Of a stretch of 64,000 nt of DNA, positions 1 through 64,000 are shown piece after piece. Each line of letters opens with the position of its first letter. Position 1 is the first letter of the stretch. The notes beneath the pieces are model-generated. The model did no database searches. It worked only from the letters and a program-made list of their open reading frames with translations, and had not been told where the DNA came from. Origin of the DNA: Sphingobacterium populi (GTDB lineage: Bacteria > Bacteroidota > Bacteroidia > Sphingobacteriales > Sphingobacteriaceae); NCBI RefSeq assembly GCF_001586775.1, contig NZ_LQXS01000006.1, positions 62,001 through 126,000 on the forward strand, written 5' to 3'. The position numbers were made by a program, and so were the translations under genes.

Positions 1-1
1 T

Positions 2-199
2 CATGGCATGCATATCGTCGGAATGGTCAAAGATCAAAATGGCAAGGAATACTACACCGTAAAAAATTCGTGGGGTGAGTCAAATGACTACAAGGGATAC
101 ATGTATGTCACTAAAGAATTCGTTCGTTACAAAACGATTTCTTTATTACTGCACAAAGATGGTATCTCAAAAACCATGAAAAGCAAACTAAGCATCTAA
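2..199 (+). CDS. C1-family cysteine peptidase (aminopeptidase C-like), C-terminal end only
   Basis: The gene enters from the left edge, so only about 65 C-terminal residues are present, read in frame from base 2. The fragment contains HGMHIVG followed by YYTVKNSWG. In papain-like (C1) peptidases these carry the catalytic His and the catalytic Asn of the NSWG motif; the Cys would lie outside the window. The spacing and the tail ending in KSKLSI fit the bleomycin hydrolase/aminopeptidase C branch, which trims peptides. A strong hairpin terminator follows 29 bases after the stop. The branch assignment is inference from a short fragment; membership of C1 is well supported. Confidence 0.8.
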   Translation, partial: HGMHIVGMVKDQNGKEYYTVKNSWGESNDYKGYMYVTKEFVRYKTISLLLHKDGISKTMKSKLSI

Positions 200-228
200 G
201 TAAATTTTCATAAAATAGCTATCCACCA

Positions 229-264
229 AACGGGGGAATATAGTCATAACTATATTCCCCCGTT
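229..264 (+). terminator. Rho-independent-type terminator after the C1 peptidase
   Basis: A perfect 15-bp inverted repeat (arms 229-243 and 250-264, containing CGGGGGAATATAG and its complement) encloses a 6-nt loop. It lies 29 nt past the peptidase stop. The T-tract after it is weak (attgtattc). From here to the next start at 498 no gene or clear promoter was seen. Confidence 0.7.
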
Positions 265-497
265 ATTGTATTCAAGAGGATTGATCCCATTTTGCACTTA
301 AAAAAAACACCCCTTCAACCATGTAACAAGACAATTTGTTTCAATAAACAAATAAAAAATATTTTCTTAATTAGAAAATTTATATAACTTAACAGAGGAT
401 TATTAATGCTGCAAATTAACCAATCGGAGTTTATCTACTCCACAAATCCGTTGTAAAATTAAACCCATGTGCCAACTGCACCAACAAAACTTTTGTT

Positions 498-1400
498 ATG
501 AAAAGAATATTTTTATTTCTCTGTTTGCTATGGGCAGCAGGCCCACTCTATGCCCAAGATTATGTAGATGTCGTAAAAATAGGTTACACCAATACGCAAA
601 TCTCTAACGAAGCCATAGATAGAAGTTCTCGTATGAAAGGTTTTGACGTATCATTACTCACGCCAATGCAGATTGCACCTAGTTCGCATGTACTAATTGG
701 TGGAGATTTAAGCATCAAAAGTTTAGCGTTGATAAACAATGAAAACAGCACATTCTACAATACGATTATAAAGTTTGGTGTCGCCAAGACATTCAACGAT
801 GAATGGAATGGTTACATAATCGCTTTGCCCAAATTTGCCTCGGACTATCAGCGTAATTTTGGCTCGTCCTTTTTGATGGGCGGAATTGCTATGCTCAAAA
901 ACGTAAAAAGCGAAACCCTTACCTGGAAATTTGGTTTGTATGGATCTCAGGAGGCGTACGGATTTTTTGGAACTCCTGTTATTGGGCTTTTCTACCGAAG
1001 CCCTAATAATAAACTAACTATAGATGCCAGCCTACCACTAGTAGCCGATGTCAACTATGCATTCAATAACCAAAAAAAAACTAGCATAGGTCTTGACTTC
1101 TTCGCTATACGCAGAAGCTTTTTTATTGGACCAGATTCGCCAACTCAGTTATATGTCGAAAACAATGAGATCAGCTTTACCCCCTATTTTCAGTATGCAG
1201 CCGCGGATTCCAAGCTCTTACTAAGGTTGAAGGGCGGCTATTCTACCGCAGACTTTGGCCTGTTCGCCACGAGCGATAGTAAAATGGCAGGTATATCGGC
1301 AGCTAATATTGGAGATAACAGAACGCGCCTTAATCAAGATTTTAGAGGCGGATTGCAAGTGAAACTGGAAGCAACTCTTCGAATCGGCGCACGACGATAG
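498..1400 (+). CDS. Secreted outer-membrane beta-barrel-like protein (DUF6268-type)
   Basis: The 300-residue product starts with a clear signal peptide (MKRIFLFLCLLWAAGPLYAQ, cleavage after the AQ). The mature part alternates polar and hydrophobic residues and is rich in Gly and aromatics (IGGDLSIKSLAL, LRLKGGYSTADFG), as in transmembrane beta strands. It ends with a strand-like LQVKLEATLRIGARR, although the usual C-terminal aromatic is absent. It resembles the Bacteroidota family annotated DUF6268, probably an outer-membrane barrel of unknown cargo. The gene stands alone between two terminators, so its neighbours give no functional hint. The family name is from memory; the barrel and export signals are visible. 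Confidence 0.65.
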   Translation: MKRIFLFLCLLWAAGPLYAQDYVDVVKIGYTNTQISNEAIDRSSRMKGFDVSLLTPMQIAPSSHVLIGGDLSIKSLALINNENSTFYNTIIKFGVAKTFNDEWNGYIIALPKFASDYQRNFGSSFLMGGIAMLKNVKSETLTWKFGLYGSQEAYGFFGTPVIGLFYRSPNNKLTIDASLPLVADVNYAFNNQKKTSIGLDFFAIRRSFFIGPDSPTQLYVENNEISFTPYFQYAAADSKLLLRLKGGYSTADFGLFATSDSKMAGISAANIGDNRTRLNQDFRGGLQVKLEATLRIGARR

Positions 1401-1528
1401 GCGAAACAAATATTATCGTAGAACCTACCATATCGCTATAATATGCGGCATATAATGTGCTGACAACAGTGAATCAATAGCACTAGCCAAAGCGTGATAT
1501 GCTGGTAGCGCCATCTAACAATTAAAGG

Positions 1529-1560
1529 AACGGGCTGTATGAATATTCATACAGCCCGTT
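1529..1560. terminator. Bidirectional palindromic terminator
   Basis: A perfect 32-nt palindrome (half-site AACGGGCTGTATGAAT) lies between the stop of the barrel gene at 1400 and the stop of the convergent prolyl oligopeptidase gene at 1593. It is followed by CTTTT on the plus strand and has a near-mirror on the minus strand, so it can serve both transcripts. Confidence 0.75.
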
Positions 1561-1592
1561 CTTTTAATTTATTCAAGATCTCCTTGCAGATA

Positions 1593-3743
1593 TTACTTAA
1601 TCTCTTTGAATGGCACGTTCATATTTTGGAACATAAATGCCCATTTGTCAACTTGCTCGGCGATGACCATTTCGGTTGATTTTCCGGCTCCGTGTCCTGC
1701 TTTGGTGTCGATACGGATCAAAACAGGATTATCTCCTGTATGGTATTCCTGCAAGCGCGCCGCAAATTTGAACGAGTGCGCTGGCACCACGCGATCATCA
1801 TGATCAGCCGTTAGCACCATTGTCGCTGGATAAGCGGTATTGGCTTTCAAAGCGTGATATGGAGAATATTTGTATAAATACGAAAACATCTCTTCACTAT
1901 CTTCGGCAGTACCATAGTCAAATGCCCAACCTGCACCAGCCGTAAACTTATTGTAGCGCAACATATCCAAGACACCTACCGCCGGGAATGCTACTTTAAA
2001 TAATTCTGGACGTTGCGTCATTGCGGCGCCGACTAACAGACCACCGTTAGAACCACCAGCAATCGCTAAACGCTCTGATGAAGTGAATTTCTCATTTACC
2101 AAATATTCTGCCGCCGCGATGAAATCATCAAATACATTTTGCTTTTGCAATTTTGTACCGGCCAAGTGCCATTTTTCACCATACTCACCACCACCACGTA
2201 AATTGGCTACGGCAAAGACACCGCCTTGCTCGAGCAATAAGATATTGCTCGTGCTGAATGAAGGAGTCAAGCTAATATTGAAGCCACCATATCCATACAA
2301 TAAGGTTGGATTTGTACCGTCTAATTTCAAGCCTTTCTTGTGCGTAATGATCATCGGCACTTTAGTGCCATCTTTCGACGTATAGAATACTTGCTTCGAT
2401 TCATACTTATCCGCATCGAATAACACGCCCGAGCGTCGGTATTCTTCTGATTTGCCCGCGTCGATATCATACTTGAAGATCGTTCCAGGATCTACATACG
2501 ACGTGAAAGAATAATACAATGTCTTATCATCTTGTTTTGCGCCAAATCCTGACGCAGTACCCACACCTGGAAGATCAATTTCTCGTTCCAGTTTCCCGTT
2601 ACGATCAAACTGCTTAACCAAAGAAGTCGCATCTTTCAGGTAGTTGGCAAAGATCTTTCCACCACCGGTAGATGGTTGTAGCACCTGTTCTGTTTCAGGA
2701 ATCACATCTACCCAAGCTGCAGTTCCCGGATTAGCAAAATCAACCGATACCACGCGACCATTTGGCGCATTCAGCTCGGTGTAGATAAATAGCTTCGTGC
2801 CGTCATTGTCGATTACCGAATGATTTTTTTCCATATTATCGACGATCGGCACAAACTTAGCCGCAGGATCTGTCAGATCTTTAATGTACAAGGCATTTCC
2901 AGAAGTCGTATTCGACGCACTTGCGATCAAAAACCGATTATCTTCTGTCACGCCCGCTCCAATATAACGGCGTGGAAAGGTAGATCCACCTAAGATCAAT
3001 TCATCATCTGCCTGAGGCGTGTTCAGTTTATGGAAGAATAATTTGTGCTGGTCGGTCATCGCAGAAAGTGCCGAACCATCTTTTGGCTTATCGTAGCTGC
3101 TGTAGTAGAATCCTTCATTACCTCGCCAAGATAATCCGGAGAATTTCACATTGACCAAGGTATCGCCCACGACCGATTTATCAGCCGCATTTAACACGAT
3201 CACTTTACGCCAATCTGAGCCACCTTCGGAGATCTGATAAGCAACCAAGGAGCCATCTTTGCTAAAACTCACTCCCGCTAATGATGTAGTACCATCTTCC
3301 GAGAACTTGTTCGGATCTAAGAATACTTCTTCTTTGTCCTGCTCACCTTTTTTGCGGTATAATACATATTGATTTTGCAAACCGTCATTTTTGTAGAAAT
3401 ACGTGAAATCACCTTCTTCGAAAGGTGCAGTTACTTTCTCAAAATCCCACAATTTTTGTAGACGTTCACGCATCGCTTCGCGAAATGGAATCTGACTCAG
3501 GTAGTCATTCGTCACTTCATTCTCGGCCACGACCCACGCTTTGGTTTTTTCAGAAAGGTCATCTTCCAACCAACGGTATGGATCATCTACCGTAGTTCCA
3601 AAATATACGTCCTGCTGCCCTACTTTCTCCGTTTGCGGATAGGGTTTCACAGCAATGCTTTCTGCCGGCGCGATTTCCTTAGATTCATTGCAGGCCACAA
3701 ATGCCAAGGAAACCACTACATAACCAAATCTTTTATTAACCAT
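1593..3743 (-). CDS. Prolyl oligopeptidase (S9A), lipoprotein
   Basis: The 716-residue product has an N-terminal beta-propeller region and a C-terminal alpha/beta-hydrolase domain. The catalytic triad is visible: Ser565 in GGSNGGLL, Asp649/650 in ADHDDRVVP, and His684 in KAGHGAG. The length matches prolyl endopeptidases, which cut short peptides after proline. The N-terminus has a hydrophobic stretch ending in a lipobox (AFVAC), so the mature enzyme is probably lipid-anchored at Cys18 and acts in the periplasm or at the outer membrane. Its start lies close to the divergent lpxH gene, and the two must share a short promoter region. Confidence is high. Confidence 0.95.
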   Translation of the reverse strand: MVNKRFGYVVVSLAFVACNESKEIAPAESIAVKPYPQTEKVGQQDVYFGTTVDDPYRWLEDDLSEKTKAWVVAENEVTNDYLSQIPFREAMRERLQKLWDFEKVTAPFEEGDFTYFYKNDGLQNQYVLYRKKGEQDKEEVFLDPNKFSEDGTTSLAGVSFSKDGSLVAYQISEGGSDWRKVIVLNAADKSVVGDTLVNVKFSGLSWRGNEGFYYSSYDKPKDGSALSAMTDQHKLFFHKLNTPQADDELILGGSTFPRRYIGAGVTEDNRFLIASASNTTSGNALYIKDLTDPAAKFVPIVDNMEKNHSVIDNDGTKLFIYTELNAPNGRVVSVDFANPGTAAWVDVIPETEQVLQPSTGGGKIFANYLKDATSLVKQFDRNGKLEREIDLPGVGTASGFGAKQDDKTLYYSFTSYVDPGTIFKYDIDAGKSEEYRRSGVLFDADKYESKQVFYTSKDGTKVPMIITHKKGLKLDGTNPTLLYGYGGFNISLTPSFSTSNILLLEQGGVFAVANLRGGGEYGEKWHLAGTKLQKQNVFDDFIAAAEYLVNEKFTSSERLAIAGGSNGGLLVGAAMTQRPELFKVAFPAVGVLDMLRYNKFTAGAGWAFDYGTAEDSEEMFSYLYKYSPYHALKANTAYPATMVLTADHDDRVVPAHSFKFAARLQEYHTGDNPVLIRIDTKAGHGAGKSTEMVIAEQVDKWAFMFQNMNVPFKEIK

Positions 3744-3813
3744 CTTTTTTTGCTATTTGTTCGAAAAAATTAAATATACTAACATAATACAAAAAATAGG
3801 TAATTTCGTCGTT

Positions 3814-4566
3814 ATGTCCACGAAAACCAAAGTGTATTTTGCTTCCGATTTCCACTTAGGAGCCTATCCGCTCGCAGCATCTAAGATTCGTGAAAAGCGC
3901 ATTGTCTCTTGGCTTGATCATATCAAACAAGATGCAAAAGCACTTTACCTAATTGGCGATATTTTTGATTTTTGGTTTGAATACAAAACCGTGGCTCCCA
4001 AAGGCTACATTCGTTTCTTGGGGAAGTTGGCCGAGTTAGCCGACTTGGGTATCCCGATTACCTTTTTCAAAGGCAACCATGATATGTGGATGTTTGGTTA
4101 TCTACAAGAAGAACTGAACGCAACCATCATCGCTGATGAAAAAGTGATCCAATTGGATGGAAAAAGTTTTTACTTGCATCATGGTGATGGATTAGGCCCG
4201 GGCGACCGGAAATACAAATTTTTAAAGAAAATATTTCGAAGCGCTTTGTGCCAGTGGCTATTCGCGCGCTTACATCCTAATTTAGGGATCGGCATTGCAA
4301 CGTTGTGGTCCAAGCAAAGTCGATTGGCAAGCGGAGAGAATGCAGGCTTCTTGGGCGAAGATGAAGAATGGTTATATCAATATGCGTCCGCAGTCGAAAA
4401 GACCGATCATCATGATTACTACATCTTTGGGCATCGCCATCTTCCATACGATTTACCACTCGCAAATCAGAGCAGGATCGTAAACTTGGGCGAATGGGTT
4501 AACTTTGAAACCTATGCCGTATGGGATGGTCACGACCTGACATTAACAAGCTGGAAGGATAAGTAG
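3814..4566 (+). CDS. lpxH: UDP-2,3-diacylglucosamine diphosphatase (LpxH-like)
   Basis: This calcineurin-like metallophosphoesterase of 250 residues shows the full metal-ligand set: SDFHLG (Asp12, His14), GDIFDFW (Asp49), GNHD (Asn88, His89), HHGDG and GHRH near the C-terminus. LpxH removes UMP from UDP-2,3-diacylglucosamine in lipid A synthesis at the inner membrane. The open frame reaches upstream to an ATG at 3757, but the residues before MSTKTKVYF look unlike the family, and that start would leave only 13 nt to the divergent gene, so the ATG at 3814 is preferred. The FDFWFEY segment after the GD motif is typical of LpxH rather than of general phosphodiesterases. Confidence 0.88.
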   Translation: MSTKTKVYFASDFHLGAYPLAASKIREKRIVSWLDHIKQDAKALYLIGDIFDFWFEYKTVAPKGYIRFLGKLAELADLGIPITFFKGNHDMWMFGYLQEELNATIIADEKVIQLDGKSFYLHHGDGLGPGDRKYKFLKKIFRSALCQWLFARLHPNLGIGIATLWSKQSRLASGENAGFLGEDEEWLYQYASAVEKTDHHDYYIFGHRHLPYDLPLANQSRIVNLGEWVNFETYAVWDGHDLTLTSWKDK

Positions 4567-4639
4567 CAATTGCAGAATTGTTGCTAATATAGTCGATCTT
4601 TAATATCGGCAAGCGCATGCTAAAGCGAAGTTTTTTAAG

Positions 4640-4647
4640 TACTTTTG
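4640..4647 (+). promoter_or_regulatory. Candidate -7 box for prfA
   Basis: TACTTTTG matches the Bacteroidota consensus TAnnTTTG exactly. It is about 97 nt upstream of the prfA start. No good TTTG -33 box sits at the usual 17-23 nt spacing, so this is a partial match. Confidence 0.4.
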
Positions 4648-4743
4648 TGCACTTTGACAATAATGCTGCACGATCTGGCACTGCACCTTTATAGAGGTAT
4701 TCGCCTTAGCCGATGCCCGCACATTATTCATTAGACATTCATT

Positions 4744-5817
4744 ATGTTAGAGAAATTACAAGCAATAAAAGAACGCTGGGAAAGTGTCGAGGCCGAACTT
4801 AGCAATCCAGATACGATTAGCGACATGAAACGTTTCGCTAAACTAAATAAAGAGTATAAAGATCTAGGTAAAATCGTCGAACAATACCATATCTATAAGA
4901 ACATCGTAAGCAATATCGATACAAACAAAGATATTCTCGCGAACGAAAAAGATCAAGAGCTACGCGAGATGGCCAAAGAAGAAATGGACACCTTGTGGAC
5001 TCAGAGAGAAGAAAAGGAAGAAGAAATCCGCTTGATGCTGATTCCCAAAGACCCAGAAGATGGCAAAAATGCCATCATTGAGATCCGTGGTGGTAGCGGT
5101 GGCGACGAAGCTGCGCTTTTCGCGGGCGATTTGTATCGTATGTACACGCGTTACTTTGAAACCAAAGGCTGGAGAAATGAAGTGATGGATGTGACAGAAG
5201 GTACGTCGGGCGGTTACAAAGAGGTGATCTTAAAAGTAATTGGTGAAGACGTATACGGACAGCTGAAGTATGAATCGGGAGTACATCGTGTACAACGTGT
5301 ACCAGACACCGAAACCCAAGGCCGTGTGCATACATCGGCTGCTTCGGTAGCTGTATTGCCAGAAGCTGAAGAAGTGGATGTGGAAATCAACCCGGGCGAT
5401 ATCGAGATGCAAACTTCCCGCTCTGGCGGTGCTGGTGGACAGAATGTCAACAAGGTCGAAACAAAGGTGCAATTAACACACAAGCCTTCTGGTATTGTGG
5501 TAGTTTGTCAAGTAGAGCGTTCGCAATTGGCCAACCGGGAGTTGGCGATGGAAATGCTTCGTAACAAATTGTATGAATTGGAAGTGCAGAAAAAGCACGG
5601 AGATGTTGCTGCCAAAAGAAAAACCATGGTCTCTACCGGAGACCGCTCGGCCAAAATCCGTACATACAATTATCCGCAAGGCCGCGTCACCGAACATCGC
5701 ATCGGCCTGACTATGTATAACTTGCCTGCCGTAATGGATGGCGCAATCCAAGATATTATCGACGCATTGCAGTTTGCAGAGAATGCAGAAAAGATGAAGG
5801 AAGGTACCGTAGAGTAG
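4744..5817 (+). CDS. prfA: Peptide chain release factor 1
   Basis: The 357-residue product is a class I release factor that recognises UAA and UAG and triggers peptide release on the ribosome. The GGQ hydrolysis motif is at residues 231-233 within [14 protein letters not shown]. The stop-codon reading tripeptide is PDT at 187-189, the RF1-type PxT form with Asp at the variable position; the RF2-type SPF is absent. Length and domain order are normal. The second class I factor, prfB, lies 30 kb away in the same window. The gene is followed after about 70 nt by the tRNA-Asp pair, which has its own promoter box. Confidence 0.97.
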
Positions 5818-5857
5818 CTTTTTTGAAAAAAGTGCTAGTGGATATGGAAATAAACAC

Positions 5858-5865
5858 TATATTTG
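5858..5865 (+). promoter_or_regulatory. Candidate -7 box for the tRNA-Asp pair
   Basis: TATATTTG is an exact TAnnTTTG match ending 24 nt before the first tRNA. The predicted transcript start would be near 5870. No convincing -33 box was seen. Confidence 0.5.
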
Positions 5866-5889
5866 CACACCTTCTAAAAAGAGGGAAAT

Positions 5890-5963
5890 GGTCTGGTAGT
5901 TCAGCTGGTTAGAATACATGCCTGTCACGCATGGGGTCGCGGGTTCGAGTCCCGTCCAGACCG
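5890..5963 (+). tRNA. tRNA-Asp (GTC), copy 1
   Basis: The cloverleaf folds with acceptor stem GGTCTGG/CCAGACC, anticodon stem CATGC/GCATG with loop CTGTCAC (anticodon GTC, Asp), and T-loop GGGTTCGAGTCCC. The discriminator is G at 5963. The following bases are CAA, so the CCA end is not encoded. The sequence is identical to copy 2, 67 nt downstream. Confidence 0.98.
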
Positions 5964-6030
5964 CAATAAAAAAGGAATACAATTCCGAAACGTTCTTTTA
6001 AAACAACAATTAAAAAGTCTTGAGAATACT

Positions 6031-6104
6031 GGTCTGGTAGTTCAGCTGGTTAGAATACATGCCTGTCACGCATGGGGTCGCGGGTTCGAGTCCCGTCCAG
6101 ACCG
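6031..6104 (+). tRNA. tRNA-Asp (GTC), copy 2
   Basis: This 74-nt gene is identical base for base to copy 1, with the same GTC anticodon. In this copy the discriminator G6104 happens to be followed by CCA (6105-6107), so a CCA tail is present in the DNA, unlike copy 1. A strong terminator begins 9 nt after the gene. Confidence 0.98.
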
Positions 6105-6112
6105 CCAACTGT

Positions 6113-6149
6113 AAAAGGTCTTCGTCTTTTGAGATGAAGACCTTTTTTT
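6113..6149 (+). terminator. Terminator of the tRNA-Asp unit
   Basis: The arm AAAAGGTCTTCGTC pairs with GATGAAGACCTTTT (one G-T pair) around a short loop and is followed directly by a run of T. From here to the next start at 6416 no gene was seen. Confidence 0.85.
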
Positions 6150-6415
6150 GTTTCTCACGTATTTCAGCGCTCTTTGTTAAAGATAGGCCAACGAAACAAA
6201 TTGCAGCAAACCACGTTTTAGTTACAAATGGAAGAACATCAGCACTAAATGATAAGGGGGCACATGCATCAAAAAATAAGCTCATTGTCAATTAGATAGC
6301 GAAAACACAACCTGAATCACATACATTTCACAAAAAATCCAGTACGTTTGACATTATTTTCATAAATTAAGTAAGCAACAAAGGGTTACTATTTTAGCTA
6401 ATTACGTATTAATAG

Positions 6416-7009
6416 GTGAGTAATATTAGAAACATATTGCCAAAAGAGATCGACGACTTGTCTTTATTAAAAGGCATAGCCAATCGCGATAACCGAGCTA
6501 TTTTGCAACTGTATAAGTTGCATTACCCGTATGTGGAGCGGATGATCTTGAATAACAACGGATCGAAAGACCAAGCTAAAGATGTCTTTCAAGAAGCTGT
6601 TATGGTATTGTATGATAAGGTTACTGGACAAGGCTTCGTACTAGAAAGCAAGCTAAAAACGTTTCTATATGCAGTAAGTCGCAGATTGTGGCTGAAGCAG
6701 CTAAGCAAGAAATCGAATAACCATTATTCGATTGAGCAAGATGGATTAGAAGAAAGCTTAGATCTTAACGAGGATTTGGAATTGCATGAAGTGCAGGAGC
6801 AGCAATTTGAGAAAATGGAAAGCGCGCTGCGCGTATTAGGCGAACCTTGTCAAAGTATATTGACGGACTTTTATTTCCGTAATAAGTCGATGCAAGACAT
6901 TTGCGAAAAATTTGGTTATACCAATACGGATAACACCAAAACGCAAAAATATAAGTGCTTGCAAAGATTGAAAAAATTATTTTTCAGTGGAAACCCGCAC
7001 GATGCCTAG
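6416..7009 (+). CDS. RNA polymerase sigma-70 family factor (ECF type)
   Basis: The 197-residue product has sigma region 2 near residues 25-75 (YPYVERMIL, then KDVFQEAVMVLYDKV) and region 4 near 135-190 (ILTDFYFRNKSMQDICEKFGY, a helix-turn-helix), joined by an acidic linker. It lacks regions 1 and 3, as in extracytoplasmic-function factors. The start is GTG at 6416: the codon just before it in frame is the stop TAG, and the next ATG falls inside region 2. No SD sequence is seen. The gene 72 nt downstream encodes a membrane protein with an anti-sigma-like N-terminus fused to a protease, probably its regulator. Confidence 0.9.
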   Translation: MSNIRNILPKEIDDLSLLKGIANRDNRAILQLYKLHYPYVERMILNNNGSKDQAKDVFQEAVMVLYDKVTGQGFVLESKLKTFLYAVSRRLWLKQLSKKSNNHYSIEQDGLEESLDLNEDLELHEVQEQQFEKMESALRVLGEPCQSILTDFYFRNKSMQDICEKFGYTNTDNTKTQKYKCLQRLKKLFFSGNPHDA

Positions 7010-7081
7010 CTTATATCCCTGCCTCGCATTCGGACGATTCTGACTGGATGTGGTGAAACAGACCTTCAAAAACAACGGACG

Positions 7082-8161
7082 ATGGGAAAATGGACTTTAC
7101 AAGAATTTCTGGAAAAAGCCGATAGGTATTTGGCGGATGAGCTAAATATAGAAGAGCGCGCGGAATTCGATCGATTCCGTGTGGAGAATCCCCTTTTTGA
7201 AGAAAAATTTCAACAACATCAAGCGCTAATTAGCGACATGATGCAGTACAAGCGACGAGCAGAATTCAAGCAATCGCTGAATGATGTGCTTGTACAAAAT
7301 TACCAAAGTAAAGCAGTTTTCAGACGCATGTGGAACGTGCTACGCATTAATGGAGTAGCTGCTGCCGTTGTTGCGATATTGTCTTCTTTGGCTACTTTAT
7401 ACAGCACTGGGTATTTTTCAACCATCAAAAGAACCACTTCTGACTACAGTGCTCTGCGCCGGGAGGTAAACAATGTAAAACGCAATGTTAATGCACAGCA
7501 TACTGCTATCAAAAACATTAACAATAGCCAAAGTGAACAGCCAGATATGCATTATGGTGCTACAGGTTTCTTACTGAACAAAAATGGGTACGTAGTAACG
7601 AATTATCACGTAGTAAACGGTGCAGATTCTGTACATCTACAAAATCGCTTAGGAGAATCGTACAAAGCCGACATTATCTACAAAGATATGACGAAGGATT
7701 TGGCAATACTTCATATCAACGATGGTGAATTTACACCAAGTAGAAATATTCCGTATTCATTCCGCCGACAAAATCTAGATTTAGGAGACGACATCTTTAC
7801 CATTGGTTATCCTCGCGACGAGGCCGTATATGGCGAAGGTTATCTAAGCTCGGCCACTGGTTATGCAGGCGATACTTTAGCTTATCAGATCTCTATTCCG
7901 CTAAACCCTGGTAATAGTGGCGGTCCTGTTTTTGATCATTACGGAAACATTATCGGCATTATTTCTGGAAAGCAAAAAGGCATTGATGGCGCGGGCTTTG
8001 CAATTAAGACCGAAGCATTGATGAATGCGCTTAAAGATATTCCTGAGGAGGTGTTAAGAGGCGGTCTAGAGCTCAGCGAAAAAAATTCGATGAGCAGCCT
8101 TAGCCGTACGGAACAGATCAAGAAATTACAAGATTTCATCTACATTGTCAAAGTATATTAA
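7082..8161 (+). CDS. Membrane-anchored trypsin-like serine protease with anti-sigma-like N-terminus
   Basis: In the 359-residue product, residues 1-85 are charged and helical with the pattern DRYLADELNIEERAEFDRF, like the cytoplasmic part of Bacteroidota anti-sigma proteins. A single membrane segment covers about 91-110, then a polar, possibly coiled linker to about 155. A chymotrypsin-fold domain spans about 157-320 with an intact triad: His176 (TNYHVV), Asp206 (KDLAIL) and Ser279 (NPGNSGGP). No PDZ domain follows; a 40-residue tail ends the protein. In E. coli the comparable parts, RseA and DegS, are separate proteins. Its place right behind a sigma gene suggests it holds or releases that factor. 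The protease call is firm; the anti-sigma role is inference. Confidence 0.85.
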   Translation: MGKWTLQEFLEKADRYLADELNIEERAEFDRFRVENPLFEEKFQQHQALISDMMQYKRRAEFKQSLNDVLVQNYQSKAVFRRMWNVLRINGVAAAVVAILSSLATLYSTGYFSTIKRTTSDYSALRREVNNVKRNVNAQHTAIKNINNSQSEQPDMHYGATGFLLNKNGYVVTNYHVVNGADSVHLQNRLGESYKADIIYKDMTKDLAILHINDGEFTPSRNIPYSFRRQNLDLGDDIFTIGYPRDEAVYGEGYLSSATGYAGDTLAYQISIPLNPGNSGGPVFDHYGNIIGIISGKQKGIDGAGFAIKTEALMNALKDIPEEVLRGGLELSEKNSMSSLSRTEQIKKLQDFIYIVKVY

Positions 8162-8190
8162 AACCCGCATAGTGGTTTCCCCGAATTATA

Positions 8191-8224
8191 AAAGAGGCTC
8201 ATAACTATAGTTATGAGCCTCTTT
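8191..8224. terminator. Bidirectional palindromic terminator
   Basis: A perfect 34-nt palindrome (half-site AAAGAGGCTCATAACTA) sits between the protease stop and the convergent peroxiredoxin stop. A CTTTTTATTT tail follows on the plus strand and AAA precedes on the left, so it suits both directions. Confidence 0.85.
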
Positions 8225-8273
8225 TTATTTGTCAGCATCAATATCAATAAAGATTGTGATGTGATACTTGCTC

Positions 8274-8909
8274 CTAAATATTCGGTTGTGGCGTAGTGCG
8301 CAAGTATGGTTTAATCTCCTTGTGTCCTTTCGGAAATTTGGCCGGAATATCTTCCGTCTTAATAGCAGGTACTACGATCACATCTTCGCCATGTTTCCAA
8401 TCTGCTGGCGTAGCTACCGAATATTCGGCCGTTAGTTGCAACGAATCGATCACGCGAAGAATCTCTTGAAAGTTTCTTCCAGTAGATGCTGGATAAGTCA
8501 GCGTCAACTTTACCTTACGATCTGGACCAATCACAAATACCGAACGTACCGTAGCAGTGGCCGAAGCATTGGGATGTATCATATCGTACAGTTCGGCGAT
8601 CTTTCGATCCTTATCAGCGATGATTGGAAATTCAACTGTCGTTTGCTGCGTCTCGTTGATATCTTTAATCCATTCGTGATGATCTTCTACCGAATCTACG
8701 CTTAATGCCAAAACTTTTACATTACGCGCTTCAAATTCTTGTTTAAGTTGCGCAGTACGTCCTAGCTCCGTGGTACATACCGGTGTATAATCGGAAGGAT
8801 GCGAATATAATACCACCCAACTATCTTTTGTATACTCGTAAAAATCAATATCGCCAACAGTCGTTTGTGCCTGAAAATTTGGGGCATCATCGCCTAATCT
8901 TAAACTCAT
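8274..8909 (-). CDS. 1-Cys peroxiredoxin (Prx6 type)
   Basis: The 211-residue thiol peroxidase has the peroxidatic cysteine Cys45 in PSDYTPVCTTELG. That is the only cysteine in the protein, so it is a 1-Cys enzyme needing an outside thiol for recycling. The extended C-terminal domain (ATPADWKHGEDV, then LRTTPQPNI) is typical of the Prx6 branch rather than AhpC. It reduces hydrogen and organic peroxides in the cytoplasm. An 11-bp inverted repeat lies 29 nt upstream of the start and may bind a redox regulator. The gene is monocistronic, between a shared terminator and the PH-domain pair, which runs in the same direction. Confidence 0.93.
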   Translation of the reverse strand: MSLRLGDDAPNFQAQTTVGDIDFYEYTKDSWVVLYSHPSDYTPVCTTELGRTAQLKQEFEARNVKVLALSVDSVEDHHEWIKDINETQQTTVEFPIIADKDRKIAELYDMIHPNASATATVRSVFVIGPDRKVKLTLTYPASTGRNFQEILRVIDSLQLTAEYSVATPADWKHGEDVIVVPAIKTEDIPAKFPKGHKEIKPYLRTTPQPNI

Positions 8910-8937
8910 ATCTTAAACTCCTTTCTTAATGAACAAT

Positions 8938-8968
8938 TATAATATCTACTAATGTAATAGATATTATA
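8938..8968 (-). promoter_or_regulatory. Palindrome upstream of the peroxiredoxin gene
   Basis: TATAATATCTA (8938-8948) and TAGATATTATA (8958-8968) form a perfect 11-bp inverted repeat with a 9-nt spacer, 29 nt before the start codon. AT-rich dyads of this size in front of peroxidase genes are often operators, but the sequence does not match the standard PerR or OxyR boxes closely enough to name the regulator. Confidence 0.45.
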
Positions 8969-9006
8969 GTGATAACAAAGGAGAGAAGTTACTGTTTTGT
9001 CAAAAT

Positions 9007-10494
9007 TTACTCTTTTTCAATAGAATACAACAAAACATTGGATAAATCGACCAGTGTCTGCCGATCGAAATGACGAAAAGTGATCTCGCCTGACGCGGTA
9101 CTGATATGAAGATTACCCGTCTTCACCCCGCGCTGCCATAGCGTTTGAGATACGCTGACCGCCAAGATTCGATCAATAGGAATCACCGTCTGCTTACGAT
9201 CCCATACGCCATCTTCTTTGGTAAGGCTATCACCAAATAACCTGAACGAATAAGAACGATAGTAGATGATATTATAAATGGCGATCAGGAAAAAGAAAAA
9301 ACCAATCGTAGCTAACTCAAACATTCCACCATCTCGATAATACCAAAATGCTAATAAACCAATCATCAATACGCTAAGCTTCACCATCCGACTTATGAAT
9401 AAGCCAATTTTTGGTTTTAGTGTGGTGTTTGGCTCCGACAGCGATCTTGCAAAAATCAATTGCCACACCGCCACTCTCGCGGAAGTATTGATCCCCGGAA
9501 TATGAATGGTACTCTCACTGCTGCGCTGCACGTCGGTGATCACCTGATGCAACGATAGCACACCAAGATCCATCATGCGTAATATTGGATTCTGCACAAA
9601 AGTCATCATCTGGATTTTCGTACGGTTGAAAATCACCTGCTGCAATTGAAATAGTCCATAATGCATCATAAAGTCACCCTTACCATTTCTTTTGAGAGAA
9701 AAACTAAAATAGACTGCAAAGTATTTGATGAGGTTGATGACAATCGGGATCAAGATAATAATAGCAAAAATCAGCAAGAGTTGGCCGACAAAATTCATCC
9801 ATTGCGCTTGGAAGTCGTGATAATATCCCTCATAATCTACCTGTGGAATAAAATCTCGAAAAGCATCGAACAGACCAAGCAAAAAGGTGAAGAATAATAA
9901 AAGCCCTTGTTTATAATTTGTAAATAAGCTGACCAATAAGATCGATGTATTCGGGATCCGAAAAAGAAGCTCATCTTCCCCTGTTGCAGTCACGGTGCCA
10001 TCCGTATCAATTCGACTAGATTCGGTAAGTCGTTGAGCCACTAAATAATCGCGCAGTGCTAAGGCAGTCGGCTCACTCAAAGCATACAGATCGACTTCTT
10101 TTTCTTTACTTCCTGCGGATTCAATTTCTACACTATACAGATCCAACGCCTGCTGCACCACATTCTGCCGAACATTGACTTGTAAGATATTTTCAAACTT
10201 CAAGACGATTTTGCTCTTACTGAGCAATCCGCTTTGCAGCACAAATGCATTTTCATCGATATAAAAGCTAAAATTGCGATGACGAAAATAAGCCAATACA
10301 AAGTGCCCTATAACCAATACTCCAAAAATAGCCCAGAATTGCCAAGTCAAGAATATATGTCCATTGCGTACAGCAATAAAGATAATCGGGATCGCCATCG
10401 AACGCAGCACCCGACCAAAAGACAGCAATCCCTCCACGACAAATCCGCCTGCATCTAATCGGGTAGGTTTCGAAAAATCTATTGTATTAGGCAT
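9007..10494 (-). CDS. Membrane protein with bacterial PH (bPH2) domains, YdbT-like
   Basis: The product of about 495 residues alternates pairs of membrane helices (for example SILLVSLFTNYKQGLLLFFTFLLGLF) with soluble bPH2 domains of the pattern SFYIDENAFVLQSGLLSKSKIVLKFENILQV, probably three in all. YdbT-like proteins always accompany a shorter YdbS-like partner, here the gene just upstream. Their function is not established; roles in membrane stress and peptide resistance have been proposed in other bacteria. The ATG at 10494 overlaps the end of the partner gene by 8 nt, a coupled arrangement. An in-frame ATG at 10518 would lengthen the overlap to 32 nt and is less likely. Confidence 0.85.
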   Translation of the reverse strand: MPNTIDFSKPTRLDAGGFVVEGLLSFGRVLRSMAIPIIFIAVRNGHIFLTWQFWAIFGVLVIGHFVLAYFRHRNFSFYIDENAFVLQSGLLSKSKIVLKFENILQVNVRQNVVQQALDLYSVEIESAGSKEKEVDLYALSEPTALALRDYLVAQRLTESSRIDTDGTVTATGEDELLFRIPNTSILLVSLFTNYKQGLLLFFTFLLGLFDAFRDFIPQVDYEGYYHDFQAQWMNFVGQLLLIFAIIILIPIVINLIKYFAVYFSFSLKRNGKGDFMMHYGLFQLQQVIFNRTKIQMMTFVQNPILRMMDLGVLSLHQVITDVQRSSESTIHIPGINTSARVAVWQLIFARSLSEPNTTLKPKIGLFISRMVKLSVLMIGLLAFWYYRDGGMFELATIGFFFFLIAIYNIIYYRSYSFRLFGDSLTKEDGVWDRKQTVIPIDRILAVSVSQTLWQRGVKTGNLHISTASGEITFRHFDRQTLVDLSNVLLYSIEKE

Positions 10495-11035
10495 CTTCTG
10501 ACGGATTTTCTTGCTCAATAGCAGCTACGCGCTCTGATAAATGCTGCTGCAAGGCCATCGCATGTTGATTTTCCAATCCTGCGATCTGCATATCCTTGCC
10601 GGCTCCGGCCGTAAATAGTTCGACAGACACCAAACCTAGCAACCTGCTGAGCACAGATGTCTTTACTTTAATATGCTGTATATGTTTGATCGGTATCACC
10701 AATGTATATTGAGAGAACACGCCTGCTCGATACAATACATCGTGCTTACGAACCGCGTAACCGCGACGGCGAAAAGAAATCAAGTTAAAAACCAAGTAAA
10801 GGACAAGAAGCACCGTCCACGAGGCAGCGGTAGCGATCCAGATGGAATTTTCCATCCTCTTATCATCGTCGGACGTCAATACCACAACTGCCAGAATAAC
10901 CAATGCACATAACCAAATGAGCACCGTATTTGTCAGGATAAAAACCCGATATTTTTTGGAAATGCCATGAAATGAGAGCGTCTCCCACTTCGGCAGATTA
11001 TCTAAGTCGACAGGATTATTTTCAAAACTGTTCAT
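10487..11035 (-). CDS. Membrane protein with bacterial PH domain, YdbS-like
   Basis: The 182-residue partner of the downstream YdbT-like protein has two membrane helices (VFILTNTVLIWLCALVILAVV and WTVLLVLYLVFNLISF) followed by one bPH2 domain (YAVRKHDVLYRAGVFSQYTLVIPIKHIQHIKV). Its 3' end overlaps the start of the next gene, so the two are translated together and likely form one complex in the inner membrane. A divergent acyl-CoA dehydrogenase begins 139 nt away. The family is recognised; its biochemical role is unknown. Confidence 0.85.
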   Translation of the reverse strand: MNSFENNPVDLDNLPKWETLSFHGISKKYRVFILTNTVLIWLCALVILAVVVLTSDDDKRMENSIWIATAASWTVLLVLYLVFNLISFRRRGYAVRKHDVLYRAGVFSQYTLVIPIKHIQHIKVKTSVLSRLLGLVSVELFTAGAGKDMQIAGLENQHAMALQQHLSERVAAIEQENPSEDA

Positions 11036-11147
11036 AAGGGTTCTAGCAAAGGTATTAATGAGATAATATATTCAAAAATAGGCAGATCCTCGCAATTTTA
11101 GTGACAAAAAACAGATTCTTTTATTATGCCAGCATAATAAATAACAT

Positions 11148-11155
11148 TATATTTG
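11148..11155 (+). promoter_or_regulatory. -7 box for the acyl-CoA dehydrogenase gene
   Basis: TATATTTG matches TAnnTTTG exactly and ends 19 nt before the start codon, so the 5' leader would be about 13 nt. A -33 box is not obvious. Confidence 0.5.
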
Positions 11156-11174
11156 AATAACCAACGTAAGCGAT

Positions 11175-12314
11175 ATGATGAATTTTAAGTTATCCGAAGA
11201 ACATACAATGATTCAAGAAGCAGCTCGTGAATTCGCCCAAGAGCTCAAGGCAGGTGTGATCGAAAGAGATGAAAAAGCACTCTTCCCGCATGAATTCATG
11301 CAGAAAATGGCAGATCTGGGTTTTATGGGGCTCATGGTTCCAGAGTCATATGGCGGTGCAGGATTGGATACGTTAGCTTACGTATTGGTATTGGAAGAGA
11401 TCGCGAAAATAGATGCCTCTGCAGCCGTAATACTTTCCGCGCACAATTCGCTCGTATTGTGGGGTTTGAATGAATATGGCACAGAAGAGCAAAAAGAAAA
11501 ATTCCTTCGCCCACTAGCTACTGGCGAAAAGTTAGGCGCTTTTGCATTGTCTGAACCAGAGGCAGGATCGGATGCTTCTTCACAACACACTACCGCCGAG
11601 GATAAGGGCGATCACTATCTCTTAAATGGTACGAAAAATTGGATTACCAATGGTGGCAATGCAGATATCTATCTGGTGATCGCGCAAACGGATGCCGCTT
11701 TAGGACATCGCGGAATCAATGTATTGATCGTAGAGAAAGGTACGCCAGGTTTCAGTATTGGACCAAAAGAAAACAAACTAGGAATACGAAGTTCGGATAC
11801 GCACTCTTTAATGTTCTCCGACGCAAAAATTCCGAAAGAAAACCGCATCGGAGAAGATGGATTCGGATTTAAGTTTGCCATGAAAACTTTGGACGGTGGA
11901 CGCATCGGCATCGCGGCACAAGCATTGGGTATTGCGGCTGGGGCATACGATCTGGCTTTGGCGTACTCGCATGAACGGAAGACTTTTGGTAAGCCGATCA
12001 ATAACCATCAAGCGATACAATTCAAGTTAGCCGATATGGAAGTGGAGATCGAAGCCGCGCGCTTGCTCACCTATAAAGCTGCCTGGACAAAAGATCAAGG
12101 CCTTCCATACGGTAAAGAAGCGGCTATGGCGAAATTACATACATCCGAAGTAGCTATGAAGCACACGGTAGAAGCTGTACAGATCCACGGCGGCTATGGC
12201 TATGTCAAAGAATACCATGTAGAGCGATTGATGCGCGATGCAAAAATCACTCAGATCTACGAAGGAACTTCGGAGATCCAACGCTTGGTGATCGCACGAG
12301 AGATATTGCGGTAA
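11175..12314 (+). CDS. Acyl-CoA dehydrogenase (short/branched-chain type)
   Basis: The 379-residue flavoenzyme has the standard order: an N-terminal helical domain, the middle beta domain with [10 protein letters not shown] (FAD/substrate contact), and the C-terminal helical domain with [24 protein letters not shown]. The catalytic base is Glu363 in IYEGTSEIQ. It introduces the alpha-beta double bond of an acyl-CoA and passes electrons to ETF. The length fits butyryl- or short/branched-chain enzymes. It is not in the beta-oxidation operon at 38-44 kb, whose dehydrogenase is the long type, so it probably serves a different chain length or amino-acid breakdown. Two ATG codons are adjacent; the first is taken. 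Confidence 0.93.
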
Positions 12315-12335
12315 GAGGTTAATTCAAAAGAGCTG

Positions 12336-12363
12336 TTACATGATACAATATTGTATTATGTAA
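12336..12363. repeat. 28-nt AT-rich palindrome downstream of the acyl-CoA dehydrogenase
   Basis: The arms pair along the whole length with a single G-T pair; the core is the perfect 14-mer ATACAATATTGTAT at 12343-12356. It lies 21 nt after the stop and has no T-tract, so it is either a weak terminator or a protein-binding site in the 223-nt gap before the TonB receptor. No gene was seen in that gap. Confidence 0.5.
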
Positions 12364-12537
12364 TGATTGAGGATCCTAAATTCCACGCTCTTCACATCAG
12401 ACTTGTCGTATTCTATTGTGATAAATAGCTAGCATACGATTCTTCGTCGAAAATATCATCTAGTTAAACGAGTACTTTTTGTAAAAGTCAGTTATTTTAT
12501 AATATTAGTGAGTATTGAATCTAACTAACTAAAATGT

Positions 12538-14943
12538 ATGTTTACAAAGAAAGCCTTACTCTGCTATAGCATTTTGCTGTTTAACTGTTTTACACTATTC
12601 GCTCAAAACAAATTCGAAATATCCGGAAAAGTTATTGATACAGATAACCAACCGCTAGCATATGCAATGATTGTGCTCAAACTTGCCACAGAGCAGCAAG
12701 CCATAGCTTCCACCACCGCAGACGAAAATGGCGAATTTCGGCTAACTGCCGTTTCCGAAGGTGCATACACCCTTGTAATAGAAAACATCGGCTTTGAAAC
12801 ACAGGAAATAATAATAGATGTTGATGAAAACAAAGAACTTGGCAACATCTATTTGATAGCAGCGCAAAACGTCTTAGAAAGTGTCACCGTACAAGGGCGA
12901 AAACCAACTATTACACGTAAGATTGATCGCGTAGTACTAAACGTAGATAATCTTGCAGCTGCAGCTGGGCGTTCAGCATTCGATGTATTTAGAATGGCCC
13001 CAGGAGTATCTATTATTCGAGACAACATCGCTATCAATGGTGTGCAGGGTGCTCGCGTGATGGTGAATAACCGTCTTTTGCAACTTGCTGGGCAAGAGCT
13101 AACGGATTACTTGAAAAGCCTTAAACCAGAAGACATACAATCCATCGAGGTGATTGCCAAACCATCTGCAGAATTTGAGGCCGAAGGCTCTGGCGGATTG
13201 ATCAACATTATCCTGAAAAAAAGACGCGAGTCTGGCTTAAATGCGCACGTTGGACATGACTTTAGTCAAGGTTTAGGAAGATTTGCCGGATTTAGACCCT
13301 TTGCGAACGTTAGTTATAATACTGGAAAACTGGCCCTCTCGGCAGACTATTCCTATTTCAATGGGAAGATGTTCGAAAACTTAGATCAACACCGGACACT
13401 CGCTGATGGCAGCGATTATATTAATAAAACCACCTCTGACGAAACACGAAAAATCAACCGTTTAAGATTGTACGGAACGTATGATTTCAATGAAAATCAT
13501 CTTATTTCCTTAGATTATACGGCACGAAGTTTTAAGGCCGACATGCCGATGATTTCGTCTACTGAGATCATAGCAATAGACGAAACGCGTAACTTATTTT
13601 CTAATGGTGATTTCCCAATATATAGAAATACACAATACCAGAATATAGGACTAAACTACACTTGGAAAACTGACACCTTAGGTTCACAGTTACAGCTGAT
13701 CGCGGATTACACAGTTAACAAGGCGGATGCTAGTTCAACCACCAATAGTACAACCTTTAATTATTTAGGGAACCCTATAAGTGACACCGCTTTTGTATTC
13801 AGGTTTCCCAGCAATCTCCAGCTATTCACAGCCGAGGTGAAGTATAACGAAAAGATTTCTACCAATTGGAGTATCCTTTTCGGAGGAAAAATCGCTACGG
13901 CAACTATTGACAACAATAATGTCTATGACATTTTCAATAATGGTACCTGGATGTACGGACAGGATGCCTTTGATTTTCTTTATAGAGAACGTGTTACTGC
14001 GGGTTTCGCTAACTTATCAGGAACGATTTGGGGAACAGAAATTTTGTTAGGATTGCGCGGAGAACACAGCAATATCAAAGGAGATTTGAGCAGCGAATTG
14101 CAGGATTCTCTGGTTCGCCAAGATTATTTTAATCTATTTCCGTCCTTACACCTACAGAAAAAATTGGATGCAGAAGGCATTCATATCTTAACCTTATCTG
14201 CTAATCGGCGCATCCGTAGACCAACCTACACAGAAATGAACCCTTACCAATACTTTATCGACAATTTCACAGTTGTTACAGGAAATCCGAATTTGCAACC
14301 TCAACTCACGACAGGTGCAGAGATTGGTTATTTACTTAAACAAAAATATCATCTTGGATTTGCTTATTCCCAGACCAAAGGTATCATCAATCAGGTATTT
14401 ATCTTGACTCCTGATGCACCAGACATTATCGTAAATAGAGCTAATACTGGTACAGCAGAGCGTTTTTCAATCACGGGTAACGCTCCGGTGAAGTTCGCTT
14501 CTTGGTGGGACTCCAGCAGCAATTTGGAGCTCAGCTATTCGACTTCTGTGGCACCCCAATTTGATCTTTCCATTTACAGCTTAATGCTTCAGACCAATCA
14601 TGATTATAAATTGGGAAAAGGATATACTGCTAATTTAACTGCTATTTACACCCCGAGAATCCTGTCAGGAAACCTGATTACCACAACTATCGCTAGTGTA
14701 GATGTAGGCTTTCGGAAGAAATTTTTCGAAGATAAGTTTACTGTAGCTGCTTCTGTAAGTGACATTTTTTACACGGCTAATTTTGGGGGCACTAGCTATT
14801 TTAATGACGAAACCATTGTGATCCAGAATCGTCAACAAACGAGGGCTTTCAATTTATCTTTAACGTATAACTTCAATTTGGGAAAAGCATTTAGCATTCG
14901 GAAACTAGAGAAAAGTAACCACGAAGAAGCTAGCCGAATCTAA
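12538..14943 (+). CDS. TonB-dependent-receptor-like outer membrane protein (carboxypeptidase-regulatory domain, plug, barrel)
   Basis: The 801-residue product has a signal peptide (ending LFAQ near residue 23). A carboxypeptidase-regulatory-like domain follows at about 25-110 (FEISGKVIDTDNQPLAYAMI, a hallmark in Bacteroidota). The plug is at about 125-230, with VMVNNRLLQLAGQELTDYLKSL and IEVIAKPSAEFEAEGSGGLINI. The rest is a beta barrel of the kind named outer membrane beta-barrel family 3. The C-terminus is polar and extends past the barrel. No SusD-like lipoprotein or regulator is adjacent, so the ligand cannot be guessed. It is probably transcribed alone, ending at the hairpin near 15000. 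Confidence 0.9.
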   Translation: MFTKKALLCYSILLFNCFTLFAQNKFEISGKVIDTDNQPLAYAMIVLKLATEQQAIASTTADENGEFRLTAVSEGAYTLVIENIGFETQEIIIDVDENKELGNIYLIAAQNVLESVTVQGRKPTITRKIDRVVLNVDNLAAAAGRSAFDVFRMAPGVSIIRDNIAINGVQGARVMVNNRLLQLAGQELTDYLKSLKPEDIQSIEVIAKPSAEFEAEGSGGLINIILKKRRESGLNAHVGHDFSQGLGRFAGFRPFANVSYNTGKLALSADYSYFNGKMFENLDQHRTLADGSDYINKTTSDETRKINRLRLYGTYDFNENHLISLDYTARSFKADMPMISSTEIIAIDETRNLFSNGDFPIYRNTQYQNIGLNYTWKTDTLGSQLQLIADYTVNKADASSTTNSTTFNYLGNPISDTAFVFRFPSNLQLFTAEVKYNEKISTNWSILFGGKIATATIDNNNVYDIFNNGTWMYGQDAFDFLYRERVTAGFANLSGTIWGTEILLGLRGEHSNIKGDLSSELQDSLVRQDYFNLFPSLHLQKKLDAEGIHILTLSANRRIRRPTYTEMNPYQYFIDNFTVVTGNPNLQPQLTTGAEIGYLLKQKYHLGFAYSQTKGIINQVFILTPDAPDIIVNRANTGTAERFSITGNAPVKFASWWDSSSNLELSYSTSVAPQFDLSIYSLMLQTNHDYKLGKGYTANLTAIYTPRILSGNLITTTIASVDVGFRKKFFEDKFTVAASVSDIFYTANFGGTSYFNDETIVIQNRQQTRAFNLSLTYNFNLGKAFSIRKLEKSNHEEASRI

Positions 14944-14988
14944 TCGATACAAAAGGTACTCGTGATGAAACAATGCTAACTAAAAAAT

Positions 14989-15027
14989 ATGCTCGACTAC
15001 ACCAATGAGATTGGCATAGTCGAGCAT
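14989..15027. terminator. Bidirectional hairpin terminator
   Basis: ATGCTCGACTA (14989-14999) pairs with TAGTCGAGCAT (15017-15027), and the loop holds a second short pairing CCAAT/ATTGG. A runs on the left and a weak tail on the right suit the convergent genes ending at 14943 and 15074. Confidence 0.7.
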
Positions 15028-15073
15028 TAGAAAAGGTGTTTTCTTTAATGAATCTGAGCTTTATTCAAAGCTG

Positions 15074-15472
15074 CTAGCCCTGCTTCAACTTGGCATCAAG
15101 CTTCGCTAGATGATCAAAATCCTCGAATGAAAAACTGCCTGTCTTAGCAGCATGATGCTCTAGCAAACCTTTGGCTTTTTCTAATAGCGATCTATCGTTT
15201 GTTAAAAATCCATCGTACATCATCAGCAACGCTAAAGGGCGGACTTGCTCTACTTGCAATGTTTCATCGGTATACGTTTTCAACGCGACCAAATCTAGCG
15301 ACTGAAAATAGCCCCGCTCTTTGCCGAAAAAGTCAGTATATCCCGCACCAATTTCTGCATGCTCTTCAGGAGAAGACAAACCACTCTCCCATTTCTCTAC
15401 GACTAATCGTAGAAATTTGCCCATCTCATTGATCCAGTTAAGGATGGTATCTTTCTCAACTCGTATTCCCAT
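15074..15472 (-). CDS. Small helical protein of unknown function
   Basis: The 132-residue product is charged and almost wholly helical by eye, without signal peptide, membrane segment or cysteine. A Glu-Arg-rich middle part contains GYTDFFGKERGYFQSL and the C-terminus reads FDHLAKLDAKLKQG. Nothing in it matches a family I can name with confidence. It is read toward the shared terminator near 15000, with proB 128 nt upstream in the same direction; co-transcription is possible but not shown. The codon pattern and clean ends support a real cytoplasmic protein. Confidence 0.65.
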   Translation of the reverse strand: MGIRVEKDTILNWINEMGKFLRLVVEKWESGLSSPEEHAEIGAGYTDFFGKERGYFQSLDLVALKTYTDETLQVEQVRPLALLMMYDGFLTNDRSLLEKAKGLLEHHAAKTGSFSFEDFDHLAKLDAKLKQG

Positions 15473-15600
15473 TCGATTATATTAAATGTTACTTTTTATT
15501 TTAAACAACAGATCATGCTAATAGTCGCTCACGAGCTACTATTAGCTCGATAAACTCACCTTATTCATCCTAAGAGATACACGCAAAGTATAGCAAAGTA

Positions 15601-16635
15601 CTACAGCAATACAATGTCATCCGCATGTGCGACTTCCAAGTTTTTCTCTCCTGCATGTGCGCGCAACTCCGCAGAATCAATACGCGCTTTGGCCACGGCA
15701 TACACGACCTGTTGCTCATCGACGAGTTGGAAAATCTCTCCAGCTACGAAATCGCCAATAATCTCTTGAACACCGACAGCCAATAGGCTTTTTCTTGCTT
15801 TCAAAGCTGCTATAGCCCCTGTGTCAATCTGTAATTTCCCCGAAATCAAACTTCCCGAAGCCATCCACTTGTGGCGCGAAGAAATGCGTTTGCCTTGTGC
15901 TCGGCAGATGGTACCGGTTTCGCCATGCATTGCTTTCAGCAATCCATCTTCTGTCTTCATGCTGAAGATCACCGATTCAATACCCATTTGGCTCGCCAAT
16001 CGCGCAAAATTAAGTTTGGAAGTCATTCCTCCTAAACCTACAGCCGACTTTTCTTTGCGCGCCAAGCCCAACACCGCACTATCAATCTGCGCAATCTCCG
16101 GCACGACCTCGCCAGCGGCATCTAAAACGCCCGGAACCGACGTGCTAAAAAGCAATTTCTCCGCGCCAAATCCTACGGCAATCAAGGTCGCCAGCTCATC
16201 ATTGTCCGAAAATTTCAGTTCTTGACTGCTGACCACATCATTTTCATTCGCAATTGGAATAATTTGATTGCGCCACAGCGTTTCATATGTGCTTTTCAAT
16301 TGTAGAAACTGATCGCGGTTGGCAAAATGCTGTCGCTCACAAAGACTTTGCGCCAGCGCAATCTTAAACGGTTTGAAATACGTGGCATAGGTTTGCAACA
16401 AGCGTGGGTTACCAATGGCCGCCGCAGCTTTTCGTTCGGATAATGTACCGCGATAATGCGGCAAGAATCTTTTCCCAGCAGCTACAGCCCCGGATGACAC
16501 CAATACAATATTGTACTGTTCTTGTAATTTACTGGCTTGTCGCGCGATCTCTAAAATAACGCGTTCATCTACTTCTCCCTGCTGATCGGTCACCGCAGCA
16601 GAGCCAAACTTTATCACCAGAATAGGCTTCTTCAT
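15601..16635 (-). CDS. proB: Glutamate 5-kinase
   Basis: The 344-residue product phosphorylates glutamate, the first step of proline synthesis. The amino-acid kinase fold is shown by IKFGSAAVTD at the N-terminus, LVSSGAVAAGK, PIANENDVVS and GLGGMTSKLNFA. The C-terminal part after residue 265 (SLISGKLQIDTGAIAALK, then GDFVAGEIFQL) is the PUA domain found in many ProB proteins. Feedback inhibition by proline acts on this enzyme in other bacteria. proA, the usual partner, is not beside it in this window, so the operon is split here. Start and length are normal for the family. Confidence 0.93.
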   Translation of the reverse strand: MKKPILVIKFGSAAVTDQQGEVDERVILEIARQASKLQEQYNIVLVSSGAVAAGKRFLPHYRGTLSERKAAAAIGNPRLLQTYATYFKPFKIALAQSLCERQHFANRDQFLQLKSTYETLWRNQIIPIANENDVVSSQELKFSDNDELATLIAVGFGAEKLLFSTSVPGVLDAAGEVVPEIAQIDSAVLGLARKEKSAVGLGGMTSKLNFARLASQMGIESVIFSMKTEDGLLKAMHGETGTICRAQGKRISSRHKWMASGSLISGKLQIDTGAIAALKARKSLLAVGVQEIIGDFVAGEIFQLVDEQQVVYAVAKARIDSAELRAHAGEKNLEVAHADDIVLL

Positions 16636-16749
16636 AACGGAAGTAAATTAGAATTAATTTCTTGTTCACGCAAGTCTGTTAAGTTATGTTAATCATCTAA
16701 TTCACAGAATAAGAATTCGCTACTTTTAATTCTGTTTAACTACCTTATT

Positions 16750-19700
16750 ATGAATTACAATAAATGGAATAATCTTACGGGATGGCTATGTGGCCTACTG
16801 GCAACCCTCGTATATATCCTCACGGCTGATCGTACCACAAGCTGGTGGGATACAGGAGAATTTATTGCTTCGGCTTACAAGTTGCAGATCGTACATCAAC
16901 CCGGTGCGCCGCTCTTCCTCATGATTCAAAATATCTTTAGCAACCTTGCAGGCGGCGATGTGACACGTGTGGCATTTTGGATGAACATCGGCTCAGCGCT
17001 ATGCAGTGGTTTTACCATTGTTTTCTTGTGTTGGACTATTACCGCATTGGTGCGCAAAGTATTGGTCAAACGCGGCATCGAGCCGAATACCACACAACGC
17101 TTACAAATCATCAGCGCAGGCGCTATTGGCGCTTTGGCTTACGCATTTACGGACACCTTTTGGTATTCCGCGGTCGAGTCCGAAGTATATGCCATGTCGT
17201 CATTATGTACCGCAGTTGTATTGTGGTTGGCTGTGAAATGGATGCATCGCTCGGATCAACCCGATGCCAACCGATGGCTGCTGTTGATCGCTTACGTGAT
17301 GGGATTATCCATCGGTGTCCACTTGCTCAACTTGCTCACCATTCCGGCGATCGCTTTATTGATCTATTATCAGCTATCGCCAACAGTACATTGGAAAGGC
17401 ATTTTAAAAACGATGGTGATCGGCGTGGGCGTACTTGGATTTATTCTGTGGGGCATTATTCAATACACGGTGAAGATGGCAGCCTATGTTGATCTTGCTT
17501 TTGTGAACAGCTTCCACCTGCCTTTTGGTAGTGGCATTGCTTTTTTTGTCATTCTCTTGATTGCCGGCTTGATCTACGGATTGGTTATCACCAATCAGCG
17601 TAACAAACCGATCTGGAATATCGCGCTACTAGCTACCTGTTTTGTCCTATTTGGATACAGTTCCTACACCTTTTTGCCCGTGCGGGCTCAAACAGAAATT
17701 GCGCTGAATAATAATAATCCCGACGATGTATTTTCTTTGTATGGTTACATTACGCGGGAGCAATATCCGTCGGAACCATTATTGAAAGGACCCACTTTCA
17801 ATGCTAATCCTATTGATGTCAATGAACAATCCTTTTATAGAAAAGACGCTTCAAAATACACCGAAATTTCATCTAACAAATCGTATGTGTATGATCAAGA
17901 AATGCTATTCCCGCGTGTTTGGAGTGAGCGCCATGCTGCGTACTATCAAAACTACTTGGGCTTAAACGATGGGCAAACGCCAACGCAAGCAGACAATCTC
18001 AACTTCTTCTTAGGATACCAACTGAACCACATGTACTGGCGGTATTTTATGTGGAATTTTGTCGGTAGGCAAAATGATACGCCGAACCCGATGGTTTCTT
18101 CCTTCAATGGAAACTGGCTGTCGGGTATCAAAGCCATTGATGAGGTGCGCTTAGGCGGACAACAGACTCTCGATCCGATTTTCACCAAAGATCCGTCCCG
18201 CAACACCTATTTCTTTTTACCGCTGTTGATTGGTATAGCAGGGCTGATCTGGCATTTCCGCAAAAGTAAACGCGACGCACTAGTCATTAGCTTGCTGTTC
18301 TTTTTTACGGGCATCGCCATTGTATTGTATCTGAATCAATCACCATTGCAACCACGCGAACGCGATTATGCGTATGCGGGTTCATTTTATATGTTTTCGA
18401 TCTGGATTGGGATGGGCGTTTTGGCCATTACAGAACTTTTGCGTAAGCGGATGGCGCTGCGTTGGGCAACAGGTTCGGCCGTAATAATTGGACTATTGGC
18501 TGCACCCACCTTGTTAATTATAGAAAATTGGGACGATCATGACCGATCTGATCGCACGATGGCGAAGCATATGGCGTACAATTATTTAGAATCTTGTGCT
18601 CCGAATGCCATTCTATTCACGTACACCGATAATGATACTTTTCCATTATGGTATTTGCAAGAAGTAGAACAAGTGCGTCGCGATGTACGCGTGGTTAATA
18701 TTGGTTATCTACAATCGGACTGGTATTTGGAACAACTGATGCAGGATCAGGCCGATTTGAAGGCATTGCCGATCCACATTGATCCGCAGAAGATCGCGAA
18801 AGGCGTACGTGAAGTATTGCATTTTGTCGATATGCAGATCGATGGAAATGTGGATGTTAGCACCCTGCTCGACATTATGCTGTCAGACAATCAGAGCAAT
18901 CAGCTACAGCTGCAAAACGGAAAATACGCGAACGTTTTACCCACTAAAAACTTCCAGCTCCCCATTGATAAAGAAGCGGTAATCGCCCATCAGGTAGTTC
19001 CTAAAACTTGGGAAGATAGCATTCCTGAAAAGTTGGAATGGACGTACAATAAGAATTATGTATCGCGCGCCGAGCTGGGATTAATGTCTTTGTTGGTGAA
19101 TAATAATTGGGAACGTCCGGTTTACTTCTTCTCAAGAATGCCCGAAGAGCATACGATGGGACTAAACAAATATTTGGTATCAGAAGGATTGGTGCATCGG
19201 CTGATGCCGGTGGAACGCGGTCAGCCCACAGAGCAACCAACTTTGGTGAATATGGACACATTGTATGAAAACATCACGCAGAAACTGCAATGGGGCAATC
19301 TGAATCAATTGGCACACTTGGACACCGATTCGCGCTTTATCTATGAGAATTACTTATATCCTGATGTGTTGCATTTAGCATTACAAGAATTGCGGCAGCA
19401 AGACGAGCTCGATAAAGCGGGGCGCGTTGCGGCTATTGCCTACAAAGAACGGCCTAAGCAGGTAAACAATCTTACTCAAGTATATCAAAACACGTTGGTG
19501 ATCGATACCTTGTACAAAACAAAACAATCCAGCGAAGCAAATACGATGTTGCAGCAAAACCTCGCCTTTCTGGCCGCAGATATGGACTATAAAGCTTCTG
19601 TATATGCCAGCAACCAAGAATTGGATGTGCGCAATATTCGTTTAGGAATGATAACCTTGGCGATGTACACCGAGATGCTGCAAGAAGAAAAACATCCAGC

Positions 19701-19758
19701 TTTGCTTGCCGAGGTGCAGGCGCTAGATCAGAAATATCATCAAATTTTTGGACAATAA
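16750..19758 (+). CDS. DUF2723 integral membrane protein, probable GT-C-type glycosyltransferase (GT117)
   Basis: The 1002-residue product begins with TADRTTSWWDTGEFIASAYKL, the signature of DUF2723, where an acidic residue in the first outer loop is the probable catalytic base of a GT-C fold. About twelve membrane helices lie within residues 1-600; the remaining 400 residues are soluble and contain TPR-like helical pairs at the end. The human homologue TMEM260 is a protein O-mannosyltransferase, so an O-glycosylation role using lipid-linked sugar in the periplasm is reasonable but inferred. Such proteins are widespread in Bacteroidota. It is monocistronic with a strong terminator 4 nt after the stop. 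Confidence 0.85.
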   Translation: MNYNKWNNLTGWLCGLLATLVYILTADRTTSWWDTGEFIASAYKLQIVHQPGAPLFLMIQNIFSNLAGGDVTRVAFWMNIGSALCSGFTIVFLCWTITALVRKVLVKRGIEPNTTQRLQIISAGAIGALAYAFTDTFWYSAVESEVYAMSSLCTAVVLWLAVKWMHRSDQPDANRWLLLIAYVMGLSIGVHLLNLLTIPAIALLIYYQLSPTVHWKGILKTMVIGVGVLGFILWGIIQYTVKMAAYVDLAFVNSFHLPFGSGIAFFVILLIAGLIYGLVITNQRNKPIWNIALLATCFVLFGYSSYTFLPVRAQTEIALNNNNPDDVFSLYGYITREQYPSEPLLKGPTFNANPIDVNEQSFYRKDASKYTEISSNKSYVYDQEMLFPRVWSERHAAYYQNYLGLNDGQTPTQADNLNFFLGYQLNHMYWRYFMWNFVGRQNDTPNPMVSSFNGNWLSGIKAIDEVRLGGQQTLDPIFTKDPSRNTYFFLPLLIGIAGLIWHFRKSKRDALVISLLFFFTGIAIVLYLNQSPLQPRERDYAYAGSFYMFSIWIGMGVLAITELLRKRMALRWATGSAVIIGLLAAPTLLIIENWDDHDRSDRTMAKHMAYNYLESCAPNAILFTYTDNDTFPLWYLQEVEQVRRDVRVVNIGYLQSDWYLEQLMQDQADLKALPIHIDPQKIAKGVREVLHFVDMQIDGNVDVSTLLDIMLSDNQSNQLQLQNGKYANVLPTKNFQLPIDKEAVIAHQVVPKTWEDSIPEKLEWTYNKNYVSRAELGLMSLLVNNNWERPVYFFSRMPEEHTMGLNKYLVSEGLVHRLMPVERGQPTEQPTLVNMDTLYENITQKLQWGNLNQLAHLDTDSRFIYENYLYPDVLHLALQELRQQDELDKAGRVAAIAYKERPKQVNNLTQVYQNTLVIDTLYKTKQSSEANTMLQQNLAFLAADMDYKASVYASNQELDVRNIRLGMITLAMYTEMLQEEKHPALLAEVQALDQKYHQIFGQ

Positions 19759-19762
19759 ATAG

Positions 19763-19791
19763 AAAGAGCGGATTCTCATGATCCGCTCTTT
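19763..19791. terminator. Bidirectional terminator between the DUF2723 gene and glnS
   Basis: AAAGAGCGGAT (19763-19773) and ATCCGCTCTTT (19781-19791) surround a 7-nt loop, followed by TTGTTTTTC. It occupies the whole 41-nt gap between two convergent stops. Confidence 0.85.
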
Positions 19792-19799
19792 TGTTTTTC

Positions 19800-21470
19800 T
19801 TATCCTTTTTTCACTTCCTTAGCCCAAGAATCGCGCAGCGTCACCGTGCGATTGAAAACCAAGTGCTCTGGTGTAGATTTAGTATCTAAAGTATAATATC
19901 CCATCCGGATAAACTGATATCCTCTGCCCAGTTCAGCATTCGCCAGATCTGGCTCCACGTAAGCTTGCTCTACAATTTGCAAACTATCTGGGTTGATCGA
20001 TGCACGGAAATCTTCTGCGGCCGCAGGATTTTCGTCTTGGAACAAGCGATCGTACAAACGTACTTCCACCGTTTTGGCATGTGGTACAGATACCCAATGA
20101 ATGGTTCCTTTCACTTTCAGACCAGAGGTATCTTCTCCAGATTTGGAGTTTGGCAAATAGTTCACATGCACTTCGGTTACTTTTCCGGATTCGTCTTTCA
20201 CGAAATCATGACATTCTACGATGTACGCATGTTTTAGGCGAACTGACAAACCAGGACCCAAACGGAAGAATTTCTTTGGCGCATTCTCCATAAAATCTTC
20301 GCGCTCAATCCACAGCTCGCGGGAGAATGGAATCTCGCGTGAGCCTTCTCCTCCTTCTACTTCTGGATTATTCTCACCAACTAAGATTTCTTCTTTTCCC
20401 TCTGGATAGTTGGTTACGACTAATTTGATCGGATCGATCACGGCCATACGTCTCCAGGCTGTTTTATTAAGATCCTCGCGGATACAGAATTCCAACAAAC
20501 CTACATCGATCATATTCTCGCGCTTTTGTACACCGATGCGCTCACAGAAGTTGCGAATACTCGCCGGTGTATAACCACGACGGCGCAATCCCGAAATAGT
20601 TGGCATACGCGGATCATCCCAACTTTCTACCAAACCTTCGTTGACCAGTTGAAGCAGCTTACGCTTACTCATCACCGTGTAATTCAGATTTAGGCGTGAA
20701 AACTCGTATTGTTTGGACGGGAAGATTTCTAATTTATTGATCAACCAATCGTATAATGGACGATGTGGAATAAACTCCAACGTACAGATCGAATGCGTGA
20801 TTTTCTCAATCGCATCTGATTGACCGTGCGCGAAATCATACATCGGGTAGATCTTCCACTTATCGCCTGTACGGTGGTGGTTCGCATGCTTGATTCTATA
20901 TAACAAGGGATCGCGCAAGTGCATGTTTGGATTTGCCAAATCAATTTTTGCACGCAATACTTTTGCACCGTCTGGATATACGCCATCGCGCATTTCCTGA
21001 AACAATTGCAAATTCTCCTCGATCGAACGATCACGATACGGCGTAGGTACGCCCGGTTCTGTTGGAGTGCCTTTCCCAGCCGCAATTTCTTCGGCCGTGC
21101 TATCATCCACGTAAGCCAATCCTTTGCGTATTAACTCGACCGCGAAAGCGTATAACTGATCAAAATAATCAGAAGTGTACAATTCATTTGCCCACTGAAA
21201 GCCCAACCACTGAATGTCGCGTTTTATGCTTTCTACATATTCGGTATCCTCGGTAAGCGGATTAGTGTCGTCGAAACGTAGATTGGTCTGTCCGTTGTAT
21301 TTTTTCGCAATAGAAAAGTTTAAACAGATCGACTTGGCATGGCCAATATGAAGATATCCATTGGGCTCGGGCGGAAAACGGGTCAATACGCGACCATCAT
21401 TCTTACCCTCACTCAAATCAGTTTCTATGATTTCCTCAATAAAATTCAGTGATTTTTCTTCCTCTAACAT
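19800..21470 (-). CDS. glnS: Glutaminyl-tRNA synthetase
   Basis: The 556-residue class I synthetase charges tRNA-Gln directly. [14 protein letters not shown] gives the HIGH motif at residues 41-44, and VMSKRKL at 266-271 is the KMSKS equivalent. The anticodon-binding beta-barrel domains follow ([25 protein letters not shown]-like end). Length agrees with the E. coli enzyme (about 550). A Bacteroidota -7 box lies only 5 nt before the ATG, which would give a leaderless or nearly leaderless message. The presence of GlnRS implies the cell need not rely on the amidotransferase route for Gln-tRNA. Confidence 0.97.
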
Positions 21471-21474
21471 GCTG

Positions 21475-21482
21475 CAAATTTA
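21475..21482 (-). promoter_or_regulatory. -7 box immediately upstream of glnS
   Basis: On the minus strand the sequence reads TAAATTTG, an exact TAnnTTTG match whose last base is 5 nt before the start codon. Transcription would begin at or next to the A of ATG. No clear -33 box was found. Confidence 0.4.
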
Positions 21483-21611
21483 GGTAATTCCTCGGTATAA
21501 TTGCTACACGTAAACGACGAAATCAGCTTGTAATACTTTGTGGAAATACCTTTCCATATTTGAATAAGCCGGCATTTATGGTGAACTTTATTTCTTCCTA
21601 ATATAAAATCC

Positions 21612-22877
21612 ATGACAAAGGTTGGCCTTTTCTTGTTATTCTTATTACTCTTTCCTTTTTTATTGCTTGCGCAACGCAAATCAAAACCTACTTTGTTGGT
21701 ATATGGAGGCGGCGTGGAGGCGTATGCCGCCGCTGTACAAGCCGCCCTTTCCAATGTGCCCACGCTGTGGGTTATTCCGCACGAAGCGCAAGCTACGATG
21801 AACCAAGATGAAGACTGGCTTCTCACTAAAAATTACTCATTGGATGGCGGCATCTGGATGAAACTCCTGATGGAAATGGCCGACCACAAAACGCCAAGTG
21901 ATAGCGTGGCTGTTGAAATAAAAAAACATATCGCAGCAGGACAATTGTGGATAGCGGCAGAGCGAATCGCAGCAAAACTACCAAACCTGACTTTAGTAGA
22001 AAACACCACCATCAAAAAGATTTCCTTAGGCAAAAGAGGTTGGCAAGTACAATTAAATGATCGTAAACGTTATGATTTTCGCGCTGTAATAGACGCTTCG
22101 ACGAAGCAAGAACTCGTAATCAGGATCCCAGAACAGGATCGCGGACAAGCTCAAACCGGTCAGGCCGGTTTTCTGGAAAGTGCTACTCAGAATTTACCTC
22201 GCACCACATTAGCGATAGGTGAAGATCATGGAAAGATCTACTCACTGACCGCTCCAGAATTATTCGGATCGGTTAAAAACAATTTTTTCTCTTTGCAAGC
22301 ATTAAGCGCTTTCGAACCTTCGGCAGGAAATATTCCGCTGCGCATGCATTATGCACAAGCTATTGGCGCTACCGCAGCTTACGTTACCTTTTTCAAGACT
22401 ACAATTGATAAAATAGATCTTCGCAAGTTACAATCCGAGTTACTGACTTATCATAGCAGACTGTTGCCCGTGTTGGATGTTGCCACAGAAAACCCACATT
22501 TTAAAAGCATACAGAAAATCTATCTAACTGGATTGTTCGCTATCGAACAAAATATGTTTGATCCTCAAAGAGAAGTGCTGTATGCGGAGATTCGTACAGT
22601 GCTCAATGCATTATATTCTCGAAGCCAACTTTGGTTTATGGAGCATGATGGTGAAGAACTATTGTGGAAAGATGCAATTGAATTGGTGACGTTTCTGGCC
22701 ACGCGTGGTCAAGAGGTAAACAGACAGATCACGGAAGATTGGCAAAAGAAATTTCATTTTGAAGGCGAGTACGATCCCGCAAGTGCCATTACGCGCGGCG
22801 AATTTGCAGTGATACTAGATCAATTTGCTGATCCTTATGGTATTGCTATCACACAGGCGGGTGAGATACGGAGATAA
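21612..22877 (+). CDS. Exported FAD-dependent-oxidoreductase-like protein, possibly degenerate
   Basis: The 421-residue product starts with a signal peptide (long leucine/phenylalanine stretch ending LLLAQ). Right after it, LLVYGGGVEAYAAAVQAAL resembles the N-terminal nucleotide-binding loop of FAD-dependent oxidoreductases (GxGxxG pattern), but the last glycine is replaced by Ala/Tyr. A second matching segment is AVIDASTKQELVIRI. The rest is helical with several acidic patches. It looks like the FAD_oxidored group, often secreted in Bacteroidota, with weakened cofactor-binding residues; it could be a non-catalytic relative. It diverges from glnS and ends in its own terminator. Export is clear, enzymatic function is not. 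Confidence 0.6.
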   Translation: MTKVGLFLLFLLLFPFLLLAQRKSKPTLLVYGGGVEAYAAAVQAALSNVPTLWVIPHEAQATMNQDEDWLLTKNYSLDGGIWMKLLMEMADHKTPSDSVAVEIKKHIAAGQLWIAAERIAAKLPNLTLVENTTIKKISLGKRGWQVQLNDRKRYDFRAVIDASTKQELVIRIPEQDRGQAQTGQAGFLESATQNLPRTTLAIGEDHGKIYSLTAPELFGSVKNNFFSLQALSAFEPSAGNIPLRMHYAQAIGATAAYVTFFKTTIDKIDLRKLQSELLTYHSRLLPVLDVATENPHFKSIQKIYLTGLFAIEQNMFDPQREVLYAEIRTVLNALYSRSQLWFMEHDGEELLWKDAIELVTFLATRGQEVNRQITEDWQKKFHFEGEYDPASAITRGEFAVILDQFADPYGIAITQAGEIRR

Positions 22878-22880
22878 TGA

Positions 22881-22903
22881 AAAAGCGGCCTTAGGCCGCT
22901 TTT
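22881..22903. terminator. Short bidirectional terminator
   Basis: AAAAGCGGCC and GGCCGCTTTT pair around TTA, with T-rich flank on the right and A-rich flank on the left. It serves both the FAD-like gene and the convergent carbonic anhydrase gene. Confidence 0.85.
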
Positions 22904-22930
22904 GTTTGTTTTGAATGGCTTATTTTAAGC

Positions 22931-23578
22931 CTATTGGTAGGCAAATACTTTACCTAGCTCATCATTAGATTCAAAAGTGCACTGCTGATCTACCAATTCA
23001 CCTGTTCCGATATTGATCACGACACCATGTACAGCCAGATCTTGGTTATTTTTCCAAGCATTTTGCACGATAGAAGTAGTACATAAGTTGAAAACTTGCT
23101 CATTTACATTTAGTTCAACTAATCGATCGACCCGCTTTTCTTCATCCTTAATAGCGTCAATTTCCTCGGCGTGCAAGCGATATACATCTTTAATGTGACA
23201 CAACCAGTTGTCGATAATACCGAATTGTTTTCTGCTTAATGACGCCGCTACACCACCACAACCATAATGACCAGCTACGATAATGTGCTTAATTTTCAAC
23301 ACATTTACCGCATAATCTAGCACCGAGAGCATACTCATATCCGAGTGCACGCACATATTGGCGATATTCCGATGTACAAATACTTCTCCTGGCTTACGAC
23401 CTGTAATCTCATTGGCAGGCACACGACTGTCGGCGCAACCAATCCACAGAATTTCTGGACTTTGCCCTTTTGCTAATTGCTGAAATCTGCCGGTTGTGTC
23501 TTTACTGACAAAATCTACCCAGCCTTTATTACCCTCCAAAATTTCATTGAAGCTTTGCTCTAAAGCTTGATTCTTCAT
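22931..23578 (-). CDS. can: Beta-class carbonic anhydrase
   Basis: The 215-residue product interconverts carbon dioxide and bicarbonate. The zinc ligands are Cys48, His104 and Cys107, seen in IGCADSRVPANE and VAGHYGCGGV; Asp50 and Arg52 form the conserved dyad next to the metal. HRNIAN, which helps form the active-site pocket, is also present. No signal peptide, so the enzyme is cytoplasmic and probably supplies bicarbonate for carboxylases. It stands alone between a terminator and a 241-nt gap in which no further gene was seen. Confidence 0.96.
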   Translation of the reverse strand: MKNQALEQSFNEILEGNKGWVDFVSKDTTGRFQQLAKGQSPEILWIGCADSRVPANEITGRKPGEVFVHRNIANMCVHSDMSMLSVLDYAVNVLKIKHIIVAGHYGCGGVAASLSRKQFGIIDNWLCHIKDVYRLHAEEIDAIKDEEKRVDRLVELNVNEQVFNLCTTSIVQNAWKNNQDLAVHGVVINIGTGELVDQQCTFESNDELGKVFAYQ

Positions 23579-23761
23579 AATATGTTGTTTTTTAGCTATC
23601 TAAGTTTACATTACTCTCATTTACAATCGCCATCGACCCTGCAAAAGTTGACTTCCCTTTGCATTAACCTAGCAAAATTTTCGCCAAAAATAGTGATACA
23701 TATGACACGATGCTTTTCTTGGCGAAAATTAACAAAATTTATATGTCCCGCGAGAATGTTC

Positions 23762-23769
23762 TATCTTTG
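23762..23769 (+). promoter_or_regulatory. -7 box for the sugar nucleotidyltransferase gene
   Basis: TATCTTTG matches TAnnTTTG exactly and lies 50 nt before the start codon. The -33 region is not a clear match. Confidence 0.45.
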
Positions 23770-23819
23770 GGCTGCTTTCAGTGAAAGATAACATTTAAAA
23801 AACGAAATAGCGTCATAAT

Positions 23820-24734
23820 ATGAGCAAACCCACACTAGTAGTACTTGCAGCCGGAATGGCTAGCCGTTATGGTTCTCTTAAACAGGTTGATGGCTTTGGC
23901 CCTCATAAGGAAACTATTATTGACTATTCTATTTATGATGCTATTCGTGCCGGTTTTGGCAAAGTGGTTTTCGTAATTCGTGAAGAATTTGAAGACGTAA
24001 TGCGCAGTACCTTTGACGAAAAACTCAAGGGCAAAATTGAGGTTGCTTACGCTTTCCAGAATTTTGATCTACGCCGTTTTGGGATTGATCGTGAGATCGA
24101 ACGTACAAAACCGTGGGGTACGGCGCACGCCGTGATGTCTGCCAAAGAACAGGTTCAAGAAAACTTCTGTGTAATCAATGCGGATGATTTCTATGGCTTT
24201 GATGCGTATGACAAGATGGCCAAATTTCTAACAGAAGACGCAACGAACAGCAATATGGCATCGATGGGGTTCCAATTGGGTAACACCATGTCTGATTATG
24301 GCTATGTTTCTCGTGGCGTGTGTGAAGTGGATTCGGCTGGCAATATGCAATCGGTCACCGAGCGTACTAATATCTTTTACGCAAAAGGCGACGATGACTC
24401 GAACATTATCGTATTCGAAGAAGAGGGAGAAAAACATCAGCTTCCATTCGACACGCGTGTATCAATGAACTTTTGGGGTTTCACGCCACATATATTCAAC
24501 GTGCTTCAAGATCTATTCCCAGATTTTGTCGCCAAAAATGCGGACAATCCGAAGGCAGAATTCTTCATCCCAACGATCCCTGATTATATGGTAAAGCAAG
24601 GTTTGGCAAATTTTAAAGTCATTCCGACTTCGTCCAAATGGTTTGGCGTGACATACAAAGAAGACAAACCCATCGTACAGGAAAGTATTTCTGAGTTAAT
24701 CAAAAACGGCACTTATCCTGCTAAGTTATTCTAA
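23820..24734 (+). CDS. Sugar-phosphate nucleotidyltransferase
   Basis: The 304-residue product has the nucleotide-binding loop LAAGMASRYGSLKQ at residues 8-21, the variant of the GxGxR motif in NTP-transferases, followed by the metal-binding INADDFYGFDAY near residue 120. It activates a sugar phosphate with NTP to give a nucleotide sugar for polysaccharide or lipid synthesis. The exact sugar cannot be read from sequence. It is convergent with rarA with only 5 nt between the stops and no hairpin visible there, so the two transcripts probably overlap. Start and codon use are unremarkable. Confidence 0.88.
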   Translation: MSKPTLVVLAAGMASRYGSLKQVDGFGPHKETIIDYSIYDAIRAGFGKVVFVIREEFEDVMRSTFDEKLKGKIEVAYAFQNFDLRRFGIDREIERTKPWGTAHAVMSAKEQVQENFCVINADDFYGFDAYDKMAKFLTEDATNSNMASMGFQLGNTMSDYGYVSRGVCEVDSAGNMQSVTERTNIFYAKGDDDSNIIVFEEEGEKHQLPFDTRVSMNFWGFTPHIFNVLQDLFPDFVAKNADNPKAEFFIPTIPDYMVKQGLANFKVIPTSSKWFGVTYKEDKPIVQESISELIKNGTYPAKLF

Positions 24735-24739
24735 TCGGA

Positions 24740-26020
24740 TTAGTACTTATATTTACTTTTCCATTTTTCGCGCAGAGAATGCCTTACTTTATCCTCGGCC
24801 GCATTGTGGCCGGGGTCATATAGTTTTGTTCCAGACAGCTCATTTGGCATAAATTCCTGATCTACAAAATTGCCTGGAAATGCGTGGGCATACTGGTATT
24901 CTGTTCCATAATCCAGCTCTTTCATCAGTTTGGTGGGCGCATTGCGCAAATGCAATGGCACTGATAAATCACCCGTGCGCTTTACTAAGGCTTGCGCCTG
25001 ATTAATCGCTTCGTACGCCGCATTGCTCTTCGCAGAGCTAGCCAGATAGGTCACCGTTTGGGACAAAATGATTCTCGACTCTGGCCAGCCAATCACATTA
25101 ACAGCTTGAAAACAATTATTCGCTAGCAATAACGCATTTGGATTGGCATTACCAATATCTTCAGAAGCCAGAATCAGCAGGCGTCTTGCGATAAATTTTG
25201 GATCTTCACCTCCAGCAATCATTCGCGCGAGCCAATACACGGCAGCATTGGGATCACTACCACGAATAGATTTGATAAAAGCTGAAATGATGTCGTAATG
25301 CTGCTCGCCTGTCTTATCATAGCGCGCCATGTTCTGCTGCACCTGCTTTAGCACAAAATCATTGTCAATGATTGCTTTTTGCTGATGTGCGGCCTGAGCA
25401 ACTAATTCCAGTACATTGAGCAACCGCCTGGCATCTCCGCCAGAGAGGCGCAGCAAAGCTTCATACTCTGTGATCTTGAGCTGCTGCTCTAGCAGTGTAT
25501 CGTCGGTGGTCAATGCATGCTGAATAATAGCTACCAACTGCTCTTCCGAAAGCGATTCTAACACATAAACTTGACATCGGGACAATAGTGCACTGATGAC
25601 TTCGAAAGAAGGATTCTCGGTGGTAGCGCCGATTAGAGTAACCAAACCTTTCTCTACAGCTCCCAGCAACGAATCTTGCTGCGATTTGGAGAAACGATGA
25701 ATTTCATCAATAAATAAAATCGGCTGCTCTTGATTGAACTCAAAAAGTTGGCGTGCTTTCTCGATCACTTCACGCACTTCTTTCACACCCGATTGAATGG
25801 CGCTCAGGCTAAAAAATGGCCGATCAATCTCTTTCGCAAAAAGTAGCGCCAGTGTGGTTTTGCCCACTCCTGGAGGCCCCCACAATATCATGGAAGGGAT
25901 ATTTTTTTGTTGAATTGCATTGTAAAGCACTGCGCCTTCGCCGACAATATGACTTTGACCGATATAGTCGGAAAGATTTTTGGGGCGCATGCGCTCTGCT
26001 AGAGGTATCTTCGTTGCCAT
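24740..26020 (-). CDS. rarA: Replication-associated recombination protein A (AAA+ ATPase)
   Basis: The 426-residue product has Walker A GPPGVGKT at 48-55, Walker [11 protein letters not shown] near 100, sensor 1 [11 protein letters not shown], and the C-terminal MgsA-type tetramerisation region ([31 protein letters not shown]). RarA (MgsA) acts at stalled replication forks and is related to the clamp-loader subunits. Length and order are those of the E. coli protein (447). The gene is not linked to other replication genes here. Confidence 0.95.
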
Positions 26021-26126
26021 AGGCTCTGCCTTGTATTTTAGTCTTAGTAATGCCTGCTGACTAAGTTAACAGATTTCCTCCGGATTCCGTTTTCTGTTTA
26101 TCGCGAAAAGACATCAACTTACTCAA

Positions 26127-26134
26127 TACTTTTG
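26127..26134 (+). promoter_or_regulatory. -7 box for the TPR protein gene
   Basis: TACTTTTG matches TAnnTTTG exactly and ends 17 nt before the start codon. A -33 box at the usual spacing is not evident. Confidence 0.45.
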
Positions 26135-26151
26135 TATCTTAGCTTAGAACG

Positions 26152-27237
26152 ATGAAGCACATACAGAAGTTAGTTGTCACGGTAGGATCGCTTGGCATCC
26201 TTTGTGGCGCACAGGCCCAATCGGCAAAGCCGGCTACGGATTCAAATCCCAAATACAATCCCACGTTTGATGGGATTGGACCGAAGGTCTATTTTCTTCC
26301 TCCACCGCGTACTGAAAGTGAGATTCTAATCGATGAGTATGCCGAGAAAAGGACATTCCAAGACTCGATCGAACGCGCGATGCAGTTTGAGGATCTACTC
26401 ACCGAATTTCGGTTTACCAGTAAAAGGTATTTGGTTCAGCAGTATTACGCGACATTGCCAAGCACGACCGAAGAGTGGAATAAGGCTATCAATCAAGAAA
26501 CTTCATTGGGCAACACAGCGCTCGCAGCTGCTCTGATGAATGAGTATGCCTGGCTGTCGCTCAATCAGCATTATGTACCTCAAACAGTAGGTTTGCTTAT
26601 CGGCGCAGTGGAGCTGAATCATACGGGCATGCTAGAAAGTGACTTCTCGGATCTTCAACGTAATCTGGCAGATGTATATCTATACAATCACAATTATCGA
26701 GAGGCGGCAAGCCTACAAGAGCGCCTACTAGCAAAATTGGACCGGCGAAGCTCGATTGTAGACCAAGCACATGCTTATACAAAAATTGCATTAGTTCAGG
26801 CATATCTAAAAGATTATAAACTTGCTGAGAACTCGATCATTCGTAAGGCCATTCCGTTGTACAATCGTGCCAAAGATCGACAAAGTAAGGTGCTGGCATG
26901 GCAACTGTTGGCAGCCATCTATCAGATGCACGACAAACACACCGAAGCGCAGTGGTTTTTGATCCAGGCTCGCGACCTGGCTGCTAGCAGCAATTTTCGC
27001 CGCGAGCTCGGCAAAATAGAGTACATGCTTGCATCGTCTAAACTGGCGCAAAAAAACTACAAGGTAGCTTTGGCTGAATTTGCTAGAGCCGAAAAGTTGG
27101 CTATCGAAGAGCAAGATCCCCTCCTTCAGTTAGCGATACACGATAAAAAAGGGGAAGCGCATATCGCTTTATCTCAATTCAAAGAAGCCAAGGAGGAGTT
27201 GACACAATATTGGAAATTGCGCGAGAAGCTTTTTTAA
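26152..27237 (+). CDS. Exported tetratricopeptide-repeat protein
   Basis: The 361-residue product has a signal peptide (MKHIQKLVVTVGSLGILCGAQAQS) and then a polar linker. From about residue 110 to the end there is a chain of helical pairs with TPR-type spacing, for example NLADVYLYNHNYREAASLQERLL, AYLKDYKLAENSIIRKAIPLY and AQKNYKVALAEFARAEKLA. There is no kinase, histidine or DNA-binding domain, which excludes the common TPR sensor kinases. It probably acts as a periplasmic scaffold for protein contacts, partner unknown. It stands alone and ends near a 40-nt palindromic terminator. Confidence 0.8.
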   Translation: MKHIQKLVVTVGSLGILCGAQAQSAKPATDSNPKYNPTFDGIGPKVYFLPPPRTESEILIDEYAEKRTFQDSIERAMQFEDLLTEFRFTSKRYLVQQYYATLPSTTEEWNKAINQETSLGNTALAAALMNEYAWLSLNQHYVPQTVGLLIGAVELNHTGMLESDFSDLQRNLADVYLYNHNYREAASLQERLLAKLDRRSSIVDQAHAYTKIALVQAYLKDYKLAENSIIRKAIPLYNRAKDRQSKVLAWQLLAAIYQMHDKHTEAQWFLIQARDLAASSNFRRELGKIEYMLASSKLAQKNYKVALAEFARAEKLAIEEQDPLLQLAIHDKKGEAHIALSQFKEAKEELTQYWKLREKLF

Positions 27238-27330
27238 GTTATTTGGATGTAAGCTTTTGTCGAGCCCGTCCTCGCGCGAAGCGTAGAAACAAAACGGCAG
27301 CAATTGCTACTGCATCTCATACCACAAAAC

Positions 27331-27370
27331 AAACAAATGGTCGTAAGCTATAGCTTACGACCATTTGTTT
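27331..27370. terminator. Perfect 40-nt palindromic terminator
   Basis: The left half AAACAAATGGTCGTAAGCTA is an exact reverse complement of the right half. It lies between the convergent TPR gene (stop 27237) and the tail-specific protease gene (stop 27410). Its T-rich ends are inside the stem, so it is symmetrical. Confidence 0.8.
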
Positions 27371-27409
27371 TCATCAGAAATCTGATTAATACTTTATCGG
27401 AATTAATTG

Positions 27410-29530
27410 TTATTTCTCACTCAGTCGGATATAGTCCGTCATTACCGTCAAGCTTTCATCCAATATAAAGTCAAACTCGTGCTGTGGCTGCGGCTTACCT
27501 TCTTCCCATAGTGGCATACCCAAATATTTGAGTTGCTGATTGATTCGCTCACGATTCTCTTTTTTGAATTTATCCCGTTCTGCTTGCAACTTGGTTTCGT
27601 TCAAACTTACTTTTGGAATAGAATCCTCCTCGTTGAACTTTTTGATATCCTCCAGCAGAAATCCGTATGCTGGCGACTTTTCAATACGCTTTTGGTGTTT
27701 TTCATTCAGTGTTTTATTGATGCTATTCAGATCTGCTACCTTTTTGAAAGGCGCTGCTTTGATCGAATCCCAAGGCAATGCTGCCGGCTCTGAACTTTCA
27801 CCAAATTTATCAGCAGAGAATTGAGATGGGAATGACACATCTGCTTCGACACCTCTGTGCTGTGTACTGCTTCCGCTAACTCGGTAATACATGCCCATGG
27901 TCACGTTGATTTGGCCAAACTCCGGCGCACCTGCCGGAATGTTTTCATTCTTTTTACTTTCACTCGCGTCCGATGCTTTGAGCAGCAAACGGCTCGTCGT
28001 ACTGATAAAGCGCGACATATCTAAGGCAGACTGTACCGTACCTTTACCGAAGGTCGTAGAACCTAAGATCACGCCGCGTCCATAATCCTGAATTGCACCA
28101 GCGAAGATTTCGGAAGCCGAAGCGGAGAATCTATTGACCATCACACCCAACGGACCATCCCAAGAAACTCCTGGCTCACGGTCGCTATTGATCTCTACGC
28201 GATTACGCACATCTTTAACTTGTACAACGGGACCTTGGTCAATAAACAGACCAGTTAGCTCGATCGCTTCCTGCAAGGATCCTCCGCCATTATTTCGCAA
28301 ATCGAGTACTACTGCCTGTACATCCTTTTGTTTCAATGTATCTAAGATATACCGAATATCGCGCGTGGCACTTTTATAATTTGGATCACGGCGACGCAAT
28401 GCCTCAAAGTCAATATAGAATTTCGGTAAACTGATTACTCCTACTTTGTAGTTGGCGCCATCATCTCCCTTCACATCTTTGATCTCGTATTTGGCCGAGC
28501 CTTCGGCCAATACAATTTTATCACGCGTTAGTTCAACGATTTTTGGCTGCGCTGTTAAATCTTGGCCTGCAGGGATCACGCGTAATCGCACTACTGTACC
28601 TTTTGGCCCTTTGATTTTCGACACTGCCGCATCTAATCGCCATCCTATAATATCTTCGAATTCGCCATCACCTTGCGCTACACCAATTATTCGGTCATTA
28701 ATTTTAAGTCGTTTGTCTTTAAAAGCAGGTCCGCCTGCAATGATATCCGTAATCTTAACGGTTTCGTTTTCCATCATTAGCTGCGCTCCAATACCTTCTA
28801 ATGTGTTGGACATACTCTCATTGAAGGCCTGTGCGAAGAATGGATTGTAATATGTGGTATGTGGATCAACCGCATCGGTAAGCGAACCCATCACGACTTG
28901 AAACACCTCATTGGAATCAATTTTTTTGGCCTGCGAAATCAAGTTCTTATAGCGCGAGCGCAATACATCTTTGTGTTTTTCCATGCTAGTGGTATCACTA
29001 CCAATCAACTTTAGATTTAGCAAATCATACTTCACGCGCTTGCGCCACTGGTCGTTTACTTCATCTTGCGTCTTGAACCAGCCTAGCTTCTCCCGATTGT
29101 TAATGTATTCTTCCTCTACAGTAAAATCATGCTCCACATCGACCTGAGAAAGCGCGTACTCCATGCTTTCTATATAGCGTTTTGCATATTGGTTAAACAT
29201 GTAAAACGGAGCAGACAAATCGCCATCTTTAAAATCCTGACTGATGGAATTGCGAAATTGCTCGAAATCGTCAATATCGGATTGCAAAAGGTACACCTTG
29301 CCCATATCCACGCTATTCAACAAATTTTTAAATACGATGTTGGACAGCGAGTCGCCCATGGCAACCTTCTTATAACTGATATTTTCCAATATATTTGCCA
29401 CCTCCTTGGCAATCACCTCATGCTGCGCCGATGGCTTTAAGGTTTCTTCTTGATTCAGACTAACTCTAGGTTTCGATCCACAGGCCAACACCGACACTAA
29501 CACCAACGAAACTAATAACTGTTTAAACAT
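27410..29530 (-). CDS. prc: Tail-specific protease (C-terminal processing peptidase, S41A), lipoprotein
   Basis: The product of 706 residues (from the ATG at 29530) is a periplasmic protease that degrades or trims proteins from the C-terminus. A PDZ domain (GIGAQLMMENETVKITDIIAG) precedes the S41 domain with Ser471, Asp482 and Lys496 as the likely catalytic residues, in FSASASEIFAGAIQDYGRG and TTFGKGTVQ. The C-terminal DUF3340-type region completes the Prc layout. An upstream in-frame ATG at 29557 would put nine polar residues before the lipoprotein signal LVLVSVLACG, so the inner start is chosen. Lipid attachment at that Cys is predicted. Confidence 0.93.
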   Translation of the reverse strand: MFKQLLVSLVLVSVLACGSKPRVSLNQEETLKPSAQHEVIAKEVANILENISYKKVAMGDSLSNIVFKNLLNSVDMGKVYLLQSDIDDFEQFRNSISQDFKDGDLSAPFYMFNQYAKRYIESMEYALSQVDVEHDFTVEEEYINNREKLGWFKTQDEVNDQWRKRVKYDLLNLKLIGSDTTSMEKHKDVLRSRYKNLISQAKKIDSNEVFQVVMGSLTDAVDPHTTYYNPFFAQAFNESMSNTLEGIGAQLMMENETVKITDIIAGGPAFKDKRLKINDRIIGVAQGDGEFEDIIGWRLDAAVSKIKGPKGTVVRLRVIPAGQDLTAQPKIVELTRDKIVLAEGSAKYEIKDVKGDDGANYKVGVISLPKFYIDFEALRRRDPNYKSATRDIRYILDTLKQKDVQAVVLDLRNNGGGSLQEAIELTGLFIDQGPVVQVKDVRNRVEINSDREPGVSWDGPLGVMVNRFSASASEIFAGAIQDYGRGVILGSTTFGKGTVQSALDMSRFISTTSRLLLKASDASESKKNENIPAGAPEFGQINVTMGMYYRVSGSSTQHRGVEADVSFPSQFSADKFGESSEPAALPWDSIKAAPFKKVADLNSINKTLNEKHQKRIEKSPAYGFLLEDIKKFNEEDSIPKVSLNETKLQAERDKFKKENRERINQQLKYLGMPLWEEGKPQPQHEFDFILDESLTVMTDYIRLSEK

Positions 29531-29740
29531 ATTTATTGTCTGATTTAAATGTATCATTCTAAGAATTAAAATCCGGATCTATTTCATACTTTCCGCTTCA
29601 CCAAGATAGGAAACATTTGCGATGTGTAGAGTAGATTAGTCTGTAAATTTAAAGAATTATCGACCAAGTAATTCTCTTTTTAAGATTTATTAACGAATGG
29701 CGAAGCTACAAAGCTACACACATACTTCATTCGGATATTT

Positions 29741-29770
29741 AAAAGGCTGTTCTTCTATTTTTGAACAGCC
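29741..29770 (-). terminator. Terminator of the M28 peptidase gene
   Basis: Read on the minus strand, GGCTGTTC pairs with GAACAGCC around a 10-nt loop and is followed by TTTTAAAT. It starts 12 nt past the peptidase stop. The 180 nt from here to the prc start hold no gene. Confidence 0.8.
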
Positions 29771-29781
29771 ATGTAAGCCAA

Positions 29782-31389
29782 TTAATACCCGACGCCTGTG
29801 CGTCGTGGCTGACGGATGGCAGGCCAAGCAGTTGGCTGTCCATTTCGTCCTGCAGGCATTACGCGTTGCTCACGATTGACTAATTCTGGTTCTTCTGACG
29901 CTTTGTAGGCCATCGTTGCTGTTAAAATGACATTGCTCCGCAAATCGTCGAACACCAACTTATCATAGGTGTCAAGATTGGTATGCCAAGTGATGCTAAA
30001 ATAACCCCACGATAGCGAACTTAACATAAAAGCTGGAATACCGGCCGCCACGAAAGAAGCGTGATCTGAACCGCCGCTGCCCGGATTACCTGGAAAATTA
30101 GTTTTAATTTCTTTTGTTATAGTTGTTGGGACCGCCGATAGCCAACGACCGATATAATCGTACGAATGCACAAACCCCGAACCATCGATATTCACTACTC
30201 TACCTGTACCATTATCAAGGTTAAACACAGCTTGTGTTTTTTCTACAATATCGGGATTATCAATAACGAAAGCGCGCGAACCATTCAAGCCTTGCTCTTC
30301 ACTTCCCCATAATCCAATCAAAATTGTTCGTTTCGGGTTTGGCAAGATTTTTTTGAGTACACGAGCAACTTCCATCATCGTAATTGTTCCTGTACCATTA
30401 TCTGTAGCACCAGAACCTCCTTCCCAGGAGTCCAGATGAGCGGAAAGAATTACATATTCATCTGGAAACTCAGTACCTTTTATTTCTGCAATCGTATTAA
30501 AGGAAGGTACGATGCCGAGCGATTTAGATGATGTCTCTACTTTGATTCGCGGCTTGTGTCCACGCGCTGCCAGGCGATGCAAGATGCCGTAATCTTCTAG
30601 TGAGATATCTAGCGACGGCACCATTTTAGAGCGAGCACCAAATATCTTATTTGCACCAAACTCCCATGACCAAAAGCTGGTCAGGATACCAACAGCACCG
30701 GCTTCTTCTAGAATTGATGGTAGAGAATTGGCCGAGAATCCTGTTTTAGCAATATTTTCTTCCCATGCTTTGATCAAGCTTATACGCTGATCGTTCATGC
30801 GATCGATGGACTCTGGCGTGCCATATTCCTTCCAATTATAGTCCGGTCGTCCTGTTAATTGTGGTTGCGAGATCATCACATATTTGCCTTTCACAGCTGG
30901 CAACCAGCTTCGAAAATCTAGCGAATCTTTCCACTCGGGCAGTACAATTACTTCTGCTTCTACTGCTTTGCCATTGGTGCTTGGGCTCCATGCTAATTGA
31001 GTGCCGGCCAAAGTTTTGACGCGAGGGTGTACCATATCGATGTGCGATATGCCACGTTCCCAACCATGCCATTCGCCAAACTGCTGTTTTTCGGCCTTTA
31101 TGCCCCAGCTCTGAAACTTCTCAACAGTCCAGTCATTCGCCTTAGTCATCTGCGGCGTACCCACCAAACGTGGTCCCACCACATCCAAAAGTTCAAAAGC
31201 TAAATCTTCCAGCTGCGAATTGTTATTCGCTTCATCAACAATTTGCTGAATAATTGGATCGCTGACAACGGTTTCTTGCTGCTGACGAAGTTGTTGAACT
31301 TGCCCAAAAGATGGGTTGGCTAACGAAGTTGTTGCGACCGCAATAAACAAACCGTGTATTACAAAACTGCACTCTTTAAAGCTATTCAT
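29782..31389 (-). CDS. M28-family zinc aminopeptidase with PA domain
   Basis: The 535-residue product has a signal peptide (long hydrophobic stretch ending PSFGQ near residue 30), a PA insert in the first half (VKGKYVMISQPQLTG to EAGAVGILTSFW), and the M28 catalytic domain. Metal ligands and catalytic residues are visible: His318 and Asp320 (SAHLDSWEGG), Asp330, Glu364-Glu365 (GSEEQG) and the final His in GGSDHASF. It resembles carboxypeptidase Q-like enzymes that release amino acids from peptides in the periplasm. It is transcribed alone in the same direction as its neighbours, with terminators on both sides. Confidence 0.92.
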   Translation of the reverse strand: MNSFKECSFVIHGLFIAVATTSLANPSFGQVQQLRQQQETVVSDPIIQQIVDEANNNSQLEDLAFELLDVVGPRLVGTPQMTKANDWTVEKFQSWGIKAEKQQFGEWHGWERGISHIDMVHPRVKTLAGTQLAWSPSTNGKAVEAEVIVLPEWKDSLDFRSWLPAVKGKYVMISQPQLTGRPDYNWKEYGTPESIDRMNDQRISLIKAWEENIAKTGFSANSLPSILEEAGAVGILTSFWSWEFGANKIFGARSKMVPSLDISLEDYGILHRLAARGHKPRIKVETSSKSLGIVPSFNTIAEIKGTEFPDEYVILSAHLDSWEGGSGATDNGTGTITMMEVARVLKKILPNPKRTILIGLWGSEEQGLNGSRAFVIDNPDIVEKTQAVFNLDNGTGRVVNIDGSGFVHSYDYIGRWLSAVPTTITKEIKTNFPGNPGSGGSDHASFVAAGIPAFMLSSLSWGYFSITWHTNLDTYDKLVFDDLRSNVILTATMAYKASEEPELVNREQRVMPAGRNGQPTAWPAIRQPRRTGVGY

Positions 31390-31416
31390 AATGCTAATAT
31401 TTGGGCTTAAATGAAA

Positions 31417-31446
31417 ACGAACTCATGTTTTTAATCATGAGTTCGT
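31417..31446 (-). terminator. Terminator downstream of pgi
   Basis: ACGAACTCATG (31417-31427) pairs with CATGAGTTCGT (31436-31446). On the minus strand it is followed by TTTTCATTT. It lies about 70 nt beyond the pgi stop and just ahead of the M28 gene start. Confidence 0.75.
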
Positions 31447-31512
31447 CCTAAAACTCGGAAATAGTGACCACATTTAGATCATTGTGTCCTAATTTTTACA
31501 ATATTTCTATTC

Positions 31513-33159
31513 TTAACGCCACTTTTTGAACTGATTTATCAATCCATTCGTCGAACTATCGTGCGAAGTGATGACGTCTTCGCTATTTAGCTCTGGCAAG
31601 ATCTGATTTGCCAATTGTTTACCTAATTCTACCCCCCATTGATCGAAAGAGAATATGTTCCAAATCACGCCTTGCACAAAAATCTTGTGCTCGTATAGTG
31701 CGATCAAGGCACCCAAGGTATGTGGCGTAATTTTCTTGATCAAGAATGAGTTGCTTGGACGATTACCCTCGAATACTTTAAAGGCTTTCAATTTCTCAAT
31801 CTCTGCCTCCGATTTGCCCGCCTTTTGCAATTCTGCTACGACGATATCTTCTTCCTTCCCGTTCATCAAGGCTTCTGTCTGAGCGAAGAAGTTTGATAAA
31901 AGAAGTGTGTGATGATTTCCCATCGGATTGTGTGATACCGCCGGCGCAATGAAGTCGCAAGGAATTAATTTAGTACCTTGATGAATCAGCTGATAGAAAG
32001 CATGTTGACCATTGGTGCCAGGCTCACCCCAAATAATTGGACCTGTTTCGTACTCAACACGCGCGCCGTTACGATCCACGTATTTGCCATTACTTTCCAT
32101 ATCGCCTTGCTGGAAGTAAGCCGCAAACCGATGTAAATATTGATCGTAAGGCAGGATTGCGTGGCTTTCTGACTGGAAGAAATTGTTGTACCAAACTCCT
32201 AGCAACGCTAGGATAACGGGAATATTCTCTTCAAAGTCGGTTTCTTGAAAATGAACATCAGTTTCATGCGCACCAGCTAAAAGCTCTTCAAAATGATTAA
32301 ATCCGATGCTCAATGCAATGGATAAGCCAATAGCAGACCATAATGAGTAACGGCCGCCAACCCAGTCCCAGAAAGCAAACATATTTTTAGTATCAATACC
32401 AAAGTCTGCCACGGCACTGGCATTGGTACTTAATGCCGCAAAATGTTTGGCAACGTCAGCTTGTGATGCTCCTGCGGCTAAGAACCAGTCTTTCGCCGAA
32501 TTAGCATTAGCCATAGTTTCTTGCGTAGTAAAAGTCTTCGAAGCAATCAGGAACAAGGTTGTTTCAGGATTCACTTTTTTGAGAACTTCGGCGATATGCG
32601 TCCCATCCACGTTGGATACAAAGTGCGTATCAAGATGCGTTTTGTATGGCTTTAGCGCTTCGGTTACCATAACAGGTCCAAGATCTGAACCGCCAATACC
32701 GATATTGACGACATCGGTGATCTCCTTGCCCGTAAAACCTTTCCAACTGCCCGAATGGATCTGCTCGCAGAATGCTTTCATCTGTGCCAAAACATCATTT
32801 ATCTGCGGCATAACATCTTGACCATCTACTAGCACAGGTTTATTGCTGCGATTGCGCAATGCCGTGTGCAAAACTGGCCTGCCCTCCGTCTCGTTGATGG
32901 CTTCGCCAGAAAACATCGCTTTTATGGCATCGCCCAATTTGCACTCTCGCGCCAACTGGATCAGTAATGCTTTTGTTTCATCATTGATGCGATTTTTGGA
33001 ATAATCCAATAAAATATCACCAAAGTGAATGGAGAATTTTTCAAAACGTTCAGCATCTTCTGCAAAAAGATCTTTCAATGAATGTGTATTGAGATCAATA
33101 TAGTGATCTACGAGGTATTTGTAAGAAGCCGTCTCTGTAAAGTTTATTTTTGGCAACAT
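31513..33159 (-). CDS. pgi: Glucose-6-phosphate isomerase
   Basis: The 548-residue enzyme converts glucose-6-phosphate to fructose-6-phosphate in glycolysis. The family signatures are [16 protein letters not shown] and [19 protein letters not shown]; the phosphate-binding loop [11 protein letters not shown] and SKTFTTQET are present. The frame is open back to an ATG at 33225, but the extra 22 residues are absent from the family and the product from 33159 ([10 protein letters not shown]) has exactly the usual length of about 548. It is monocistronic. Confidence 0.97.
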
Positions 33160-33330
33160 ATGTCGGATAATATTAAATGTGTTTCTATTAAGATAGTTGA
33201 GATCCTCTGCCAAGAGAAATATCAACTAATATACTACGCTTATCGTGGAAAGACAAGGTGTTTTTGATATGCTTAGCAAAGTACACTAATTTACGGTCAA
33301 GCCAACTAGTCTATTTTTAGATTTCTAACT

Positions 33331-34956
33331 TTAGCGTATGCCATAAAAGCGAGCCCTACAAAAAAAGCTAACCACGAGATTATTGGCAATCCGAAGATCA
33401 AAAAATGATGACCGCCCGATAGTAGGCATCCGCCAATAAAAAAAAACGCATCCAATGGCAAGTAACCGACTGGTTGATTGATTTTTCTTATATTGTTTTT
33501 GGATATTCTTTAGTTCTTGACTTTGTACAACAATCGACAAATCCCCTTGTTCTAGCTTTTGTGCGATAACGCGCAAGTTATGGGGAGCTTGATCGAGCAG
33601 GTGATAACTTTCTTGTAGTTTTCTCATCAATTGAGATTGTATATGCTCCATAGACAATCTTTTTTTGATCATGTCATCAACGTATGGCTTGAGTTTCTCT
33701 ACAATATTCATATCCGGAAGCAACTCCCGCCCAATCCCTTCCATCAATACAATACCTCTCACCAGGAGATAAATATGGTCGGGCATGATGATGTTATTCT
33801 CATTTAAAATATTCGAAAATTTGGAGAAGAACACTTTGGTATCGATGCTGGCTAGCGAATTAGCGTTTGCCATTTCCAAGAGCGCTGATATTTCTCTTTT
33901 TAAGTTTTTTTCATTTTCAATTTCGATATGAACGGCCATCTTTTTGATGATGTAGATGATGTTATCTACATCTTTTGCAATGAAAGAACTAACAAAATCC
34001 TCCAATAGCAGCTTATCTGATGGCAACATAGTACCGACTGCGCCCAAGTCCAGAAATGTAATCTGACCTTGCGAGTTAACCAGTATATTGCCTGGATGCG
34101 GATCGGCATGGAAAAATCCATGATAAAGGATTTGTGTCAAGAAAGCATCCAAGCCTCGATCCACTATCGTATTTACGCTCAACCCAAAGGATTTTATTTT
34201 TTCCACATCGTTGATTTTAACACCTGAAATCCGAGAGATACACAGCAGATTGTCGTTACTGTAATCTTCGTAAACTTTCATGCATTTGATGTGTTCACTA
34301 CCGCGAAAATTTTGAGCAAACTGTTGAATATTTTTAGTTTCGTTAATAAAAGAAACTTCTTCCATCAGTGTTTTTTTGAACGCGTGTAAGATATACTCTA
34401 AATTGATCTTGCGAATACTGTCGAAGTAATTAGATAAAAAGTGGACAATATCTTTTAGTATCAACAAATCTGAATCTATCGTTTCCTTAATGTGTGGGCG
34501 TTTCACTTTCAAAATAACTTGATCTCCATTCCTTAGCGATGCTTCGTATACCTGTGCAATAGAAGCAGAAGCTATTGGTGTATCACGAACTTCGGTAAAA
34601 TGATCGTTTACATCAATTCCCAATTCGTCCTCTAGATAAGTGCGAATATCCAATTCTTGCGTAGGGACACGGTCTTGCAGTTTTTTAAGCTCGACAATCA
34701 ATTCTTTTGGCAACAAATCTTCCCTTGAGGAAAGCGTCTGACCAAATTTAACGAATGTAGGCCCTAATTCTTCGATCGCGAGGCGAATGCGCTTATAAGG
34801 CGACGCCAATTCACTTGTTTCAGATGATAATTCGTCCGACGCTGCCGAAGAGCTGTACTTTCCTCGTAAATCTTGAAACCCATATTTTGCCAAAATTTGC
34901 GTCAATCTGACGGTACGTTTAATTTTTAAAGATTGATTTCTAAATGGAGTTTCCAT
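33331..34956 (-). CDS. ABC1/UbiB-family atypical kinase, 3' end frameshifted at a homopolymer
   Basis: The 541-residue frame shows the UbiB set: KFGQTLSSREDLLP (the KxGQ motif), SIASASIAQVYEA, ILKVKRP (nucleotide-binding Lys), HADPHPGNI and FLDLGAVG. Such atypical kinases support quinone or isoprenoid-lipid metabolism at the membrane. The last 40 residues in this frame (YWRMPTIGRSSFFDLRIANN...) are not UbiB-like. If one T is removed from the run of nine T (33446-33438 on the minus strand), the frame continues with FFIGGCLLSGG and IISWLAFFVGLAFMAYA to a stop at 33306, giving the normal membrane tail and 549 residues. Either a sequencing error or slippage explains this. Confidence 0.9.
   Translation of the reverse strand: METPFRNQSLKIKRTVRLTQILAKYGFQDLRGKYSSSAASDELSSETSELASPYKRIRLAIEELGPTFVKFGQTLSSREDLLPKELIVELKKLQDRVPTQELDIRTYLEDELGIDVNDHFTEVRDTPIASASIAQVYEASLRNGDQVILKVKRPHIKETIDSDLLILKDIVHFLSNYFDSIRKINLEYILHAFKKTLMEEVSFINETKNIQQFAQNFRGSEHIKCMKVYEDYSNDNLLCISRISGVKINDVEKIKSFGLSVNTIVDRGLDAFLTQILYHGFFHADPHPGNILVNSQGQITFLDLGAVGTMLPSDKLLLEDFVSSFIAKDVDNIIYIIKKMAVHIEIENEKNLKREISALLEMANANSLASIDTKVFFSKFSNILNENNIIMPDHIYLLVRGIVLMEGIGRELLPDMNIVEKLKPYVDDMIKKRLSMEHIQSQLMRKLQESYHLLDQAPHNLRVIAQKLEQGDLSIVVQSQELKNIQKQYKKNQSTSRLLAIGCVFFYWRMPTIGRSSFFDLRIANNLVVSFFCRARFYGIR
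33438..33446 (-). other. Nine-T homopolymer and apparent frameshift in the UbiB-family gene
   Basis: A run of nine A on the plus strand (nine T in the coding strand). Reading eight T restores a two-helix hydrophobic C-terminus. It is either a one-base indel in the assembly, a real disrupting change, or a slippery site for variable expression. Confidence 0.8.
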
Positions 34957-35110
34957 GCTTGCCGACTTTTAACGTTCAGTTAAAGTTAATTAATACTTCG
35001 TACATCTATTCGGTTTATGTCGGCAAGAATTAGTGTATTGCTGTAAATTGACATACTTAATTCGACCTTTAAAAGGAGAAAACGTGCCAGCAATTGTTAC
35101 TTTTGTGATT

Positions 35111-36197
35111 ATGACAAAAGAACAAATCCAAGACTTGAGGGATCGTGTAACATCCCTGAGGAGGCATCTTTGACATCGATGTCCGAAAAAAATCAGTAGA
35201 AGAAGAGACAGAAATTACGCTACGGCCAGACTTCTGGGACGATAGTAAAGCAGCCGAAAAGGTGCTTTTGTCGATCAAAAACACGAAAGTGTGGACAGAT
35301 CAATTTGACGAAGTATCTGCCGCGGTAGATGATACGGCGGTAATGTACGATTTTTTCCAAAGTGGTGATGCTAGCGAGCAGGAGCTAGATGAATTGTATC
35401 AAATAGCACTGGAAAGTGTCGCTGAACTGGAGTTTAAAAACATGCTTAGTGCTGAAGAAGATCAGTTAGATGCGATCTTACAAATCACGGCTGGAGCAGG
35501 CGGAACAGAAAGTTGCGACTGGGCAGCCATGCTCATGCGCATGTATATCATGTGGGGCGAAAAACATGGCTGCAAAGTCACTGAACAAGATTATCAAGCA
35601 GGTGATGTAGCCGGTATCAAATCAGTAACTCTGCAATTTTCAGGCAATTTTGCATATGGTTACTTAAAAGGTGAGAATGGAGTTCATCGCTTGGTGCGCA
35701 TCTCTCCGTTTGATTCCAACGCCAAACGACATACTTCCTTTGCCTCGGTATATGTATATCCTTTGGTGGACGATAATATTGAGATCGATGTAAAAGATTC
35801 CGAAATAGAATGGGATACTTTTCGTGCGGGCGGTGCTGGCGGACAGAATGTGAACAAGGTAGAAACTGCGGTGCGCCTACATCACAAACCTACGGGTATC
35901 ATTATCAAAAATCAGGAAACGCGCTCGCAATTACAGAATAAAGAGAATGCTCTTCGCTTGCTAAAATCGCAATTGTACGAGATCGAGATGCGAAAACGCC
36001 AAGAAGCTAGCGCTGCCATTGAAGGCTCAAAAAAGAAAATAGAATGGGGCTCGCAGATACGTAATTATGTATTACATCCTTACAAATTGATCAAAGATCT
36101 ACGCACTAGCGTCGAAACATCTAATACGCAAGCCGTATTAGACGGTGATCTCGATCCATTCCTAAAGGCTTACTTAATGGAATTTGGCGGCTCCTAA
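35111..36197 (+). CDS. prfB: Peptide chain release factor 2, with +1 programmed frameshift
   Basis: The gene is read in two frames. The first 20 codons from ATG 35111 ([16 protein letters not shown]...) end at an in-frame TGA (35171-35173). A +1 shift at CTT-T continues as [12 protein letters not shown] to the stop at 36197, giving 361 residues. The later frame holds SPF at 198-200, which reads the UGA stop codon, and GGQ at 243-245. Low RF2 lets the ribosome pause at the TGA and shift, so the protein controls its own level. An ATG at 35262 is inside the second frame and is not the true start. A GTG at 35084, behind AAGGAG, is an alternative first-frame start. Confidence 0.96.
35159..35174 (+). 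promoter_or_regulatory. prfB +1 recoding signal
   Basis: AGGAGG (35159-35164), three bases, then CTT TGA C (35168-35174): the same order and spacing as the classical bacterial prfB site (AGGGGG, three bases, CTTTGAC). The SD-like hexamer is internal and pairs with the 16S tail to push the ribosome forward. Confidence 0.95.
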
Positions 36198-36217
36198 CTT
36201 CTGCTCTTGTTCCTATC

Positions 36218-36250
36218 AAATATGCCCAAGCGCTGGGCTTGGGCATATTT
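36218..36250. terminator. Terminator between prfB and the ABC-F gene
   Basis: AAATATGCCCAAG (36218-36230) pairs with CTTGGGCATATTT (36238-36250) around a 7-nt loop. Both genes converge on it. Confidence 0.85.
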
Positions 36251-36269
36251 CACCTTTGGAGATGCTTAT

Positions 36270-37877
36270 TTAAGAACCATTAAGGCATAGCATTAGTGTT
36301 TTCGTAAGTGCCAATTCACCAACAAACGATGCATCGTGCGATACCACTATCAACGTACCTTTATAATCGCGAATGGCATCAGTTAAAATTTCAAGACTAA
36401 AGAGATCTAGATTATTGGTTGGTTCGTCCAATACCAATACATCTGGAGCTTCTTGCCGAATCGCCATCTTACAAAGAAGCAAACGCATGCATTCGCCTCC
36501 GCTCAACACTTGGCCAGGTTTGTCCCAATCGTACTCATAAAACAGGTGCCTGGCTAAAAGCGTCTTGACCTCGTGCTGCTCTAAGCCATGCAAATTACTT
36601 TCTTGTGCTTGTTCCAGCACGCTTTCAGTGGGATTAATAGCGGTATAATCTTGATCCAAATATAAAATGCTGCTTTCTGCTCGATATACTTGCCCGCCAT
36701 TCGGCTCTAACCTGCCCAAAAATAGCTTTAACAAAGTCGATTTTCCAGATCCATTGAGCCCGATAATATGTACACGATCTCCACTTGTGATGCGAAAGTC
36801 AATGCCTGGCTCCGTCCAAAGCGGTACGTCATTATACCGCAATTGCAACTGCTTCGCTTCGAAAAGCAGTTTACCCTTATGTACTTTAGCAGGGTCAAAA
36901 ACTACTTTGATAGCAGAATTATCCACTCGATCTGTTCGCAAATCTTTCAATGAGCTTTGTAAACGATCAATTTTATCAGCATGTACCTCTTTGGTTTTTG
37001 ACGTACTCTGTTCCGCCTTATTTCGCAATGTATTCATCATAATGCGAGCAACGCCTGCCCGCTCCTGTTTTTGCTGCCCTCGCGCGTCGCTACGCTGCTG
37101 ACGCTCCAGCGTTTTTCTTTGCACCAGTTTTGCTTTACGTAGCTCTTTTTGCTGTTGCTCGATCTGTTGTTGCAACATTTCTGCTTGGGCATCGCGTTGC
37201 GCGCGATAATGTGCATAGTTTCCAGTATAATTGGTTAGCTTCCCTGCATCGAGGTCGATGATTCGCTCCATTTGGTTCAGCAGCATACGATCGTGACTAA
37301 TGATCGCCCAGCAGCTGTTAGATCTTTTCACTTCAAGATACAGCTGTTCGCGTGCCCACTGATCTAAATGATTTGTAGGTTCGTCAAGCAAGATCAAGTC
37401 GGGCTTACCTATTGCTATACCTGCCAGAAAAATCTTTGTTTTTTCTCCGCCACTTAGCCGATGCATTGGAGCATCTAAGATATCGGGCGATAGCTTCCAG
37501 CGTATCAGTGCATGTACGGCTTGCTCTTCGATAGTCCAATCATCTTGCAAAACATCATAATGTTTTTCGGAGGCGCTACCAGCCAGTATAGCGCGCAAAG
37601 CATTGATTTTGGCATCTACTCCTAAGGCCTGTGCGACCGTCATCTGGTCGAATTGCCCAAAGTTTTGAGGAACGATATAGATTTCATTTGCGGTACAAAT
37701 AATCTGCCCTTCTTGAGGCGTGATTGTTCCAGTGATTAAGCGAAATAGCGAGGATTTACCAGCTCCATTTCTGCCAACGATACCTATTTTTTGTCGAGAT
37801 TGTAAAGTGAGATTTGCTGCCGATAGCAGCATACTGCCATTCGGCAGGATATAAGTGATATTCTGTAATTCGAGCAT
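36270..37877 (-). CDS. ABC-F family ATPase
   Basis: The 535-residue soluble protein carries two ABC cassettes in tandem with no membrane segment: first Walker A GRNGAGKSS and signature LSGGEKTK, then Walker A GLNGSGKST and LSGGECMR, with LLDEPTNHLD and VLDEPTNNLD Walker B/D-loop motifs. Between them lies a basic coiled linker (QQQKELRKAKLVQRKTLERQ), the part that reaches into the ribosome in this family. ABC-F proteins act on translation; some protect ribosomes from antibiotics. Nothing here decides between a housekeeping and a resistance role. Confidence 0.9.
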   Translation of the reverse strand: MLELQNITYILPNGSMLLSAANLTLQSRQKIGIVGRNGAGKSSLFRLITGTITPQEGQIICTANEIYIVPQNFGQFDQMTVAQALGVDAKINALRAILAGSASEKHYDVLQDDWTIEEQAVHALIRWKLSPDILDAPMHRLSGGEKTKIFLAGIAIGKPDLILLDEPTNHLDQWAREQLYLEVKRSNSCWAIISHDRMLLNQMERIIDLDAGKLTNYTGNYAHYRAQRDAQAEMLQQQIEQQQKELRKAKLVQRKTLERQQRSDARGQQKQERAGVARIMMNTLRNKAEQSTSKTKEVHADKIDRLQSSLKDLRTDRVDNSAIKVVFDPAKVHKGKLLFEAKQLQLRYNDVPLWTEPGIDFRITSGDRVHIIGLNGSGKSTLLKLFLGRLEPNGGQVYRAESSILYLDQDYTAINPTESVLEQAQESNLHGLEQHEVKTLLARHLFYEYDWDKPGQVLSGGECMRLLLCKMAIRQEAPDVLVLDEPTNNLDLFSLEILTDAIRDYKGTLIVVSHDASFVGELALTKTLMLCLNGS

Positions 37878-38177
37878 AATTTCTTTTTTTTACTGGATAC
37901 GAAAAGGCGGCGACACATTGCGCGCATTAAATACATCAGTGTTTGGCAGAAATTAGGAATTACATAGACTCTTATTTTTGGCGGATAAAGTACAATTTTA
38001 GTGAAAACTTTGGTAAAAGTATCTTTTTTTGTTAAATAAGCGAGATCTGACTATTAAAATCATCAGTCCCCAAAAAATAATACGGATGGTGATGGATGAT
38101 ATATAAAAGAGACATTTCTGTAATTAATGCCGCCTGTTTTTTCTTTTTTGCTGATCTCAAAGGCTAATGTAAGCCAC
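37878..38177. other. Intergenic region, no gene seen
   Basis: About 300 nt, AT-rich, between the ABC-F start and the terminator of the beta-oxidation operon. No open frame with a plausible start, no RNA gene and no exact TAnnTTTG box on the minus strand was found. It must contain the ABC-F promoter. Confidence 0.5.
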
Positions 38178-38204
38178 AAAAAAGCTCCCTGCGAACAGGG
38201 AGCT
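38178..38204 (-). terminator. Terminator of the beta-oxidation operon
   Basis: On the minus strand AGCTCCCTG and CAGGGAGCT pair around a TTCG tetraloop and run into TTTTTT. It lies 55 nt past the stop of the last gene of the operon. Confidence 0.9.
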
Positions 38205-38258
38205 AACCATTGGGTATTCTAATTATTAGTGTGTGCAAAATAATAATGTTATATCACT

Positions 38259-40043
38259 TTAGAAGGGATATTTATTGTCGTCAATGAGCTTTCGGGCAAT
38301 TCGTTGACGAGCTTCTTTGATATTAAACGGTTCAACCTTAGTAAAACGCTTCAATCCGACTAGCATCATTCGCAATTCATCACCTTCGGCAAATGAATTT
38401 AACGCTTCCTTACCTGCGATCTGCACTTTATCTACGATAGAATGTAGATAGACCCGCGCCATGTCGGTTGGCAACTGAGCCGCTTCTTCGCCTTTGGTAT
38501 GATAAATTTTCTCTACGCGCAACAGCACTGATTCGGCGACATAGACGTAACCAATAATATCTGCTATATTCATCAGGATCTCTTGCTCTTTTGATAGAGA
38601 CATCATGAGCTTTTGTACCGCAGCGCCAGCAACTAATAAGCCTGTCTTTTTCAGGTTGGCAATGATTTTCTTTTCTGCCGCAAATGGCGTGTCATCGTCT
38701 GCTCCGAAATCGGGGATTGCCATTAACTCGTTGGCGACTGAAGTTGCAGGCCCCATCAAATCCAATTCACCCTTCATCGCACGCTTCAACAACATATCGA
38801 CAACTAGAAGGCGATTTACTTCGTTTGTTCCTTCAAAAATTCGATTGATTCGTGCATCACGGTACGCACGCTCCATTGGTGCATCGGCGGAGTAGCCCAT
38901 TCCTCCATAAATCTGTACTCCTTCATCGACTACATAATCAAGCATTTCGGAACACCATACTTTTATTATGGCACATTCAATAGCAAATTGTTCTACGGAT
39001 TTCAATTTGGCTTTGGCTTCGTCCATGCCTTCGGCGATCAATGCATCGTACGCATCATCAATGTTCTGGCCGGCACGATAAGCCGCACTTTCGTTAGCGT
39101 ACAGTCGAGTGGCCATTTCTGCCAATTTGTACCGAATCGCTCCGAACTTGGAGATTGGCAAATTGAACTGTACACGCTCATTGGCATAGCGAACAGAAGC
39201 GTGAATCACGGAACGTGATGCGCCAATCGCTGATGCGCCAAGCTTGATACGACCAATATTCAGAATATTAACAGCGATCTTGAACCCATTCTCGCGCTCT
39301 GAAAGCATATTCTCGACTGGTACGGCGCAATCATTAAAAAAGACTTGCCGTGTGGAAGATCCTTTGATACCAAGTTTATGTTCTTCCGGATTCATCGTAA
39401 TTCCTCCGAATTCGCGTTCTACGATAAATGCGGTTAAGTTTTTATCATCGTCTATTTTGGCGAAAACGATAAATATATCTGCAAACCCACCATTGGTGAT
39501 CCACATCTTCTGCCCGTTAATGATGTAGTGTGTACCTTCGGCATTTAATTTCGCGGAGGTTCGTCCAGAATTAGCATCAGAACCGGAATTGGGCTCCGTA
39601 AGACAATAAGATGCTTTCCATTCTCCGGTCGTTAACTTTGGAATGTATTTGTCTTTTTGTGCTTGATTTCCATAATAGAGAATTGGTAAAGTACCAATAC
39701 CGGTATGTGCGGAAATTGCGACGGCAAAGCTGTGCCCTCCACCGACTGCGTCTGCCACAAGCATAGAGGTATTGAAGTTTTTTCCAAAACCACCGTATTG
39801 CTCTGGAATAGATACTCCAAGCATACCTAATTCGCCTGCGTTATTAAGTAATTGCTGCATTAGACCGTCTTCTTGCTTATCAATACGGTCTAAATTTGTC
39901 ATGACTTCTGAGTTGATGAAGTCAGTGCAGGTTTGGCGTATCATTTTCGCTTCTTCATCGAATTCTTCGGGGATGAAGACATCTTGGTAAGATGTTTCGC
40001 GGATCACGAATTCTCCGCCCTTGATTGCGCTATTATTGCTCAT
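38259..40043 (-). CDS. Long-type acyl-CoA dehydrogenase (fourth gene of beta-oxidation operon)
   Basis: The 594-residue flavoenzyme has the usual acyl-CoA dehydrogenase core in residues 1-410 (CLTEPNSGSDANSG, MWITNGGFADIF, catalytic Glu404 in IFEGTNEVNR) and an added helical C-terminal domain of about 190 residues, as in very-long-chain enzymes. It performs the first oxidation of fatty acyl-CoA, passing electrons to ETF. The thiolase gene ends 27 nt upstream, so the two are co-transcribed; the terminator follows. With the thiolase and the hydratase/dehydrogenase it completes one turn of the cycle. Confidence 0.94.
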   Translation of the reverse strand: MSNNSAIKGGEFVIRETSYQDVFIPEEFDEEAKMIRQTCTDFINSEVMTNLDRIDKQEDGLMQQLLNNAGELGMLGVSIPEQYGGFGKNFNTSMLVADAVGGGHSFAVAISAHTGIGTLPILYYGNQAQKDKYIPKLTTGEWKASYCLTEPNSGSDANSGRTSAKLNAEGTHYIINGQKMWITNGGFADIFIVFAKIDDDKNLTAFIVEREFGGITMNPEEHKLGIKGSSTRQVFFNDCAVPVENMLSERENGFKIAVNILNIGRIKLGASAIGASRSVIHASVRYANERVQFNLPISKFGAIRYKLAEMATRLYANESAAYRAGQNIDDAYDALIAEGMDEAKAKLKSVEQFAIECAIIKVWCSEMLDYVVDEGVQIYGGMGYSADAPMERAYRDARINRIFEGTNEVNRLLVVDMLLKRAMKGELDLMGPATSVANELMAIPDFGADDDTPFAAEKKIIANLKKTGLLVAGAAVQKLMMSLSKEQEILMNIADIIGYVYVAESVLLRVEKIYHTKGEEAAQLPTDMARVYLHSIVDKVQIAGKEALNSFAEGDELRMMLVGLKRFTKVEPFNIKEARQRIARKLIDDNKYPF

Positions 40044-40070
40044 ATCTGTATAGTTTATCGTTGGAACATT

Positions 40071-41246
40071 TTAGGATAGCATTTCGAATATACCGGCCGC
40101 TCCTTGTCCAGAGCCGACACACATTGTGACCATGCCATATTTATTTTGGCGACGCTTCATTTCGTTCAGCACTTGTACGGTGAGTTTTGCTCCTGTACAT
40201 CCTAGTGGATGGCCGAGGGCAATGGCGCCTCCATTTACATTGATCTTACTTTGATCCAATTCCAATTCTCGGATAACGGCTAGGGATTGCGAAGAGAAAG
40301 CTTCATTGAGTTCAATCAAATCGATATCTTCTTTTTTTAATCCAGCCATTTTCAATGCTTTGGGAATGGCATAAATCGGCCCGATACCCATAATACGCGG
40401 TGGTACTCCAGCTACTCCATAACTCACCATCCTAGCGATCGGTGCGACGTTTAACTCTTTAAGTTTAGCTTCTGACACGACGAGCACAAAAGCTGCGCCA
40501 TCGGAGGTTTGGGAAGAATTTCCAGCCGTCACAACGCCATCTGCTGCAAATACTGGCTTTAGCTTGTTCAATACTTCTAAAGACGTATCTGCACGAGGGC
40601 CTTCGTCGGTGTCTACTACATAATCTCGTGAGGTGATTTTGTCATCTTTCAAGTAATTCTCTGTTACCTTAATCGGGACAATACCATCTTTTAGATTACC
40701 ATTCTTAATCGCTGCAATAGCTTTCTGATGTGACTCCAATGCAAATACATCTTGATCTTCGCGAGATACATTGTACTCTTTGGCTACTGCTTCTGCCGTT
40801 AGGCCCATTCCCCAATACCAATCTGGATTTTCTTTGGCAACTTTGGGATTTGGAGCTAGTTTCCAGCCGCCCATCGGCATGCCAGACATTACTTCTACAC
40901 CTCCTGCGATGATGCAATCTGCCATACCAGCTTTAATTTTTGCGACTGCAGTCGCAATGGTATCCAACCCCGAAGCGCAATACCGATTGACGGTAACTCC
41001 GGGTACTTTGTCTGTATTTAATCCCATCAATGAGATCATTCGCGCAATGTTTAGACCTTGCTCGGCCTCGGGTGTTGCGTTGCCCACAATTACATCATCT
41101 ATTTGCGCCACATCCAGATTAGGAATGGTAGACACCATGTGTTGAATGACTTCACTTGCCAATTCGTCTGCGCGCATAAAACGGAATACGCCTCTCGGTG
41201 CCTTACCTACTGCGGTGCGATAACCTGCTATAATATATGCTTCCAT
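40071..41246 (-). CDS. Acetyl-CoA C-acyltransferase (thiolase)
   Basis: The 391-residue enzyme releases acetyl-CoA in the last step of beta-oxidation. Catalytic residues are Cys90 (VNRYCASGLD), His346 (ALGHPLGCTGAK) and Cys376 (MCVGSGQGAAG). Length and signatures fit the degradative thiolase of a FadA type. It lies between the multifunctional enzyme (87 nt upstream) and the acyl-CoA dehydrogenase (27 nt downstream), all in one direction, and so is probably under the MarR regulator that opens the operon. Confidence 0.94.
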   Translation of the reverse strand: MEAYIIAGYRTAVGKAPRGVFRFMRADELASEVIQHMVSTIPNLDVAQIDDVIVGNATPEAEQGLNIARMISLMGLNTDKVPGVTVNRYCASGLDTIATAVAKIKAGMADCIIAGGVEVMSGMPMGGWKLAPNPKVAKENPDWYWGMGLTAEAVAKEYNVSREDQDVFALESHQKAIAAIKNGNLKDGIVPIKVTENYLKDDKITSRDYVVDTDEGPRADTSLEVLNKLKPVFAADGVVTAGNSSQTSDGAAFVLVVSEAKLKELNVAPIARMVSYGVAGVPPRIMGIGPIYAIPKALKMAGLKKEDIDLIELNEAFSSQSLAVIRELELDQSKINVNGGAIALGHPLGCTGAKLTVQVLNEMKRRQNKYGMVTMCVGSGQGAAGIFEMLS

Positions 41247-41333
41247 GATTATTATTCTACTAAATGATCGACTTTTCGGCGTTTAGTACACCAACCTTAT
41301 CGACCTGGTTTAAACTTTTTTATGCTGCTCTTT

Positions 41334-43760
41334 TTAGTTACGAAGTGGTTTACCTTTTGTCAACATGTGTTGTATTCGTTCTAAGGTTTTCCGTTCGCCG
41401 CACAATTCTAAAAATGCCTTGCGCTCTAGATCTAGCAAATATTGCTCAGAAACCTCGGTGGGTACAGACAGGTCGCCTCCGCACATGACATAGCCTAGCT
41501 TTTCGGAGATCTTCTTGTCGTGCTCCGAAATATAATGTCCAGCATGCATTGACGCTGCTCCGGCATACACAATCCCTAGTCCTTGTTTTCCCAATACTTT
41601 GATATCCTTGCGCGCTGCAGGCTGTAAGTAACCTTCATTGGCCAGCTCCAGTGCTTTTGCTTTCGCATCCGCTAAAAGGCGCTTCCTATTCATCGTGATG
41701 GCATATTTGCCTTGTTGCAAATAGCCTAACTCGTAGGCTTCTACAGCAGAGGTCGATACTTTTGCTTGCCCAACGGTCAAAAAGCGCTCTTTCAGCGTGT
41801 TTTGTGTAATTTGATCGTCCTTGAACTCGTCTGAAGCACGTAGTGCAAATTCCTTGGAACCGCCGCCACCTGGAATAACTCCCACGCCAAATTCTACCAA
41901 GCCCATATAGGTTTCGGCATGTAACTGTACAAAATCCGCGTGCATGGAGAATTCACAACCACCGCCAAGCGTGAGTTGGAAAGGAGCGACTACTACCGGA
42001 ATAGACGAGTAACGTAGACGCATAGCCGTATTTTGAAACATGCGAACCGCCATGTTCAGCTCGTCATAATCTTGCTCTACGGCCATCATGAAAATCATGC
42101 CTATATTAGCTCCGGCAGAGAAGTTCTTGCCTTCGTTGGTGATGACTAGGCCGCGGTATTCTTGCTCGGCTAGGTCAATCGCTTTATTTACGCCTTGAAT
42201 AACATCACCACCAATGGTATTCATCTTGGTATGAAACTCGCAGTTGATAATGCCATCACCAAGATCTGTAATGGTGACGCCGGTGTTCTTCCAGATCGTT
42301 TTCTTGTCGCGAATATTATCTAACACAATCAAATCTTCTGTGCCAGGTATAGGTTGATAGGACTTGGATTTGATGTCATAGAAGTTCTTAACGCCGTCAA
42401 TCACTTTATAAAATTGCTCATGACCTCCTTGCAGCATATCGTGTACCCATGAAGCGACTTCGCCTGATTGGCCTGGCAAACGTTTGTCTTCGCTCTTAAT
42501 TTTTTCGATCGTTTCGCGTACGCCTAAAGCATCCCACACCTCAAATGGCCCCAGCTCCCAACCAAAACCAGCTCGCATAGCATCATCAATACGGTAGAAA
42601 TCGTCTGTAATCTCTGGCACACGATTCGACACATATTCGAACAGGGGATAGTGCATAGCACGAAATAATTGGGCAGCTTTATCTGTACCTTGTTCGTACA
42701 CTTTCATACGTTTACGAATATCTTCTACAGGCTTGGTTGCTTCCAGCGTGCTGGATTTCACCTTTTGCTGTTCGCCATATTCTAGCGTCTTGAGATTTAA
42801 GGATAGGATATTCGAGTTTCCTTTATCGTCTTTTACCTTTTTGTAGAAACCTTGTTTTGTTTTCTCGCCCAGCCATTTCTTTTCCGCCATCTGACTGATA
42901 TAGGCAGGCAATTGAAAGACACCTTTGGCCTCATCATCCGGGGCATTTTCTATTAATCCATTTGCGACATTCACTAATGTATCCAATCCAACCACATCCG
43001 CTGTACGGAAGGTTGCAGATTTTGGATGTCCCATAGCGGGGCCGGTATACTTGTCTACCTCTTCTATGGTAAGCTCTAGCGGCTCGACCAAATGAGTGAG
43101 TGCCAACATAGAATAGACACCAATACGATTGCCAATAAAAGCAGGCGTATCCTTACATAATACCACTGTTTTACCTAAGAGCTTGTCGCCGAAGTAGGTA
43201 AGAAAATCGATCACTGCAGGATCGGTATGTTTGGTGGGGATGATTTCAAATAGCTCTAGATAGCGCGGTGGATTGAAGAAATGCGTACCACAAAAATTCT
43301 TTTTGAAATCTTCGCTACGGCCATCAGCCATAAGGTTGATCGGAATTCCAGAAGTGTTGGAAGTAACCAAAGTGCCTTCTTTGCGGTACTTCTCGACTTG
43401 ATCAAACACTGATTTTTTGATATCTAATCTTTCTACGACTACTTCGATTACCCAATCGTACTGGGCAATATCTTTCATGTTGTCGTCGAAGTTTCCGGTT
43501 TTGATGCGGTTGGCATACCGCTTACTGTATATGGGAGAAGGATTTGATTTTAGTGCCGTATCTAAGGAAGTATTGACAATTCGGTTTCGCACTGCTTTAC
43601 TTTCCAGATTCAGTCCTTTTGATTCTTCTTGAGGTAAAAGCTCTTTTGGAACGATATCCAGAAGAAGCACTTCTACACCAATATTTGCAAAGTGACATGC
43701 GATCCGCGAGCCCATTACGCCCGAACCTAACACGGCTACCTTTTTAATATTTCTTTTCAT
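41334..43760 (-). CDS. 3-hydroxyacyl-CoA dehydrogenase / enoyl-CoA hydratase (bifunctional)
   Basis: The 808-residue protein has the NAD-binding dehydrogenase first (VAVLGSGVMGSRIACHFANIG at about 9-29) with HFFNPPRYLELFEIIPT and TPAFIGNRIGVY, then the enoyl-CoA hydratase/isomerase domain from about residue 505 (LVITNEGKNFSAGANIGMIF, LGGGCEFSMHAD). This order is the reverse of E. coli FadB and matches the FadN type of Gram-positive bacteria. It hydrates and then oxidises the acyl-CoA. It lies between marR and the thiolase gene in the operon. Confidence 0.94.
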   Translation of the reverse strand: MKRNIKKVAVLGSGVMGSRIACHFANIGVEVLLLDIVPKELLPQEESKGLNLESKAVRNRIVNTSLDTALKSNPSPIYSKRYANRIKTGNFDDNMKDIAQYDWVIEVVVERLDIKKSVFDQVEKYRKEGTLVTSNTSGIPINLMADGRSEDFKKNFCGTHFFNPPRYLELFEIIPTKHTDPAVIDFLTYFGDKLLGKTVVLCKDTPAFIGNRIGVYSMLALTHLVEPLELTIEEVDKYTGPAMGHPKSATFRTADVVGLDTLVNVANGLIENAPDDEAKGVFQLPAYISQMAEKKWLGEKTKQGFYKKVKDDKGNSNILSLNLKTLEYGEQQKVKSSTLEATKPVEDIRKRMKVYEQGTDKAAQLFRAMHYPLFEYVSNRVPEITDDFYRIDDAMRAGFGWELGPFEVWDALGVRETIEKIKSEDKRLPGQSGEVASWVHDMLQGGHEQFYKVIDGVKNFYDIKSKSYQPIPGTEDLIVLDNIRDKKTIWKNTGVTITDLGDGIINCEFHTKMNTIGGDVIQGVNKAIDLAEQEYRGLVITNEGKNFSAGANIGMIFMMAVEQDYDELNMAVRMFQNTAMRLRYSSIPVVVAPFQLTLGGGCEFSMHADFVQLHAETYMGLVEFGVGVIPGGGGSKEFALRASDEFKDDQITQNTLKERFLTVGQAKVSTSAVEAYELGYLQQGKYAITMNRKRLLADAKAKALELANEGYLQPAARKDIKVLGKQGLGIVYAGAASMHAGHYISEHDKKISEKLGYVMCGGDLSVPTEVSEQYLLDLERKAFLELCGERKTLERIQHMLTKGKPLRN

Positions 43761-43813
43761 ACCATCTTATTTTAGATTTACTATTGCGAGCTGCCAATAC
43801 CGATCGGCAGACG

Positions 43814-44269
43814 TTAAAGTTCTATTGTCGATTTCTCTACTTTCGGGTCGTATTGCGAGACGAGGTCATTAATCTTCAATAAGGTTTTGATTAATTGTGT
43901 TCGATCTTTGGCAGACAGCTCTTTATCCAAAAATGAATTGAAATCACGCACGACATTTTTGGCAATTTTCCTTTTCTCGACACCCAACTCGGTCAAATAC
44001 ACCTTAACGGATCGTTTATCCGTCGTACTAGCTTCCCTATAAATAAATCCCAAATTTTCTAAATTGTTTAGCACTCGGGAAAGGCTAGTGGTTTTCACTC
44101 CGGTAGAGTTGGCTATATGAGATACGGGCGTACCTTCTCGATGTATATTAATCAAAATATAACCTGCAGCCTGCGTAAAGCCGTGCTGGTTAGCGATCTG
44201 GTTGTACTTGTTCGCCAAATTCTGCCAACAGGCTTTCAAAAAATAATCTAATGTGTTATCTTGACTCAT
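43814..44269 (-). CDS. MarR-family regulator of the beta-oxidation operon
   Basis: The 151-residue winged-helix protein has the recognition region VSHIANSTGVKTTSLSRVLNNLENLGFIYREASTTDKRSVKVYLTELG in shortened form visible around residues 55-105: helix-turn-helix (HIANSTGVKTTSLSRVLNNL) and wing with the conserved D-x-R (TTDKRS). It is the first gene of the operon, 53 nt before the dehydrogenase/hydratase gene. MarR proteins of such operons usually repress and are released by an acyl-CoA. A 12-bp palindrome lies at its own predicted start site, suggesting autoregulation. Confidence 0.9.
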   Translation of the reverse strand: MSQDNTLDYFLKACWQNLANKYNQIANQHGFTQAAGYILINIHREGTPVSHIANSTGVKTTSLSRVLNNLENLGFIYREASTTDKRSVKVYLTELGVEKRKIAKNVVRDFNSFLDKELSAKDRTQLIKTLLKINDLVSQYDPKVEKSTIEL

Positions 44270-44292
44270 AATTAGTAGTTGCTATCAATTAC

Positions 44293-44304
44293 TATGCTAG
44301 CATA
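44293..44304. promoter_or_regulatory. Candidate MarR operator at the operon start site
   Basis: TATGCTAGCATA is a perfect 12-bp palindrome. It begins directly after the -7 box on the minus strand (44313-44306), so it covers the expected transcript start near 44301 and is well placed for repression by the MarR protein encoded next to it. Confidence 0.5.
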
Positions 44305-44305
44305 T

Positions 44306-44336
44306 CAAATTTAACAGATGTTTAGCACAATCCAAA
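44306..44336 (-). promoter_or_regulatory. Promoter of the marR-beta-oxidation operon
   Basis: On the minus strand TTTG (44336-44333), 19 nt, then TAAATTTG (44313-44306): both Bacteroidota elements with ideal spacing. The leader to the marR start would be about 32 nt. Confidence 0.7.
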
Positions 44337-44367
44337 ATTATTATCTCCTTAATTTGTAAAAAATCGC

Positions 44368-44406
44368 ATTACGCAATTCGCCCAATATGATTTAACTTTG
44401 CGTAAT
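44368..44406 (+). promoter_or_regulatory. Promoter and inverted repeat of the 2OG-oxygenase gene
   Basis: TAACTTTG (44393-44400) is an exact -7 box, 22 nt before the start codon. The 9-bp arms ATTACGCAA (44368-44376) and TTGCGTAAT (44398-44406) flank it with a 21-nt spacer and overlap the -7 box, so a dimeric regulator could bind both arms. Confidence 0.5.
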
Positions 44407-44422
44407 CACAAAAATATGTCGC

Positions 44423-45385
44423 ATGGCAGATATAAACATACCTAGACTAGATTTGTTGCAGTATACCGAAGGGAATGACGCGCAGCGCAAACAGTTTTCA
44501 CAAGATATTGGCAAGGCCTTTAACGAGACAGGATTCGTCACGATTGCTAATCACGGGTTAAGCCAATCGTTGATTGATGAACTGTATAAAGTAGTTAAAG
44601 ATTTTTTTGACCTACCAGAAGATATTAAAAACGCTTACCAATTCCCGGAGTTAGCTGGACAGCGTGGCTATACATCTAAAGGGAAAGAAAAAGCGAAGGA
44701 TGCCAGCACGCCTGACTTAAAAGAGTTCTGGCAACGCGGACAAACTATTGTGGGGGAAGAATATTCGAAAACAGACTTTCCGGATAATATTGTCGTATCG
44801 GAGTTGCCGCGTTTTAATGAAATTACCGCAGAAGTTTACAGAAAACTAGAAGATGCGGGTAGAAATATTCTACAAGCGATTGCTGTATACCTCAATCTGG
44901 ATGAAGATTATTTTGAATCTTTCGTGATTAATGGTAATTCGATTCTTCGCGCGATTCACTACTTCCCGATCGAAAATCCAGATGCGATCTCACCAGACGC
45001 GGTGCGTGCTGGAGCGCATGAGGACATTAACCTGATTACTTTATTAATTGGTGCTAGTGCAGATGGCTTGGAAGTACTCACGAAAGACAATGAGTGGTTT
45101 CCGATCAAAGCAAAAGGGGAAGATATCGTGGTCAACGTAGGCGATATGTTGCAACGATTGACTAATAATAAATTGAAATCGACTACACACCGTGTGGTAA
45201 ATCCGCCGCGTGAATTGATGAAGACTTCGCGGTATTCCGTGCCATTCTTCTTACATCCAAAATCGAGCATGAGCTTGGCGAGTTTGGATGCGACGATCTC
45301 AGACGAATACCCAAAATTGTATGAAGATTACACCGCAGGACAATATTTGGATGAGCGCCTTCGCGAAATTGGCTTAAAAATGTAA
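44423..45385 (+). CDS. 2-oxoglutarate/Fe(II) dioxygenase, isopenicillin N synthase-like family
   Basis: The 320-residue product has the double-stranded beta-helix core with iron ligands His199 and Asp201 (AGAHEDINL) and His256 (STTHRVVNP), and Arg270 with Ser272 (RYS), the pair that binds 2-oxoglutarate. The N-terminal DIOX_N part (PRLDLLQY, GFVTIANHGLS) is typical of the family. The substrate is unknown; such enzymes act on many small molecules. It diverges from the marR-led operon with a shared 153-nt region, so it may respond to the same regulator, although this is inference. Confidence 0.88.
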   Translation: MADINIPRLDLLQYTEGNDAQRKQFSQDIGKAFNETGFVTIANHGLSQSLIDELYKVVKDFFDLPEDIKNAYQFPELAGQRGYTSKGKEKAKDASTPDLKEFWQRGQTIVGEEYSKTDFPDNIVVSELPRFNEITAEVYRKLEDAGRNILQAIAVYLNLDEDYFESFVINGNSILRAIHYFPIENPDAISPDAVRAGAHEDINLITLLIGASADGLEVLTKDNEWFPIKAKGEDIVVNVGDMLQRLTNNKLKSTTHRVVNPPRELMKTSRYSVPFFLHPKSSMSLASLDATISDEYPKLYEDYTAGQYLDERLREIGLKM

Positions 45386-45407
45386 GCACATATATAAAAG
45401 ATCGTAT

Positions 45408-45447
45408 AAAAGAAATGGAGTAGGCCAACACCTACTCCATTTCTTTT
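45408..45447. terminator. Bidirectional terminator overlapping the end of the YjbR-like gene
   Basis: A 17-bp perfect stem (arms 45408-45424 and 45431-45447, core AGAAATGGAGTAGG) with a 6-nt loop. The right arm includes the last four sense codons and the TAG stop of the minus-strand gene, so part of the coding sequence folds into the terminator. Confidence 0.85.
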
Positions 45448-45797
45448 ATTTCCTCCTGCTGCTTCTTCGGCAGTCCACGGAAGACTAAATCGTACGAATG
45501 ATCAATCCACTCGCGTAGTTGGTGATCATCAGCTTCGCGATGCGCAAAGACGGTATTCCAATGTTTCTTATTCATATGATACCCCGGAAAGACCGTTTGC
45601 GGATACGATTCGCGTAATTCTATCGCCCATTCTGGAGCGCATTTGACATTAAAACTAAGCGCATCGACCTGATCCAATCCTATTAAAAGAAAAATCTTTA
45701 GCCCAACTTTGAAGACCAGCGTATCTGGCCCAAACGGCAGTTCTTCCGATACGCCTGGCTTTTGTAAGCAATAAATACGCAAACTTTCTATGTCCAT
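45432..45797 (-). CDS. MmcQ/YjbR-family protein
   Basis: The 121-residue protein contains the family markers KPGVSEELPFGPDTLVFKVG, CAPEWAIELRESYP and YHMNKKHWNTVF. The fold is related to the CyaY/YjbR DNA-binding group, and the actual function is not established. Its last codons (KEME and stop) lie inside the terminator stem. It starts 47 nt after the thioredoxin-like gene stop in the same direction, so the two may be one operon. Confidence 0.88.
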   Translation of the reverse strand: MDIESLRIYCLQKPGVSEELPFGPDTLVFKVGLKIFLLIGLDQVDALSFNVKCAPEWAIELRESYPQTVFPGYHMNKKHWNTVFAHREADDHQLREWIDHSYDLVFRGLPKKQQEEIKEME

Positions 45798-45844
45798 AAC
45801 GTGTATTGCAAGATGATACTCGGTATAAGATGTTGAAACGGCTA

Positions 45845-46396
45845 TTAAGCAAGCAAGGCTAATAACTCTTGCTGAATAGCTACTCCTTTATCCTCATTAT
45901 ACCATTTTTGAAGCGCTTCTTTGATTTCCTCAAAAGGTTGGTTGTCGGCCTTCATGGCTTCAAAAATTGCTTGTAATGGTGCTGGTCGTGGACCCCACAC
46001 GGCTTTGTCGTGCCCCACATCATTGCGAATGATTAATTTGGGAATAGATTTACCGCCATTCGTCAGATAATCATCGATCAAGTGCGGCTCGCTATCACGA
46101 AGCTGGATATCAAAGTCGATGTTAGGATTATTTTTAACCATTTGGTAGATCTGCGGAACAGAATGTGCTGCATCGCCACACCAAGGTTCTGTAATTACGA
46201 TCCAATGCTGCTCTTCTGTAATGCTATCTACATAGCGTTTCATTGCTTCATTGGGCTCGAATCGTTTTGTCCAACGACTCATGCGCGTCCAATTCATCTT
46301 TGCATATTGCAAATATTCCTCGTTATCGTAGGGTGCGTGTTTTTCAGGTTGTGCAAGTATGTCACCAAAATGTACCAGATACTCGTCGAAATTCAT
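45845..46396 (-). CDS. Thioredoxin-like protein lacking the CxxC motif
   Basis: The 183-residue product has a thioredoxin fold in the second half: WIVITEPWCGDAAHSVPQIY at the active-site position, then LRDSEPHLIDDYLTNGGKSIPKLIIR with the cis-proline. Where thioredoxin has WCGPC, this protein has WCGDA, so only the first cysteine remains. The Thioredoxin_9 group of cytoplasmic proteins often has this form. It cannot be a normal dithiol reductase; a single-Cys peroxidase-like or binding role is possible. No signal peptide was seen. Confidence 0.8.
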   Translation of the reverse strand: MNFDEYLVHFGDILAQPEKHAPYDNEEYLQYAKMNWTRMSRWTKRFEPNEAMKRYVDSITEEQHWIVITEPWCGDAAHSVPQIYQMVKNNPNIDFDIQLRDSEPHLIDDYLTNGGKSIPKLIIRNDVGHDKAVWGPRPAPLQAIFEAMKADNQPFEEIKEALQKWYNEDKGVAIQQELLALLA

Positions 46397-46632
46397 AAAT
46401 CAATTAATTTGCCGCTAAAATACACAATTTTCTTGAGCAGCTATGATGCTCATACTGTCATAATTTTGCCACTCTATTACTCAGCACCGTCTTAAAAATG
46501 ACAGGATGTCATTCAAATTTGACAACAGTAAGACACATTGTACAGAATTATGACGCGACAAATGCCATATAAATATTGGCACAACGGTTGATATAGGATA
46601 GGAAATTAAGATTACGAGAAACAAAATAAGAT

Positions 46633-48537
46633 ATGTCAAAAATAATAGGTATAGATTTAGGAACCACGAATTCATGTGTTGCCGTAATGGAGGGTAACGA
46701 GCCGGTGGTTATTGCGAACAATGAAGGAAAGCGTACAACGCCATCTGTTGTTGCATTTGTTGAGGGTGGAGAGCGCAAGGTAGGTGATCCTGCAAAACGT
46801 CAGGCCATTACCAACCCGCACAAAACTATTTATTCCATTAAACGCTTTATGGGTTCTTCTTACGGCGAAGCCGAAAAAGAAGTATCTCAAGTACCATACA
46901 ATGTGGTAAAAGGCGAAAATAACACGCCACGTGTAGAGATCGATGATCGTAAATACACGCCGCAAGAAATTTCTGCGATGATCTTGCAGAAAATGAAAAA
47001 GACAGCAGAAGATTACTTGGGTCAAGAGGTATCTCGTGCTGTAATCACTGTGCCAGCATACTTTAATGATGCACAACGCCAAGCTACTAAAGAAGCGGGT
47101 GAAGTTGCCGGTCTTAAAGTAGAACGTATCATCAACGAACCAACTGCAGCAGCATTAGCTTACGGTTTGGACAAAGCGAATAAAGACATGAAAATTGTCG
47201 TATTTGACTGTGGTGGTGGTACTCATGACGTTTCGGTATTAGAGTTAGGTGATGGTGTATTTGAAGTAAAATCAACTGACGGTGATACACACTTAGGTGG
47301 TGATGACTTTGATAACGTAATCATCAACTGGTTGGCTTCTGAGTTCGCGAATGAGAACAACGGATTTGATTTGAAGAAAGATGCAATGGCTTTACAGCGT
47401 TTGAAAGAAGCTGCCGAAAAAGCCAAAGTAGAATTATCATCCACTTCTTCTACTGAGATCAACTTGCCATACATTACCGCTGATGCGACTGGACCGAAAC
47501 ACTTAGTGCGTACTTTATCTCGCGCGAAATTCGAGAGCTTGGCAGATGATTTGATCAAACGTACGATCGAACCATGTAAAACAGCATTGAAAAACGCTGG
47601 TTACAGTACATCAGATATCGACGAAATCATTTTGGTAGGTGGTTCTACTCGTATCCCTGCTATTCAGGAAGCAGTAAAAAGTTTCTTCGGAAAAGAACCT
47701 TCTAAAGGCGTGAACCCGGATGAAGTAGTGGCATTAGGCGCTGCGATTCAAGGTGGCGTATTGACAGGTGAAGTAAAAGACGTATTGTTATTAGATGTTA
47801 CGCCTCTTTCTTTGGGTATCGAAACTATGGGTGGTGTATTGACCAAGTTGATAGAAGCAAATACAACAATTCCTACAAAGAAATCAGAAGTATTCTCTAC
47901 CGCGGCAGACAATCAGCCATCAGTAGAAATCCACGTATTACAAGGTGAGCGCCCGATGGCTGCTCAGAACCGTACGCTGGGTCGTTTCCAGTTAACAGAT
48001 ATTCCTCCAGCTCCACGTGGAGTGCCTCAGATTGAAGTTGTATTTGACATCGATGCCAATGGTATCATCAAAGTATCTGCTAAAGATAAAGCAACTGGTA
48101 AGGAGCAAAACATTCGTATCGAAGCTTCATCTGGCTTGAGCGAAGAAGAAATTCAAAAAATGAAACAAGAAGCTGAAGCAAATGCTGATGCGGACAAAAA
48201 ACTGAAGGAAGAAGTAGACAAGATCAATGCAGCTGATGCCTTGGTTTTCTCAACCGAAAAACAGTTGACTGAATACGGTGACAAAATCCCTGCAGAGAAA
48301 AAATCAGCAATTGAAGCTGGTTTAGAGAAACTGAAAGCAGCACATGCTGCACGTGATTTTGCTGCGATCGACACGGCTTCTGAAGAATTGCAAGCGGCAT
48401 GGAATGCTGCCTCTGAAGACATGTACAAAGCATCTCAAGATGGTTCTGCACAACAGCCTCAGGGCGATGCAGGCCAAGCCGACAGCAACGGCGGTGGAGA
48501 TGATGTACAGGATGTTGATTTTGAAGAAGTAAAATAA
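46633..48537 (+). CDS. dnaK: Molecular chaperone DnaK
   Basis: The 634-residue Hsp70 chaperone starts with [18 protein letters not shown], has the nucleotide-binding signatures [18 protein letters not shown] and [13 protein letters not shown], the linker [15 protein letters not shown], and the substrate domain with an acidic C-terminus ending [11 protein letters not shown]. Cys and His replace the usual Leu and Phe of DLGGGTFD, a common form in Bacteroidota. No CIRCE element was seen in the 236-nt leader. TTGACA at 46520 and TACAGAAT 16 nt later are the best but weak promoter match. Partners grpE and dnaJ are not adjacent. Confidence 0.98.
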
Positions 48538-48566
48538 GCATACCACTCACCTTCGGGCTATTTTAA

Positions 48567-48602
48567 AAAAAGCTCCGACAGATTTCTCTGTCGGAGCTTT
48601 TT
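48567..48602 (+). terminator. Terminator of dnaK
   Basis: AAAAAGCTCCGACAGA and its exact complement surround a TTTC loop and run into TTTTTGTTTGG. It is one of the strongest hairpins in the window. Confidence 0.95.
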
Positions 48603-48607
48603 GTTTG

Positions 48608-48620
48608 GCAACATTGTTGC
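48608..48620. promoter_or_regulatory. Operator-like palindrome A
   Basis: GCAACATTGTTGC is a perfect 6-1-6 palindrome covering the -33 element of the next promoter. A near copy lies 39 bp downstream. Confidence 0.55.
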
Positions 48621-48647
48621 ATTTAAAGAGATGATGTCGTACATTTG
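48617..48647 (+). promoter_or_regulatory. Promoter of the His-rich lipoprotein gene
   Basis: TTG (48617-48619), 20 nt, then TACATTTG (48640-48647): a full Bacteroidota promoter. Transcription should start near 48654, giving a leader of about 53 nt. Confidence 0.7.
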
Positions 48648-48659
48648 CCACACTGTTGC
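48647..48659. promoter_or_regulatory. Operator-like palindrome B
   Basis: GCCACACTGTTGC differs from palindrome A at two bases and keeps the same 13-bp layout. It lies directly after the -7 box and covers the expected transcript start. Confidence 0.5.
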
Positions 48660-48706
48660 AATAACAGGAAAAATAGCTACTGGCATTTAATTAAATCATC
48701 ATATCT

Positions 48707-49414
48707 ATGAAACATCAAAAACAAAACAAATTTTTAAGCGCTATCATTGCAGTTGGTCTTATCACATCATTTACTTCCTGTAGCAGCGACGATCCAGTAG
48801 ATATCGTCCAAGAAGGAATACAAAAGGCCGAATTGACTTTCACAGAAGTAACGGGAGAGGGCGTGTATCCACATGGCGATCATTTTCATGGCTTGGCTGG
48901 TGCGACAGATGGAACGGCGCAGGTGGTCACTTTCAACGCACAAGGAGAAGCAACAGCTAACGGTCATCTTCACCTCGATGCCGAAGCAGTTTATCGCATT
49001 GATTTAAAAGCTTGGGATCATACTGGGCATGAAGTTACGGCAGATATTGTTGCGACAGAAGCCGCGGCAGCCAACTACAAGGCATTTCTAGTAGGTGGCG
49101 ATTATATTCTCAACTCGAATACAACCGATGAAAGCGGGGCTATCTTCCAACCGAGGGAAACAACCTATGGAGATGGTACGGCTGTCACAGGCGCAGGTGG
49201 TACAGGAACAACGGGAGTATTATCTTATTTTGGTATCGGACATAGTAATGCCGGCAAATCACGCCAAATCACATTTGTATTACGCAAATTGCAATCTGGT
49301 GTAAAAGAAAAAATTACACGTTTGGACTGGAATCGTAGCGATTATGCTGCTGCGTTTGCTGGAGAGAATGAATTGGCATTGAATTTCGAAATTCATGCCG
49401 AACACGATCATTGA
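48707..49414 (+). CDS. His-rich lipoprotein, possible metal binding
   Basis: The 235-residue product has a lipoprotein signal (LITSFTSC, lipid on the Cys after TS). The mature protein has three His clusters: HGDHFHG near residue 56, GHLHLD near 85 and the C-terminal HAEHDH, which could bind zinc or a similar metal. The body is beta-rich with YRIDLKAWDHTGHEVTADIV. I do not recognise a named family. The promoter is flanked by two matching palindromes, which suggests control by a DNA-binding regulator, and a metalloregulator would fit the His content. It is read alone to its own terminator. Confidence 0.75.
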   Translation: MKHQKQNKFLSAIIAVGLITSFTSCSSDDPVDIVQEGIQKAELTFTEVTGEGVYPHGDHFHGLAGATDGTAQVVTFNAQGEATANGHLHLDAEAVYRIDLKAWDHTGHEVTADIVATEAAAANYKAFLVGGDYILNSNTTDESGAIFQPRETTYGDGTAVTGAGGTGTTGVLSYFGIGHSNAGKSRQITFVLRKLQSGVKEKITRLDWNRSDYAAAFAGENELALNFEIHAEHDH

Positions 49415-49452
49415 TTTATTCGCTCTACATTATTTATAGCTAGATAATTATG

Positions 49453-49486
49453 GGTGGCGTGCCGTTAGTGGCATGTCACCTTTTTT
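49453..49486 (+). terminator. Terminator of the His-rich lipoprotein gene
   Basis: GGTGGCGTGCC pairs with GGCATGTCACC (two G-T pairs) around GTTAGT and is followed by TTTTTT. The 230 nt beyond it, up to the next start at 49717, are AT-rich and hold no separate gene. Confidence 0.9.
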
Positions 49487-49716
49487 AATATATCATTGTG
49501 ACAACATCATTTTTTGTAATCAAAAAGTCAACTTTACAGAGATTACCCGCTATACCAATTAAATTGACCATTTTTGAATAAAAATCAAAAAAATTTAATT
49601 ATTCGCTCACATATATACATTTCGGCAATCAATTTGCACAGAGAGTTTACAAGAAATGAATATAGGCTGCACTCCACATTGCGGCATGTGTTTCGAGATT
49701 TAAGGATATATGCAAA

Positions 49717-50859
49717 ATGCTTAGAGTTACTCTATTATTGTCGTTGTTTTTTGTTAGTTGTTATGTCAATGCTCAGTTTGCCACGCGGCTTCGCAATGGC
49801 TGGGTAGGACGATATGTTAACTCTATCATTAACGATACTACAGAGGCTAGCAAGGCCAACCTGACGATATATCCTACCTTCGCAAGTGCGCCAGAGACAG
49901 GCGTCGAATTGGGTTTATCCACCTTAAAACTCTATTATGCTAATGGCGACACGTTGAACAGGTTGAGCGAAATGCAAGCTTTTACTTTTTTCACATTTAA
50001 AGGTCAATATGGCTTACAATTAGAAAACGCATTGTATGGCGATCAGGATAAATGGTTTTTCTTGGGCGAAACTAAAATTCAACGGTTCCCTCTTTCTTAT
50101 TACGGCATTGGCCCAGGCACATCAAAGGAAAACCCAGCAACTGTAGATGCTTTTCAAATCTCGGCCAAGCAACGCGTTTTACGGAAAATTGCCGATAATT
50201 TCTTTGCCGGCCCAGAAGTTGATTTTCAATTACTTTCTGGCGTCAACTTTCAGCAACCGGAGGAAGGGCAACCTTTTGAAATACCGCGCGGAGGCGAAGG
50301 CACTCGCAACATGGGTTTAGGATTTGGCTTTGTTTACGACAATAGACACAATGTTCTTAACGTACGCGAGGGTTTGTTTGGCGAAATAGCATATCTCAAA
50401 ACGATAAAAGGTTTTGTAAGCCAACATGATTTTGGCACGATCAATCTTGATCTTCGCTCATTTCATACAGTCAAGAAGAATACGGTATTTGCATGGCAGG
50501 CCGTCGGCCAGTACGTGCATGGTGAACCTCCATTCAATCAAACGGCGCTGTTGGGTGGCGATCGCTTGATGCGAGGATATTATCTTGGGAGATACCGAGA
50601 CCGAGCGATGTTGGCTGCGCAGGCCGAATACCGAATCCTACCATTTTCATTCAGCAAACGTTTTGGTGCAGCTATATTTGGCTCAGTAGGAAATGTGGCG
50701 CCTGACTTAGGTTCCTTTCAAATGCGCAATACGCGCGTCGCTGGTGGTGTAGGCTTACGATTCTTACTATTCCCTAAGAAAGACATTTATCTACGATTTG
50801 ACCTAGCTTTCACGAGAGAAGGAGCAAATATCTACATCTTTAATGGCGAAGCATTTTAA
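49717..50859 (+). CDS. Omp85-type (BamA/TamA barrel) outer membrane protein without POTRA domains
   Basis: The 380-residue product has a signal peptide (LLSLFFVSCYVNAQ) and then goes almost directly into a beta barrel. The barrel has GGDRLMRGYYLGRYRDR at about residues 280-296, the lid motif (R-G-[FY]) of the Omp85 superfamily, and ends in strands such as GVGLRFLLF and YLRFDLAF. The N-terminus is too short for POTRA repeats, so this is the barrel-only form common in Bacteroidota, thought to be a lipid or surface-antigen handling protein. Its 3' end is 34 nt from the convergent AI-2E gene with no strong hairpin seen. Confidence 0.85.
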   Translation: MLRVTLLLSLFFVSCYVNAQFATRLRNGWVGRYVNSIINDTTEASKANLTIYPTFASAPETGVELGLSTLKLYYANGDTLNRLSEMQAFTFFTFKGQYGLQLENALYGDQDKWFFLGETKIQRFPLSYYGIGPGTSKENPATVDAFQISAKQRVLRKIADNFFAGPEVDFQLLSGVNFQQPEEGQPFEIPRGGEGTRNMGLGFGFVYDNRHNVLNVREGLFGEIAYLKTIKGFVSQHDFGTINLDLRSFHTVKKNTVFAWQAVGQYVHGEPPFNQTALLGGDRLMRGYYLGRYRDRAMLAAQAEYRILPFSFSKRFGAAIFGSVGNVAPDLGSFQMRNTRVAGGVGLRFLLFPKKDIYLRFDLAFTREGANIYIFNGEAF

Positions 50860-50893
50860 GCGTTTCCTAAACAGTTAAAATTGGAAGGAACTG

Positions 50894-51955
50894 TCAATCT
50901 CCGATAAGGTAACCATATGGTTTGAGCGTATCTACCTGATCAAATATCACTTTAAATATACCAAGCAATGGAATGAATAAGATCATTCCCGCTGTGCCCC
51001 AGACCATACCACCAAGCAACAAAACCATAATTGTAAACAATGGCCCTAACTGCACTTGCCCACCGGTAATTTTTGGAGTTAGGAGATAGCTATCCAACTG
51101 CTGCGTCACCGTAAAAAATACCGTGACAATAATAGGAATGCTGAGCGTATCCCGTGTAATTAAAGTATACAATACAACAATACCACCGCCAGCGACTGAA
51201 CCGATATATGGAATCACATTGATAAGGGCAGCCACGATAGAGAAAAACAAAGCGTTCTCAATACCAATAATGGTAAGTCCTATAAAATAAATCACAGAAA
51301 GAATCAATACCACCAGAAAAATGCCCGCGACGTAACGACTGGATACGCGAGTGATCTTGTCCACGATTTCTTGCGTGTGGCCTACTTCATTGTGACCAGC
51401 ATACTTGTCTACAATCTGCAATACAAAACTTTTGATTCGACGACGGTAGATCAGCATCAATATGGTGTAAACTGTAATTATCAATAAATTACCTAGGATC
51501 GTAACCACTGAAAATAGCACTCCACCGAGCAGTTTGCCAGCAGAACTCGACCAAGTCGCGATTTGCTCTTGTAAATACTGCTTTTGCTTAGATATCGACA
51601 CGTCGAAATGTTCAGAAACTAGGCTATGTCCCTGCGCAAACATCGCATTGAATTTTTCGCCGATCGATGCCATCTCTGCTCCTAAGCCAACCAATTCATT
51701 GACGAGTACATACATTACACCGACGATGAGCAATAAGGTAGATAGCACCGATACAGCCGCCGCAATTCCGCGGCTCATATTCCAACTTTCCAACTTGCGA
51801 CAAACCGGCAAGAGCAACATCCCCATAAGGCCACTAACCACAATCGGCACTAAAAAGCCCTTGGCGAAATACATAATCAGAAAAAACAGTACAATGAAAG
51901 CTAAAACTTGGTTAAAACTTCCTAACACGGTCATTTTGGTCGGGTTTGTCTTCAT
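50894..51955 (-). CDS. AI-2E family transporter (PerM-like)
   Basis: The 353-residue membrane protein has about seven helices, the family markers SRGIAAAVSVLSTLLLIVG and LINVIPYIGSVAGGG, and the tail QLDSYLLTPKITGGQVQLGP. The family name comes from one member that exports autoinducer 2; other members move other solutes, so the substrate here is open. Its start overlaps the stop of the pterin dehydratase gene by ATGA, so the two are translationally coupled. Confidence 0.9.
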   Translation of the reverse strand: MKTNPTKMTVLGSFNQVLAFIVLFFLIMYFAKGFLVPIVVSGLMGMLLLPVCRKLESWNMSRGIAAAVSVLSTLLLIVGVMYVLVNELVGLGAEMASIGEKFNAMFAQGHSLVSEHFDVSISKQKQYLQEQIATWSSSAGKLLGGVLFSVVTILGNLLIITVYTILMLIYRRRIKSFVLQIVDKYAGHNEVGHTQEIVDKITRVSSRYVAGIFLVVLILSVIYFIGLTIIGIENALFFSIVAALINVIPYIGSVAGGGIVVLYTLITRDTLSIPIIVTVFFTVTQQLDSYLLTPKITGGQVQLGPLFTIMVLLLGGMVWGTAGMILFIPLLGIFKVIFDQVDTLKPYGYLIGD

Positions 51956-52185
51956 ATACTTAATTGATCTATAGCGTCTGCGAATCGACGATCCTTTTCT
52001 GTTATGGTGTTACCACTGTCATGAGTAGTCAACCAGATTTCTACTTTATTATATGTATTCTTCCAGGTGGGATGATGGTTGAGTGATTCGGCGATCATGG
52101 CGACCTGCGTCATAAAAGCAAATGCTTGTGAAAAATTAGCAAAGGTAAATTCCTGGTATAACTGATGATCTTGTTCCTTCCACAT
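51952..52185 (-). CDS. 4a-hydroxytetrahydrobiopterin dehydratase (PCD/DCoH)
   Basis: The 77-residue protein has the family core ESLNHHPTWKNTYNKVEIWLTTHDSG in shortened view: HHPTW (catalytic His pair) at about 37-41, YNKVEIWLTTH, and TEKDRRFADAID. It recycles pterin cofactor after aromatic amino-acid hydroxylation. No hydroxylase is seen in the window. The length is a little short of the usual 95-100 residues, lacking most of the N-terminal part. It overlaps the AI-2E gene by 4 nt, with heme oxygenase 67 nt upstream. Confidence 0.88.
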   Translation of the reverse strand: MWKEQDHQLYQEFTFANFSQAFAFMTQVAMIAESLNHHPTWKNTYNKVEIWLTTHDSGNTITEKDRRFADAIDQLSI

Positions 52186-52252
52186 GATAGTTGTTCTATT
52201 AGCACGTTGGATAAACAGGCTTTCTAGCTGTATTGTTTGTTTAGCTCATCGT

Positions 52253-52813
52253 TTATTGTTGCGTATCGGAATTCAGTACATCTTGAAAACGCGCGAAAGT
52301 CTGATTTGCCATATCCACACTACTCGCATAGGTTGACGGGTCGCTACCGACGGTGTTTAGAATGTGAATAAATCTATCCCACATATGGGACGACTGATCA
52401 CCATATCCAGAGAAAAAACTAAATCCTCGACTAATGCCATACTTTTTGAGCATCTGTACGATGTACGGACCACCAAGGATCGAGCCTTCCAAAACGTACA
52501 ATGCGCTAAGTGCTTCCTGCACATTTCGGACGGAAGGAACAACTGCGCGTATGTTTTCGTCTACCTGTTCACCTAATGCTTTGATATCGGCACGAATATG
52601 CTGAGAATTGCGCCGTTCGGCGTAATCAGGAAGTACACCTTCATTAATGAATGGCTGAATAGCAAGCTCTACCGATGAAAAATAGGCATAGAACTTCTGC
52701 AATATTTTTGCATAATCCTTTTCGGTTTTGATCGCTTTTAATTGCCTAATCACCACACCTTCTAGCGATTGATGAGCCTCTTTCGTGTGGTCTTTGATGT
52801 ATTGATTTAACAT
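52253..52813 (-). CDS. Biliverdin-producing heme oxygenase
   Basis: The 186-residue helical protein has the proximal heme ligand His14 in TKEAHQSLE and, about residue 110-120, VLEGSILGGPYI, the flexible distal helix rich in Gly. It splits heme to biliverdin, CO and iron. In Bacteroidota this can serve iron release or make the chromophore of a bacteriophytochrome; no phytochrome, heme receptor or reductase is near, so the role is undecided. It may form an operon with the pterin dehydratase and AI-2E genes. Confidence 0.88.
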   Translation of the reverse strand: MLNQYIKDHTKEAHQSLEGVVIRQLKAIKTEKDYAKILQKFYAYFSSVELAIQPFINEGVLPDYAERRNSQHIRADIKALGEQVDENIRAVVPSVRNVQEALSALYVLEGSILGGPYIVQMLKKYGISRGFSFFSGYGDQSSHMWDRFIHILNTVGSDPSTYASSVDMANQTFARFQDVLNSDTQQ

Positions 52814-52928
52814 TATTGCCTTCGTCTTATTTAATCACATGGTTACGACCCAATATAGCGGTTTATCCTCAAAGTTTAAGGAAATTTGCTATCAAAACGG
52901 CGTGCCTACTGTGAGATAACTTATATTT

Positions 52929-52944
52929 TGGCTTACTTTTTGCA
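52929..52944 (+). promoter_or_regulatory. Sigma-54-like promoter match before the small membrane gene
   Basis: TGGC (52929-52932) and TTGCA (52940-52944) have GG and GC separated by 10 nt, as in -24/-12 promoters. A match of this length can arise by chance once in such a window, so this is weak evidence. Confidence 0.2.
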
Positions 52945-53037
52945 TAATGCTAAAATCAAAGGCAATCTATTCTGCGAAATTGTTAGGATGAAGCAGTAAA
53001 ATGCCTTTCGGAGATATGTACAACAAATAATAGATTT

Positions 53038-53157
53038 ATGAATATCAAAAATTCTATCAGTAGACAGCCAAAGGCGATACGCGATATATTGGGAAACATA
53101 TCCATGCTGGCGCTGATCATTTTGCTACTTTTTGTCTTAGAGTATACCGTAAACTAA
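53038..53157 (+). CDS. Small single-pass membrane protein (39 residues)
   Basis: An ATG opens 39 codons: a basic N-terminus (MNIKNSISRQPKAIRDILGN) followed by one hydrophobic helix of about 18 residues (ISMLALIILLLFVLEY) and a short tail TVN. The stop at 53157 is 1 nt before a strong terminator hairpin, as expected at the end of a real gene, and the gene has the positive-inside charge pattern of a membrane peptide. No related protein is recognised. It fills part of the 412-nt gap between heme oxygenase and the EEP gene. Confidence 0.55.
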   Translation: MNIKNSISRQPKAIRDILGNISMLALIILLLFVLEYTVN

Positions 53158-53158
53158 A

Positions 53159-53207
53159 AACGTCCCTTTTGCAGTAAGTTTTCAAATCATACTGCTAAAG
53201 GGACGTT
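53159..53207. terminator. Terminator behind the small membrane gene
   Basis: Arms 53159-53176 and 53190-53207 pair over 18 positions with one mismatch, around a 13-nt loop, followed by AATTTTTAATT. The EEP gene converges on it from the right. Confidence 0.85.
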
Positions 53208-53225
53208 AATTTTTAATTCCTGTTT

Positions 53226-54176
53226 TTACCGAATCGGGATCGTTATTTCAGCTACGACTGGAAAATGATCAGAAGGCAATCTCGCCTTATAATTCTTGAA
53301 AGATAGCTCCTTCGGAAAATCACCTTTCTTAACATCCTCTTGATCTTCCGCGCTTCGATAGGTATCAAGTAGTACAGCATATTTATTTACTTGAATATCT
53401 TTACTTACAAAGATATGATCAATGCGGCTATCTGTCCATAAGTTGGGATCGAAAGCGTTAAAAGTACCATTATGCGCATAGCGAATAGCTGCTTGCTCAT
53501 AGGCATCGAACACGTAATCAGATCCCTGTATGATCTGATAAATAGAATTGCTTTGATCGACATTGAAATCTCCTGTCCACAATACATCATCATCGCCCAC
53601 CACATTACGCATACGCTGTAATACGAGTTTACAACTTTCTTCGCGTGCTTTTAAACCTACATGATCAAGGTGTAGATTAAAGAACCACACGCGCTTGCCA
53701 CTAGCTGTATCCTGCAAACGTGCCCAAGTACATATTCTTGGTAACGCAGCGTCCCAACCGGTAGAAGGCGTATGAGGTGTTTCGGAAAGCCACATTACTC
53801 CCGAATCTAATAGTGAAAATCGATCTGACTTAAAGACAATAGGCGCAAACTCCCCGGCCAACTTTCCGTCATCGCGCCCTACGCCGATAAATGTATATTG
53901 CGGTAGCTGCTGTTTTAGGTCTTCGAACTGGTGCGCCAGTACTTCTTGGCAACCTAGGATATCGAAATCATTGTATTTAATTAAAGAACTGATGACAGGC
54001 AATCTATTTTGCCAAGCGTTGCCAGCGTCGCGATCTCCTTTATTGTCATATCGCACGTTATAACTGGCGACTTTCAAGGTGATCGCGTCTTGGGCTTGCG
54101 CCGCCATCCCAACTAGCGTTAGGCAAAGCCCAATGCCTACGGCCTTACATTTCGAATACCACTGTTTGCTTTTCAT
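53226..54176 (-). CDS. Exported endonuclease/exonuclease/phosphatase-family protein
   Basis: The 316-residue protein has a signal peptide (GIGLCLTLVGMAAQAQ) and the EEP fold: VASYNVRYDN (metal Asn), LGCQEV (metal Glu), FNLHLDHVG (His), WTGDFNVD (Asp and Asn), SRIDHIFVS and the terminal LPSDHFPVVAE with the catalytic Asp-His. Such secreted EEP proteins in Bacteroidota act on phosphodiesters of lipids or glycans rather than DNA. It begins 9 nt after the GH92 gene stop, so the two are one operon, which suggests a glycan substrate. Confidence 0.9.
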   Translation of the reverse strand: MKSKQWYSKCKAVGIGLCLTLVGMAAQAQDAITLKVASYNVRYDNKGDRDAGNAWQNRLPVISSLIKYNDFDILGCQEVLAHQFEDLKQQLPQYTFIGVGRDDGKLAGEFAPIVFKSDRFSLLDSGVMWLSETPHTPSTGWDAALPRICTWARLQDTASGKRVWFFNLHLDHVGLKAREESCKLVLQRMRNVVGDDDVLWTGDFNVDQSNSIYQIIQGSDYVFDAYEQAAIRYAHNGTFNAFDPNLWTDSRIDHIFVSKDIQVNKYAVLLDTYRSAEDQEDVKKGDFPKELSFKNYKARLPSDHFPVVAEITIPIR

Positions 54177-54185
54177 GCTGATCTA

Positions 54186-56501
54186 TTATTTTTTAAGTTC
54201 ATTAGTGAAAGAATATGGTGCATCTTCCTTCGTTGTACCACGTTGTTTATTAGGAGTAGGTGCCATATCAAAGCGCAACTGTGCTCCCTTCTGCAAGGTA
54301 GGAATATCCAAGTAGTTCTTGGTATACTTCTTCCCATTTACCTTCAAGCTGTTCACATATACATTTTCCTTTTGTTGGTTGGCTGCCGTGATCACGACCT
54401 TTTTACCATTTTCTAGATGTAAAGTAACTTTTTTGAACTGAGGCGATCCTAGTGCGTACTGATTAGTACCAGGCGCCACCGGATAAAATCCTAAAGATGA
54501 ATAAACGTACCACGCTGATGTCTGTCCATTATCCTCATCACCACAATAGCCATCTGGCGTTGGCAAGTACAAGCGATCCATGATCTCGCGTACCCAATAC
54601 TGTGTTTTCCACGGCGCTGCACTGTAATTATAAAGGTATGGCATATGCTGAATCGGTTGGTTACCATGTGCATATTGACCCATATTCATGATCTGCATCT
54701 CGCGCATTTCGTGGATCATGCTACGACTGTTCATTCCTTCATAACTTGGGATCACAAAAACTGTATCAAGCATCGCTGTGAACTCATGATTGCCACCCAT
54801 CAAATCAATTAACCCCTGAGGATCATGAAATACACAGAAACTCCAATGCCAAGCATTACCTTCCGTGTAATCTCTTGACCAGCCGCTTGGATCAAACGGT
54901 GATCGAAATGTGCCATCAGTACTGCGCGCACGCATTAATTTTGTCGAGGGGTCGTACAGGTTTTTATAATTCATTGCACGAGCTTTGTACACCGCTAGCT
55001 CGTCTTCGGACTTGCCCAAGGATTTTCCAAATTGGTAGATAGACCAGTCATTAAATGCATATTCTAATGTTCTGGCCACATTTTGAGTGATTTTGCTATC
55101 CGTCGGAATATAACCCAATTCGTTGTAAAACGTATATCCTGCTCTGCCTGTAGATGAGTTTGTAGGATGCACGTTGTTAGCTCCATGTTTTACAGCTTCC
55201 CACAGCGTATTGTAATCGTATTCTCTCAAGCCGGTCATATATGCATCTGCTACCACAGATGCAGAGTTGTTACCAATCATAGATGCCCTATGCCCTGGAC
55301 TTGCCCATTCGGGCAGAAAGCCGCTTTCATTATATGCATTGACTAAGCCTTGCTGCATCTGCGTATTCATCGACGGATAAAGCAAATTTAACAAGGGAAA
55401 TAAGCTCCGAAATGTATCCCAAAAACCAGTATCCGTAAATAAAGGACCTGGCAATACTTGTCCATTATAAGGACTGTAATGCCATTGCTTGCCTTCAGCG
55501 TCCCATTCCGAAAAATCCCTCGGGAAAAGTGTAGAGCGGTATAAGCACGAATAAAAAGTACGCAACAAATCCTGCCGATCATCTTCAATCTCCACTCTTC
55601 CCAGAACCTCGTTCCAACGATCACGACCCGCTTGGGCGATCGATTCGAAATCGTGATCCTTTACCTCTTTTAGATTGATCGCGGCTTGGTCAAAACTGAT
55701 GAATGACGAAGCGACTTTAGCAATAACCTCTTCGCCGCGTTTCGTTTTGAAGCCTATAATGGCCCCTGCATGATCGGTAGTGGTGGCATCTTTATTGGCT
55801 AGCAATTGCCCATTTTCTACAATCTGTGTGTAAGTAAAGGGTTTATCAAATACAATGATGAAGTAGTTTTTAAAATTTTCGGCTACGCCGCCACTATTGC
55901 GTGTTGTGTAGCCTTTAATCATACGTTGCTCTGGCAAAATCTCTACGTGAGATCCTTTATCAAAAGCATCTATCACGACATAAGCACTATCAGTTTCTGG
56001 ATAGGTTATTCGGAAGATAGCACCGCGTTCGCTGGGTGTTAGTTCGGTCGTAACATCATGATCGGCTAGATATACGCTGTAATAGTAGGGTTTGGCGACC
56101 TCGGTTTTGTGCGAAAACCAACTTGCGCGTGCATCTTGATCAAAAACAGGTTGCCCAGTGATGGGCATCAGTGAAAATTGACCATAATCATTATTCCATG
56201 GGCTGGGTTGATGTGTTTGCTTGAAACCTTTGATTTTATCGGCTGTGTAGGTGTAGGTCCAACCGTTACCCATGTCGCCAGTCTGAGGTGTCCAAAAGTT
56301 CATTCCCCATGGTCTGGCAATAGCGGGATAAGTATTTCCATTGGAAAGCTCATATTTAGACATCGTCCCTATAATAGGATCGGCAAAATCAACAGGTTCA
56401 AAAGATTTTGATTTTTTGCTCTGTGCAAATCCTGAACTTATGGACACGAGAGTAAACAGACAAATTAGAACATTTTTTAACCAGAAATTGTATTTCATCA
56501 T
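54186..56501 (-). CDS. GH92 family alpha-mannosidase
   Basis: The 771-residue product has a signal peptide (LICLFTLVSISSGFAQ), an N-terminal beta-sandwich, and the (alpha/alpha)6 domain with GNAWHWSFCVFHDPQGLIDLMGG and EDNGQTSAWYVYSSLGFYPV, both GH92 hallmarks; the last carries the catalytic Asp/Glu environment. GH92 enzymes are calcium-dependent exo-alpha-mannosidases, mostly alpha-1,2, acting on N-glycan or yeast mannan. It is the first gene of a two-gene unit with the EEP protein. No SusC/D transport pair is near, so it is not a typical utilisation locus. Confidence 0.93.
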   Translation of the reverse strand: MMKYNFWLKNVLICLFTLVSISSGFAQSKKSKSFEPVDFADPIIGTMSKYELSNGNTYPAIARPWGMNFWTPQTGDMGNGWTYTYTADKIKGFKQTHQPSPWNNDYGQFSLMPITGQPVFDQDARASWFSHKTEVAKPYYYSVYLADHDVTTELTPSERGAIFRITYPETDSAYVVIDAFDKGSHVEILPEQRMIKGYTTRNSGGVAENFKNYFIIVFDKPFTYTQIVENGQLLANKDATTTDHAGAIIGFKTKRGEEVIAKVASSFISFDQAAINLKEVKDHDFESIAQAGRDRWNEVLGRVEIEDDRQDLLRTFYSCLYRSTLFPRDFSEWDAEGKQWHYSPYNGQVLPGPLFTDTGFWDTFRSLFPLLNLLYPSMNTQMQQGLVNAYNESGFLPEWASPGHRASMIGNNSASVVADAYMTGLREYDYNTLWEAVKHGANNVHPTNSSTGRAGYTFYNELGYIPTDSKITQNVARTLEYAFNDWSIYQFGKSLGKSEDELAVYKARAMNYKNLYDPSTKLMRARSTDGTFRSPFDPSGWSRDYTEGNAWHWSFCVFHDPQGLIDLMGGNHEFTAMLDTVFVIPSYEGMNSRSMIHEMREMQIMNMGQYAHGNQPIQHMPYLYNYSAAPWKTQYWVREIMDRLYLPTPDGYCGDEDNGQTSAWYVYSSLGFYPVAPGTNQYALGSPQFKKVTLHLENGKKVVITAANQQKENVYVNSLKVNGKKYTKNYLDIPTLQKGAQLRFDMAPTPNKQRGTTKEDAPYSFTNELKK

Positions 56502-56837
56502 AATAGATTTTAGGCAATAAGCCTCAGTTAGCTAACACGTTTTAGCAATAATAATGAATATACTGCAATTTGTAGGAATTATGCTAATATATTGACGAGC
56601 ATGTAATAGGGATTTTACACTTATTGCTCGCGATAGCGAATCTATATAGTGCGCAATAGCTACGCATTGTGCTATGGGGTTTTGAAAAGTTACTTATTAG
56701 TAATACATGCTGTGAAAAAGTTATGCTTATAAAAGCCCATGCATCAAAAGCCACATCGTTAAACTAAGCTAAGATATTTGCAATTGACCTAATGGTCGCA
56801 AAAAATATAATGAATTACAGGAAAGTGCTGGCTAAAA
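56502..56837. other. Intergenic region with a small hairpin, no gene seen
   Basis: 336 nt between the GH92 start and the ribH stop. A weak 7-bp inverted repeat (56651-56657 / 56666-56672) lacks a T-tract. No exact TAnnTTTG box on the minus strand and no convincing small frame was found. It must hold the GH92 promoter and the end of the ribH transcript. Confidence 0.4.
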
Positions 56838-57326
56838 TTAAAAGCGACGGCTGATGTGCGCCATTTGTATAGCCGTGACTGCAGCCTCTTCGCCTTTATT
56901 GCCATGTTTACCACCTGCTCTATCTAAGGCTTGCTGTTCATTGTCGGTAGTTAGTACACCAAAAATTGCGGGTTTATTGTATTTGATACCAACGTTGGCA
57001 ACTCCATCGGCAACGGCGTTGCATATAAAGTCAAAATGTTTAGTTTCTCCTTGAATCACACATCCCAGACAAATTACTGCATCGAAACCGTCATTACGCA
57101 ATGCGATATCAGCACCAGAAATGAGCTCGAAACTACCAGGAACGGGGATAACTTCGATATCTTGTTCTACAACGCCATGCGCCAATAATTTATCTACTGC
57201 GCCAGATAACAAAGCACCAGTAATACGCGCGTTCCACTGTGCCACCACGATTGCAATACGAAAACCTGCGGCATTTTCTACTGTTAGATGAGAAAAATCG
57301 GATAAATTTTTAAGACTGCTTGACAT
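56838..57326 (-). CDS. ribH: 6,7-dimethyl-8-ribityllumazine synthase
   Basis: The 162-residue protein makes the last precursor of riboflavin. Markers are VVAQWNARITGALLSGA, VPGSFELISGADIA and CVIQGETKHFDFICNAV, with the catalytic His in KHFD, and GGKHGNKGEEAAV near the end. Lumazine synthase forms large icosahedral or pentameric shells. Other rib genes are not beside it. Its -7 box ends 6 nt before the ATG, and a terminator for the upstream gene stands just behind the box. No FMN riboswitch was recognised. Confidence 0.96.
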   Translation of the reverse strand: MSSSLKNLSDFSHLTVENAAGFRIAIVVAQWNARITGALLSGAVDKLLAHGVVEQDIEVIPVPGSFELISGADIALRNDGFDAVICLGCVIQGETKHFDFICNAVADGVANVGIKYNKPAIFGVLTTDNEQQALDRAGGKHGNKGEEAAVTAIQMAHISRRF

Positions 57327-57331
57327 AGCAA

Positions 57332-57339
57332 CAAATATA
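57332..57339 (-). promoter_or_regulatory. -7 box just before ribH
   Basis: The minus strand reads TATATTTG, an exact match ending 6 nt ahead of the ribH start codon. The transcript would be leaderless or nearly so. The -33 region falls in the terminator of the previous gene and lacks a TTG. Confidence 0.4.
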
Positions 57340-57345
57340 CGAAAA

Positions 57346-57367
57346 AGGGCTACTTTTCAGTAGCCCT
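57346..57367 (-). terminator. Terminator of the membrane-anchored TPR gene
   Basis: On the minus strand AGGGCTACT pairs with AGTAGCCCT around GAAA and runs into TTTTTC. It separates the TPR gene from ribH. Confidence 0.85.
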
Positions 57368-57392
57368 ATATATCATTTGCCTTCGCGAAAAT

Positions 57393-58064
57393 TTATTTTT
57401 TCGCTTGTACACGCGCTATATGTCCTTCAACACCCGATGCTTCATTACTTTCTGGAAAATCTTGAAGAATCTTTTCGTAGGTCGATTCTGCGCCTTTGAA
57501 ATCATTTTGTACTTCGTATACTAATGCAAGCTTTTTCAAGAACAAAGGTGTGGTATAGGAGTTGGTTGATTTCTCCGCTGCTTTTTTGTAGAATTTAGCT
57601 GCCTTATCATATATTTTCTCTTCTGAGTACGCATCTCCTAAAAGACCTATTATCAATGGATCGAGCACTTCGCTTCCTGTCTCATTGTATCTTTCTAGAT
57701 GAGTAATCGCTTCTTTGAAGTTTCGCTGCTTTAAATATAATCCTCCTAAATAAGCGTTAGCCATATTTGCGGAAGTTGTATTTGAATATTCATCTGCTAT
57801 CTCTTTCAACCCGATCAGCGAACCATCTCCTGCGATCGCCTTTTGTTGCAAGGAATCAATCGTTGCATATTGCTCAGCTTTGAACATCAAGCTAGCTGCT
57901 TTTTCTGCTCTTGGTTTCAAATACAAGTATTGATAACCCACATACAGTACGATTAACGCTGCAATACCGGCTACAATAAATACGAGACTTTTAGAGTTGT
58001 TTTGTATAAAAGATCCCTTGTTCAATGGGCTCTTTTCTGTATTCTTAATTTCATTCGTTGACAT
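57393..58064 (-). CDS. Membrane-anchored tetratricopeptide protein (YfgM-like)
   Basis: The 223-residue protein has a polar N-terminus of about 25 residues, one membrane helix (SLVFIVAGIAALIVLYVGYQYLY) and then TPR repeats facing the periplasm, e.g. MANAYLGGLYLKQRNFKEAITHLERY and LALVYEVQNDFKGAESTYEKIL. The layout is that of YfgM, which works with the chaperone network at the Sec translocon in E. coli. It ends in its own terminator just before ribH. Assignment to YfgM is by architecture only. Confidence 0.75.
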   Translation of the reverse strand: MSTNEIKNTEKSPLNKGSFIQNNSKSLVFIVAGIAALIVLYVGYQYLYLKPRAEKAASLMFKAEQYATIDSLQQKAIAGDGSLIGLKEIADEYSNTTSANMANAYLGGLYLKQRNFKEAITHLERYNETGSEVLDPLIIGLLGDAYSEEKIYDKAAKFYKKAAEKSTNSYTTPLFLKKLALVYEVQNDFKGAESTYEKILQDFPESNEASGVEGHIARVQAKK

Positions 58065-58144
58065 CAGTTCATACTATTTTGGAACGCAAAAATACACTTT
58101 TCAAAGTTACATGCAACAAAATCGGCTATAATTTGCAAACTTAT

Positions 58145-60073
58145 TTAACCCAGTACATTATCTTGCTGCTCTTTATCGAGCTGCTCATATACAGAGTTTT
58201 GGCTAATAAATTCAGGAACGATAGCTTTCATTTGTCTTACTACTTCGGTTTCATTCTGCGTTTGCAGTTTTTCGAAAAGTATTTGGAGTGATTTTTCTAC
58301 TACATTAATATCATTCTCTCGCACTTGGGCAATCATGATTTTGCTATGATGCGTTGGCAAGGTATTTTCAAGATCGTTGAGCAACTCTTCGTATAGTTTC
58401 TCTCCCGGCCTCAATCCGGTGAATTTTATATCAATTTCTTTGTAAGGTACTCGGCCAGAAAGTTTAATCATCTTCTCAGCAAGATTTACAATCTTAACAG
58501 ATTTGCCCATATCAAAAACAAATATCTCACCTCCGGCACCCATATTTCCGGCCTCGATCACAAGCTGACATGCTTCTGGTATGGTCATAAAATAGCGCGT
58601 AATATCGGGATGCGTCACCGTAACGGGTCCTCCGCGCTCAATCTGATCCCTAAATCGAGGTATAACCGACCCGTTGGATCCGAGCACATTTCCAAACCTT
58701 GTCGTGATAAAACGCGTTCGTTGATCTTGCTTCGATTCGGCTAGCTTTTTATCCAATGTCTGCACGTATATTTCTGCAATACGTTTTGTCGTCCCCATTA
58801 CGTTGGTCGGGTTTACCGCCTTGTCGGTAGAAACAAAAACAAATTTTTGCACTTCATATTCTACAGATAAATTGGCCAAATTATATGTACCGATAACATT
58901 AGTCCGAACACCTTCAATTGGATGACTTTCCACCAATGGCACATGTTTGTACGCGGCTGCATGGTACACCACATGAGGTCTAAAAATCTCAAATAGCGCT
59001 CGCATCCGATGTATATCGCGCACATCACCGATATATGTATGATATACTTGGTCTTTATACAAATCTTGCAAATCTAACTGCAGATTATGCAGTGGCGACT
59101 CCGCTTGGTCGCAAAGAACGATCATCTGCGGCTCAAACTTCCCAAGTTGCTTAGCAATCTCACTACCAATCGATCCTGCCGCACCGGTCACCAGCACTCG
59201 CTTGCCTTTTAACTGGTGTAAGATATTTTCATTCGAGATCTGTATTGGTTTACGTTCGAGCAAATCTTCAATTTTGACTTTTTGAATCTGCTTAACCAAA
59301 AGATCTCCATTCATAATGCGATCGATCGGTGGCAAGGTCAATACATTCACGCTATGCTCAAGGCAAACGTCTACTGTTCTTTGTTTCGTTTCTACACCTA
59401 TCTTGTGCGAAGCAAATATGAGTTCATCGATTTGATACTTATGAATCATTTTACTCAAATCACTTGATTGATATATCTTAATGCCATCAATCGATTTGCC
59501 AACCTTTTTATCATCATCATCGATGTAGGCTACAATGAGTTTTTCAGCATGGACATCATGGTCGAATGTCCTTTTTACGGCCAAGCCCAAATCGCCCGCG
59601 CCATATATCACAATATTCTTAACTTTTCGTTTCGCTAATTTGGTGTATTGGAAGAAGATCTTAATACAGGCACGATATATCGTAAGCCCTGTAAACAAAA
59701 ACAACCCATAAAGTATCACTAAAGTAATTGGAAGAACCGCGTACCGATCAAGTACTACCGCCCAAAGAAACTTAGTTACTAAAATTATAATAACGCTGAA
59801 AAGTACCGAAGATAGGATACGAATAGAATCCGTCGCGCTGGTATAACGAACAATACCCGAATACAACTTGAAGTAATAAAAGGACACAGCCGCAGCTCCC
59901 ATCATCAAAAAAGCTTCCCAAAACACAACGACATGCGTCATCTGCCCAACTTGAAAAGCACTATATACCAAATAACTAAGGAAAAATGCAATGACCGCAA
60001 CGGCCATATCAAAGAGGAAAATGATCCACCTAGGAACGATCCTAAAATGTTTGAATGGATTGAAACTTGGCAT
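58145..60073 (-). CDS. CapD-like nucleotide-sugar 4,6-dehydratase/epimerase with membrane helices
   Basis: The 642-residue protein has four membrane helices in residues 15-130, a first Rossmann-like domain (IVIYGAGDLGLAVKRTF at about 155), and a second complete SDR domain from about 293 with VLVTGAAGSIGSEIAKQLG and FVSTDKAVNPTNVMGTTKR. This matches the WbpM/CapD type, which makes UDP-4-keto-6-deoxy sugars for O-antigen or capsule. It is not in a polysaccharide cluster here. The start lies next to the divergent alanine dehydrogenase gene. Confidence 0.92.
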   Translation of the reverse strand: MPSFNPFKHFRIVPRWIIFLFDMAVAVIAFFLSYLVYSAFQVGQMTHVVVFWEAFLMMGAAAVSFYYFKLYSGIVRYTSATDSIRILSSVLFSVIIILVTKFLWAVVLDRYAVLPITLVILYGLFLFTGLTIYRACIKIFFQYTKLAKRKVKNIVIYGAGDLGLAVKRTFDHDVHAEKLIVAYIDDDDKKVGKSIDGIKIYQSSDLSKMIHKYQIDELIFASHKIGVETKQRTVDVCLEHSVNVLTLPPIDRIMNGDLLVKQIQKVKIEDLLERKPIQISNENILHQLKGKRVLVTGAAGSIGSEIAKQLGKFEPQMIVLCDQAESPLHNLQLDLQDLYKDQVYHTYIGDVRDIHRMRALFEIFRPHVVYHAAAYKHVPLVESHPIEGVRTNVIGTYNLANLSVEYEVQKFVFVSTDKAVNPTNVMGTTKRIAEIYVQTLDKKLAESKQDQRTRFITTRFGNVLGSNGSVIPRFRDQIERGGPVTVTHPDITRYFMTIPEACQLVIEAGNMGAGGEIFVFDMGKSVKIVNLAEKMIKLSGRVPYKEIDIKFTGLRPGEKLYEELLNDLENTLPTHHSKIMIAQVRENDINVVEKSLQILFEKLQTQNETEVVRQMKAIVPEFISQNSVYEQLDKEQQDNVLG

Positions 60074-60154
60074 ATACCCTACTTATCTTGTCTACGATTG
60101 ATTGCCAAGTTACTTATTTATTCCTATTTTTAATGATATTAACAAGGGAAAAAA

Positions 60155-61366
60155 ATGAGCAGTATGGCGAAGATAGCCCACGAAGCTATTTTACAGACGA
60201 AGGAAGCTACCGCTATGACGGGCAAAAAGAAGAATTCTCTAAAAATTGGATTGCTTAAGGAGATCACGTTTCAAGAAAATAGGATCGCACTCACACCGCT
60301 CTCTGTAGGATTGCTGGTAGAACATGGACATGAAGTGATCTTGGAGTCAGGCGCCGGCAGTGCCTCCAATTTTATGGATCACCATTACAGTGAACAAGGT
60401 GCTCAGATCACACAAGATCCGCGAGAAGTCTACCAATCGGATATTCTCATCAAAATTTCGCCTCCGACGCTAGCCGAAGTCGAAAAGATGAAGCCTCGGC
60501 AAGTACTATTCTCTTCACAGCAACCTTCGCTCATGGATATTGAAGTATTGAAAGGACTGATGCGCAAGCAGATCACAGCCTTATCTTTCGAATATTTACA
60601 AGACGAGGGTTGTCATCTCTCAGTCGTGCGTGCAATGAGCGAAATTGTGGGTACCACTTCTGTCTTAATTGCTGCGGAATACCTAAGCAATGTATTTGAT
60701 GGGAAAGGGCTAATGCTAGGTGGCGTTACGGGTGTACCGCCGACTGAGATGGTCATAATTGGCGCTGGCACAGTGGGAGAATTTGCTGCACGTACAGCAA
60801 TTGCACTTGGCGCACAAGTCAAAGTCTTTGATAGCTCAGTTTTTCGATTACGTCGTTTACAAAGTAATGTTGGCAGCCGAGTTTTCACCTCTGTAATTCA
60901 GCCCGTAGTCTTGAACAAAGCAGTACAATCTTGTGATGTCGTAATCGGCGCTATGCGCGCAAAGAATGGTCGTGCTCCTTGCCTTATCTCAGAAGAAACC
61001 GTTTCAAAAATGAAACCCAACTCCGTGGTAATAGATGTAAGCATTGACCAAGGAGGATGTTTCGAAACATCGGAGGTAACTACACATGACCAACCAACTT
61101 TCCGAAAGTACGATGTCATTCATTATTGCGTACCCAATATCGCTTCGCGTGTAGCAAGAACAGCTACGTATGCATTAACCAACATTTTTACCCCCATCCT
61201 TCTAGAGATTGGAGAATGTGGAGGCATGAATAATATGATCTGGGCAAACCCTGGTATTCGCAGTGCGATTTACTTATATCATGGCAACCTCACAAACAAA
61301 GATATTGCGAATAAATTCAACTTGCCATCAAAAGATCTTAACCTGATAGTAGTATCTAATTTGTAA
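60155..61366 (+). CDS. ald: Alanine dehydrogenase
   Basis: The 403-residue protein belongs to the alanine dehydrogenase/PNT family: an N-terminal substrate domain (ENRIALTP, the arginine that binds pyruvate; VLFSSQQPS) and an NAD-binding domain with VIIGAGTVGEFAARTAIALGAQV. The later CVPNIASRVARTATYALTN is also a family signature. It links alanine and pyruvate/ammonia in the cytoplasm. The N-terminal 25 residues before KIGLLKE are an extension over most members, and a start at a later ATG (MTGKKKN) is possible. The TlpA-like gene follows after 80 nt. Confidence 0.88.
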   Translation: MSSMAKIAHEAILQTKEATAMTGKKKNSLKIGLLKEITFQENRIALTPLSVGLLVEHGHEVILESGAGSASNFMDHHYSEQGAQITQDPREVYQSDILIKISPPTLAEVEKMKPRQVLFSSQQPSLMDIEVLKGLMRKQITALSFEYLQDEGCHLSVVRAMSEIVGTTSVLIAAEYLSNVFDGKGLMLGGVTGVPPTEMVIIGAGTVGEFAARTAIALGAQVKVFDSSVFRLRRLQSNVGSRVFTSVIQPVVLNKAVQSCDVVIGAMRAKNGRAPCLISEETVSKMKPNSVVIDVSIDQGGCFETSEVTTHDQPTFRKYDVIHYCVPNIASRVARTATYALTNIFTPILLEIGECGGMNNMIWANPGIRSAIYLYHGNLTNKDIANKFNLPSKDLNLIVVSNL

Positions 61367-61446
61367 ACTGGAAGTTAGTATGCATACGGCTAAAATAATA
61401 GTCACTTCCGTAAACACTCAAATTCATAAATTGAAATAAAGACCTC

Positions 61447-61956
61447 ATGAAATATATCCTTCTAGTCAGCATCTTTCTGATCAACATATGGCATACCGAC
61501 GCCCAAGACTGGCACACCAAAGTAGGACAAAACGTGCCGTATTTTGAAATCGACACGAAAGATGGCACTAAGAAATCAACAGAAACTTTAAAGGGAAAGG
61601 TCGTATTGATTAACTTCTTCGCAACATGGTGCCCACCGTGCAGACAGGAGCTGCCCGAAGTCCAGAAGAAGATATGGGATAAGCACAAGGATCGCCAAGA
61701 TTTTGAAATAGTTGTGCTTGCGCGCGAACAAGGGTGGGACAAACTCACGCCATTTTTAGAACAATTTGGATACACTTTCCCATTTTATCCAGATTTAAAT
61801 AGAAAGGTATATAGTTTGTTTGCTACGGATACAATTCCACGCAACGTGATTATTGACCGTGATGGCAAGATCATCTATCAATCCATTGGTTATGAACCGG
61901 AGGAATTTGCTCAGATGACCAGTCTTATTCAGCTTCAATTGGATCGATCCAATTAA
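61447..61956 (+). CDS. TlpA-like exported thioredoxin-fold protein
   Basis: The 169-residue product has a signal peptide (LLVSIFLINIWHTDAQ) and a thioredoxin domain with the active site FFATWCPPCRQELPEVQ, both cysteines present, and the cis-proline in DTIPRNVIIDRDG. It is a periplasmic dithiol reductase of the ResA/TlpA type, often used in cytochrome c maturation or in redox repair. Its 3' end overlaps the convergent LacI gene by 4 nt (61953-61956). Confidence 0.92.
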   Translation: MKYILLVSIFLINIWHTDAQDWHTKVGQNVPYFEIDTKDGTKKSTETLKGKVVLINFFATWCPPCRQELPEVQKKIWDKHKDRQDFEIVVLAREQGWDKLTPFLEQFGYTFPFYPDLNRKVYSLFATDTIPRNVIIDRDGKIIYQSIGYEPEEFAQMTSLIQLQLDRSN

Positions 61957-62972
61957 TTTTTTCGCGTCGAATCTCGCACAATCAAGATTGGATCAAGAAT
62001 GACACGTGTAGTAGATAATCCTACCGGATCAGCAGATTGTAACATCGTAAGAAATAACCTTGCCGACTCCTCTCCCATCTTTTCTGCCTGCTGATCTATT
62101 GTTGTAAGTGATGGATTAATGTAGGCTGAAAAGGTTTGGTTGGCAAATCCGACAACACCAATTTCTCCAGAATCAATTTGCCCCTCATTTAATACATTTA
62201 ATACGCCTAAGGCCGTAAAATCATCACCACCAATAATCGCATCTGGCCGGCGAGGCTGGTTCAACAAATGGCGAGTTGCATTTATCCCTGCTTCAATAGA
62301 AATTCCCTCACGAATAACAAGACGAGGATCTACTGACAAGCCATGTTCTTGAAGTGCATGGATATAACCTTCATATCGATCTTCAAAAATCTTGATCGTA
62401 CTGGCTGTTGAAACATAAGCGATCCTACGATACCCCTGCTTAATCAAATGAGAAGTGGCCAAGTAGCCAGCGCGGTAATCATCAATTGCAACTTTAGGAG
62501 CACTAATTCTATCGTCAATCCTATCGAAGACCAGCAATGCCTTATGCTCTTCGTGCACTTTATGCAAATGACTAAAATCTGTAGTTTCCAAAGAAGGTGA
62601 AATAATAACGCCATCGACCTGAGCTTCGAGTAATGTAGCAATACCATTCTGCTCAGACTGCAAGGATTCATTACTTTGATAGAGAATTATGGAGTATCCG
62701 GCACGCTTAAAGTGTAGTTCAAGAGCAGATATGAAAGAAGAAAAAAAGTGAATTTGCGCACTTGGCACAATTACACCAATTATATAAGTCTTCCCCGAAC
62801 TCAAGGACGAAGCCACCTTATTTGGACGATAGTTTAGCTCTTCCGCCATCTTCCGAACAGCATCTTTGGTCGTATCGCTGATGAGATCAGAATTATTCAA
62901 CGCGCGTGAAACGGTAGAAATAGTCGTATTAAGGGCTTTCGCTATATCGTAGATCGTAGTTCTCTTTTTCAC
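61953..62972 (-). CDS. LacI-family transcription regulator
   Basis: The 339-residue protein has the LacI helix-turn-helix and hinge at the N-terminus (TIYDIAKALNTTISTVSRALN, then YRPNKVASSL) and a periplasmic-binding-protein-type sugar sensor (IGVIVPSAQIHFFSSFI, LLVFDRIDDRISAPKVAIDDYRAGYLA). It faces the xylulokinase gene across a perfect LacI-type operator at 63031, so it probably controls pentose use, repressing until a sugar or sugar phosphate binds. A second looser palindrome (TTACAA/TTGTAA, 62991-63006) lies next to its own start. Confidence 0.93.
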   Translation of the reverse strand: MKKRTTIYDIAKALNTTISTVSRALNNSDLISDTTKDAVRKMAEELNYRPNKVASSLSSGKTYIIGVIVPSAQIHFFSSFISALELHFKRAGYSIILYQSNESLQSEQNGIATLLEAQVDGVIISPSLETTDFSHLHKVHEEHKALLVFDRIDDRISAPKVAIDDYRAGYLATSHLIKQGYRRIAYVSTASTIKIFEDRYEGYIHALQEHGLSVDPRLVIREGISIEAGINATRHLLNQPRRPDAIIGGDDFTALGVLNVLNEGQIDSGEIGVVGFANQTFSAYINPSLTTIDQQAEKMGEESARLFLTMLQSADPVGLSTTRVILDPILIVRDSTRKN

Positions 62973-63030
62973 TTTAGGTTTATTGGTTTTTTACAAATAA
63001 TTGTAAATATAAAATAATCTAACTAGATTT

Positions 63031-63046
63031 ATGCAAGCGCTTGCAT
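63031..63046. promoter_or_regulatory. LacI-type operator between the regulator and xylulokinase
   Basis: ATGCAAGCGCTTGCAT is a perfect 16-bp palindrome with the central CG typical of LacI-family sites. It lies 22 nt before the kinase start and 59 nt from the regulator start, so it can control both. Confidence 0.85.
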
Positions 63047-63067
63047 GCTAACCTAATTGATGACAAT

Positions 63068-64000
63068 ATGCTTTTACTTGGAATAGACCTAGGTACATCT
63101 TCTATAAAAATATCTGTCGTAGATCACGAAAGTCAGAAAACTCTGGCCTCGGTGAGCTATCCCGACGAAGAAAGTCCTATTCAGTCCGCTCAAGCCGGCT
63201 GGGCAGAACAAGATCCTAACATGTGGTGGGAACATATAAAAATGGGCATTCAAAAAGCACACTCCAAAGGTGCTTATAACCCGAACGACATCAAATATAT
63301 AGGCATTGCCTACCAAATGCACGGATTGGTTCTTCTTGACTCGCAAGGCAATACCCTCCGAAATGCGATTATATGGTGCGATAGCCGAGCCGTGCCGATC
63401 GGACAAAAGGCTTTTCGGGAACTTGGTGAACAAGCGATATTGCAAACACACCTAAATTCTCCCGGAAATTTTACAGCATCTAAATTCAAATGGGTGCAGG
63501 AAAATGAACCAGAAATCTACCGCAAGACCAAGCACCTATTGCTTCCTGGCGACTTTGTATCGTATCGCCTTACGGGCGAATATTGCACGACACATAGCGC
63601 CTTATCCGAAGGCGTGTTATGGGATTTTTCTAAAAATAGCTTATCAAAGACCATACTTGACCACTATAAGTTGGACACTTCGGTGATTCCGGCTATTCAT
63701 CCCGTTTTTGATGATCACGGACGGATTCTGCCTACAATAGCTGACGAACTGGGATTAGCACACGACGTGCACGTAACTTACAAAGCAGGAGATCAGCCTA
63801 ATAATGCGCTATCGTTAAATGTAATGCAAGCAGGCGAAGTAGCTGCTACTGCAGGCACTTCAGGCGTTATCTACGGCGTGAGCGATGATTTAGTGTACGA
63901 CAAACAATCGCGCGTCAATACGTTTGCCCATGTCAACCATCGTGAGGACGCTACGCGTACGGGAGTACTACTATGTATCAACGGGACAGGAATATTGTAC
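63068..64000 (+). CDS. xylB: Xylulokinase-type FGGY carbohydrate kinase, truncated by the window edge
   Basis: The frame runs from ATG 63068 to the last base (311 codons, no stop), about 60 percent of the usual 500 residues. It starts with LLLGIDLGTSSIKISVVD (phosphate-binding loop), then GIAYQMHGLVLLD, IIWCDSRAVPIG, LLPGDFVSYRLTGE and, near the edge, AATAGTSGVIYG. QMHGLVLLD at this place is typical of xylulokinase, which phosphorylates D-xylulose. The LacI operator and neighbouring regulator support a pentose pathway. Other FGGY sugars cannot be excluded from the part seen. Confidence 0.85.
   Translation, partial: MLLLGIDLGTSSIKISVVDHESQKTLASVSYPDEESPIQSAQAGWAEQDPNMWWEHIKMGIQKAHSKGAYNPNDIKYIGIAYQMHGLVLLDSQGNTLRNAIIWCDSRAVPIGQKAFRELGEQAILQTHLNSPGNFTASKFKWVQENEPEIYRKTKHLLLPGDFVSYRLTGEYCTTHSALSEGVLWDFSKNSLSKTILDHYKLDTSVIPAIHPVFDDHGRILPTIADELGLAHDVHVTYKAGDQPNNALSLNVMQAGEVAATAGTSGVIYGVSDDLVYDKQSRVNTFAHVNHREDATRTGVLLCINGTGILY

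Follow-up and report, generated by a model that had tools for sequence, protein, structure and literature searches.

In the window (the whole 64,000-nucleotide stretch of Sphingobacterium populi DNA that was analysed), an ECF-type sigma factor gene is followed by a gene for a predicted one-pass membrane protein, in which a cytoplasmic helical domain and a trypsin-type protease domain are joined in one chain. With a confidence slightly above even, the pair is interpreted as a sigma-E-like envelope-homeostasis switch, in which the anti-sigma factor and a DegS-like site-1 protease are parts of one molecule. Should the protease act within the chain that bears it, the sensor, the first-cut protease and the anti-sigma factor of the sigma-E pathway would be merged in a single protein. 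Almost all genomes searched in the window's family and in two further families have the pair, its promoter is legible, and by sequence its regulon is very small, so that sensing, cutting and output are testable via one serine and one promoter. The features of the locus, all on the + strand, are as follows.

6384..6389, +, -35-like GGTTAC, sigma promoter with predicted autoregulation (pattern match, own genome)
6406..6412, +, -10-like GTATTAA, 16 nt past GGTTAC (pattern match)
6416..7009, +, ECF-type sigma factor gene, GTG start, 197 aa (TIGR02937 match)
7082..8161, +, predicted membrane anti-sigma/protease fusion, 359 aa (ORF with Pfam and NCBIfam matches)
7082..7336, +, cytoplasmic helical domain, predicted anti-sigma, residues 1-85 (AlphaFold2; weak zf-HC2)
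7352..7411, +, transmembrane helix, residues 91-110 (hydrophobicity)
7445..7519, +, heptad-patterned stalk, residues 122-146 (mean hydrophobicity of 353 homologues)
7553..8041, +, trypsin/HtrA-like protease domain, residues 158-320, beyond the membrane (Pfam, conservation, model, fold matches)
7607-7609, +, His176 of the catalytic triad
7697-7699, +, Asp206 of the catalytic triad
7916-7918, +, Ser279 of the catalytic triad
8084..8158, +, conserved C-terminal helix and strand replacing a PDZ domain, residues 335-359 (conservation; AlphaFold2)

The sigma factor belongs to the ECF group by its score of 62.9 bits against the NCBIfam sigma70-ECF model TIGR02937 (cut-off 42.9), and reached 22.9 against Pfam Sigma70_r2, slightly below the cut-off of 24. 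It was the single close sigma match in its own genome, the four other matches having 21–28 percent identity. Among the named relatives, the best match was to Sphingobacterium corticibacter (88 percent identity). An earlier reading made from the sequence alone had described an ECF sigma gene followed after 72 nt by a membrane protein, and the two window ORFs (6416–7009 and 7082–8161), together with the TIGR02937 score, bear this out.

Prevalence of the fusion was estimated by means of a profile built from ten sequences (E ≤ 1e-30). Within the window's order, 298 of 300 genomes gave a match, and these all belong to the window's family. In a search of the genus itself, the fusion protein was present in 60/60 genomes, one of the alignments being in two pieces within one open frame. 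The sole misses in the order, G196 and G294, are possible natural losses, and one of these is a single contig. A second family matched in 140 of 147 genomes, a count which includes G811 and G854 (protease-only or short) as well as G849 and G769 (alignments starting at profile position 71–73); a third in 19 of 61, one of the 19 being protease-only; and a fourth in 60 of 60. In the phylum-wide sample 37 of 395 genomes matched, eight of these with protease-only or partial hits. Viral contigs scanned with the window protein contained no relative.

In total, 420 loci were taken, duplicates included, and 414 of these yielded an ORF matching the profile. A sigma homologue lay directly upstream on the same strand in 404 of the 414, which is the gene adjacency of a class I (RseA/ZAS-like) membrane anti-sigma factor. 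From the ten sigma-less loci, four were at contig ends (L044, L129, L139 and L141; L044 and L129 are apparently the same contig, and L139 is a fragment), and six encoded related proteases without the anti-sigma part (L038–L041, L186 and L230; contexts read for four of the six). The strict linkage suggested for checking by the sequence-only reading therefore holds wherever the contig continues and the anti-sigma part is present, and conservation and linkage across families together make the pairing more than chance.

Removal of duplicates left 353 distinct sigma/protease pairs from seven families (141, 131, 60 and 18 pairs, plus 3 from three others), with the named loci counted into the window's family without individual check. 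Residue 90 is encoded 170–474 nt past the sigma stop in these pairs, and no gene can therefore lie between sigma and fusion. With start codons chosen by computation, the median distance between the sigma stop and the first ATG past sigma was 10 nt; in 90 of 404 loci this ATG coincided with the stop or preceded it. In the window, the sigma frame runs open through the 72-nt gap, and a read-through product of the two genes was considered; with frame offsets divided 136/115/102 over the 353 pairs it is unsupported. In genome G038 (locus L046) the sigma gene is broken into two reading frames, by either a real mutation or a sequencing error.

The fusion protein was modelled by AlphaFold2 with a mean pLDDT of 81.1 and a pTM of 0.57. 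Its single membrane helix, placed at about residues 91–110 also by the sequence-only reading, recurs as a hydrophobic segment in the homologues, with a Kyte-Doolittle 19-residue mean of at least 1.6 in 343 of 353 and of 1.26–1.59 in the other 10. From this layout, the N-terminus is taken to be cytoplasmic. The best-conserved parts were the protease domain, the last 20 residues and part of the membrane helix; the rest of the cytoplasmic part was more variable across the 353 homologues.

The protease domain matched Pfam Trypsin_2 over residues 160–293 (E 2.4e-24) and was modelled with blocks of pLDDT 73–95. His176, Asp206 and Ser279 were identical in 353/353 distinct pairs, and no PDZ domain was matched in Pfam at E ≤ 10, with merely a 39-residue tail past residue 320; an intact triad without PDZ had likewise been noted from the sequence alone. 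The trypsin fold with its His-Asp-Ser triad is that of the DegS/HtrA (S1C) proteases, and the score against the DegS model itself (TIGR02038) was 69.3 bits, below the cut-off of 422.95. The nearest solved folds in Foldseek were mostly DegS without PDZ, with HtrA1 ranked first at an equal E-value. The invariant triad and the DegS-like fold make the anatomy fit the earlier proposal of RseA and DegS functions in one chain; homology to RseA was not significant.

Beyond the protease domain, a C-terminal helix (342–350) and strand (353–358) were modelled in blocks of pLDDT 94. A similar tail is present in trypsin-domain relatives without the anti-sigma part (L038, L039, L040 and L186), so that its presence does not depend on sigma control; since such relatives exist without a sigma neighbour, the protease may have an independent role of earlier origin. 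Between membrane and protease, the stalk was modelled at a pLDDT of about 47, helical at low confidence. Mean hydrophobicity over the 353 homologues peaked at residues 122, 125, 129, 132, 136, 139, 143 and 146, and the strongest period was 3.5–3.6 residues, as in coiled coils. This heptad pattern suggests that the protein forms oligomers. HtrA proteases and DegS act as trimers, with which a self-associating stalk is consistent.

On the cytoplasmic side, residues 1–70 were modelled in ten-residue blocks at pLDDT 85–97, falling to 53–59 beyond, and form a confident three-helix domain. In Pfam, six of the 16 members compared showed weak similarity to zf-HC2, with a lowest E-value of 0.00099 overall and of 0.44 for the window protein; the highest-ranking Pfam family for the latter was the unrelated viral DUF848, below its cut-off. 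Alignment of E. coli RseA with the domain by hhalign was not significant (probability 0.2 and 1.4 percent). The anti-sigma-like character given to residues 1–85 in the sequence-only reading is thus less firm than the other features of the locus, its helical fold being confidently modelled and its profile matches weak.

Contact with sigma was approached by modelling sigma, the in-frame gap and residues 1–88 as one chain, with the stop taken as a residue solely for modelling. The chain model (mean pLDDT 73.8, 54 of 310 residues under 50) had a moderate pTM of 0.64. By Foldseek, its rmsd was 10–17 Å to sigma in the ECF anti-sigma complexes 6dxo, 8z6g, 1or7, 6in7, 4nqw and 5uxx, versus about 20–25 Å to ECF polymerase complexes among the matches listed; non-ECF anti-sigma complexes (FlgM, RsiG) were at 19–24 Å. 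Whole-chain TM-scores were low, and the single Foldseek match at E ≤ 0.001 was a polymerase-bound sigma. In a second structure comparison the Z-scores of anti-sigma-bound and polymerase-bound structures were similar (about 7–9.4), at a level that for helical models may reflect merely a common arrangement, and the rmsd trend was mostly kept, the polymerase-bound 9m9e being 15 Å from the model. No anti-sigma chain was among the matches listed in that comparison, whose coverage was mainly of sigma residues 9–196. The model favours a compact, anti-sigma-bound-like arrangement of sigma; in this form, the complex prediction proposed in the sequence-only reading places sigma nearer to its anti-sigma-bound structures in ECF complexes than to most polymerase-bound ones, at moderate pTM.

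Direct coupling analysis was performed on 342 of the 353 pairs, 11 rows having been dropped for gaps (L046 with its split sigma, eight of the family with a shortened domain, L194 and L205). Couplings above 3 SD made up 0.98 percent of all sigma/anti-sigma couplings versus 0.55 percent of those between sigma and protease, i.e. ca. 1.8-fold, yet the top inter-protein coupling was between sigma and protease, and joins parts that should not touch across the membrane. When partners were swapped within clusters all blocks dropped, protease controls included.

In one family, by reading of the sequences, 5 of 18 loci keep helices 1–2 of the cytoplasmic domain, and the other 13 (L168, L174 and L219–L229) have lost them. 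These 13 form a natural deletion series, in which the sigma gene, the promoter and the divergent lipoprotein gene remain; L219 has one TGA within the match. If the domain is an anti-sigma, the long third helix must suffice there.

Upstream of the sigma gene the motif GGTTAC-N15/16-GTATTAA was found. A strict pattern of GGTTAC, 14–18 nt and TATTAA occurred before sigma in all 77 named loci and in 302 of 351 distinct loci, and a relaxed pattern in 324 of 349; shuffling of two-base blocks gave an expectation of 1.35, and the reversed pattern matched 8. Conservation of the motif at this position makes autoregulation of the sigma factor likely. Genome-wide, 80 sites were found in 36 own-genus genomes versus 12 for the backward control; 23 genomes of other families had 4 sites versus 8 backward.

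From these 84 sites, 56 distinct ones were read: 14 preceded sigma, 35 preceded a small lipoprotein ORF and 7 neither; of the last 7, three were from other families and one was truncated at a contig end. The lipoprotein-like ORFs at the 35 sites were 45–110 aa long and started 20–70 nt downstream. Their products begin with a signal-peptide-like segment, carry a lipobox-like cysteine and end in Asp-Ser/Thr-rich tails, and were left unnamed by the Pfam search. Against the NCBIfam PG1828-lipoprotein model (cut-off 50), the window genome's own copy scored 44.5 bits, below cut-off, two relatives 44 and 42.4, and copies from three other families 31, 22.9 and 19. The own copy (64 aa, match G000:C3:570893-571072) is located away from the sigma locus and has the same type of motif, GGTTAC-N16-GTATTAA, 46 nt before its ATG. 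Here CTAA stands in place of the pattern's NNTT, which is why the gene was found via its protein and not by the pattern.

In other genera, a gene of this type is placed next to sigma in divergent orientation, often with a mirrored promoter. A small lipoprotein-like ORF was present at that position in many loci (237/349 loci, versus 10 of 1380 random positions; by family 51/141, 111/128, 56/60, 18/18 and 1/2), and the relaxed promoter pattern was mirrored in 174 of 349 loci. The predicted output, which the sequence-only reading had not noticed, is likely to be the sigma operon plus small lipoproteins, by sequence a very small regulon. One genome (L435) has three sigma-type promoters in a stretch of about 500 nt, two of which are followed by small lipoprotein genes that are nearly identical to each other.

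In the proposed switch, the cytoplasmic helical domain would bind sigma at the inner membrane, and the stalk would, by its heptad pattern, join two or three copies. An envelope signal would then lead the periplasmic protease to cut the stalk next to the membrane, in its own chain or in a sibling. By analogy with the sigma-E and RsgI systems, a site-2 protease would next cut in the membrane and cytoplasmic proteases would clear the remainder; one match to an M50 site-2 protease gene was found in the window's genome. The freed sigma would fire the conserved GGTTAC-N15/16-GTATTAA promoters of its own operon and of the small lipoprotein genes. A more specific version, possible although clearly less than an even prospect, is that the one-piece anti-sigma/site-1 protease reports on the small lipoproteins themselves, in a closed lipoprotein-homeostasis loop present in several Bacteroidia families. 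The protease might here be quieted by the C-terminal tail or by properly delivered lipoprotein, and failed lipoprotein supply or sorting would cause the cut of self or sibling, after which the freed sigma would make more lipoprotein.

The fusion might instead be an anti-sigma factor whose protease serves other envelope clients, as an effector co-produced with the switch and retained alongside it, another protease making the first cut and freeing sigma. We regard this as rather unlikely. It would agree with the similarly tailed trypsin-domain relatives, in which the fold works outside sigma control and near which the DNA read contains no sigma homologue, and no cleavage site was identified in the stalk. 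However, the two parts are kept in one chain with an invariant triad in 353 pairs, and the position of the protease as a site-1 enzyme fits a cut in the sigma pathway.

An ordinary anchored HtrA-like protease, placed in the operon just as a sigma target, with residues 1–85 as its anchor and sigma held elsewhere, appears improbable. Effectors are often included in autoregulated ECF operons, as this explanation requires, and the partial loss of the cytoplasmic domain in one family and the non-significant RseA alignment also suit it. Against it are the 353 pairs without an intervening gene, the confidently modelled helical domain, and the chain model, in which sigma is closer to the ECF anti-sigma-bound than to most polymerase-bound forms. 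Only a slight chance is given to the opposite role, that of a positive partner which recruits or stabilises sigma at the membrane. An ECF sigma gene and, after it, a gene for a one-pass membrane protein whose N-terminus is cytoplasmic and helical is the arrangement of membrane anti-sigma factors, and this argues for an inhibitor.

The one-piece switch resembles the sigma-E/RseA/DegS/RseP system in this gene layout, in a protease fold nearest to DegS without PDZ and to HtrA1, and in the presence of a site-2 protease gene. In E. coli, however, RseA and DegS are two proteins and DegS has a PDZ sensor, where the present system has one chain and no PDZ; RseA gave no significant match, and the main predicted output is a small lipoprotein. 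Some membrane anti-sigma factors undergo autoproteolytic processing (the subject of one title cited in PMC10202637) and work with TonB-dependent receptors; unlike the fusion, they are not known to have a protease domain. MarP and the HtrA membrane proteases share the trypsin-like domain, and to our knowledge have neither an anti-sigma part nor a partner sigma; the score of the fusion against the MarP model was 87.2 bits, far below the cut-off of 250.

The nearest precedent for an anti-sigma factor that starts its own cleavage, as proposed here, is RsgI of the SigI systems. The extracytoplasmic part of RsgI cuts first, by a special autocleavage domain, followed by RseP and then an AAA+/ClpP protease (ClpXP) (PMC12203970); one title cited in that paper calls the domain SEAL. 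RsgI therefore differs in having an autocleavage domain in place of the trypsin-type protease, and its domains had no Pfam match in the fusion at E ≤ 10. A class I anti-sigma factor is recognised next to 6 percent of the ECF genes of Bacteroidetes, versus 32 percent over all phyla (PMC7406223). The ECF-type promoter motif described for Flavobacterium psychrophilum (PMC9723704) has a CGT box and differs from the GGTTAC/GTATTAA motif. No description of a sigma factor paired with a protease-bearing anti-sigma factor was found among the titles and abstracts listed by searches of open-access papers, a set without the main 2021 ECF classification.

Two minor observations concern the ends of the operon. 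In the window (6406–6418) the GTG start of sigma is just 3 nt past the -10-like GTATTAA, and in Sphingobacterium loci GTG or TTG keeps this near distance to the -10 element; the sigma message may be leaderless or almost so, or the true start codon may be further in. At the other end (~8194–8226), an inverted repeat followed by a T run, identified by eye 3′ of the protease gene, is terminator-like, and this putative terminator is seemingly common to the protease gene and a convergent peroxiredoxin-like gene.
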